From a virus: 31,627 nt of DNA. Positions 1 to 31,627 of the stretch are shown in pieces. Location of the stretch: IMG/VR virus record IMGVR_UViG_3300030012_000506, positions 1 through 31,627 of that record, one strand, 5' to 3'. The notes under the pieces were generated by a model. It saw nothing but the letters and a program-made list of their open reading frames with translations, searched no databases and was not told the DNA's origin. How positions within the stretch are numbered: the first letter of the stretch is position 1; each line of letters opens with the position of its first letter. The translations under genes were made by a program, and so were the position numbers.

Positions 1-204
1 GAACGCCAGTGTAGAAAGTTTGGATACAAGCCTGATGACATCCTTGACTGGTTCCGCGAACGTTCATATAGATGTTGTTCAAAACGCCGTGGTTGGATAG
101 AAGGAGGCTGGAGCAAGGGTAAGGCGGATATGGACTTGTTCTTTGTACCAGAAGAATTTGGCACCGTGTTGGAACCCCGCCTGGAACTATTTCAAGAACA
201 GTAA
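1..204 (+). CDS. FkbM-family methyltransferase, C-terminal fragment
   Basis: The window opens inside this gene; 67 codons in frame 1 run to the TAA at 202-204. The fragment aligns by eye (about 40% identity) with the C-terminus of the full-length FkbM methyltransferase at 30347-31135: both have RQCRKF, then DW, YR-CSK, and the shared MDLFFVP followed by a Leu/Phe-rich end. FkbM enzymes are SAM-dependent O-methyltransferases, often acting on sugars or polyketides. The SAM-binding part lies outside the window, so catalytic competence cannot be judged. Repeat copy 1 begins at the next base after the stop. That the two genes are paralogues is direct; the substrate is unknown. Confidence 0.8.
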   Translation, partial: ERQCRKFGYKPDDILDWFRERSYRCCSKRRGWIEGGWSKGKADMDLFFVPEEFGTVLEPRLELFQEQ

Positions 205-310
205 CCCCAGTTTGGGCGAGATGAGTGACAACGCCACTCCGCAGGGGCCACCGTTCGCCACCGTAGGACGGTCTCTCAGGTCAGAAGGCTAGGTCACCGT
301 TGGTCTCACA
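205..310 (+). repeat. Structured ~100-nt repeat, copy 1 (candidate RNA element)
   Basis: The first 48 nt (205-252) and a second block of 36 nt (258-293) are identical to copy 2 at 31494-31582, separated by a variable 5-nt segment. Visible structure: hairpin GAGTG 223-227 with CACTC 235-239, and hairpin ACCGT 260-264 with ACGGT 268-272. GAGA 218-221 can pair with TCTC 274-277. CAACG in the first loop (229-233) can pair with CGTTG at 298-302 as a pseudoknot; CGTTGG stays conserved between copies while bases just before it vary. The CTCTCAGG segment recalls the glycine riboswitch core, but the match is partial. The element starts immediately after a stop codon in both copies. Strand is assigned from that context only. 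Confidence 0.6.
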
Positions 311-363
311 GTGAAAAAATCTGATGCTACGTTAGAATTACCATCTTTTACTCCATTTTTTAC

Positions 364-392
364 AGTATAACACGGTCAAGAGCCGTTGTCAA
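364..392 (-). promoter_or_regulatory. Sigma70-like promoter, leftward
   Basis: On the minus strand TTGACA (392-387) and TATACT (369-364) are separated by 17 nt, a near-consensus pair. Downstream comes GGAGTAAAAG and an ATG at 344 opening a five-codon ORF (MVILT, 344-327). Transcription would then read antisense through repeat copy 1. No real leftward gene lies between this promoter and the window edge, so the product may be a small RNA or a leader for a gene outside the window. Confidence 0.6.
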
Positions 393-402
393 CTGATTTT
401 GG

Positions 403-582
403 ATGGTTTTTCATGGTGAATTTACCCAAAAAATCTGGTTGACAGAACCATTTTCAGGGTGTATAGAGGCCTCAAACGTGGATTACCGTGATTTCTCCAA
501 GGTTTTCAAAGACTTAGGCGGTGGGGCCTATACGCATAAATCAAATATATATTGCCCTACAGATGCCTGTCACTGTGCCTAA
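403..582 (+). CDS. Small ORF, 59 residues, unknown function
   Basis: An ATG at 403 opens 59 codons to TAA at 580-582. The composition looks protein-like, with a Cys-rich C-terminus (CPTDACHC). There is no clear ribosome site before the ATG. An alternative GTG start at 478 would give 34 residues, and the rightward promoter at 439-467 would make that form nearly leaderless. The last 26 nt overlap the 3' end of the convergent gene at 557-1066. No family recognised. The call rests on an open frame in an otherwise empty 350-nt interval and is tentative. Confidence 0.35.
   Translation: MVFHGEFTQKIWLTEPFSGCIEASNVDYRDFSKVFKDLGGGAYTHKSNIYCPTDACHCA
439..467 (+). promoter_or_regulatory. Sigma70-like promoter, rightward
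   Basis: TTGACA at 439-444 and TATAGA at 462-467 with a 17-nt spacer. It points toward the convergent minus-strand gene at 557, so it would make either the short (34-residue) form of the small ORF or a non-coding/antisense RNA. It lies within the longer form of that ORF, so one of the two calls may be coincidental. Confidence 0.5.
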
Positions 583-1066
583 CGGTGTAATACCATATGC
601 CATTTGGTAGTGTTTGTACGTCATTTGTTTGTTCTTTTACTGCCGTTCTTACAGTATCCCAATCCCAATCATGTCCCATACAGTATCCACCTTGTTTTAC
701 TTTTGGTGTGTATGCTTCTATATCCTTACGTACACCTTCAGTGCTATGGTCTCCATCTATAAACACAAAGTCCAATTCATTATTATCTATATGCTGTGCC
801 ATATCCCAACTAATGCCTTCTAGTATCTTGTAATTGTTATATGGTTGTATGTTTTTAATAGTTTGTGTTTTGTTCTTCTTATGATCCCAATGTGGTTTGT
901 TGTATCCTTGTAGAGGTTGCCATGCGTCTATTAAGTATAAGAAACAGTCTGTGTGTTGTAATATATAACTGCTGGTCTCACCTTTCCATACACCTATTTC
1001 AGCACCTTTTGTCAGCGAATGTGTTTGAATAAACTTTGTTAGGGTATGTTTTCTATGTGTCATCAT
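557..1066 (-). CDS. Class I SAM-dependent methyltransferase (Methyltransf_24-like)
   Basis: 169 residues. The N-terminal half has a SAM-binding glycine motif, GAEIGVWKGETS (residues about 21-32). Later come DFVFIDGDH (about 99-107), typical of Methyltransf_24/TylF-like proteins, and GHDW (about 131-134), where that family often carries metal or catalytic residues. It is the last gene of the cassette 3441 to 557 and overlaps the preceding glycosyltransferase by 14 nt, so translation is probably coupled. The start is one of two adjacent ATGs after AAAAGG. The likely role is methylation of a sugar made or transferred by the neighbouring genes; the substrate is inferred only from context. Confidence 0.75.
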   Translation of the reverse strand: MMTHRKHTLTKFIQTHSLTKGAEIGVWKGETSSYILQHTDCFLYLIDAWQPLQGYNKPHWDHKKNKTQTIKNIQPYNNYKILEGISWDMAQHIDNNELDFVFIDGDHSTEGVRKDIEAYTPKVKQGGYCMGHDWDWDTVRTAVKEQTNDVQTLPNGIWYYTVRHSDRHL

Positions 1067-1829
1067 TCAAGCCTTTTATGTTTACGAGGGCGTTTGCTAC
1101 TGTCTTTGCGGTTATTCTCCACATAGTTGCTACACAGTCTTGGCATTGTCTATGTACAGTATAGCAGGGGCCATGACGTTCATAATCATATATGTTGGCT
1201 TGTGTGTCATATCCTAGGCGGCGATAGTCTGTACAGCTTCCCCAAATTGTAACGCAGTCTGTGCCTGTGTATGCTGAAGCGTGATGCCAAAATCCATCTG
1301 TTGTAACTACTGCGTCAGCTCTTGCTACCACTGCCAAACTACTTCTTATATTGTCTGTTGTATAAGTGTGTACACCTTTGTATGTTGCGGGTCTTTCTTC
1401 ATGTGTTAGGCGAACTAGATCCCAATCATAGTCTGATAAGATGTTTGCTAATCCTTGCCAATGATACCATGTTTTGTTTACATCATGATGACTGCCTTGT
1501 CCTTTAGGGTCTGGACATAACAGTACGAACTTGTTGTGTCTTGATTCAATATCATGTACTAGGTCCCAGTCTGATCCTTTACAAATGTCTGTTATTGGTG
1601 TTGTAGGAGGAGTAGGTGCCCATCCCGTAAACTGGTACCAACGTGCCCAACGATCATCTTTGTGTTGTAGTTCATCTAATGGCACGCCTTTTGTTTGTAC
1701 AAACGCCAAGTGTTTCCATAAGCCTTCACTTGCCCTATGAGGTATAGGTCTTGTTTTCCTAGTAGGTGTTACTGTACATTGCTGTTGTTCTGCGTCTCTA
1801 ATCCACAGTAGATCGTCACCGTATCCCAT
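1053..1829 (-). CDS. GT9-like (heptosyltransferase-type) glycosyltransferase
   Basis: 258 residues. The N-terminus starts GYGDDLLW, similar to the glycine-rich opening loop of GT-B enzymes. The C-terminal half contains ADAVVTTDG-HHASAYTG-VTIWGSC (about residues 170-205), the pattern of GT9 heptosyltransferases, where an acceptor/donor loop precedes a conserved His, a Gly and 'xxxWG'. It is shorter than typical GT9 proteins (around 320-350 residues), with a reduced N-terminal domain. It overlaps the amidotransferase stop by 14 nt and the next methyltransferase by 14 nt. Likely transfers a sugar in a phage-directed glycan pathway. Family assignment is fair; donor and acceptor are unknown. Confidence 0.6.
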   Translation of the reverse strand: MGYGDDLLWIRDAEQQQCTVTPTRKTRPIPHRASEGLWKHLAFVQTKGVPLDELQHKDDRWARWYQFTGWAPTPPTTPITDICKGSDWDLVHDIESRHNKFVLLCPDPKGQGSHHDVNKTWYHWQGLANILSDYDWDLVRLTHEERPATYKGVHTYTTDNIRSSLAVVARADAVVTTDGFWHHASAYTGTDCVTIWGSCTDYRRLGYDTQANIYDYERHGPCYTVHRQCQDCVATMWRITAKTVANALVNIKGLNDDT

Positions 1830-3441
1830 AGTGTTGTTTCCATTTCCCGTACATTTCCATTGCTGGTTGGTCCTTGGGTATCTGTCTCCATTGCTGTATT
1901 GGAGAGGTCCAACCCGTCTTTGATTTGTTTATGATGTAGTCTGGCAGTAGGTCTTTGTATGCTGTCTTGGTCATGCCCTTGCGTCCTAGTTCAACTTTTG
2001 CCTGTGGGTCTATGTTCATACAGTATGTCATTAACTGTTTACTTGCCCAGGGAAAACGTCCTTCCATTCCGTACAACATACCCAATCTATCATTACGGCG
2101 GAAGAAATCTTCCGCACAGTTACCTATTTGATCCATGCGTTGGTATGCCGCAAGTGCGTATGTGTGTTGTAGATTCTTGAAAGGTCCATGTGCTAGGAAC
2201 TCCGCTAGGTTGTCCTTGCTTATCTTTGTAGGTATGCGTGGTGGACGTACAAGTCTTGACAGCCATGCCCGTACTGTACTGCGATACTCTGGTTGAAAGC
2301 TCTTGTGTGTTGCTGTTTTGCTTTGGAACTTGAAGTAGGCAGGATAGCCCAATGTAAGTTCATCTCCCATGTCTCCTGCTAGGGTTATCACTGTACCAGC
2401 GTCTGCCATTGCTTTGTTTACCTGTTGATACATTGGTATTGACCAATTGTACAGTGGTTCCTCACAGGCTTGCCATGCTGAGTCAAGGAACTGTTCCCAA
2501 TCTTTCTGTGTGTGTAATACTTCCGTGTGTGTTGTGCCCAAGTGTTTAGCTAACTGTTTGGCACAGTCTGCGTCTGAATTGTAGTCTTCTCCGCCTTGTG
2601 GATTTGGTGATACCCTTGACGTAAATGTTCTTATGCCAGGCTCTATCTCCTGTGCGTGTAAGCCTACTATGGCTGAGTCCATGCCTCCACTTAGGAATAT
2701 ACCACGCTGTCTAACACCTCGCATACAACGGTGTACAGAGGCCTTTACCTGTTCAACAAACTCCTGTGGGCGAAAGTAATCTTCTTCAGTGCCTATTACT
2801 ATGTCTCTACGTTCTCCTACAAGTTCTGATCTACGAAACGTAAGTGTTTCTCCAGGCAGTACCTTGTATATGCCATTGTAAAATGAATATTGTGTAACGT
2901 TGAGTCCTGAATAGGCGAAACAGGCCTCCGCCATTGGATTCACTGTTTCGCCTCCGTGTATCAGTGCCTTTACTTCAGAAGCGAACTCTATTCCCTTAAG
3001 GCCTGAGTGACGATAGTACAATGGCTTGATACCCACGTGATCTCTTGACAGAGTTACGGTAAGTTTCTGTGAGTCCCAAAAGGCGAATGCGTGTTGGCTG
3101 TCAATCTGTTCAACAAATTGTAGTCCAAACTCATCTAGCCCCCATGCGAGCAGTTCAGTATCACACTGAGTCTTTGGTAGGAAAACTTTATGATATTTCG
3201 CACACAGCTCGTCATAGTTGAATATCTCGCCATTGTACACCAACACATTGCCCTTTGGTGTGCGCCAAGGCTGTGTTGACGTATGTGCTGAGTCTGTTAT
3301 AGCTAGGAGATTGTGTCCTAATGTTACACATTTGTTGTCTGTGTACACGGAGCTGGCATCAGGACCTCTATGACCGCATTTTACCATCATGTCTCTGACG
3401 TAGGTCTCATCAACCCAAGTTATACCGTAAACTCCGCACAT
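1816..3441 (-). CDS. asnB: Glutamine-hydrolysing asparagine synthetase-like amidotransferase
   Basis: 541 residues, close to the usual 550-630 for AsnB. MCGVYGIT places the catalytic Cys at position 2 of a class II glutaminase domain, which fixes the ATG start. The synthetase domain has the ATP pyrophosphatase loop FLSGGMDSA near residue 250 and a GDMGDE motif later. Both active sites look intact. AsnB makes asparagine from aspartate, glutamine and ATP, but homologues in surface-polysaccharide clusters amidate uronic acids; the GT9-like and methyltransferase genes coupled downstream favour that role here. No ribosome site precedes the ATG: the late-promoter octamer ends 6 nt upstream, so the mRNA may be leaderless. 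Confidence 0.88.
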   Translation of the reverse strand: MCGVYGITWVDETYVRDMMVKCGHRGPDASSVYTDNKCVTLGHNLLAITDSAHTSTQPWRTPKGNVLVYNGEIFNYDELCAKYHKVFLPKTQCDTELLAWGLDEFGLQFVEQIDSQHAFAFWDSQKLTVTLSRDHVGIKPLYYRHSGLKGIEFASEVKALIHGGETVNPMAEACFAYSGLNVTQYSFYNGIYKVLPGETLTFRRSELVGERRDIVIGTEEDYFRPQEFVEQVKASVHRCMRGVRQRGIFLSGGMDSAIVGLHAQEIEPGIRTFTSRVSPNPQGGEDYNSDADCAKQLAKHLGTTHTEVLHTQKDWEQFLDSAWQACEEPLYNWSIPMYQQVNKAMADAGTVITLAGDMGDELTLGYPAYFKFQSKTATHKSFQPEYRSTVRAWLSRLVRPPRIPTKISKDNLAEFLAHGPFKNLQHTYALAAYQRMDQIGNCAEDFFRRNDRLGMLYGMEGRFPWASKQLMTYCMNIDPQAKVELGRKGMTKTAYKDLLPDYIINKSKTGWTSPIQQWRQIPKDQPAMEMYGKWKQHYGIR

Positions 3442-3446
3442 GAAAG

Positions 3447-3454
3447 TATTTATG
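3447..3454 (-). promoter_or_regulatory. Late promoter motif CATAAATA before the amidotransferase
   Basis: Reading leftward, CATAAATA is followed by CTTTC and then the ATG at 3441. T4-type late promoters start transcription about six bases after the octamer, which would put +1 at or next to the start codon. The same octamer core lies in most other minus-strand gaps of this window. Confidence 0.6.
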
Positions 3455-3486
3455 TAGATAGAATGTAGGAAGTAGCTAACAAGACT

Positions 3487-3516
3487 TTGAAGTCAATATG
3501 TGTACCAAGTTACAAC
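3487..3516 (+). promoter_or_regulatory. Possible sigma70-like promoter, rightward
   Basis: TTGAAG at 3487-3492 and TACAAC at 3511-3516 with an 18-nt spacer, followed by TAGGAG at 3525-3530 and an ATG at 3538. Weaker than the other plus-strand promoters, but the ribosome site has the same AGGAGTAAA form as the genes at 30025 and 31255. Confidence 0.35.
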
Positions 3517-3537
3517 AGTTTAGATTAGGAGTAAAAA

Positions 3538-3573
3538 ATGTCTGAAGGTACACATTCAATGGCATTAGGTTAG
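3538..3573 (+). CDS. 11-codon mini-ORF with strong ribosome site
   Basis: MSEGTHSMALG, preceded by TAGGAGTAAAAA. The stop codon sits in the left arm of a perfect 9-bp hairpin (3565-3598). No downstream plus-strand gene is evident, so a leader-peptide role cannot be confirmed. It may be a small-RNA-like transcript or a remnant of a plus-strand early gene whose start survives. Confidence 0.3.
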   Translation: MSEGTHSMALG

Positions 3574-3666
3574 ATAATTTGTAGACAGCCTAACCTAAAC
3601 TACTTCCTACACTAATACTTATCTCTTTGAGGCATAACCAGTGTAAAACTGACTGTTTTTGCTACA

Positions 3667-3852
3667 TCAAAGCCAAACTGCGTTTGTCTTACTTCGCCAC
3701 TTGCGTGTCTCGTACTTGCTATCGCTCAAACTAAAATAGGAGTAATTGTATTGCTTGATGTTGGTGATCCTGAAGTCATACGGAACCTATTGTAAGGTTC
3801 CGTCATGCTTGATGTTTACATCACCTTCGCACACTTGGAAACGGGTGTTTGT
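3667..3852 (-). pseudogene. Protein-like reading frame interrupted by an amber codon
   Basis: One minus-strand frame is open from 3852 to a TGA at 3667-3669 except for a TAG at 3787-3789. The translation looks protein-like on both sides: FQVCEGDVNIKHDGTLQ, stop, then VPYDFRITNIKQYNYSYF and a basic Trp-containing end. There is no convincing start or ribosome site. The TAG lies in the loop and arm boundary of a perfect 9-bp hairpin (3780-3803). This could be a decayed small gene, a readthrough product, or chance. Low confidence. Confidence 0.25.
3752..3816. repeat. 11-nt direct repeats flanking a perfect hairpin
   Basis: TGCTTGATGTT occurs at 3752-3762 and again at 3806-3816. Between them is a hairpin with 9-bp arms, ACGGAACCT (3780-3788) and AGGTTCCGT (3795-3803), and a 6-nt loop. 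The second direct repeat overlaps a further palindrome, TGATGTTTACATCA. The spacing resembles a multi-site operator or a structured RNA; no T-run follows on either strand. Confidence 0.5.
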
Positions 3853-3937
3853 TCACTGTCCTTGGGATCCAACGCTTCTCCCTACCCGTCGTGTCACTGC
3901 TTCGCAGTCTATACTCTCGTTCCTAGTTGTATAGTTT

Positions 3938-4051
3938 TTAGGACTGTATGTGCGTCTTGGCAAGCTCTGAACAGATGTTTCTTCTGCCCTCAATGCCGTG
4001 TTTCAAGGACGCTATATCTTGCCTATATGTATATGATTGTTTTTTTGCCAT
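3938..4051 (-). CDS. Small ORF, 37 residues, basic
   Basis: An ATG at 4051 follows a CATAAATA late motif (4074-4067) by 15 nt, with GTAGGCAGAAA as a weak ribosome site. The product starts MAKKQSYTYRQDI and is Lys/Arg-rich, ending before TAA at 3938-3940. It is the only ORF at a suitable distance from this motif. No family recognised. The rest of the interval 3442-3937 holds repeats, a mini-ORF and an interrupted frame but no convincing full gene. Confidence 0.4.
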   Translation of the reverse strand: MAKKQSYTYRQDIASLKHGIEGRRNICSELAKTHIQS

Positions 4052-4066
4052 TTTCTGCCTACAAAG

Positions 4067-4074
4067 TATTTATG
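4067..4074 (-). promoter_or_regulatory. Late promoter motif CATAAATA, inside a small palindrome
   Basis: The octamer is framed by ACAAAG (4061-4066) and CTTTGT (4075-4080), an exact inverted repeat. It lies just after the zinc ribbon gene (stop at 4094) and would drive transcription into the 3442-4060 interval, supporting the 37-residue ORF or an untranslated RNA there. Confidence 0.55.
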
Positions 4075-4093
4075 CTTTGTGCCAAAAAAGGTG

Positions 4094-4348
4094 TTAAAAG
4101 TGGAATGTGTGCTTGTTCAAAAACCTATTGCTGTGCCACGCTGTAAAGCATTTGGTACACTTATATTTGTACATTTGCTTGTCAATACCATACAGATGCC
4201 TAAACTTCATGTCATTGCCTGTTTGTGTTATGTTGATGTGTATATGGTCAAATCCACAAGCAGGGCAAGTTCTATGATCATTATAATGATCACACCTCAG
4301 TTGGTTCTCAACTGGATCATATGTAAATTTTCTGCCCATGCCCTTCAT
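4094..4348 (-). CDS. Small zinc-ribbon protein
   Basis: 84 residues, or 81 if the second ATG (MGRKF) is used. Two CxxC knuckles, CPAC (about 28-31) and CTKC (about 64-67), with a Cys and several His between them, form a zinc-ribbon pattern common in small phage regulators and nucleic-acid-binding proteins. It follows the fibre-like gene by 25 nt. TATAAAG lies in that gap, an imperfect relative of the late motif. Function unknown; a DNA- or RNA-binding role is an inference from the fold. Confidence 0.6.
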   Translation of the reverse strand: MKGMGRKFTYDPVENQLRCDHYNDHRTCPACGFDHIHINITQTGNDMKFRHLYGIDKQMYKYKCTKCFTAWHSNRFLNKHTFHF

Positions 4349-4372
4349 GTCAATACTTCTGACCTTTATACT

Positions 4373-4825
4373 TTATGACGTAGCTATTGCGTTTCCAATG
4401 CTTACAACTTTCCAAGTAGGATTGCCTGCTGAATCATCTTCTATCACTGCCACTGCCAAACATTCTGTTCCTGCGTCACCGTTTGAACAAAAAGCAATAT
4501 CACCTTGTGTGATATCTGTCCTTGCGTTCAATTGTGCTACAGTTTGTGGATTTAGTTTGAGAATATGCTCCAAAATAACCTTGTCTGTAGAAGGATCTAA
4601 TGTTAGATTATTACCTGAAGAACTGTTTAGTTCATCTGGTATTTGTGCGGCAGGTATTAAAGTGTTTGAGTCAAGCGAAGCCACTCCATTAGCAGTTGCT
4701 TTACCATCAATAACATTTTTTAATTCGTCAAATGCCGCTTTGATGTCACCTCTAGCCAAAGCTGGAGAATCTGTGCCACTGTCTAAGTTAGTTGTTACTA
4801 CATTGCTTGATGTTGCCCATCCCAT
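4373..4825 (-). CDS. Fibre-like structural protein with shared N-terminal module
   Basis: 150 residues. The N-terminus (LDSGTDSPALARGDIKAAFD, about 14-33) matches the N-termini of the proteins at 4838-5458 and 23906-24526 in the pattern D-x-x-D, then AR, then DIK or QLK and a helical tail, suggesting a common attachment module. A second part has ASLDSNTLIPAAQIP, a string frequent in phage tail-fibre proteins next to trimerisation segments. It carries one DSAG tetrapeptide in EDDSAGN near residue 133. Likely an accessory fibre or tail-tip protein downstream of the J-like gene. No enzyme motif seen. Confidence 0.55.
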   Translation of the reverse strand: MGWATSSNVVTTNLDSGTDSPALARGDIKAAFDELKNVIDGKATANGVASLDSNTLIPAAQIPDELNSSSGNNLTLDPSTDKVILEHILKLNPQTVAQLNARTDITQGDIAFCSNGDAGTECLAVAVIEDDSAGNPTWKVVSIGNAIATS

Positions 4826-4837
4826 ATTATACCTCCT

Positions 4838-5458
4838 CTATGATGTGGTTAGCCTTTGTATTAGTATTCTAATAATTGGACTACCTGTTGTTTGTCCTTG
4901 TTCCTTAAACGTTACAGTCTGTGGTGCTGATGGTACATTGTTTATCAACGCAACGTCAAAGTCATTATTACCGTTGCTTTCAACAATACCAAACAAGGTA
5001 CAGCTATCGCTACTTCTATTCATTTCTCGTCTAGCAAATTCTTCAGCACCGTCCTTGTTGAATATTATTTGAAAATTAGTACCTAAGTTTGTTGCGGCAG
5101 GACTTTGTATTTCATAATATGTTTCTACAAAAATGCTGTGTTTACCAGTTGCTAATTTAAAGTCGCTAAACAAGCCAGTACTGTCTCCGTTAATAGTTAC
5201 AAAGCCTGATGGATCTTCTAAACCTGTGTAGGTAAAATTTGTTGTTTGATTTGACGTACTTACACCGTTTGAAAAGTTATTTGCTTTGTCTCCTGTGATC
5301 AAAGCTGTAGCACTTGTGCCTCCTAATAGACCTGCGTTAAAGTCCGCGGCAATGGTGTTAAAACTGTCTACCAAAGTTTTAAGTTGTGGTCTTGCGTCTT
5401 TTAAGCTGTCATCATCGTTGTCAAATGGCGTATTGCTTGGTAAATTTACTGTACTCAT
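4838..5458 (-). CDS. Fibre-like structural protein, jelly-roll-like C-terminus
   Basis: 206 residues. The N-terminal stretch (FDNDDDSLKDARPQLKTLVD, about 12-31) shares the AR-x-x-[IL]K module with the genes at 4373 and 23906. The C-terminal 120 residues are rich in alternating hydrophobic strands, ending IIRILIQRL, as in C1q-like or jelly-roll fibre tips; the 23906 protein ends similarly (AFIRISKY). A GDSTG variant of the DSAG motif is present near residue 90. The ATG overlaps the stop of the upstream gene by one base (TAATG), so translation is coupled. Likely a host-contact or virion-decoration protein. Confidence 0.5.
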   Translation of the reverse strand: MSTVNLPSNTPFDNDDDSLKDARPQLKTLVDSFNTIAADFNAGLLGGTSATALITGDKANNFSNGVSTSNQTTNFTYTGLEDPSGFVTINGDSTGLFSDFKLATGKHSIFVETYYEIQSPAATNLGTNFQIIFNKDGAEEFARREMNRSSDSCTLFGIVESNGNNDFDVALINNVPSAPQTVTFKEQGQTTGSPIIRILIQRLTTS

Positions 5459-6321
5459 TATGCTTCCCTAATGGACCCTGTACTGTCCGTTGATATTTGT
5501 TTCATTCCTGTTACGATTGCGTCAAATGTACAATCAATATTTTTTCTAGCACCAAACGTATTAGCGTCAAATATATTTAACGTTGGCGGCGTAGTGGATT
5601 TATCAATAAAGATAAACGGTGTTACACCTGTGTCCAATAAGAAATAATTACCATCACCACTATCTCCTTCAACCACATAATCATCTGCCACGTATTTTGA
5701 CACAACAGTATGTGGTTGCGTAATTATTGCTTCTACGCTACCAATTCCGCTTACAGAGCCTGCGTCTAATTGACGTATGCCTACTGATCCTGACAGTGTG
5801 CTACTGTCTAGGTCATTTACTGTTCTTGTAATCTTATCTGATGATAGTTGTACGTTAATGTTCTTGATAAATGGCATTATAAACGTATTTTCATCATCTG
5901 TAACGCCAGCACTGTCTTCGTCATTGTCAACTGAAACAGTTACAATAAAAAATCTTGCCTTTATTGCTTCTACTGAACTTGTGTTTGGACTAATTGTAAC
6001 GCTGGTAGGACTGTCTATTGCTCCGCCACTGCTGTCAATGGTGTTACCATGTTGTATTGTAATTGTAGCTGAATGGCTTGCGTCAACAGTAATCAAAGGA
6101 TTTACCAACTGTACTGATCCATTGTCAATGATGTCTGTTGTAAATGTTAATGGTAGCTCTGGTTCAATTGGTACGCCTAATGAAATACCATTACTATCCC
6201 AAAACTGCCAAGCGTCCCAATCAGTACCTGTGCTATCACCAAGATATGTGTTCCAAGTAACAGTTGTCTTTGCTTGGTAGTAGCCTTCGCCTCTATTAAA
6301 ATATCCGTTACCTGTTGCCAT
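5458..6321 (-). CDS. Tail fibre-like structural protein
   Basis: 287 residues, beginning one base after the J-like tail tip gene. The N-terminal region (TVTWNTYLGDSTGTDWDAWQ) and the predominance of short Thr/Ser/Val strands suggest an all-beta fibre or tail-tip accessory protein. It contains DSAG in DEDSAGV near residue 143 and variants DSTG (twice) and DSSG. Position after J corresponds to where siphoviruses encode fibres or proteins that assemble on the tip. No catalytic motif or recognised domain. Confidence 0.5.
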   Translation of the reverse strand: MATGNGYFNRGEGYYQAKTTVTWNTYLGDSTGTDWDAWQFWDSNGISLGVPIEPELPLTFTTDIIDNGSVQLVNPLITVDASHSATITIQHGNTIDSSGGAIDSPTSVTISPNTSSVEAIKARFFIVTVSVDNDEDSAGVTDDENTFIMPFIKNINVQLSSDKITRTVNDLDSSTLSGSVGIRQLDAGSVSGIGSVEAIITQPHTVVSKYVADDYVVEGDSGDGNYFLLDTGVTPFIFIDKSTTPPTLNIFDANTFGARKNIDCTFDAIVTGMKQISTDSTGSIREA

Positions 6322-6322
6322 C

Positions 6323-8929
6323 TTAAATATCCATGTTCACGTTTACTGAATTGTTACCTGCTGTACCACTTGATACAGCGGCGCCATATCTTAGTGCTTG
6401 TAGGTAGTTTAAAAATGCTTCAATGTTAGTGTCTGTGCGTCTAAATTGTCCACTGCCATATGTATATCCGTTTGGATTATCCTGTCTAAATTCATGTAGG
6501 TTACTGCCATCAGCAAAATCCATTTGTATTGTGTCAATGCGTTTACGCCAACGTACCCTAATAAAATCTGAAGGATCTCTAGGAGTAAATGTAATAGCAA
6601 GTGGTTTTCCAATGCCAGTAAATTCGTAGAAAGGATCACCAGCATCACCTGTTACCCTTGTTTGTCTCAATTGGTAAACAATTTGTTCTTTTACAGCACC
6701 ATTCTGTTGGTTTACACGTTCAATAATAAATTCATTTATAAAACTATCTCTAGGCATACAAAGTGTTAATTCATATGATACACCTGTGTTCAATTGTACT
6801 TCTTTTGCGTAACCTTTTATAGGCCTTTTCAGTCTATCAAATGCTGTGACCATATAAGCATCTGGTCTTGTTCTTGGATCAATAAAAACAGCACCAGCAC
6901 TATCTTCAACTGTAGGATTGTAAAGCGGATAATCGCTTGGCCATGCTTGACCAAATCCTGCGGCTGTGTTTACGGCACTTCTTGCGTCCTGTTTGTTAGA
7001 CTTTGGTGTATGAAACAATCCTTGGTCGCCAAAAGCAAACATCTTACCATAACTAGGTATTGAATATAACTTAGGATTAGGCACAGCGCCTGCGTCTATT
7101 TCAAAAATTGTTAATTCTCTGTAAGGATCTTCATTGGTTACATTAAATATGCCACCAGTTGGCGTCACTGTTAATGGTAACAAACCAACACCGTTGTTAA
7201 TAAATTGATCATAATTTATTGCCAAATAAGATCTATTGAAGTTGTCAAACTTGTTCATTTTTTCTAATGGTATATCAAAGCTAGGTGGTAGTCCTGTTTG
7301 TTCTCCTGCGGAATCATCTGGATCAAAAGGAGGAAACAAACCTAGTGCGTTATCTGGTAAAGGACGCACATATGGAATAACCATAAATTCATCTGGTCTA
7401 TAAAGTGCTGGTGGTATTTCAATTTGCGGTCCAGTTGTAAATGGATATAGCGTTGCGTCATGTTCAGCGGCATCTACCTTTACATTGCCATCTGGTAATA
7501 GACGTAAACCTGTTACTCTAAATGTTTGTAAACTTAGATCAAGTATTGTATCAGTTACCCTAATGATATCGCCAACTTCAACGTCTAATAATTCTTGTGT
7601 GCCTGTAAATTCAATCTGTCTTTGCTTACGACTTTTGTTGTAAATCATTTCAGCAAGGTCAAATGCTATTTGGCTGTTTGTAAGAGTATGGAAAGTAAAT
7701 TCACCTGTAAGTTCTTCGTCATTGTCTACAGTTTCATCACCTGATACTGTAAACACTCTTTGTTGGTTTGTAAAGTCTCTATCTGGATCAACATAGTTTA
7801 CAAGGACTTGATTAAACTTAGAACCTTTACGTTCACCATCCAATGTTATGCCACCAACAATCCTATCCTTGTCAACGTCCAATGCTACTGACACAGTTGT
7901 TGAAGTTATGTCTGTTGCGTTACCTCCATCTTCAACCTTTAGTTTGTAACGGCCTTGGACGAACGGCATGATACCTCTAGCACCAGCAGTTAATATCTTA
8001 ACATTGTCTAATATTTTATTACCTGTTTCTACCACAGCATTCATTGTAAGTGCTCTACCTGAAATGCTTGGTGTATATTTTACAGTTTGTTCATATTTGT
8101 TTGCGGCAATCCTAAAACTTTCCGCGTGTATTTCTGACTTGTCTAGTCCTGCTCCGTATCTAGGATTTTCTAAAAAGTCTAACAAACAAGAAGCAGGATT
8201 AAAACTGTAGGTTTTTGTTCTACTTCCGTACGCCGCAGATAGTTCAATGTTGCCAGCTGTGTGTGTTCTTACATCAAATACCTTTTTACCTAGCACATCA
8301 AATCTAACCTGTGGTATACCACCTGAGAATGGATTGTTATCTGCGTCTTCTTGTGTTTTAATTTCACTCCATTCAAAACGCATAACAGCATAAGCAAGTC
8401 CTGGTAGTCTTCTACTTCTCTTACCCCATGTTGCCGCTTCATTGGCTAAACTGCTTTGTCCTTGCGATTCTGTACCGTTGAAAAACTGTAGTTTAATTCT
8501 ATCCTTGTATCTACCAGCACCTACTGAATGTACTGTGCCAGCTGAATACTTGCCGCCTGAAGGTAAAGGTAATTCAATGTCATTTACCAATACCTTCGCG
8601 ACGCCCTCAATCTCTCCTTCACACAGTGCGTAAACAACATAGAGATATTTGTTGCTTGTACCATTTGTCTCCGTGAAGATGTTAACTCCGCCAACTCTCC
8701 TAAATCCATACACCACAGGTATTGCTAAATTTGTACCTTGTTTGGTAACTGTAACACCCTGTGCCTGTTGCCCTGGATCTGGAACATCTGGTGTATCCAT
8801 AGCGCCAAAAGGATTTAGTACAAAGCCAATAACATCGCCAACAAAGTTTACAATGCCCTTGACAATACCGCCAATGACCTTGCCTATGCCGCCAATGATT
8901 TTACCAATGCCTTTGGCTATGCCGCCCAT
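6323..8929 (-). CDS. Tail tip attachment protein, lambda J-like
   Basis: 868 residues. The N-terminus is a glycine-zipper segment (GGIAKGIGKIIGGIGKVIGG, residues 2-21, with repeated GxxxG), then VTVTKQGTNLAIPVVYGFRRVGG (split here for description: the IPVVYG-RRVGG pattern opens J/GTA-gp15-like proteins). The middle part resembles phage tail protein domains, with 'RVTDTILDLSLQTFRVTGL' near the end of the baseplate-like domain. This protein forms the tail tip and contacts the host receptor. It carries DSAG twice (PDDSAGE and VEDSAGA) in the C-terminal third. The start overlaps the acetyltransferase stop by 13 nt. Confidence 0.8.
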   Translation of the reverse strand: MGGIAKGIGKIIGGIGKVIGGIVKGIVNFVGDVIGFVLNPFGAMDTPDVPDPGQQAQGVTVTKQGTNLAIPVVYGFRRVGGVNIFTETNGTSNKYLYVVYALCEGEIEGVAKVLVNDIELPLPSGGKYSAGTVHSVGAGRYKDRIKLQFFNGTESQGQSSLANEAATWGKRSRRLPGLAYAVMRFEWSEIKTQEDADNNPFSGGIPQVRFDVLGKKVFDVRTHTAGNIELSAAYGSRTKTYSFNPASCLLDFLENPRYGAGLDKSEIHAESFRIAANKYEQTVKYTPSISGRALTMNAVVETGNKILDNVKILTAGARGIMPFVQGRYKLKVEDGGNATDITSTTVSVALDVDKDRIVGGITLDGERKGSKFNQVLVNYVDPDRDFTNQQRVFTVSGDETVDNDEELTGEFTFHTLTNSQIAFDLAEMIYNKSRKQRQIEFTGTQELLDVEVGDIIRVTDTILDLSLQTFRVTGLRLLPDGNVKVDAAEHDATLYPFTTGPQIEIPPALYRPDEFMVIPYVRPLPDNALGLFPPFDPDDSAGEQTGLPPSFDIPLEKMNKFDNFNRSYLAINYDQFINNGVGLLPLTVTPTGGIFNVTNEDPYRELTIFEIDAGAVPNPKLYSIPSYGKMFAFGDQGLFHTPKSNKQDARSAVNTAAGFGQAWPSDYPLYNPTVEDSAGAVFIDPRTRPDAYMVTAFDRLKRPIKGYAKEVQLNTGVSYELTLCMPRDSFINEFIIERVNQQNGAVKEQIVYQLRQTRVTGDAGDPFYEFTGIGKPLAITFTPRDPSDFIRVRWRKRIDTIQMDFADGSNLHEFRQDNPNGYTYGSGQFRRTDTNIEAFLNYLQALRYGAAVSSGTAGNNSVNVNMDI

Positions 8930-9414
8930 TCATCTCTCCCTAGTTCAGCACAAAAATGATATCCTACTTCATTCATTTTGTTATGCTCACCAAAATACTT
9001 TCTAGCTTTATTTACATATTCAGACTGTACCTCATATTTGGCATCATGGGCCAATACACTTGCCTGATAATACATACAATTATTTTCTAAGAACCAATTG
9101 GTCATGTATTTCCATAGATCATCTAACAGCAATTTATTTCTTACTTCTGGATGTATAAAGATATACATGATTTCACCATAGCGTTTGTTGTTCCAAAACT
9201 TTTCTTCTATGCTACCAATAATGTAACCAACTATCTCACCTCTTTGTTCAGCTACAAACATTTGGTAATTGCCTTGTATCATTATTTGTCTTAACTGTTG
9301 TTTTACCCTACGCTTATCTACGCTGTCATGTCCGTCCATGCCTGCGTCCTTACAGTGTACCAATGTAAGATTAGCAATACTGTCTAGGTCTGTTGTGCTT
9401 GGTGCTCTTACCAT
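8917..9414 (-). CDS. GNAT-type N-acetyltransferase in the tail operon
   Basis: 165 residues. The central part, FVAEQRGEIVGYIIG (about 54-68), followed by a strand and MYIFIHPEVRNKLL (about 83-96) matches GNAT motifs D and A, although the acetyl-CoA pyrophosphate loop (usually Q/RxxGxG/A) is degenerate: RNKLLLDDL lacks the glycines. It occupies the slot where lambda-like and gene-transfer-agent-like tails usually encode an NlpC/P60 cell-wall peptidase. Coupled to its neighbours by TAATG overlap upstream and 13 nt overlap downstream. It may modify a virion protein or host surface, or be a structural derivative of the fold. Confidence 0.6.
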   Translation of the reverse strand: MVRAPSTTDLDSIANLTLVHCKDAGMDGHDSVDKRRVKQQLRQIMIQGNYQMFVAEQRGEIVGYIIGSIEEKFWNNKRYGEIMYIFIHPEVRNKLLLDDLWKYMTNWFLENNCMYYQASVLAHDAKYEVQSEYVNKARKYFGEHNKMNEVGYHFCAELGRDEWAA

Positions 9415-9992
9415 TATTTCTTACCCCATTTAATGTCCAATAAGCTATCATGGCTGTACTCCATACCAAAGTCCGTAGCAAATTCTCTTTGGAAACTTAC
9501 TAGGTTGGTACGTCTACCATTCTTTCTATCAAAGTTAGCAAATTGGCTTGTTACTTCAAGTGTCATTGTTGCTGTGTCGTCTGTGTCTTGTATTCTATAT
9601 CCTGCTATCTTGCCCTTGAAAAGTGTTATTGCTTGATCGCCAGCACTGTCACCTATAAGTGTTTCTGTTACAGGATTGAAAAACACACGTCTTACAACAA
9701 CGTTTTGATTTATTTGATTTGACTTTGCCAGTGTTTGTACAGAGGTTAAATCCAAAGCACTAAGAACAATGTTGATACTTGTTATTTGTAGGTCCGCTGT
9801 CTCTTGGGTTTCTGAGATGCCCAAAAAATTGCCTTGTGCTGAATAGGATTGGCTGTTGTAGGTAACATCATAAGGTCCATCCGTATAATAAAGATCTGAG
9901 GCTCCATTTACACCAATGTCAATTAGTGTGTAGCTGATTAATTCATCACCAGCTAAATGGCTGTTTTGTACGGAGCTGAATTCTCTCGTCAT
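9414..9992 (-). CDS. Distal tail/hub protein (GTA gp13/DUF2163-like position)
   Basis: 192 residues, all-beta in appearance. Motifs include YTLIDIGVNGASDLYYTDGP at the N-terminus and FKGKIAGYRI followed by TMTLEVTSQFANFDRKNGRRT near the C-terminus, the pattern of phage proteins between the distal tail protein and the J-like protein in gene-transfer-agent-type tails. One DSAG (IGDSAGD, about residue 125). TAATG overlaps on both sides indicate coupled translation. Likely forms part of the tail hub. Family assignment by position and motif pattern. Confidence 0.6.
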   Translation of the reverse strand: MTREFSSVQNSHLAGDELISYTLIDIGVNGASDLYYTDGPYDVTYNSQSYSAQGNFLGISETQETADLQITSINIVLSALDLTSVQTLAKSNQINQNVVVRRVFFNPVTETLIGDSAGDQAITLFKGKIAGYRIQDTDDTATMTLEVTSQFANFDRKNGRRTNLVSFQREFATDFGMEYSHDSLLDIKWGKK

Positions 9993-10651
9993 TAGATCGC
10001 CTCAATTACATCTATTTCATATTCAACTAATTCATCTGTTCTATAGTTAAACTCTTGAACATCATTGTTCAATATCATTCTAAAAGGCACATTGGTTGAA
10101 GTAATTGCTTCTTCATCCGTTAGTGCTTCTACAAGTCCAGGCTTGATGTTTAGTACGGCACCGCCTGCTGAATCCGTGTTTATGTCTGTTGATGCCATGT
10201 ATACTTTTGTATGGCCAGCAAATCTTACAACATCACCTGCTTTTAACAATACTTGGTCACCTAGTGCCGTTCCTGCTGAGTCTGGTAGTGTTGTAATGTT
10301 AATTGTTGTATCACCTGCTGAATGTGCCCCATCTACAAACAATCTACCATCTATTATTGATGCTATGCTTTGTCCTGTTACAATATCAGTTGCTTGTGAT
10401 TCACTTACAGTTGGTATAACAATATCAAACTCATTTAGTCCACCATCTGTTTGTGCTATAAAAGCCTGTATTGGTCTAAATTCTGCTTGTGTCATTGGAG
10501 GAAAACGTAATGTGCCTCCAAATAGTGTTGTTGAATTTGTTGCCCTAATTATTCTACCACTTGCGGCTTGTGTTCTTTTTGTGCTGGTATTCATTTGAAA
10601 GTTTACAGACTGAAAACCAGGTGATGTTGGAAATGTTCCTATCAATGCCAT
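9992..10651 (-). CDS. Distal tail protein, first gene after tape measure
   Basis: 219 residues. The N-terminal half (FPTSPGFQSVNFQMNTSTKR, then FPPMTQAEFRPIQAFIAQTDG) is typical of distal tail proteins that cap the tail tube. The C-terminal half resembles an inserted beta domain with LLKAGDVVRFAGHTKVYMA. It carries the densest cluster of the recurrent tetrapeptide: HSAG, PDSAGT and TDSAGG within about 50 residues. Starts by TAATG overlap with the tape measure stop. Function inferred from position and sequence pattern. Confidence 0.65.
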   Translation of the reverse strand: MALIGTFPTSPGFQSVNFQMNTSTKRTQAASGRIIRATNSTTLFGGTLRFPPMTQAEFRPIQAFIAQTDGGLNEFDIVIPTVSESQATDIVTGQSIASIIDGRLFVDGAHSAGDTTINITTLPDSAGTALGDQVLLKAGDVVRFAGHTKVYMASTDINTDSAGGAVLNIKPGLVEALTDEEAITSTNVPFRMILNNDVQEFNYRTDELVEYEIDVIEAI

Positions 10652-13134
10652 TATACTACACCCATCCTTCCTTGTTGTCTCATTGCGTTGTTAATAATAC
10701 CAGTAATGGTTCCTCTTCTTTCAATTAAAAGATCATCAAAGTCTCTTGCGTCAACAGTATTGATGTTAAAGTTTACAGTTACTGGTTGACTGCGTCCTCC
10801 CAAACCATCAATTGCTTCTGCTACTTCTCTTGGTATAACAGTTGAAGGTTGTTTTGGTACAATTAGCTCTGGTCCGTCTTCACCTGTTATTACAGATTGT
10901 CCAGCCGCTACAGCACCACCTCTTTGACGTCCTTGGAATTTTTGACTCTTAATAGTAGCAATTTGTGCCGCACCTGCCGCCACAATAACACCTGCTAATA
11001 ATGGTCCAAAGATACCGCCTTGTGCTAATGCTTTGGTAACACCTTGTGCTGTGTTAATGATTGCTTCAGCAATGGCCGCCGCTTTGGCAAGTTGGAATGC
11101 TTCTTTGCTGTGTTGACCTAAAGCATTCAATGCCATTACACCTGTTTCCTTAATAAAACTGACTTTTTGTTTTTCAGTCATTTCAGCTGTTTTAAGTTCA
11201 CCAAATTTACCTGCCCTAAATGCCTGTAAATTTTTATCATACATTTTTTGGAGTTCGTCTGATCTTTTCTTTTCAGCGGCTAATCTAATAGCTGTAATTT
11301 TATCTTGTGTTGCCCTTTCAATCTGTAGTTCCATAGATTGTTTTTTCTGGGCTGTGATTTCTCCAAATATAAACAGGTCTTGAACTGTTTGTTTTTCTTT
11401 TGCCGCGGCATCCTCAATAAGTTGGATTTGCGTCATGAAATGTGTTCTATATTTTTCAGTCAGTTCAGCTAAAGTTTGTTGTCTGTCTTCTGAAGCTTTT
11501 TTGTTTGCTTCTGCTAATTCTTTTTCTCTTTGTGCTTGTGTTTTGAAACTGCTATCCAAACTTTTCATAGCTGTTTCATATTGTTGAAGTGTAAGAGCAC
11601 CGCCTCTATATTGGGCACTTATTTCTGTTATTGCTTTTTTCTTAAAATTATCTATTGTTACTGATCTATCCATAGAATCAGTTAGTTCTTCCATAAAGTC
11701 AGCATAATTTAGGGTTGAATCAATTACTTCATTTTGTGCTTCTTTAAGTTTTTTGTTTTGCTCAGTAAGATGTGCTAATTCAATTGTTAAAACATTAGTA
11801 AGCCTTGTGGCTTCTTGTTGACCAATGTTACTGATTACAGTAGCATTTTTCATATCTAACAATGCTTGTTCTACTGCTTTTATTTTTTGTTCATTTTTCT
11901 CTAGAGCACTACCAAAACCACTTGCTTCATATTTCCTTGCTAGATCTAGGCTATCCTTGAATGGTTTCAATGCTTTACGCATTGCTTCTGCTCTTGCCTG
12001 TTCTGCTTCTGCGGCTTTTTTGTTCTCCTCAGCTACTTTCTTTTCTGTTTCTGCTAATTCTTCAAGAATATCACGGAATAAAACAAGTTCTTCTACAGTA
12101 AATCCTGTTGCCTTGGCTAAATTTTCAACTGTTTGTGTATGACCTTTTAATCTAAGACCAAAAGCATCAAAGGCATCACCTGTTTTAAGTTCTTCTATTT
12201 TATCTAGTGTGTCAAAGAAGTGTTCCAAGTCATGTTCAAGTTCTGCCAGTCTTGCTTGTGCGGTACCAAGGTCCTTATTATTTACAAGTTCAGCAATGCT
12301 GGCTTTTTGTATTTCTGATTCAACATCACCAAGCTCTTGGAAAGTTCTAGTAAGGCTTTTTACTGTATTTTCATACATTTTTGTAAAGCCAGTTACTTCG
12401 CCAAGTTTTATAAGTGCCGCATCAAAGGCATCTTTTAAGCCTGTTTCCAACTGATCTATTGTTGGATCCATTTGTTGGAAAGCGGCAGTCAAAGCATTAC
12501 TGTTTTCCAACATTTCAAACAAGACCTGGGCACTTAATTGTCCTGATCTTGACATTTCTCTTAGCTTACCAATATTGACACCAGTTTCTCTGGCCATAAT
12601 GATAAGTGCTGGACCTAATCCTTCAACAATACTGTTAAATTCATCACCTCTAACTGTACCAGAGGCCATAGCTTGACCAAACTGTCTAATAACACTAGAA
12701 GTTGTTGCCGCATCAGCACCAGCAACAGCTAATGCTTGTGACAATTTGCCTGTAACGTCAATAACTTGTTCTTCTGACACACCCATTTCCTGAGTTGCCA
12801 GTGTAAGTTTGGTAAACAATTCAACAGTATCGCCAAAAGCTACTCTGTTTTCAATTGCTACAGATCGCAATGTATCTGTTACCCTTGCCAGGTCAGCAGT
12901 ACCTTTGGTTATAAGTTTTAATTGGTTTTGTTGATTTTGGAATTCAGCAGTAGCATTTTTAACTGCTCTACCAAGGTCAAGTATTTTGTCAACAGCAATA
13001 GCGGCAATGAAGGCTTTCGCGGCTGTTCCCGCGACACCAAAGGCTTTGCCCATTCTATTGGTATTTTGTTCAATGCTCCGTAGCGCCTTTTGGGTTTTAT
13101 CTACGGCGACTATTTCTATTTTTTGCGTTGCCAC
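10651..13134 (-). CDS. Tape measure protein
   Basis: 827 residues, the longest helical protein of the tail module. It has long Lys/Glu/Ala-rich coiled coils (about 350-620), an early segment typical of tape measures (MASGTVRGDEFNSIVEGLGP), and a C-terminal hydrophobic patch (ALAQGGIFGPLLAGVIVAAG) followed by RQRGGAVAAGQSVITGEDGP, a common tape-measure ending. At roughly 1.5 angstroms per residue this predicts a tail of about 120 nm. The start is GTG at 13134, chosen because AGGAG lies 7 nt upstream; an ATG 5 nt before it is in the T frame. Contains no DSAG motif. Confidence 0.9.
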   Translation of the reverse strand: MATQKIEIVAVDKTQKALRSIEQNTNRMGKAFGVAGTAAKAFIAAIAVDKILDLGRAVKNATAEFQNQQNQLKLITKGTADLARVTDTLRSVAIENRVAFGDTVELFTKLTLATQEMGVSEEQVIDVTGKLSQALAVAGADAATTSSVIRQFGQAMASGTVRGDEFNSIVEGLGPALIIMARETGVNIGKLREMSRSGQLSAQVLFEMLENSNALTAAFQQMDPTIDQLETGLKDAFDAALIKLGEVTGFTKMYENTVKSLTRTFQELGDVESEIQKASIAELVNNKDLGTAQARLAELEHDLEHFFDTLDKIEELKTGDAFDAFGLRLKGHTQTVENLAKATGFTVEELVLFRDILEELAETEKKVAEENKKAAEAEQARAEAMRKALKPFKDSLDLARKYEASGFGSALEKNEQKIKAVEQALLDMKNATVISNIGQQEATRLTNVLTIELAHLTEQNKKLKEAQNEVIDSTLNYADFMEELTDSMDRSVTIDNFKKKAITEISAQYRGGALTLQQYETAMKSLDSSFKTQAQREKELAEANKKASEDRQQTLAELTEKYRTHFMTQIQLIEDAAAKEKQTVQDLFIFGEITAQKKQSMELQIERATQDKITAIRLAAEKKRSDELQKMYDKNLQAFRAGKFGELKTAEMTEKQKVSFIKETGVMALNALGQHSKEAFQLAKAAAIAEAIINTAQGVTKALAQGGIFGPLLAGVIVAAGAAQIATIKSQKFQGRQRGGAVAAGQSVITGEDGPELIVPKQPSTVIPREVAEAIDGLGGRSQPVTVNFNINTVDARDFDDLLIERRGTITGIINNAMRQQGRMGVV

Positions 13135-13620
13135 TCATACTCTCCTTTTGTTGTTTAGCCTGTAATCCAAACCAAGCATACCAAAGGTTTATTTCCAGGA
13201 CACTGAGTTGTAAAACCTTCTCCAACGGCATTTTTAACGTTTCTGCTATACGCATCAACAGTTGGAGCTCAATGTCCTCCTTTAGTTTTTTTCAACGGCC
13301 TCGTAATCTGATACAGCACCGTTAAGTTCAGAACAAACTCTAATTAACACCTTTGGATCTGCTTCGTTCATTAGTCCTGTTTTGTCAAACTTATTAAACA
13401 TTGGCTTACCATCTGGATCCAAACCTTTTTGGATTAGACTTTCTACCAATGCTTCTACAGTTTTTCCTTCAGACTGTAACGAAAGGATTTTTGATTCTAC
13501 AGCAAATGGATAGGTTGCTTTATAATAAATGTCAATCTTCCATTCTGGTACTGTAATGTGTTTTAATCCACCAGCTAATTGATCCGCATAGTGTTTTTTG
13601 ATGTTAGACATCACGTTCAT
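13097..13620 (-). CDS. Tail assembly chaperone GT fusion, made by -1 frameshift
   Basis: A -1 slip at 13285-13291 joins the 112 residues of the G-like protein to a 62-codon extension read from 13285 to TAA at 13097-13099. The extension starts LKEDIELQLLMRIAETLKMP and continues with LEKVLQLSVLEINLWYAWFG, the hydrophobic, Trp-rich pattern of lambda T domains; it ends inside the start of the tape measure gene. In lambda, G and GT bind the tape measure and recruit tail tube protein. The fusion would be about 174 residues. The extension has no start codon or ribosome site of its own, which supports frameshifting. Confidence 0.8.
13282..13620 (-). CDS. Tail assembly chaperone G-like protein
   Basis: 112 residues from ATG at 13620, or 109 from the internal ATG (MSNIKKHY). 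The stop is TAA at 13282-13284, immediately after the slippery AAAAAAC. Position between the tail tube/completion genes and the tape measure, together with the overlapping T-like frame, identifies it as the short chaperone. It is abundant relative to the fusion product in related systems. ATGA overlap with the preceding gene indicates coupled translation. Confidence 0.75.
   Translation of the reverse strand: MNVMSNIKKHYADQLAGGLKHITVPEWKIDIYYKATYPFAVESKILSLQSEGKTVEALVESLIQKGLDPDGKPMFNKFDKTGLMNEADPKVLIRVCSELNGAVSDYEAVEKN
13285..13291 (-). promoter_or_regulatory. Programmed -1 frameshift site A_AAA_AAC
   Basis: Zero-frame codons GAA AAA AAC are followed directly by TAA. The last A of GAA plus AAA AAC form the canonical X_XXY_YYZ heptamer. 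After the slip the next codon is CTA and a 62-codon T-like frame opens. AAAGGAGG just downstream (in the RNA) is a Shine-Dalgarno-like element and could also influence the pausing ribosome. Confidence 0.85.
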
Positions 13621-13913
13621 ATCTTATATCTCCTTTTTGATATCTCCCTAACAGTAGGCCCTAGTATACCATTGGGGGCTTGTCTTGAGCGACCATTTTC
13701 TAACAAGTCAATATAGGGCACACGGTTGACAATGCGTTTCTGTTTGAACGCACTTTCTAGACGCCAACCGCGCCTTGCTTGTCCTTTATCTATGGGTGTA
13801 GTTTTAACCGCTACATCCTTAATATCTTTGGCTACTCTGTCTATGAAACGATCTTTTTCTCGTTCAAGTTCGCTCATAGTTCTTGATAGGCCTAGAACCC
13901 TAATTTGTAACAT
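13617..13913 (-). CDS. HK97 gp10-like tail completion protein
   Basis: 98 residues. The helical N-terminus (VLGLSRTMSELEREKDRFID) precedes TPIDKGQARRGWRL (about 44-57) and YIDLLENGRSRQAPNG (about 73-88); the latter is the hallmark of HK97-gp10-like head-tail joining or tail completion proteins. Shorter than typical members (about 130-150). It lies between the tail tube gene and the chaperone gene and overlaps the latter as ATGA. The protein likely acts at the neck or tail terminus. Confidence 0.75.
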   Translation of the reverse strand: MLQIRVLGLSRTMSELEREKDRFIDRVAKDIKDVAVKTTPIDKGQARRGWRLESAFKQKRIVNRVPYIDLLENGRSRQAPNGILGPTVREISKRRYKI

Positions 13914-13918
13914 AACAA

Positions 13919-14332
13919 TTACGCGGCCGCAATCGTTAATGCTCCAGAACCTTGGAAGTTGACTGTAGCTGTGATTAGATCATCAAAACTTGCTGTTCTT
14001 GAAACAGAAGTTACAACGACTGAACCACTAAACTTTTGTCCACCACCACTTGGTGCTGTTGTGTGGAATTCAACGGAAATTGCGCCATCGTTTGACGGAT
14101 CAAAAGCGTTACTTGCCGCTGTGTGATCACTGTCATAAATGACTTCCATTGATCCAGTGAACTGATGTAGTCCACTCTTGTATGTTCTTGCCGCATCGCC
14201 CATGACTGTGTCTTCAATCACATCTTTTGTGTGTTCCACTGTCCAGGAACGAACTTCAGCAATAGTAGTTAGACCAGCTGTATCTTCGTGTGTGATATCA
14301 ACTTGGCCTGATTCACCTGTAAATGTTGCCAT
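13919..14332 (-). CDS. Major tail tube protein
   Basis: 137 residues with the compact beta-sandwich pattern of siphovirus tube proteins: VRSWTVEHTKDVIEDTVMGD (about 27-46) and the Gly/Phe strand QFTGSMEVIYD (about 57-67), then GSVVVTSVSRTASFDDLIT near the end. Located upstream of the chaperone and tape measure genes, as in lambda V and HK97 gp10-region order. A strong ribosome site (AGGAGG) precedes the ATG. Expected to polymerise into the tail tube around the tape measure. Confidence 0.85.
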   Translation of the reverse strand: MATFTGESGQVDITHEDTAGLTTIAEVRSWTVEHTKDVIEDTVMGDAARTYKSGLHQFTGSMEVIYDSDHTAASNAFDPSNDGAISVEFHTTAPSGGGQKFSGSVVVTSVSRTASFDDLITATVNFQGSGALTIAAA

Positions 14333-14334
14333 GA

Positions 14335-14619
14335 TTATTCCTCCTTATTGGCAGTTGTATCATCTTCGTCTTCTACTTGTTCTGGTGCGAGGTCTTTTAG
14401 TTCCTCGTAATCATTCCAAGCATAATCCGTAGATGTTTCTGAAGTCACTTGGGCATCCGCAGTAATTTTGTTCTTACTACTTTTGCGGGGTGACTTTTTT
14501 TCTGTTGGTTGGTCATCAACTATTGTCCAACCTTGCTTCAGAAACCTTTGTACACGATCTTCCTCAACAGGAATGATCATGTTGTTATTATCTAACATTC
14601 TTGTATATTTTGTTGGCAT
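14335..14619 (-). CDS. Small acidic-tailed protein of the neck region, unknown
   Basis: 94 residues. The N-terminal 35 residues include VEEDRVQRFLKQGWTIVDDQ, after which a Lys/Ser-rich linker and a strongly acidic C-terminus (VEDEDDTTANKEE) follow. No domain recognised. It sits between the tail terminator-like gene and the tail tube gene, and its ATG overlaps the stop of the former as TAATG. Could be a head or neck accessory protein; nothing in the sequence decides this. Confidence 0.6.
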   Translation of the reverse strand: MPTKYTRMLDNNNMIIPVEEDRVQRFLKQGWTIVDDQPTEKKSPRKSSKNKITADAQVTSETSTDYAWNDYEELKDLAPEQVEDEDDTTANKEE

Positions 14620-15068
14620 TATGTCGCTCCTTTAGTAAATGAGTAATGTACTTCCGCCACCATGTTAAATTCACCTAATGGTGGTGTTCTGTCCACTACA
14701 GTTATTTCAGTGACTCGCGTCGTTGCCGCACGAGCACTTGTCAAGTCCCTGTCTCTATTTGCGTTGAGCTTTTCTTCAATGCGTTCTATTAGTTCATTAC
14801 GCTTTTCATCAACGCTTTGTACATGACCTTGACGTCCGTCTGAACGCACATATCCTCTAATGTTTATTTCTATGATGCCACGCCTAGCACCACCCATGGC
14901 ATGATCTTCTCTTGTTTCATTGCCTGTGGTTACTAATACTGCGGGAAACTGTGTAATTGCTAATTTGTCTACGTCAAATGGTTCACGTGTAACAAACGCT
15001 GGTCTAGGTGGAGCCATGTCCCCTAGCACTTCTATAATATTTTGTGTGATTGATTCTCTGTTTGACAT
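14619..15068 (-). CDS. Tail terminator-like protein
   Basis: 149 residues. The pattern of an N-terminal helix, then DVDKLAITQFPAVLVTTGNE (about 32-51), GIIEINIRGYVRS (about 64-76) and a long helix KRNELIERIEEKLNANRDRD is typical of gpU-like or HK97-type tail terminator proteins, which cap the tail tube at the head end. The gene is in the usual position, between a connector-like gene and the tail tube. A sheet-forming ending (EFNMVAEVHYSF) fits the same fold. Confidence 0.65.
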   Translation of the reverse strand: MSNRESITQNIIEVLGDMAPPRPAFVTREPFDVDKLAITQFPAVLVTTGNETREDHAMGGARRGIIEINIRGYVRSDGRQGHVQSVDEKRNELIERIEEKLNANRDRDLTSARAATTRVTEITVVDRTPPLGEFNMVAEVHYSFTKGAT

Positions 15069-15075
15069 TTACACT

Positions 15076-15528
15076 CTACCTTTTAAGGCGTAGGTAGTGT
15101 GTTGGTTCTCTTTCAATGTCATCCACTGTACCACTACTGTCCGCATCATATTCTAATCCGTCTCTCAATACTAGATCTATTTCACGTTCATATTCTTTTC
15201 TATAGAACTCCATTTTACGTTCAAACAGATCTGTCTCTGGTTCAAATTTTGCTAATTTTGGATAGATATGATACCCTAACGCATGATAGGCTGTTGCCCT
15301 TGTTAGTTGTGAAGCAGTATACAGGTCTTCGTCTGGCTCTAGGTTGTTACCAGCTAATTTTTTTATATCGTATACGTTGATTGAATAAGTGGGCCACCAG
15401 CGGATCCTTAGATCTCTAAAAACATCTGATTGTGCTTTTGTGATTTCAGCATCAAAGTCTTGGATGCCGTAGTTTAAAATATCTGGTTCGTAATCTTGTA
15501 CGTCACTTATTGTTGCTAATGTTGGCAT
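15076..15528 (-). CDS. Head-tail connector (neck) protein
   Basis: 150 residues, helical, beginning with ATISDVQDYEPDILNYG and containing QLTRATAYHALGYHIYPKL (about 80-98), as in the adaptor proteins that dock under the portal. It is the first gene of the neck-tail transcript: a GATAAATA motif at 15583-15576 and a terminator at 15594-15619 separate it from the capsid gene. AGGAGGAAG precedes the ATG. A DSSG variant of the DSAG motif is near residue 130. Confidence 0.65.
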   Translation of the reverse strand: MPTLATISDVQDYEPDILNYGIQDFDAEITKAQSDVFRDLRIRWWPTYSINVYDIKKLAGNNLEPDEDLYTASQLTRATAYHALGYHIYPKLAKFEPETDLFERKMEFYRKEYEREIDLVLRDGLEYDADSSGTVDDIEREPTHYLRLKR

Positions 15529-15575
15529 GAGGTACTTCCTCCTATTATGGTATAAGGTACTGCCCTATCCATGTA

Positions 15576-15583
15576 TATTTATC
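15576..15583 (-). promoter_or_regulatory. Late promoter motif GATAAATA before the neck-tail genes
   Basis: The octamer lies about 48 nt upstream of the connector start and directly downstream of the capsid terminator, the expected place to restart transcription of the tail block. Confidence 0.7.
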
Positions 15584-15593
15584 AGTTGTAAAA

Positions 15594-15619
15594 GAATAGG
15601 GGGCAAAATCCCCCTATTC
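15594..15619 (-). terminator. Intrinsic terminator after the capsid gene
   Basis: A perfect 10-bp stem, GAATAGGGGG (15594-15603) with CCCCCTATTC (15610-15619) and a 6-nt loop, lies 13 nt after the capsid stop. On the minus strand the stem is followed by TTTTAC, a short U-tract. It would separate abundant capsid mRNA from the tail transcript. Confidence 0.8.
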
Positions 15620-15632
15620 AATATCTTTACGA

Positions 15633-16487
15633 TTACTGTTGGTCGTCTGCGATCAACTTAACGCCATAAGCGTCAAACAGTTCTGCGGAACCATAAGCCA
15701 TTGTACCAACGATTTCATCAGCTCTTGCTGAAGCATCTCTTTGTGTTTCAATTCTCATGTTACGCTTAACCATGTAGCCAATTGCGTCTTGAGCAAATAC
15801 AGCACCTACACCAGCACCAGCTGAGTCAGGTGTTGCGTCAGTGATTACTGTTGACTCAAAAATGTCAATACCAGCAAGTCTGCCTACAAAACCGTCTCTA
15901 AGTGCGATATTACCAATGTCACTTAGGTTGTGTGACATAGTAGCACCTGCGTTAGTTAACAGTTTCTTAAGCTGTAATGCTTGGTTTGGTGAAATAACAG
16001 CAACATATGGACCAGGTGCCTTGTTATTCTTAAGAGTAGCGGATGCTTTGAAAAAGTCCTCTACTGAAAGCTCAGCATCTCCAGAACCTACTGAATTTGA
16101 AAAGCCTTGGAATAATGTAGCTAAATCTGTGTCCACTTTTACTGCCATTGCGTCACCCATTTGACGTCCAATAGCCGCGGCTACGTCTTCGTTTGCTGAC
16201 TCTTTTGCCAAGTCAGTTAATTCAACCATAACACCTACTTCAGCGGCTGTAATAGTTTTTGAAGTTGTGTTAAAAGCTGTGTTAGACATATCAGTACCGT
16301 CTGTTAAAGCGGCGGCTGATAATGATGGATAGATTGGAACCTGTGCTGTTAGGCCTGGTGTTCCAGTCATATCATATTGTTTTACGAGCGGTCTGATTAC
16401 TGTTCTCTCTGAAAGAGTGAATAATGCCGCTTGTACCATATTAGCGTATAGTTCACTTAATACACTTGCGGTTGCTTCTTGTGCCAT
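15633..16487 (-). CDS. Major capsid protein
   Basis: 284 residues. The helical N-terminus (SVLSELYANMVQAALFTLSE) leads into an alpha/beta core with TPGLTAQVPIYPSL and an alternation typical of HK97-fold shells of the P22/N4-gp56-like type; the protein downstream of scaffold and upstream of the neck genes is expected to be the shell. AAGGAG precedes the ATG, and a strong terminator follows. One DSAG (TPDSAGAG, about residue 225) precedes a C-terminal strand region. No protease gene is visible, consistent with a scaffold-directed assembly without a cleaved delta domain. Confidence 0.85.
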   Translation of the reverse strand: MAQEATASVLSELYANMVQAALFTLSERTVIRPLVKQYDMTGTPGLTAQVPIYPSLSAAALTDGTDMSNTAFNTTSKTITAAEVGVMVELTDLAKESANEDVAAAIGRQMGDAMAVKVDTDLATLFQGFSNSVGSGDAELSVEDFFKASATLKNNKAPGPYVAVISPNQALQLKKLLTNAGATMSHNLSDIGNIALRDGFVGRLAGIDIFESTVITDATPDSAGAGVGAVFAQDAIGYMVKRNMRIETQRDASARADEIVGTMAYGSAELFDAYGVKLIADDQQ

Positions 16488-16510
16488 AATGTTTCTCCTT
16501 TAGTAGCAAT

Positions 16511-17203
16511 TTAAATACGGATGCCACGATTTTTCATGATCTCCGCATATTGTGCCCTATCTGCGGGCTTGTTCATATCCAACTTGGATATGTCATTGTC
16601 TACCACAGGTTGCTTACCTATTCCGTTACTAGATCCAGCACCACTTGGTCCTGCCTGTACGAAATGCGGGTTTGCTGTAAGGAATTCATTTACCAGTTGT
16701 GATACTTGAATTGGTTTACCCATTTCATCATATCTTACCTGTCCATTTGCGTCCACTACGTCAATAGCACCTGCTTCATTCAGCTTGATCTGTCCTTTTA
16801 ACAATGAAGTCACTTGTTGTGGATTCACTGCCTTTTGACTACTTGCCTCATTTAACAAAGTACCGTCAACCTTGATACTGTGTAGTTCGTTCTCATACTG
16901 TTTGATCTTGCCTGTGAATTTCTCCGCCTGCTCAGCCAACAGTTTTTCGTACTCACCACGTTTCTCAAGTTCTTCCTTCTTGCGTTGCTCTTCAGCTTCA
17001 ACAAGATTCTTGTAGTGGTCTAGATCCACGCCTGAATATTGCTTTTCAAACTTGGCTCTTTCTCTTGCCACCCTATCCGCAACAATGCGATTTACATCAT
17101 CTTGGTTAAAGGTGTCATCCTTTACGACCTGCGTTTCTGCTACCTGCTGTTCTTGTGGAGAAGCAGTTGTCTCCGTTTTTTCCGCTTGGTTTTCTGCGTC
17201 CAT
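16511..17203 (-). CDS. Capsid scaffolding protein
   Basis: 230 residues, highly charged. A Glu/Gln-rich N-terminus, then VNRIVADRVARERAKFEKQ (about 38-56) and a long coiled coil with EEQRKKEELEKRGEYEKLLA (about 72-91) match the GP20/DUF4355-like scaffold family. The C-terminal part is less structured and ends with a basic tail (MKNRGIRI). It precedes the capsid gene by 23 nt and follows a consensus TATAAATA late motif at 17263-17270. Confidence 0.85.
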   Translation of the reverse strand: MDAENQAEKTETTASPQEQQVAETQVVKDDTFNQDDVNRIVADRVARERAKFEKQYSGVDLDHYKNLVEAEEQRKKEELEKRGEYEKLLAEQAEKFTGKIKQYENELHSIKVDGTLLNEASSQKAVNPQQVTSLLKGQIKLNEAGAIDVVDANGQVRYDEMGKPIQVSQLVNEFLTANPHFVQAGPSGAGSSNGIGKQPVVDNDISKLDMNKPADRAQYAEIMKNRGIRI

Positions 17204-17262
17204 TATATACCTCTTTCTAATTGGTTGAGTTCTACCACCTGCCCTCTATTAGCAGTATGTTG

Positions 17263-17270
17263 TATTTATA
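17263..17270 (-). promoter_or_regulatory. Late promoter motif TATAAATA before scaffold and capsid genes
   Basis: An exact T4-type late octamer, about 60 nt upstream of the scaffold start. This is the strongest form among the intergenic motifs in the window, in front of the genes expected to be most highly expressed. Confidence 0.75.
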
Positions 17271-17289
17271 CAATTGAGATAAAAACAAA

Positions 17290-17442
17290 CTATTTACGGC
17301 GTCTTCCGCCACGGTTTGTCTTTTTCTTCTTCTTTTTTCCACCACGCATTGCCATGATATCTCTCCCTATTGATTTTAATTTAAACCTACGCTTTCGCAT
17401 ACGTTCGCCTTGGAGTCCTCCAAGACTTGACGCAGTAATCAT
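17290..17442 (-). CDS. Polybasic small protein, 50 residues, with nested start
   Basis: The ATG at 17442 forms ATGA with the stop of the upstream gene and follows AAAGGA. The product ends with a poly-Lys/Arg tail (six consecutive Lys, then NRGGRRRK). An in-frame ATG at 17355 is preceded by TAGGGAGAGATATC, a better ribosome site than the first, and would make a 21-residue peptide, MAMRGG plus the basic tail. Such peptides may bind packaged DNA or RNA. No family recognised. Confidence 0.6.
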   Translation of the reverse strand: MITASSLGGLQGERMRKRRFKLKSIGRDIMAMRGGKKKKKKTNRGGRRRK

Positions 17443-17735
17443 TTGCGTCCTTTCTTTAGAATGTTTCTGGCCCAGCTTAATCCTGCGTTGCCTCCCCATC
17501 CTAAATAAGCCTGTGTGCCAGGTGTGTTTTTACCTGGCTTGTAATATGCTTTTGCTCTACTTAAAAAACTAAAAGTTCTTTTTACTGTTGCCATAGATAC
17601 ATTTGTACCTTTGCTGTATTGATTTGCCCTTGCTAATCCAACTGGTGTCATGCCCTTACGACTTGCTGGTGCTTTGTTTCTAAGTGCCAATGCTCTCTTG
17701 GCGTTACGCATCATAGCTTTGGTTGGTTTAGGCAT
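17439..17735 (-). CDS. Small basic phage protein of the packaging region
   Basis: 98 residues. The pattern of a basic N-terminal helix (MMRNAKRALALRNKAP), then GMTPVGLARANQYSKG and a WGGNAGLSWA motif near the C-terminus matches a family of small basic proteins often found near portal and capsid genes in phages. Start is ATG at 17735, one base from the stop of the Lys-rich 31-mer. Function is unknown; the C-terminal aromatic-glycine motif is well conserved in the family as I know it. Confidence 0.65.
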   Translation of the reverse strand: MPKPTKAMMRNAKRALALRNKAPASRKGMTPVGLARANQYSKGTNVSMATVKRTFSFLSRAKAYYKPGKNTPGTQAYLGWGGNAGLSWARNILKKGRK

Positions 17736-17831
17736 TTACTTCTTCTTTTTGCTTTTCAATATTGCTTTTTGTAAAGCCATTGGCAATTTTTTTTGTTTTG
17801 CTGTTAGGCCTTTTGTTTTTTTCTTTGCCAT
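17736..17831 (-). CDS. Lys-rich 31-residue protein
   Basis: MAKKKTKGLTAKQKKLPMAL and a final KSKKKK. The ATG at 17831 forms TAATG with the stop of the upstream gene, and GAGGAGAAAAAGAT gives a strong ribosome site. Too short for a usual ORF list, but start, stop and spacing fit the gene chain. Over one third of the residues are Lys. Likely binds nucleic acid; no direct evidence. Confidence 0.7.
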   Translation of the reverse strand: MAKKKTKGLTAKQKKLPMALQKAILKSKKKK

Positions 17832-18076
17832 TATCTTTTTCTCCTCATGCTTCTACGCAGATCCAAATCATGTTTTCTTGATCCTCTAATAAAACTGTTT
17901 ACTCTGCCCATTGCCCATTGTGCCATTCCTATGCCTGGTCTTGATCCTGAACTTAAAAACGCACCCTGTCCACGACGGAATACCTTACGCAAAGTACCAA
18001 GAGGTATGCCACTGCGTTTTGCTTTGGCTTGTAAACTTTTAACGACGCTTTGTCTTAATGGTTTTCTTTTTGCCAA
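17831..18076 (-). CDS. Small basic protein (DUF5824-like)
   Basis: 81 residues from a TTG start at 18076, chosen because AGGAG lies 8 nt upstream of it; an earlier in-frame TTG (18094) would put that site inside the gene. The sequence SGIPLGTLRKVFRRGQGAFL (about 25-44) and AQWAMGRVNSFIRG, ending with DLDLRR, matches a small family I recall as DUF5824, widespread in phages. Overlaps the preceding gene by 38 nt. Function unknown. Confidence 0.7.
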   Translation of the reverse strand: MAKRKPLRQSVVKSLQAKAKRSGIPLGTLRKVFRRGQGAFLSSGSRPGIGMAQWAMGRVNSFIRGSRKHDLDLRRSMRRKR

Positions 18077-18263
18077 GACTAACTCTCCTATCAATTAAAC
18101 TTTGCGGTATTCTTTTGCCTGCTTTGGCCAAACTGCTTATTTGTTTTTGAAGACGTGCTACGGCGCTTCTACGTGCGCCTGTGAGCCCACTTAGATACTT
18201 TTTAGGTATACCCGTTTTCTTGTCTTTTGGTACCCGTCTTCTAGATGATTTCTTTGATGCCAT
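18039..18263 (-). CDS. Small basic protein (DUF5872-like)
   Basis: 74 residues with a Lys/Arg-rich N-terminus, then TGIPKKYLSGLTGARRSA (about 17-34), a helix and a basic tail. The GIPKKYLSGL string recalls DUF5872-type proteins in phages and large DNA viruses. Part of a run of five consecutive small basic proteins between the holin-like gene and scaffold. Overlaps its neighbours on both sides (23 and 38 nt), so the group is translationally coupled. Confidence 0.6.
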   Translation of the reverse strand: MASKKSSRRRVPKDKKTGIPKKYLSGLTGARRSAVARLQKQISSLAKAGKRIPQSLIDRRVSLGKKKTIKTKRR

Positions 18264-18441
18264 CCAAATATCCCATACTCATGCCTATTGCTGATAGGCT
18301 AACTATTACACTAACTGTTATCAAAAACAATCCAATCTTTGTGTATATGTTAAGATGCTTTAGATGATTGTCTACTATAAGGTCTAGCTTGTCCTCAATC
18401 CTAGACATACGCTTTTCCAAATCTGTTATTTCAACTTTCAT
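18241..18441 (-). CDS. Small membrane protein, holin-like
   Basis: 66 residues. A coiled-coil N-terminus (VEITDLEKRMSRIEDKLDLI) is followed by one hydrophobic segment, IGLFLITVSVIVSLSAIGMS (about 37-56), and a short hydrophilic end. This layout resembles XhlA-type hemolysin/holin proteins. No endolysin is in the window, so the lysis role rests on topology alone. Alternatives are a membrane anchor for virion assembly. Overlaps both neighbours by about 10-23 nt. Confidence 0.45.
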   Translation of the reverse strand: MKVEITDLEKRMSRIEDKLDLIVDNHLKHLNIYTKIGLFLITVSVIVSLSAIGMSMGYLDGIKEII

Positions 18442-18682
18442 TTATGCCCTCCCAACTTGGATGTTCTTGCCATCCTAGTGTTTTGCTACGTTCCAATATT
18501 TCCTTACGTCTTGTTCTACATAGATGGAACAGTTCTAGTAGATTCTTTCTTGCCCTCACGCCTGCCGCCTTAGAATCTTTTGTTTCAAATTTTTGTATGT
18601 TTTCATTATACTCTGCCAACACTTGCCTAATGTGTTTTTCAGTGCCATGTATAAAGTCCCTATCTGGTACATACTTACCCAT
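18431..18682 (-). CDS. Small helical basic protein (histone H1-like phage family)
   Basis: 83 residues from ATG at 18682; an in-frame TTG at 18697 would add five. The middle (DSKAAGVRARKNLLELFHL, then CRTRRKEILE) matches a group of small phage proteins often labelled histone H1-like because of the RARKxLxEL-RRKEI helix. Overlaps the portal stop by 8 nt. Probably helical and nucleic-acid or portal associated; role unproven. Confidence 0.6.
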   Translation of the reverse strand: MGKYVPDRDFIHGTEKHIRQVLAEYNENIQKFETKDSKAAGVRARKNLLELFHLCRTRRKEILERSKTLGWQEHPSWEGINES

Positions 18683-20186
18683 CCTGATTATTCCCAAAGA
18701 AGTTTGCTATCTCTGGATGTAATTCTAATATCTGTTCGTTGGTATAACCTTGTTCTAACATTTCTCTCATATGTGCTATCATGTCCTGTGGATTTTCCAT
18801 AGGTGGATGTGTCATAGCTGTTTGTAAAGGTTGTTGAGGTGCCTCATATGGCTCCTCCATTATTGTTTCATATATTTCTTTGTCCAATGCGTCAACAATA
18901 TTAGGATCAGCAATATTTGCCTCCTTGGCTAATTTTAACATTGCCACATCATTTGCTTTGTCCTGTATTGAGAATGACCTAGCATATTCTATTTCACCAT
19001 TCCATACATTGCCTTGATACATTGCCCAACAACGCCAAATTTGTTCTTCAGCGTGTTCATAGTTCATTGCGAAGTCTGCCAATTTAGCATTAAGCATTTG
19101 GAACTCCGTTTGTAATCCTATACCTGACAAACGTCTGCTTTCAATAGAACGTATTCCTCCCAAACAGGCCATTCTATCAATTGCTTCTACCCTCTTATCC
19201 ATTGCGTTTATTAAGCTGTCAATACTTGCTCCATTAGGCTGTAGCAAATATGGTTTTAGTCCTGGATCAGCACCTTGTGGTATTTGTATGATGGATCCTG
19301 CTCCAGCCGCCGCTTCAACGCCTACTTCTTTTACAAGTGATGGATGGTTAGTTAGCCTAATAATTTGCTCCATCTCACTTGAATATTCATTTAATTCTTT
19401 TTGTATGTCTGCTATGTCGCCTACAGCACTTATACCTATGCCACGTATGTTTGAACGCTGTGCGTAAACACAAACAGCAGGAACCCTACCTAATTCATTT
19501 GGTATTGTTTCTACTAGGTCTGCTTCTTTTTCATCTGCGTCAATTAGGTATACATTTATTTCTTCAGGAGTGTATTCTCTAATGTACTGTTTGTTGTCTG
19601 CTATTTCTTCTTTAACTTTTAGGTAGTTAAGAACATACAATCCGTTGGTAAGTCTGTCATAGCTCCAATCCAATACGTTGTCAGGAGTAAACATAGAAAC
19701 GTAAGGACGTATTGACTGTTCTAGTTCATCTGCCCTTGTTCTTGTTACAACGTTTGGTTTATCTATAACAACCCAAGCATTACCATACACCATTGCGAAA
19801 GCACTTAGGTCTTTCATAAAACTTTCAAAGCTTCTGCCATCCAGGTCAGCATCTTTTAGGAATGGTTGTAGTCCAGGATCATTTGCTATTGATCCATAAT
19901 CTCTTTTTACTTCCTTACGGAACAAGAAACTGTTGTATATACCAACAACGCTTTTTACATGATTGTCTAGTCCTATCATGCGTAAACGTTTTTCGTAATC
20001 GTCTCTGCTTTCGTAATAGTATGGTTCTAGGTATTTGCCAGTGTAGTAGTCGTAACCACCTTGGAAACTGTCTCCTAAAAACAACCATCTGTTTATGTAG
20101 TGTTTGTATGCTGTATGTGATTCAACCAAATAATCTATATTTTGTACTGAACCACCTTTTATTATTCTGTCTCTTATTGCTGGCAT
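18675..20186 (-). CDS. Portal protein
   Basis: 503 residues, the usual length for SPP1/HK97-type portals. N-terminal YKHYINRWLFLGDSFQGG and a following KRLRMIGLDNHVKSVVGIYN suit the DUF4055-like portal group; the stretch SFMKDLSAFAMVYGNAWVVI (about 134-153) is a typical portal wing/stem helix. The C-terminus is Gln/Met/Pro-rich. It follows the large terminase by a one-base overlap (TAATG). Forms the dodecameric DNA channel to which terminase and neck dock. Confidence 0.85.
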   Translation of the reverse strand: MPAIRDRIIKGGSVQNIDYLVESHTAYKHYINRWLFLGDSFQGGYDYYTGKYLEPYYYESRDDYEKRLRMIGLDNHVKSVVGIYNSFLFRKEVKRDYGSIANDPGLQPFLKDADLDGRSFESFMKDLSAFAMVYGNAWVVIDKPNVVTRTRADELEQSIRPYVSMFTPDNVLDWSYDRLTNGLYVLNYLKVKEEIADNKQYIREYTPEEINVYLIDADEKEADLVETIPNELGRVPAVCVYAQRSNIRGIGISAVGDIADIQKELNEYSSEMEQIIRLTNHPSLVKEVGVEAAAGAGSIIQIPQGADPGLKPYLLQPNGASIDSLINAMDKRVEAIDRMACLGGIRSIESRRLSGIGLQTEFQMLNAKLADFAMNYEHAEEQIWRCWAMYQGNVWNGEIEYARSFSIQDKANDVAMLKLAKEANIADPNIVDALDKEIYETIMEEPYEAPQQPLQTAMTHPPMENPQDMIAHMREMLEQGYTNEQILELHPEIANFFGNNQDG

Positions 20187-21436
20187 TAGCTATATCTCCT
20201 GTTATGTGTACTACCAGAAAATGCCCAACGTTGTGGTTCTGAAGTAGTGTGTTCTGTTCTAAGTGGGAACAAGAAGTCACACAAATAACCAACGGCATCT
20301 GCCATATGGTCTAATTCACCGTCCTTTTCAATTACGGACGTACCTGGTTTGTATACCATCTTTTCTAAACTACTTATAATGTTTCTACACTTAGGGTCAA
20401 CGAACAAGGTGCGTGTTCCCTGCGTGTTCTTTAATTTTGCGTTTACAGAGTTTACCCTGTCTCTGATCGCTGTGTGACTGTTTCTGACCTTTACTGTGAA
20501 TCCTGCGTTTTGTAGGATAGAAATATCTGTGCGTCCACCAGCTGATGTTTTTCTTTGTCTACCTGCTGGATCTGGATACATTATTATTCTTGAATTTGGA
20601 TATCTACGTTTTATTTCATCACAAGCTTCATCTGTGTTTGAGCCTCTAATACATATCTCATCTATAAAGTTTATTGTGTTGCCTTCAATAACTGATATTG
20701 CTACACTCATTGGATCAATGTTAAAGTCTATGCCGCAATGTATTTCTCTTGTGTCCATATTGTTACAAGGCATAATAGTTTGTTCTCTGTCAAAGTTGTA
20801 ATAAACAACACCACTATAGGTTGTAAACGTTGCCAAGTATTCTTGTTCAAACGTTCTTTCATCCATATCCCTTTTTGCCGCTTCAACTTCTGTAGCAGGA
20901 ACTTGTCCACCTTCTACAGTTGTGTATGTAAAACTTTCCCAGTCATTTGTTATGCCTGCCATTGAATACATTTCATGGCTCCATGATCCTACGCCTCTTG
21001 GTGTGCCTAAAAACAATGCGTGTCCATCCTTATCTGATAGGGTTGGTCTAAGCACTTCTGTAAATGCTTTTGGTTCAATGTCTTGAAATTCATCTAACAC
21101 TAAAAAGTCCAATCCAACTCCTCTCAAACTGTCAGGAGCATCTGCTCCTTTTAAATATATTTTACTACCATTCTTAAGACGTAAGTACATCTCAGCTTCA
21201 TTGGTAGCATCTACCCAACGCAAGGACTTTAATCTATCCTTTAGTTGGTCCCAAACAATGTTCTTTGCCATCCTGTAGCTGGGTGCTACATACCAAACCA
21301 ATTTATCTGGTTGGCTGGCAAAACGTGCCAATTCTCTCATTGCCACGTGTGTCTTACCAAATCTACGTCCAGTAACCGCTACGCGGAATCTGGCTTCTGA
21401 ATCACATATACTCTTTTGAGGGGTGCTCAAAGGCAT
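20186..21436 (-). CDS. terL: Terminase large subunit
   Basis: 416 residues. Walker A GRRFGKT at 23-29, Walker B FLVLDE at about 111-116, coupling motif FLGTPRG at about 151-157. The C-terminal RNase H-like nuclease has the acidic residues HCGIDFNIDP, MYPDP and DHMADAVGY. Both the ATPase and nuclease active sites look intact. It pumps and cuts DNA at the portal. Starts one base after the small subunit stop. Confidence 0.95.
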   Translation of the reverse strand: MPLSTPQKSICDSEARFRVAVTGRRFGKTHVAMRELARFASQPDKLVWYVAPSYRMAKNIVWDQLKDRLKSLRWVDATNEAEMYLRLKNGSKIYLKGADAPDSLRGVGLDFLVLDEFQDIEPKAFTEVLRPTLSDKDGHALFLGTPRGVGSWSHEMYSMAGITNDWESFTYTTVEGGQVPATEVEAAKRDMDERTFEQEYLATFTTYSGVVYYNFDREQTIMPCNNMDTREIHCGIDFNIDPMSVAISVIEGNTINFIDEICIRGSNTDEACDEIKRRYPNSRIIMYPDPAGRQRKTSAGGRTDISILQNAGFTVKVRNSHTAIRDRVNSVNAKLKNTQGTRTLFVDPKCRNIISSLEKMVYKPGTSVIEKDGELDHMADAVGYLCDFLFPLRTEHTTSEPQRWAFSGSTHNRRYS

Positions 21437-21757
21437 TTAGTCCTCCCAAGGTAATGGCATTTTATTTTCACTGTCCTCTGGTGTATCCTTCATACCAAGG
21501 TACTGCTTTGATAAGAAAATTTGAATCCTTGTGTCCCCGTTCATTGCCTTTTCCCACATAGCTCGCCTTAATGTTTTTTTGCCTTCTTGTTTGCCTTTGT
21601 CTAATATACTTCCAAATCTTTTTCTTAAAGTTGCGGCAGTTGTTCCAACTACCTCAGCAATCTCTTGATCTGAGCATTGGATACAAGACAGTTTGTACAC
21701 AAGATCTCTATCTATGGTCTTGTATTTCCTGTTTGTATTTTGCTCTTGTTTTGACAT
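21437..21757 (-). CDS. terS: Terminase small subunit
   Basis: 106 residues. A helix-turn-helix-like region, SDQEIAEVVGTTAATLRKRF (about 29-48), is followed by helices of the oligomerisation core and a short acidic C-terminal tail (EDSENKMPLPWED). The usual role is recognising the packaging site and regulating the large subunit. Located directly upstream of the large terminase, abutting it. Confidence 0.85.
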   Translation of the reverse strand: MSKQEQNTNRKYKTIDRDLVYKLSCIQCSDQEIAEVVGTTAATLRKRFGSILDKGKQEGKKTLRRAMWEKAMNGDTRIQIFLSKQYLGMKDTPEDSENKMPLPWED

Positions 21758-22089
21758 TATGCTTGTCTCTCCACGACTTTTACTCTAATGTTTCTTGAAT
21801 CCTTTTTGCTGTTATCAGTAACAATTCTATACTCAACATTGTAAATGTTGCCTGCCGTACCAGCACTTAAAAATGCTGTAGCCAATGTATTTGTGTTTGT
21901 TGTACTGTCAACGGCCAATGGACTCCCATCTCCTGATATTGTTTCAACTGTTACTGTGGCACTTGAAATAACTTCTCCACTTGGCATCCAGTTGGACCAA
22001 TCCAGGGTGTAGTCAAGCACAGCGAATGGATCTTTTTCAATGTAAGCTCCAACTCTATCCTGCTTGAATCCTGTTAGTGTATGTCCCAT
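21757..22089 (-). CDS. Ig-like/BACON-type virion surface protein
   Basis: 110 residues, beta-rich. YIEKDPFAVLDYTLDWSNWM (about 16-35), then ISSATVTVE and NVEYRIVTDNSKKDSRNIRV, match a common small phage structural protein in which a 'D-YT-DWS-W' motif starts an Ig-like fold. In other phages it lies near head or neck genes and is found in virions. Overlaps its neighbours by one base each (TAATG). Function inferred. Confidence 0.6.
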   Translation of the reverse strand: MGHTLTGFKQDRVGAYIEKDPFAVLDYTLDWSNWMPSGEVISSATVTVETISGDGSPLAVDSTTNTNTLATAFLSAGTAGNIYNVEYRIVTDNSKKDSRNIRVKVVERQA

Positions 22090-23375
22090 TAACTTTCTCT
22101 CCTGTCTAGTGGATTGCCTTCTACCTCAACTAAAGTTAGGTGTTGAATCTGTAGCTTTCTGCTTTCAGAAGGTATGATTCTTGACCTAGATTCAGCCTCA
22201 ATAGTATTTATACGATCTTCTGAATCCACCGTAAATTTCCGTGGTTCCTGTGCTATAACCAGCGTTCTTTGTTCATTGTCTATTGTTAATACACGGAACG
22301 GATCTATGTTGTAAATTGTTAGTGCTGACACCACAGCCGCAAAGCCTGTTAGACTTGCTTCTCCGCTAAAGGTTGCTCCACCTATAGCTGATACTGATGC
22401 TGTGCTTGTCAATGTGCCTGTAAAGCCTCTTGTTACTGCTGGAGTTGAAGATAATGTGCCTGTTGATGTTAATTCTAATGAAGGAGCAAATACTGGATTT
22501 GATATAGCATTTACTGTTGCTGTTACCTGTAGATCTGCTTCACCTACTGCTGTAAAGCCACCAATACCAGTAAGTGTTGCTGTAGACTGTAAGTCTGCTT
22601 CACCAGTTTTAATTTTTCTAGCTTCTACAGATACTGTAGCAGAACTTGAAATGCTTGTGTCTGAGCCTCTTAGCCTATTGGCATCAATGCTTATTGTACC
22701 AAGGCTGGCAATAAGTGTTGTGCCTCTTTGTACTAGGTCACCATCAACACTTACAGACGCAGAACTTGAAATATCTGCTTCAAACTGTTTTATTCTATTT
22801 GGTGTTGCTGAAACTGTGCCAAGGCTTGTAACAATGGCCGCACCATTCAGTTGTTCTACCATTGTACAGCTTAGAGAAGCTGTTGCTGTAAGGTTAGCCG
22901 CCGCTATTTTTACTTTTCTGGCGTCAACTGCTACTGTGCCTGCCCATGTGTTTGGAGCCGCATCATTCCAAGTAGTTCTACCTGACCATGTATGGTTGTC
23001 ACTGTCAAAGCCAGTAATGTCTGCTTGGCCTTGTTTGGTTTGTACACCTGCGGCCGTAACTGTAGCTGTAGTAGATAAGGTTAATTCACCTACTTTGGTT
23101 GCTACTGCTGTTACTGAACTTGATAATACACCACTTACGCTTACTTCTGCGTTTTTAGTTTGCGGTGCTGAACAGCTTACTGTTGCTGTAATACTGCTTG
23201 ACGATTCGCCCTGCCGTATTCTTGTACAGGTTACTGAAACTGTTGCTGTACTGGAGAGACTTGCTTCTCCACGTACTTCTCCTGATACATAGCCATCTGC
23301 TACGTAGGAGCCAGTAACATAGTCGTCTGCTGTATAGCCTGAAGCTAGGTATATGTCACTGACATAGTTTGACAC
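22089..23375 (-). CDS. Repetitive surface protein with exact 20-residue repeats
   Basis: 428 residues in three parts. Residues 1-35 have Tyr every 5-6 residues (GYTADDYVTGSYVADGYVSG). Residues about 36-350 are 14-15 tandem repeats, almost all exactly 20 residues with no indels, of the form GEADLQSTATVSVxxxxxxx; one carries a 22-residue Trp-rich insert. Then a third repeat type, five units of exactly nine residues of the form RxLTIxxEx, ends the protein. This suggests a beta-solenoid or bead-like fibre. No DSAG and no enzyme motif. Located upstream of terS, in a position usually held by fibre or head-decoration genes. Confidence 0.65.
   Translation of the reverse strand: MSNYVSDIYLASGYTADDYVTGSYVADGYVSGEVRGEASLSSTATVSVTCTRIRQGESSSSITATVSCSAPQTKNAEVSVSGVLSSSVTAVATKVGELTLSTTATVTAAGVQTKQGQADITGFDSDNHTWSGRTTWNDAAPNTWAGTVAVDARKVKIAAANLTATASLSCTMVEQLNGAAIVTSLGTVSATPNRIKQFEADISSSASVSVDGDLVQRGTTLIASLGTISIDANRLRGSDTSISSSATVSVEARKIKTGEADLQSTATLTGIGGFTAVGEADLQVTATVNAISNPVFAPSLELTSTGTLSSTPAVTRGFTGTLTSTASVSAIGGATFSGEASLTGFAAVVSALTIYNIDPFRVLTIDNEQRTLVIAQEPRKFTVDSEDRINTIEAESRSRIIPSESRKLQIQHLTLVEVEGNPLDRRES
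22205..22212 (-). promoter_or_regulatory. TATAAATA inside the repetitive gene, possible late promoter
   Basis: An exact octamer on the minus strand 116 nt upstream of the start of the 110-residue gene (22089). It overlaps codons of the nine-residue repeats, so coding constraint is an alternative explanation. It could supply extra terminase/portal transcription. Confidence 0.35.
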
Positions 23376-23397
23376 AATGGTTCCCCTTTAGTGTCTA

Positions 23398-23847
23398 TTA
23401 TGCCAATGTTACTGATAGATTTCCTGCGGTAATCTGAAAAGTGTCACCAGACTCAATAGTCTTGGCTGTTGTCAATGCCCCATAGAATAATACGTTTCCT
23501 GCTCCTGCTGAATCATTGTCTTTGGCTTGTGCTTCAGCATCAATGATTGCTATGTGGGTAATAGTACCCCAATTGCCATCAGTTGCGGCAGGGAATGTAA
23601 TGTTTCCACTGTTGCTTACAGATCCACCAGATATGGTACCAAATGCGACTGATTGTCTTTGGTATCCACCACCTTGGCATTCATGTGTTAATGTGCCTGC
23701 TTCTAATAGTTCACCCGTTGCTCCTGCGGAGTCATCTGTATTGAACAGACCAACGAAAACTGTAGAAGGAGACGATGTGCTTTGTGCGTTGTTTTTTAGG
23801 AAAAAGTCTAATACTCTTGTTTCCAAATAGTTACTTGCGGCGCTCAT
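23398..23847 (-). CDS. Virion structural protein (fibre/decoration family)
   Basis: 149 residues. The pattern STVFVGLFN (about 24-32), GGGYQRQSVAF (about 54-64), NITFPAATDGNWGTITHIAI (about 77-96) and a beta-rich C-terminus matches a common phage structural protein in which 'YxRQxVxF' and 'FPxATxxWGTVTH' are conserved. Two DSAG motifs (TDDSAGA and DNDSAGA) lie in predicted loops. First gene after the CATAAATA motif at 23895-23888; AGGAGG precedes the ATG. Confidence 0.6.
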   Translation of the reverse strand: MSAASNYLETRVLDFFLKNNAQSTSSPSTVFVGLFNTDDSAGATGELLEAGTLTHECQGGGYQRQSVAFGTISGGSVSNSGNITFPAATDGNWGTITHIAIIDAEAQAKDNDSAGAGNVLFYGALTTAKTIESGDTFQITAGNLSVTLA

Positions 23848-23887
23848 AGGTTAACCTCCTGATTATATATTGTATATCGCGATACAG

Positions 23888-23895
23888 TATTTATG
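23888..23895 (-). promoter_or_regulatory. Late promoter motif CATAAATA before the head-fibre block
   Basis: Located 41 nt upstream of the start at 23847, with the palindrome TATCGCGATA at 23873-23882 between them. The palindrome may be an operator or chance. This would drive the block from 23847 through terminase to the scaffold promoter. Confidence 0.65.
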
Positions 23896-23905
23896 TGTAT
23901 TCTCA

Positions 23906-24526
23906 TTATGTGTACTTAGATATGCGTATAAACGCTCTTCCTGACGTTGTGAAGTTGGTATCTGTAGTCACTTTAAATTCTATTGATTTTGTGCCTGTAA
24001 GTGTGAAAACTAAATTTGTATTAAAATTAGTGTCTGCTACTTTTGGATTAACTGTAGCAATTAAATCATCATCTGTGTCATTACGAACGTCAATTGAAGT
24101 TGTACCACTGCCACCTTTGTCTATTGTTGATTCAAACTCTAACCAATATGTAGCCGCTGTTAAACTTATTTGATCATTGCTAATAGATATGAATCCAGCA
24201 CCATCAAATATTTCTGATAATGGTACTTTTAAATTTGCTCCTGCCCTGTTGCCAGCACTATCTAAATTTAAGTTTGTAGCATCTGCCTTAATTATTGCCT
24301 GTTGCCCTGCCGCGCCTATTGTACCACTTGCTACCTGTTCAAATTTTCCTGATGAACTAGAATATTGTAGTAAGTCTCCATCGCTTGGAGAACTAATGTT
24401 AAATTCATCTATAATACTGTTTGTATTATCAATGTTTTGTTTTATGTCTGCCCTAGCGTTTGCTAACAAATCATTGCCATTGTCAACGTTGCTGGTTCCT
24501 GCTTTTGATCCTGATGGCCAACTCAT
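23906..24526 (-). CDS. Fibre-like protein with shared N-terminal module
   Basis: 206 residues. VDNGNDLLANARADIKQNID (about 14-33) shares the D-x-x-D/AR-x-DIK module with the genes at 4373 and 4838, about 19 kb away. It then has a helical linker and a beta-rich C-terminus ending GRAFIRISKY, similar to the 4838 protein. One DSAG (NLDSAGN, about 93). Overlaps the upstream 63-residue gene by TAATG. Probably a fibre or accessory spike; homology with the distal cluster is visible by eye. Confidence 0.55.
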   Translation of the reverse strand: MSWPSGSKAGTSNVDNGNDLLANARADIKQNIDNTNSIIDEFNISSPSDGDLLQYSSSSGKFEQVASGTIGAAGQQAIIKADATNLNLDSAGNRAGANLKVPLSEIFDGAGFISISNDQISLTAATYWLEFESTIDKGGSGTTSIDVRNDTDDDLIATVNPKVADTNFNTNLVFTLTGTKSIEFKVTTDTNFTTSGRAFIRISKYT

Positions 24527-24717
24527 TATTTGTTCTCCTCAACGAATGTTTTTAATTCATCTATTGTGTTGAATACTTGTTCACTACCATCTGGCTTTAC
24601 TACTGTACAAGGTGGTGTAAAGTTGTCAAACATATAAATGGCTGAAGCATAAAGTCCATCAAGGTCATGCTTTTCTAATGTAGGCCAACCTGTGCCTTTT
24701 ATTGTGTATATTGACAT
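24526..24717 (-). CDS. Small protein, unknown
   Basis: 63 residues. WPTLEKHDLDGLYASAIYMF (about 11-30) and a C-terminal helix with IDELKTFVEENK. No domain recognised. It is in a fibre cluster and coupled to the fibre-like gene downstream (TAATG). Could be a chaperone or a small attachment adaptor; this is inference from position only. Confidence 0.6.
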   Translation of the reverse strand: MSIYTIKGTGWPTLEKHDLDGLYASAIYMFDNFTPPCTVVKPDGSEQVFNTIDELKTFVEENK

Positions 24718-24726
24718 TGTTTCTCC

Positions 24727-25608
24727 TTAACTTGGTTGTGGTCCGTCAGCGGCCGCTATATCAGTAAAGTCAACACCAGCAGAGCTTTTGTTTACCTTTG
24801 TTAGTGTGTAAGCATATCCTGTACCTGCGTTGGTAAAGAATGAACTTGTGTCACCACTATGGAAAACAAGTGGTTGATCCAATCCACTGCCAGTTCCATC
24901 CGTGCCCATGTCCACTGCGCCGTTGTTGTAAAACTTTGCTCTTGTACTTGCGTCACTGATGTCATTAAAACTATTATCCAAGTATAATTGTGTTACTTGG
25001 TTTGGCCATTGTCCACTACCATTGTCAAAAATTTCCGCACACAGCGTAAATTGGTCATAGTGATTACCTTCCCAAAAATTTTCTGTAAAACGTTTTTGTG
25101 CGCCTAGATACTGTGTATCGTTTTGTGATCCTTGTGTAATTTCTGTGCCATCAACATACAATTCAAATGTGCTTGTTGACCCTTTTACTGACATCAAGTA
25201 ATGATGCCAGTTGCCATCATCATATGTACCATTGCCATATGATCCAGCACCAAATCCATCAACACCGTGTCTAATGTCCAAATCAAATGTGCTATCACTT
25301 CCAGACCTTGCTAAAAGTCTTGTTGATCCTCTAAAATAGTTGAACTGTAAATATTCATTGCCACCTGTGTTAATAAATCTAAACAATGCGTCTTCGTGTG
25401 CGTATGTTGTTCTATTGTTTGTGTCCTTCCACCAAAATGCTAATGTAAGTTCATCAGTGTCTGATGTTGAGGCAAAACTGTTGGTTTGATAAAATACATG
25501 ACCTTCTCCTTGTGTACTGTCAGCATCTAGTTGTATTGCCGCCAGTCCTGAGAAAGGTGTTGTCAAAACTTTTGACAGTCTGTTTAAATTACTTGCTCCT
25601 AAAGGCAT
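24727..25608 (-). CDS. LamG/concanavalin-like glycan-binding fibre protein
   Basis: 293 residues. ELTLAFWWKDTNNRT (about 52-66), WHHYLMSVKGSTSTFELYVD (about 133-152) and GTEITQG are the hallmark beta-sandwich strands of LamG/Concanavalin-A-like lectins, including the conserved 'WHHY' and 'LYVDG'. A KSSAGVD variant of the DSAG motif lies near the C-terminus. Located between two fibre-like genes. A receptor-binding or glycan-binding role on the virion is expected from the fold; the ligand is unknown. Confidence 0.7.
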   Translation of the reverse strand: MPLGASNLNRLSKVLTTPFSGLAAIQLDADSTQGEGHVFYQTNSFASTSDTDELTLAFWWKDTNNRTTYAHEDALFRFINTGGNEYLQFNYFRGSTRLLARSGSDSTFDLDIRHGVDGFGAGSYGNGTYDDGNWHHYLMSVKGSTSTFELYVDGTEITQGSQNDTQYLGAQKRFTENFWEGNHYDQFTLCAEIFDNGSGQWPNQVTQLYLDNSFNDISDASTRAKFYNNGAVDMGTDGTGSGLDQPLVFHSGDTSSFFTNAGTGYAYTLTKVNKSSAGVDFTDIAAADGPQPS

Positions 25609-25617
25609 AATGTCTCC

Positions 25618-26397
25618 TTAACTAAAATTTGTACTGTATGAAGCGTAGTATCTTGTGCCATCATAAAACACAGTCATGATATCAAATGTGTCTGTTGTTG
25701 ACATAGTTTTTGAGCCCCCAGCAAACTTCATTGTAGAAGAAAGTGTTCTGTTTGTGCCATTAGTATCAATAATCAATGTTAAACTTTGTCCTGCTATTGG
25801 ATTGCTAAAAGCATTGAAAGTCAAATTGTTGTTAAGTTCAATTGTTTGTACATTGCCGTTGGCAACATCAGGAGTAATTGTTCCGCCTGTTGTTCCTAGG
25901 TCATGTATGTCTTCATCATAACGTAAATTAGTTGTTTGAACTTGTCCTGTGCCATTTGGTGTAATTGCTATGTTGCCGTTTGATGTTGAAACAATTGAAT
26001 TGCTGTTTACATCCAAATTGCCACCAAGCGATGGTGATGAGTCTGCTGATATGTCATCAACTGCGATTGTAAAAGCACCAGCTGAATCTGGTTGTGTAAC
26101 AGCTATACCTGAACCACCAACTATCTGTGTGTCTGTTGGTGTGCCAGTAAATGTTATTACAGTTTCACCTGCTGAGTCACTTGATATTGTTGTTGCTACA
26201 TTGCCTGCGCCAGTAAATTGTAAAATTGAATCTTTGTCTGCTTCACCTAGTGTTTGACTTGAACCACTGTCTGCTTTTACTTCAACAGTTCCTTGTCTTA
26301 ATAGATGTACAAAGTTATTGTCCAGCTCTTGGAACGTTAACGCACTACCTTTGGTAGTTGCTCCAGCGGCTGATTCTTGTCTAAGGGTAACGGTCAT
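25618..26397 (-). CDS. Tail fibre-like structural protein
   Basis: 259 residues. ALTFQELDNNFVHLLRQGTV (about 19-38) is a common N-terminal attachment sequence of phage fibres. GGSGIAVTQPD and ADSSPSLGGNLDVN-NGNIAITPNGTG (about 100-150) are strings that recur in marine phage fibres. Two DSAG motifs (SSDSAGE, QPDSAGA) lie in the first half. The late motif at 26437-26430 is 33 nt upstream, so this is the first gene of the fibre block. Confidence 0.65.
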   Translation of the reverse strand: MTVTLRQESAAGATTKGSALTFQELDNNFVHLLRQGTVEVKADSGSSQTLGEADKDSILQFTGAGNVATTISSDSAGETVITFTGTPTDTQIVGGSGIAVTQPDSAGAFTIAVDDISADSSPSLGGNLDVNSNSIVSTSNGNIAITPNGTGQVQTTNLRYDEDIHDLGTTGGTITPDVANGNVQTIELNNNLTFNAFSNPIAGQSLTLIIDTNGTNRTLSSTMKFAGGSKTMSTTDTFDIMTVFYDGTRYYASYSTNFS

Positions 26398-26428
26398 GTA
26401 AGTCTCCTTGGTATTGTAATCCTATACA

Positions 26429-26929
26429 TTATTTATCACTGTCATCATAATAGTCATAATAATCCGTCTTTTGACGTAGATTTTCACGGGCTTTGTCTAA
26501 TGTGCTTTGTTTTTGTAATATTAGTATAGGCCATGTAAAATTGTAATTGTCTATTGGCAATGGTGGATCTTCTGTGTCTGGATGTAGCATAAGGCATATG
26601 ACATCCTGCTTTTTGTGTTTCTTGTTTATCCTATTGTGTATTTTGTACAGCTTGTCATAGTCCATCCATTCACCATACATTACCATTGCTTCAAGACGTA
26701 GTGTGTCTTTTAGGTAAGCAAAGTTATCTGCTGTTGCCATAAAATCGTCAGATTTTTGTATGTGTATTTGTTTTCTATACTTCATTAGATATGGGCATAT
26801 AGGCTTGTTGCCTATTTCCTTGTGTGGCTTGGCTATCTTGCCAAACAGCCATTCTTCAACTGTGTTCTTTGACGGTAAGGTTGGGTGCTTTGACTTCACT
26901 GGTTTTTCCTTTTGGTATGTGTAAAACAT
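26429..26929 (-). CDS. Phage protein of the glycan cassette, unknown
   Basis: 166 residues. NTVEEWLFGKIAKPHKEIGN (about 22-41) and KPICPYLMKYRK are followed by an alpha/beta stretch, DVICLMLHPDTEDP, and a C-terminal helix. No domain recognised. The ATG at 26929 lies 74 nt inside the preceding gene, a long overlap; no better start is visible before an internal ATG at MKYRK. The stop codon overlaps the GATAAATA late motif at 26430-26437. Last gene of the cassette that starts at 29917. Confidence 0.6.
   Translation of the reverse strand: MFYTYQKEKPVKSKHPTLPSKNTVEEWLFGKIAKPHKEIGNKPICPYLMKYRKQIHIQKSDDFMATADNFAYLKDTLRLEAMVMYGEWMDYDKLYKIHNRINKKHKKQDVICLMLHPDTEDPPLPIDNYNFTWPILILQKQSTLDKARENLRQKTDYYDYYDDSDK
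26430..26437 (-). promoter_or_regulatory. Late promoter motif GATAAATA embedded in a stop codon region
   Basis: The octamer spans the last Asp-Lys codons and TAA stop of the 166-residue gene, so one short sequence ends the cassette and starts the fibre block. Start of the next gene is 33 nt downstream. Confidence 0.65.
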
Positions 26930-27410
26930 ATTGTATTGAACTGTCCTTTTCCATTAGTGTATTCCAATGAGGTCTCCATTCATTGTTCAAAGGCGGACGG
27001 TTAGGTCTTGGTAGTGTCTCATCCATCGCACTGGTGAGATCTGTTGAAAACATACTGTCAAAGCCCCATAAATGTATTTCAGTGGGCTTTCTATTGTTAA
27101 TAATATAATCTACTACTGCGTGTCCACCATTGTATCTACGTGGACGGGCCGCTTTGTCTCCAAACACAGGATCAAACATTTCAGGATAATGTTTGTTGTG
27201 TTGGGCTTGTTCTAAAACATCTGTATGGCACCATACAGTTGCTCTTGGTTTGATATTTTGTTTTGACATGGCTCTGTTTGCCATTGTGTCTAAAATAACA
27301 ATGTAATCAACGTGCCAATTGTGTTTAGGTACATTGAATCCAATGATTGTTCCTTGCTGTGGTGTGTATAGTGTGTAACTGGCGCCATTGCCTATAAGGT
27401 GTGCTATCAT
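26856..27410 (-). CDS. DUF115/sialyltransferase-like glycan enzyme (tentative)
   Basis: 184 residues. The opening HLIGNGASYTL (about 4-14) resembles the 'xGNGPS' loop of DUF115/MptE-like and GT42-like proteins. It is followed by VDYIVILDTMANRAM (about 33-47), then CHTDVLEQA and IHLWGFDSMF (about 115-124), another motif of that group. ATGA overlaps the coiled-coil gene. Likely a glycosyltransferase or a nucleotide-sugar-related enzyme working with the other glycan genes; family confidence is moderate. Confidence 0.45.
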   Translation of the reverse strand: MIAHLIGNGASYTLYTPQQGTIIGFNVPKHNWHVDYIVILDTMANRAMSKQNIKPRATVWCHTDVLEQAQHNKHYPEMFDPVFGDKAARPRRYNGGHAVVDYIINNRKPTEIHLWGFDSMFSTDLTSAMDETLPRPNRPPLNNEWRPHWNTLMEKDSSIQYVLHIPKGKTSEVKAPNLTVKEHS

Positions 27411-27610
27411 TTTTCTGCTATCTCATAAAGTTTTTCTTCAATTGCTGTAACACGTTCTTCCATGTGTTGTAATTTTGTTTTCATAAAGTTAAGTTCATTT
27501 ACTAGAACCTTTTCATTATTCAACATATTTTTTATGTGTTTGTCTGCGGCCAAACTAAATTTAATTAGTGACTGTAGTTCTTCATAAGGATCAAAGTCTA
27601 CTATTTTCAT
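27407..27610 (-). CDS. Small coiled-coil protein, 67 residues
   Basis: The ATG at 27610 forms ATGA with the stop of the upstream gene at 27607, so this start is preferred over a longer frame that would overlap that gene by almost 200 nt. The protein is a heptad-rich helix: SLIKFSLAADKHIKNMLNNE then LNFMKTKLQHMEERVTAIEE. A scaffolding or oligomerisation adaptor is possible. No catalytic residue pattern. Confidence 0.65.
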   Translation of the reverse strand: MKIVDFDPYEELQSLIKFSLAADKHIKNMLNNEKVLVNELNFMKTKLQHMEERVTAIEEKLYEIAEK

Positions 27611-28053
27611 ACTAACTGCTTCAATAGTCTGCCACCAGGCACAGCTGGTATTGTGCTGGCATCCTGTGGACTCCAACCTGTCCTTACCCTTTGGTAATAA
27701 GTTTGTTTTTTTATACCATTTGCTATTGCTTGTTTTACCATGTTTGTTTTTACCTGATGTAAACGAGTGTTGCTGTTGCGTACCTTTACTGTACTCCAAC
27801 GCACATTGCCTGGTTCAAAGTCACCAAACTTGTTTATGCGTTCCAATGAATTACAACCTTTAGGTCTAGGACCCATGTCATCAAAAAATGTAAGGAATCC
27901 ATTTGGTCCTTTCCATTCTTCACATATTTCAACTTCAACGTATGCTTTCTCCTGTCTTTTAGGATCACAGCATTGTAACATTCTATACCATACACGCCAT
28001 TCAGTTATATACTCCTTGCGTGTGGCCGTATACATATCACTTGCGTATGTCAT
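27607..28053 (-). CDS. HNH-like homing-type protein with DNA-binding C-terminus
   Basis: 148 residues from ATG at 28053, chosen for its GGAGGAG site. WYRMLQCCD (about 23-31), GFLTFFDDMGPRPKGCNSLERI (two segments of a motif) and EPGNVRW match the small HNH-related family with 'DMGPRP-SLDRIDN-YEPGNCRWAT'; here the usual Asp and Cys are Glu and Val, so catalysis is doubtful. The C-terminal AIANGIKKQTYYQRVRTGWS (about 110-129) matches the DNA-binding module often fused to it. Overlaps its neighbours by 17 and 4 nt. May be a degenerate homing enzyme or DNA-binding protein. Confidence 0.65.
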   Translation of the reverse strand: MTYASDMYTATRKEYITEWRVWYRMLQCCDPKRQEKAYVEVEICEEWKGPNGFLTFFDDMGPRPKGCNSLERINKFGDFEPGNVRWSTVKVRNSNTRLHQVKTNMVKQAIANGIKKQTYYQRVRTGWSPQDASTIPAVPGGRLLKQLV

Positions 28054-28393
28054 GTTTCTCCTCCCAATCCGTCCTAGGAACATTGTGGCAGTTTTCGTAT
28101 AACATTTTTCTAAAATGTGTTCTACGTTTTACAATTATACAATTATCTACACTCCATGCTTCTATTGGATCTTTGCGTACCATACAATATTGATGTACAC
28201 CTTTACCTAGGTGTTCAATAAAACCACTGTCTTTCCAAAACGCATACCATTCTTCTGGTGTGAACGCCCATTCTTCTTTTCTAAATTTTGCCTGTGCTTT
28301 TGCCATGGCAAACTTTTTATTGTATGGATTTGGTATCTTATAAGTTTTGGGCTTGCCGTTTGGATTGCTTATTTCACCTTTTTTAAAAGTCAT
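28037..28393 (-). CDS. Small phage protein, HNH-related (tentative)
   Basis: 118 residues from ATG at 28393, two bases after the stop of the preceding gene. A long frame extending upstream is rejected because it overlaps the glycosyltransferase. The first part is basic (KKGEISNPNGKPKTYKIP). HQYCMVRKDPIEAWSVDNCI (about 80-99) has the 'R-D-x-x-x-WS-DN' pattern of small HNH-like phage proteins, similar in layout to the gene downstream. No clear nuclease residues. Confidence 0.55.
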   Translation of the reverse strand: MTFKKGEISNPNGKPKTYKIPNPYNKKFAMAKAQAKFRKEEWAFTPEEWYAFWKDSGFIEHLGKGVHQYCMVRKDPIEAWSVDNCIIVKRRTHFRKMLYENCHNVPRTDWEEKHDIRK

Positions 28394-28394
28394 A

Positions 28395-29330
28395 TTATTG
28401 TCCTCTATACCAACTTCCGTCAAATGCTTCATGCTTATGGAAGGTATCTGAGAATAGTTGTAGGATCCTTTGATCAACGTCTTCCTGTGTGCTTTCTCTA
28501 ATGTGTCCATCTAACATCTCCTCATATGTTGTTGCTAATTTGCCTCCACAATGTCTGTGGTTGTATGTAACAGCTGGCGTACCAGCTATTAGGCTTTCCA
28601 TCATACTTGCTGATTGATAACTTAATGTAAACGCAAAATCATTGTCATATAGATATTGGTCAAGTCTTGGTTGGTATAGTATTCTTTGTGTCCTACCCAT
28701 TTTGCGTCTTATTTCAACTTCATATCCTAGACCTGTAAGTTTTTCAGTTTGGTCCTGTAACCATTGTTCTCTGTCAAGGTTTGAATAATAATGATACACA
28801 CCTGTTGAACTTGATAGCAATAATACTTTCTTTCCACGTGCCTTTACGTCTCTTCTACGTGGTAACATATTACGCCAAGTATAACGTTTATTGCCTGTGT
28901 ACCATTGTAGCATTTCATTTATTTGTAGTTCTCTGTCAGGAACAAAGTCACACGCCTTGCTCATAATGTTGTCTGGTACAAGACGTATCCACAGTTTATG
29001 TCCTCGTGGATTCCAAACGTCTTTGTATAAAAAGTGTGGTATCTGTGGATTGTCCCAAAAATAATACTTGTCAACAATTGGCAATAGTTTTTCATAATGA
29101 TTGAAAATGCGTTCTTCTGGATCCTTGGCTATCCATGGATTACCAAACTGTAACAATCTATCTCCTGGCTTTATGCTTTCAAAACGCTGTCCTGCTATGC
29201 GTTCCAAGTTGCCACCCTTTTCAACTATTTTTAGTTTGTGTCCTGTACCAACAAAGCGATTGAGTCCCCAATGTAGTCCATGTGGGTCCTTGGATTGATA
29301 GTCAGTGTGTTTATCAAGTCTTACCCGCAT
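28395..29330 (-). CDS. GT-B-like glycosyltransferase
   Basis: 311 residues. The C-terminal half has a Rossmann-like strand, GKKVLLLSSSTGVYHYYSN (about 165-183), and the donor-site pattern DFAFTLSYQSASMMESLIAG (about 235-254) followed by TPAVTYNHRH, as in GT-B enzymes of the capsule/CDP-glycerol type, where 'S-S-ME-L-GTP' binds the nucleotide sugar. The N-terminal domain is less clear. It overlaps the GT-A-like gene by 10 nt. A glycan-building role in the same cassette is inferred. Confidence 0.6.
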   Translation of the reverse strand: MRVRLDKHTDYQSKDPHGLHWGLNRFVGTGHKLKIVEKGGNLERIAGQRFESIKPGDRLLQFGNPWIAKDPEERIFNHYEKLLPIVDKYYFWDNPQIPHFLYKDVWNPRGHKLWIRLVPDNIMSKACDFVPDRELQINEMLQWYTGNKRYTWRNMLPRRRDVKARGKKVLLLSSSTGVYHYYSNLDREQWLQDQTEKLTGLGYEVEIRRKMGRTQRILYQPRLDQYLYDNDFAFTLSYQSASMMESLIAGTPAVTYNHRHCGGKLATTYEEMLDGHIRESTQEDVDQRILQLFSDTFHKHEAFDGSWYRGQ

Positions 29331-29917
29331 ATACGTTTTACATCCTCTCCATGCCAGTTGACCATAGGCATTTCAGAGTATCCTTTGTTTATGGCACTCC
29401 ATTTGTATGATTCAAACAGAGGTTTGTGATAAGCAAATGACTCTTCATATTCACCCCACATAAACTCCTGGTCACCTCTGTAACGATACTGTATGTGTTT
29501 CCAATCCGCCATGTATTTTTCGTATACCCAACTCCAATCGCCACGATATGTAAAAAAACTTGAATTGATGTATTTTATGTTTTTGTGTGGATGATACTGT
29601 GCTAAAGGATCTAGCTGTGCCAGTATTTTGTTTGAATGAAAGTCAAACACACAATTATCTCTTATGTGTATGTCAATGTCCAAACTAACAGTATCACCTT
29701 CTGTAAAAGTTTTGAACTGTAGCAGTTTGCTCCACCATGAACGCAGAGCTTCAGTCTTTGGTATTTCATGTACTATTATGTTGGGGTGTAATTTTTCAGC
29801 TTGATCCGTAAAAACATGAAACTCCTCAAAGTCTATCCATGCCTTACATTCAGCATACAATCTCTCCAATTGGAATGCTGTGTACTTGTTTCCCCATCTT
29901 GATACTGTTATTCTCAT
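29321..29917 (-). CDS. GT-A-like glycosyltransferase
   Basis: 198 residues from ATG at 29917, which follows AGGAGAAAG. SWWSKLLQFKTF (about 60-71) and GDTVSLDIDIHIRDN (about 74-88) with the DxD metal/nucleotide-sugar motif at D80-D82 are typical of GT-A folds such as GT8. INSSFFTYRGDWSWVYEKY and a final WHGEDVKRICG resemble the acceptor side and C-terminal His of that fold. First gene of the cassette, 20 nt after a GATAAATA motif. Confidence 0.75.
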   Translation of the reverse strand: MRITVSRWGNKYTAFQLERLYAECKAWIDFEEFHVFTDQAEKLHPNIIVHEIPKTEALRSWWSKLLQFKTFTEGDTVSLDIDIHIRDNCVFDFHSNKILAQLDPLAQYHPHKNIKYINSSFFTYRGDWSWVYEKYMADWKHIQYRYRGDQEFMWGEYEESFAYHKPLFESYKWSAINKGYSEMPMVNWHGEDVKRICG

Positions 29918-29936
29918 TTCACTTTCTCCTATAATA

Positions 29937-29955
29937 TATTTATCACGGATAAATA
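29937..29955. promoter_or_regulatory. Divergent late promoter pair TATTTATC-ACG-GATAAATA
   Basis: GATAAATA on the minus strand (29944-29937) and GATAAATA on the plus strand (29948-29955) form a perfect inverted repeat with a 3-nt centre. The leftward copy would serve the glycan cassette from 29917; the rightward copy lies 19 nt before the sigma70-like promoter for the 30025 gene. Confidence 0.6.
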
Positions 29956-29973
29956 TTAACGTTACCAAAACGG

Positions 29974-30002
29974 TTGACACTGTAACCAAATTGTGTTATA
30001 GT
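29974..30002 (+). promoter_or_regulatory. Sigma70-like promoter, rightward
   Basis: TTGACA 29974-29979, 17-nt spacer, TATAGT 29997-30002. Followed at 30012-30016 by GAGGAG and the ATG at 30025. This is the clearest promoter of the plus-strand operon 30025-31135. Confidence 0.85.
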
Positions 30003-30024
30003 AAATAAAATGAGGAGTAAAAAT

Positions 30025-30363
30025 ATGATAGATAAATGGCGAGACGCCGCAAAACTACAAAACGTAATAATCAAAGAAGAAGGCAAGATTGACCGCAATG
30101 ACAAACGCATATGGGGACTGGTATTACATGAGTGGGACAATGAAGATTGGATGGAAGTACTCAAGCCAATGTCAACACTGATTCAGCATTATCCTGAATT
30201 CGCAGAGCCTTTCAATGTTACAGCAATCCGTGAAGCTATGGAAGCCATTGAGGACAACTGCCAATACCATTCAAGAGTATTGGACACCAAACCACACAAA
30301 AAGAAGGCGTGGAAAGCTCTTATGACTGCGAGAGAAGTTTACAATAATGCGAAAAAACAATAA
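30025..30363 (+). CDS. Plus-strand protein, unknown function
   Basis: 112 residues from ATG at 30025, chosen because AGGAG lies 7 nt upstream; an ATG 15 nt earlier has none. Mostly helical: IDKWRDAAKLQNVIIKEEGK, then LHEWDNEDWMEVLKPMSTLI, and a C-terminal helix ending NNAKKQ. No domain recognised. Overlaps the FkbM start by 17 nt. Because it follows a sigma70-like promoter it is likely expressed early. Confidence 0.75.
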   Translation: MIDKWRDAAKLQNVIIKEEGKIDRNDKRIWGLVLHEWDNEDWMEVLKPMSTLIQHYPEFAEPFNVTAIREAMEAIEDNCQYHSRVLDTKPHKKKAWKALMTAREVYNNAKKQ

Positions 30364-31135
30364 CATTGAAAGCATACAGTCACGTGACGGCAAAACATAT
30401 TGGATTGAACGGGGCGACACCATGTATGGCGAACGTCTCCGTCACGGACAGTATCAAAGCCGTAACTGGCGGTTTGCCCAAACACTGCTACAGAACACTC
30501 GCCGTTGTGTTGACATAGGATCCAATTCAGGACTCAACGCCATACACTATGCGGAAGTATTTGATTGGGTTGAATGCTTTGAACCCACACACCTTTGTCA
30601 ACAGTTATGGCACAACACCATAAGAGACAACGGTGTAACCAATGTGACACTACACACAGAAGCACTGGGTGAGGATGATCGTACAACTGACATAATTATC
30701 CACGACTGTAACAGTGGACACAACCATCTAGCACACTATGACAAGAATCCAAGAGCAAGAGGCACTGCTAGAACCAAGCAAACTGTACAACAAACCACAC
30801 TGGACTCATTTCATTTCACTGACGTTGACTTTGTAAAGATTGACGTTGAAGGATATGAACTGTTTGTGCTACAAGGCAGTGAACAAACTGTACAACTAAA
30901 CCGCCCCATACTACAGTTGGAAATAGTTGACCGTCAGTGTCGCAAGTTTGACTACAGTCGTAGTGACATAGCTGATTGGATGAAGAAAATGAATTATAGG
31001 TCTTGTTCAAAGCTGGGCACATGGGTTGACTTATACGACCACAAGGACATGAGAAACGAAATGGACTTGTTCTTTGTGCCTTGTGAAGCACAAACATTAC
31101 CACCAAAATTATCACTGTTTGAACAGGCCCTTTAG
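30347..31135 (+). CDS. FkbM-family SAM-dependent methyltransferase
   Basis: 262 residues. SAM motif VDIGSNSGLNA (about 55-65), CFEP (about 77-80), TTLDSF, and KIDVEGYE (about 164-171) followed by a Gly, all FkbM signatures. The family methylates hydroxyl groups of sugars and other acceptors. The C-terminus (RQCRKF, MDLFFVP) matches the partial gene at 1-204. Starts inside the previous gene; a rho-independent terminator follows at 31153. A glycan target is plausible given two glycan cassettes in the window. Confidence 0.88.
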   Translation: MRKNNNIESIQSRDGKTYWIERGDTMYGERLRHGQYQSRNWRFAQTLLQNTRRCVDIGSNSGLNAIHYAEVFDWVECFEPTHLCQQLWHNTIRDNGVTNVTLHTEALGEDDRTTDIIIHDCNSGHNHLAHYDKNPRARGTARTKQTVQQTTLDSFHFTDVDFVKIDVEGYELFVLQGSEQTVQLNRPILQLEIVDRQCRKFDYSRSDIADWMKKMNYRSCSKLGTWVDLYDHKDMRNEMDLFFVPCEAQTLPPKLSLFEQAL

Positions 31136-31152
31136 GGTTTCGCCAGAAAAAC

Positions 31153-31186
31153 GGTAGCGAAGATTTTCCGCTACCTATCTTTTTTT
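31153..31186 (+). terminator. Intrinsic terminator after the FkbM gene
   Basis: GGTAGCG 31153-31159 and CGCTACC 31169-31175, with a 9-nt loop, then TATCTTTTTTT. The perfect 7-bp stem and U-run directly after the stop at 31135 make this a good terminator. Confidence 0.85.
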
Positions 31187-31197
31187 ACCAAAATAGG

Positions 31198-31226
31198 TTG
31201 ACCATTAGAAGGTTTGACTGTATACT
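31198..31226 (+). promoter_or_regulatory. Sigma70-like promoter, rightward
   Basis: TTGACC 31198-31203, 17-nt spacer, TATACT 31221-31226, just after the terminator. TAGGAG at about 31241-31246 and ATG at 31255 follow. Confidence 0.8.
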
Positions 31227-31254
31227 GTAGGTATAACAATTAGGAGTAAATGAA

Positions 31255-31491
31255 ATGACAACATACACAATGATTTCGCAAAACACAAAAACTGGCAAAA
31301 TTACTGAAAGCCAAACATATGACAACCTGCGAGATGCTGAAGAGCACTATCGCAACTACACCATGTCACCTCAGCACTATGAGAGCCACAGGCTGATTGA
31401 AACTACAGACACTGGTACAATCACAGTTCTTAAAAATTACAACTATTCACCTGAGGCGGTGCGTGATTATCAGGAACAATTCGCTGACTGA
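31255..31491 (+). CDS. Small plus-strand protein, unknown function
   Basis: 78 residues. The first 25 residues (MTTYTMISQNTKTGKITESQ and following YDNLRDAEEHYRNY) look like a compact alpha/beta domain. Thr- and Tyr-rich; no recognised family. Its own promoter and ribosome site (TAGGAG) indicate an independent early-type transcript. Repeat copy 2 begins two bases after the stop. Confidence 0.7.
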   Translation: MTTYTMISQNTKTGKITESQTYDNLRDAEEHYRNYTMSPQHYESHRLIETTDTGTITVLKNYNYSPEAVRDYQEQFAD

Positions 31492-31493
31492 TA

Positions 31494-31600
31494 CCCCAGT
31501 TTGGGCGAGATGAGTGACAACGCCACTCCGCAGGGGCCACCCTCCTCCACCGTAGGACGGTCTCTCAGGTCAGAAGGCTAGGCCATCGTTGGGGCCACGG
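31494..31600 (+). repeat. Structured ~100-nt repeat, copy 2 (candidate RNA element)
   Basis: Blocks 31494-31541 and 31547-31582 are identical to copy 1 (205-252, 258-293), with CTCCT in place of GTTCG between them. The terminal CGTTGG that could form a pseudoknot with the first loop is kept although the four bases before it differ (CCAT instead of TCAC). The following 20 nt diverge. No gene beyond it is visible because the window ends at 31627. Confidence 0.6.
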
Positions 31601-31627
31601 TTCAAAAAGGTTCTCTTACGGTGATCG

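Follow-up and report, generated by a model that had tools for sequence, protein, structure and literature searches.

The window, a single uncultivated virus record of 31,627 bases from metagenomic data, carries the same sequence near both of its ends, and the question is what this repeat does for the phage. The two copies (Table 1) form a direct repeat of 116 nt with 91% identity at a spacing of 31,289 nt, which is much stronger (E 2.5e-42) than any other repeat in the window. A sequence-only reading had described a real duplicated element of functional appearance, and the repeat bears this out. The same reading placed the copies after stop codons. This holds for both window copies (copy 1 begins directly after the TAA at 202-204 and copy 2 about 2 bases past the TGA at 31489-31491, both on the plus strand) and for the homologue L084, but not for all homologues: the element of L083 is crossed by an open frame.

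Portal, capsid and tail proteins are also encoded on the minus strand of the window. The first genes of the operon look like sugar transferases and have homologues among the glycosyltransferase and polysaccharide genes of phage DSL-LC06. A large part of the window proteins, not all, was scanned against PHROGs and Pfam and most are without annotation; therefore, the missing regulator and replication genes are weak evidence. DNA polymerase, helicase, primase and integrase are not recognised among the proteins scanned in this near genome-length window, and polymerase or replication genes are not recognised among the proteins scanned in these phages. The gene fragment at the start of the window gives no match in a family search, and its end resembles the end of the complete FkbM gene as judged by eye. 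We infer that the window is circular, and on this assumption its two copies flank one FkbM-like gene. Copy 2 is taken to be a duplication that arrived with the extra FkbM cargo gene, within the same transcript.

Table 1. Features of the window that bear on the repeat, in order of position.
Feature	Position	Strand	Remarks
3' part of FkbM-type methyltransferase-like gene	1-204	+	opposite to late operon
Copy 1 of repeat	204-319	+ as first found; functional reading direction minus	conserved core 204-276
Box B, copy 1	210-234	-	GCGTTGTCACTCATCTCGCCCAAAC; CTCATCTC 37 nt after TCCTAC
Box A, copy 1	258-275	-	GAGACCGTCCTACGGTG; family consensus GRGGGGCGTCCTACKGYG
Promoter TTGACA-17-TATACT, extended -10	364-392	-	reads into copy 1
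Long co-directional block, structural and cargo genes	557-29989	-	
Asparagine synthase-like gene, glutamine-hydrolysing, phage-borne	1816-3441	-	PF00733, PF13537
TerL	20186-21436	-	in block 557-29989
TerS-like gene	21437-21757	-	in block 557-29989
FkbM methyltransferase (PF05050)	30347-31135	+	in opposite-strand cargo island
Intrinsic-terminator-like hairpin	31153-31175	- (late strand)	between copy 2 and late operon
78-aa ORF	31255-31491	+	ends just 5' of copy 2; no family match
Copy 2 of repeat	31493-31608	+	conserved core 31493-31565
Box B, copy 2	31499-31523	-	
Box A, copy 2	31547-31564	-	

Homologues and conserved sequence

Neither a gapped pattern nor exact patterns of 33 and 20 nt taken from the window copies have a match in IMG/VR, and relatives were therefore fetched by their TerL. 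The nearest named TerL relatives are phage DSL-LC06 and the Pelagibacter phages HTVC111P, HTVC112P, HTVC202P and HTVC026P. A DNA comparison over 49 whole records gives three divergent homologues, and a profile built from these and from the fetched contig ends gives further ones. Scans of IMG/VR with promoter-plus-box and fixed-spacing patterns match almost only clade members and add L139, L140, L141 and L174; the first three are placed in the clade by shared operon genes, and L174 is taken in by its pattern.

BLAST against phage and plasmid records returns short chance matches only, and a tRNA search is negative. A pattern of promoter plus box A has 26 matches in GTDB genomes, where the downstream sequence is unlike box B, and the box-B pattern alone returns mostly unrelated contigs. 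In L043 and L089, about 9 kb upstream of TerL, a gene that was first suspected to be a terminase gene contains a similar string. The string is treated as chance, since its E is about 0.4 and the gene around it has a polysaccharide-type homologue in DSL-LC06. The element was not found in any isolate, all of its sequences are metagenomic and it has no entry in Rfam. As far as the collections and patterns searched show, it is confined to this phage group. The carriers are a clade of uncultivated marine phages with a terminase related to that of the pelagiphages.

The conserved unit is about 70 nt long. Comparison with about ten related records of uncultivated phages shows that it reads on the other strand from the one on which it was first found. 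It consists of two boxes, GGGGCGTCCTAC and TTGTnTCTCATCTC..TCAAAC.GG. The late-strand consensus is GRGGGGCGTCCTACKGYG, then a G-rich variable stretch, then TTGTnTCTCATCTCrnTCAAACyGG, and CTCATCTC stands 37 nt after TCCTAC across the aligned set of ten sequences. These ten distinct sequences are in register, with a pairwise identity of 46-80% (mean 59% vs 26% when shuffled). Under loose gap penalties 30 of the 45 pairs can score higher with a gap; the set is called ungapped because the boxes keep register, not because of pairwise alignment scores. The information content is 1.04 bits per column inside the core vs 0.24 outside, and per column it is nearly equal over all three codon phases. Many members have open frames on both strands (GRPTV... 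for the late strand and ...EMSDNATP...TVGR for the other), yet every frame is interrupted by stops in at least two homologues and the conservation lacks a codon-phase signal; therefore, a coding reading is rejected. Taken over the aligned homologues, the element is a non-coding, bipartite unit of fixed length on the late strand, and the length of this sequence of about 70 bases has been kept for a long time.

Folding and the riboswitch resemblance

The sequence-only reading had also proposed hairpins, a pseudoknot and a likeness to a glycine aptamer, and the homologues speak against each of these. Neither window copy folds better than its dinucleotide shuffles (z of -0.06 and +1.19). The GAGTG/CACTC stem is intact in the two window copies only; nine homologues retain 1-4 of its 5 pairs and have no consistent compensation among them. 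Substitutions that break the stems, named beforehand as evidence against an RNA, are therefore seen in the homologues. The distal CGTTG arm of the pseudoknot is outside of the conserved region, at a place where other phages have promoter sequence. RF00504 has no match at the gathering threshold, none around either copy with E relaxed to 10 and none in a dedicated search, and the window copies do not match any Rfam family. The glycine-like string CTCTCAGG is found in the window copies and is not conserved in homologues.

A structured RNA family is not supported either, since the RNAalifold consensus of the homologues has an energy close to zero for each strand (-1.25 / -0.69 kcal/mol for the late strand and 0.0 for the other). 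As far as ten sequences can tell, no secondary structure is conserved on either strand. Since there is no conserved fold and the stem is confined to the window, a DNA-level or unpaired signal is the simplest reading. An assignment to the 3' UTR of the preceding gene fails on orientation, which is reversed; the conserved neighbour is a promoter that reads from the other side, toward the structural genes. A DNA site had been among the three options left open; the RNA options are unsupported.

Promoter, genome layout and upstream region

A near-consensus sigma-70 promoter (TTGACA-17-TGnTATACT) is located directly upstream of the element and points to the 30-kb structural operon. A stricter scan finds no other near-consensus promoter on the late strand of the window. 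A sigma-70-type promoter, mostly with an extended -10, is present in every homologue with flanking sequence, and the element-linked promoter is among the best in the relatives. Box A follows the -10 box by 8-15 nt in the homologues and by about 90 nt in window copy 1; copy 2 has no promoter within the available sequence. The link between promoter and element is not circular, because four homologues (L083, L084, L085 and L174) were found by queries without promoter sequence.

Three records (G029, G040 and G035) look circular because of their terminal overlaps, which are exact in G029 (91 nt) and G040 (77 nt) and near-exact in G035, and each has one strong copy of the element. The order in these records is operon end, promoter, element, opposite-strand genes and operon, with a less clear-cut opposite-strand block in G040. 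The island beyond the element has variable opposite-strand cargo (FkbM methyltransferases and small ORFs) and also, from our own reading of the sequence, an HNH-like gene. A transcript from the promoter of the element must cross this opposite-strand island to reach the structural operon. The late-strand path to the operon in the window includes genes and at least one terminator-like hairpin (Table 1), which has a T run on the plus-strand side as well, after the FkbM gene. Terminator counts in the other genomes are weak, at or near chance, with a modest excess in L087 only; a good late-strand terminator is clear in the window only.

Motifs of the CACGGT/CACCRTG type are over-represented in the 600-800 nt that precede the promoter. 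CACGGT is observed 30 times vs 1.8 expected and occurs in 11 of 12 records, and most members have 7-13 CACCRTG/YAYGGTG repeats per ~800 nt vs a background of 1.3, with few of these iterons in L085, L141 and L139. In L174, four iterons spaced by about 11 nt (YAYGGTGATTY / CACCRTGAAAN) form an array 226-259 nt before box A, and L135 has an array of the same type 175-208 nt before it. The spacer between -35 and -10 contains a CACCGT/ATGGTG dyad in L087, L089 and L140; the dyad is partial in others and absent in L137/L139. Given the upstream motifs and the spacer dyad, the element forms the downstream end of an intergenic control region that is larger than the element itself.

A second conserved non-coding string, RGGCCCCACC, occurs at the end of the late operon (about 490-540 in the window) and at the same place in relatives, and in several members it is followed by CCTAAGYCTTTGAAAACCTT. 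The record ends of HTVC111P, HTVC202P, HTVC026P and HTVC112P (L171, L172, L173 and L170) have no recognisable copy of the element. At the same junction of operon end and opposite block, the pelagiphage isolates have a hairpin-like motif with a ccaacTCTCgCTga-like loop, followed by TCTATCT. Six variable pairs of its stem change together (GAGCCA/TGGCTC, GAGTGG/CCACTC, GACCCA/TGGGTC and AACTAT/ATAGTT). The two examples of this motif that were tested have no Rfam match at the gathering threshold, and single-sequence folding of the 026P copy favours a different pairing.

Candidate functions and known systems

The element probably helps to control the reading of the long structural-gene operon. Antitermination-like control is ranked first and is put forward tentatively. 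In this reading the element may be a DNA-level, promoter-proximal control site which modifies RNA polymerase for passage of the opposing island, and it would be the downstream half of the main late-promoter module in this phage clade. RNA polymerase would leave the promoter and meet both boxes, to which a factor of phage or host origin would be bound; the boxes would act at the DNA level or else as an unpaired signal. The bound factor would alter the polymerase such that terminators and the transcription of the opposing island are ignored. No Q-, N- or NusG-like protein is recognised among the proteins scanned (PHROGs and Pfam), where many genes are unannotated. It is rather doubtful that the element represents a new class of antitermination signal without RNA structure, bipartite, of fixed length and promoter-proximal, by which host RNA polymerase would cross the island and one promoter would serve a 30-kb operon in marine phages.

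The element could instead initiate packaging as a pac or cos site, where the terminase would bind the two boxes and cut in the spacer of fixed length; this is possible, but a less likely explanation. Two conserved boxes around a spacer that is fixed in length and variable in sequence, without RNA structure, are consistent with such a site, as is the single copy in each of the three circular-looking records. Several independent contigs also break off within the element: the end of G012 and the start of G008 fall in the spacer or box B, the end of G035 falls in the element too, and G044 begins at the apparent end of box B. By a rough estimate, 3-4 contig ends in 70 nt have a P of ~0.0005-0.01; however, the ends do not coincide but are spread over tens of bases, and assemblies could also be broken by flanks that are GC-rich or hypervariable. 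Contig ends in or beside the element are also listed for G041. The sites for pac and cos are usually at or near terS, whereas the TerS-like gene of the window adjoins TerL about 10 kb from the element, although proximity to terS is no absolute requirement. A packaging site would leave the tight promoter link unexplained, and a second cos site a short distance off would be costly. If the element is a packaging site, it supplies the genome end so far missing for this group of uncultured marine phages.

It is unlikely that the element is part of a replication origin, in which the promoter transcript, G-rich over the element, would prime synthesis through an R-loop and the upstream iterons would be the sites of an initiator. 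The CACCRTG/YAYGGTG repeats, with their arrays in L174 and L135, would suit this role, the promoter reads directly into the G-rich conserved stretch and replication proteins were not recognised among the proteins scanned. However, no initiator protein was found in the same scan, the GC skew is uninformative and tracks gene direction only, and the members with few iterons do not fit. Fixed spacing is also no known need of R-loop priming.

An operator, on whose two boxes a repressor or activator would control the promoter, seems unlikely too. Box A falls within the first transcribed bases, the conservation is at the DNA level and divergent promoters are nearby, but 70 bp with two dissimilar boxes would be a large site for a simple operator, and about 90 nt separate window copy 1 from its promoter. 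The separate iterons are the likelier regulator sites.

There is little to favour an attachment or recombination site for cargo cassettes, with opposite-strand genes ending at a copy of the element. The cargo beside the element varies between phages, and the window copies would flank the FkbM-like gene if the contig is circular; however, the circular-looking records have a single copy, integrase was not recognised among the proteins scanned and the conservation on the promoter side is left unexplained. A structured RNA, whether a riboswitch, a glycine-like aptamer or a 3' UTR-derived small RNA, is highly improbable, since the glycine resemblance noted earlier and the fact that a transcript could carry the sequence are set against the absence of any Rfam match or covariation, the broken stems and the opposite orientation.

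A plausible riboswitch call is thereby corrected, and the element is now defined by consensus, spacing, strand, promoter and clade. If antitermination-like or other control of late transcription applies, the element would explain how nearly all genes of these phages run from one host-type promoter through a variable cargo island.

Among known systems, the glycine riboswitch RF00504 shares the short string CTCTCAGG with the window copies only; unlike it, the element has no score in any search, does not keep the string and has no conserved stems. The element is like pac and cos sites in having DNA boxes at fixed spacing around a variable spacer, with some contig ends inside, and unlike them in being about 10 kb from terS/terL and beside a promoter. 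The put sequences are about 70 nt long and putL is just downstream of PL (PMC9378689). The element resembles the HK022 put RNA (putL) in its length of ~70 nt and its position just past a sigma-70 promoter that heads a long phage operon, but put acts as two RNA stem-loops and the structure of the element is not conserved. The Q system uses repeats between -35 and -10 and a signal in the initial transcribed region (PMC6606751). The lambdoid Q late-promoter module (QBE plus pause element) is similar in its conserved initial transcribed region and, through the spacer dyad of several members, perhaps in its -35/-10 repeat motifs; unlike in that module, the first ~60-70 nt of the transcript are conserved here, and a Q protein is not recognised among the proteins scanned. 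Since sequence, structure and proteins match neither putL nor the Q module, the likeness is one of analogy and not of membership, and what the element would share with lambda Q and HK022 put is their logic, not their sequence.
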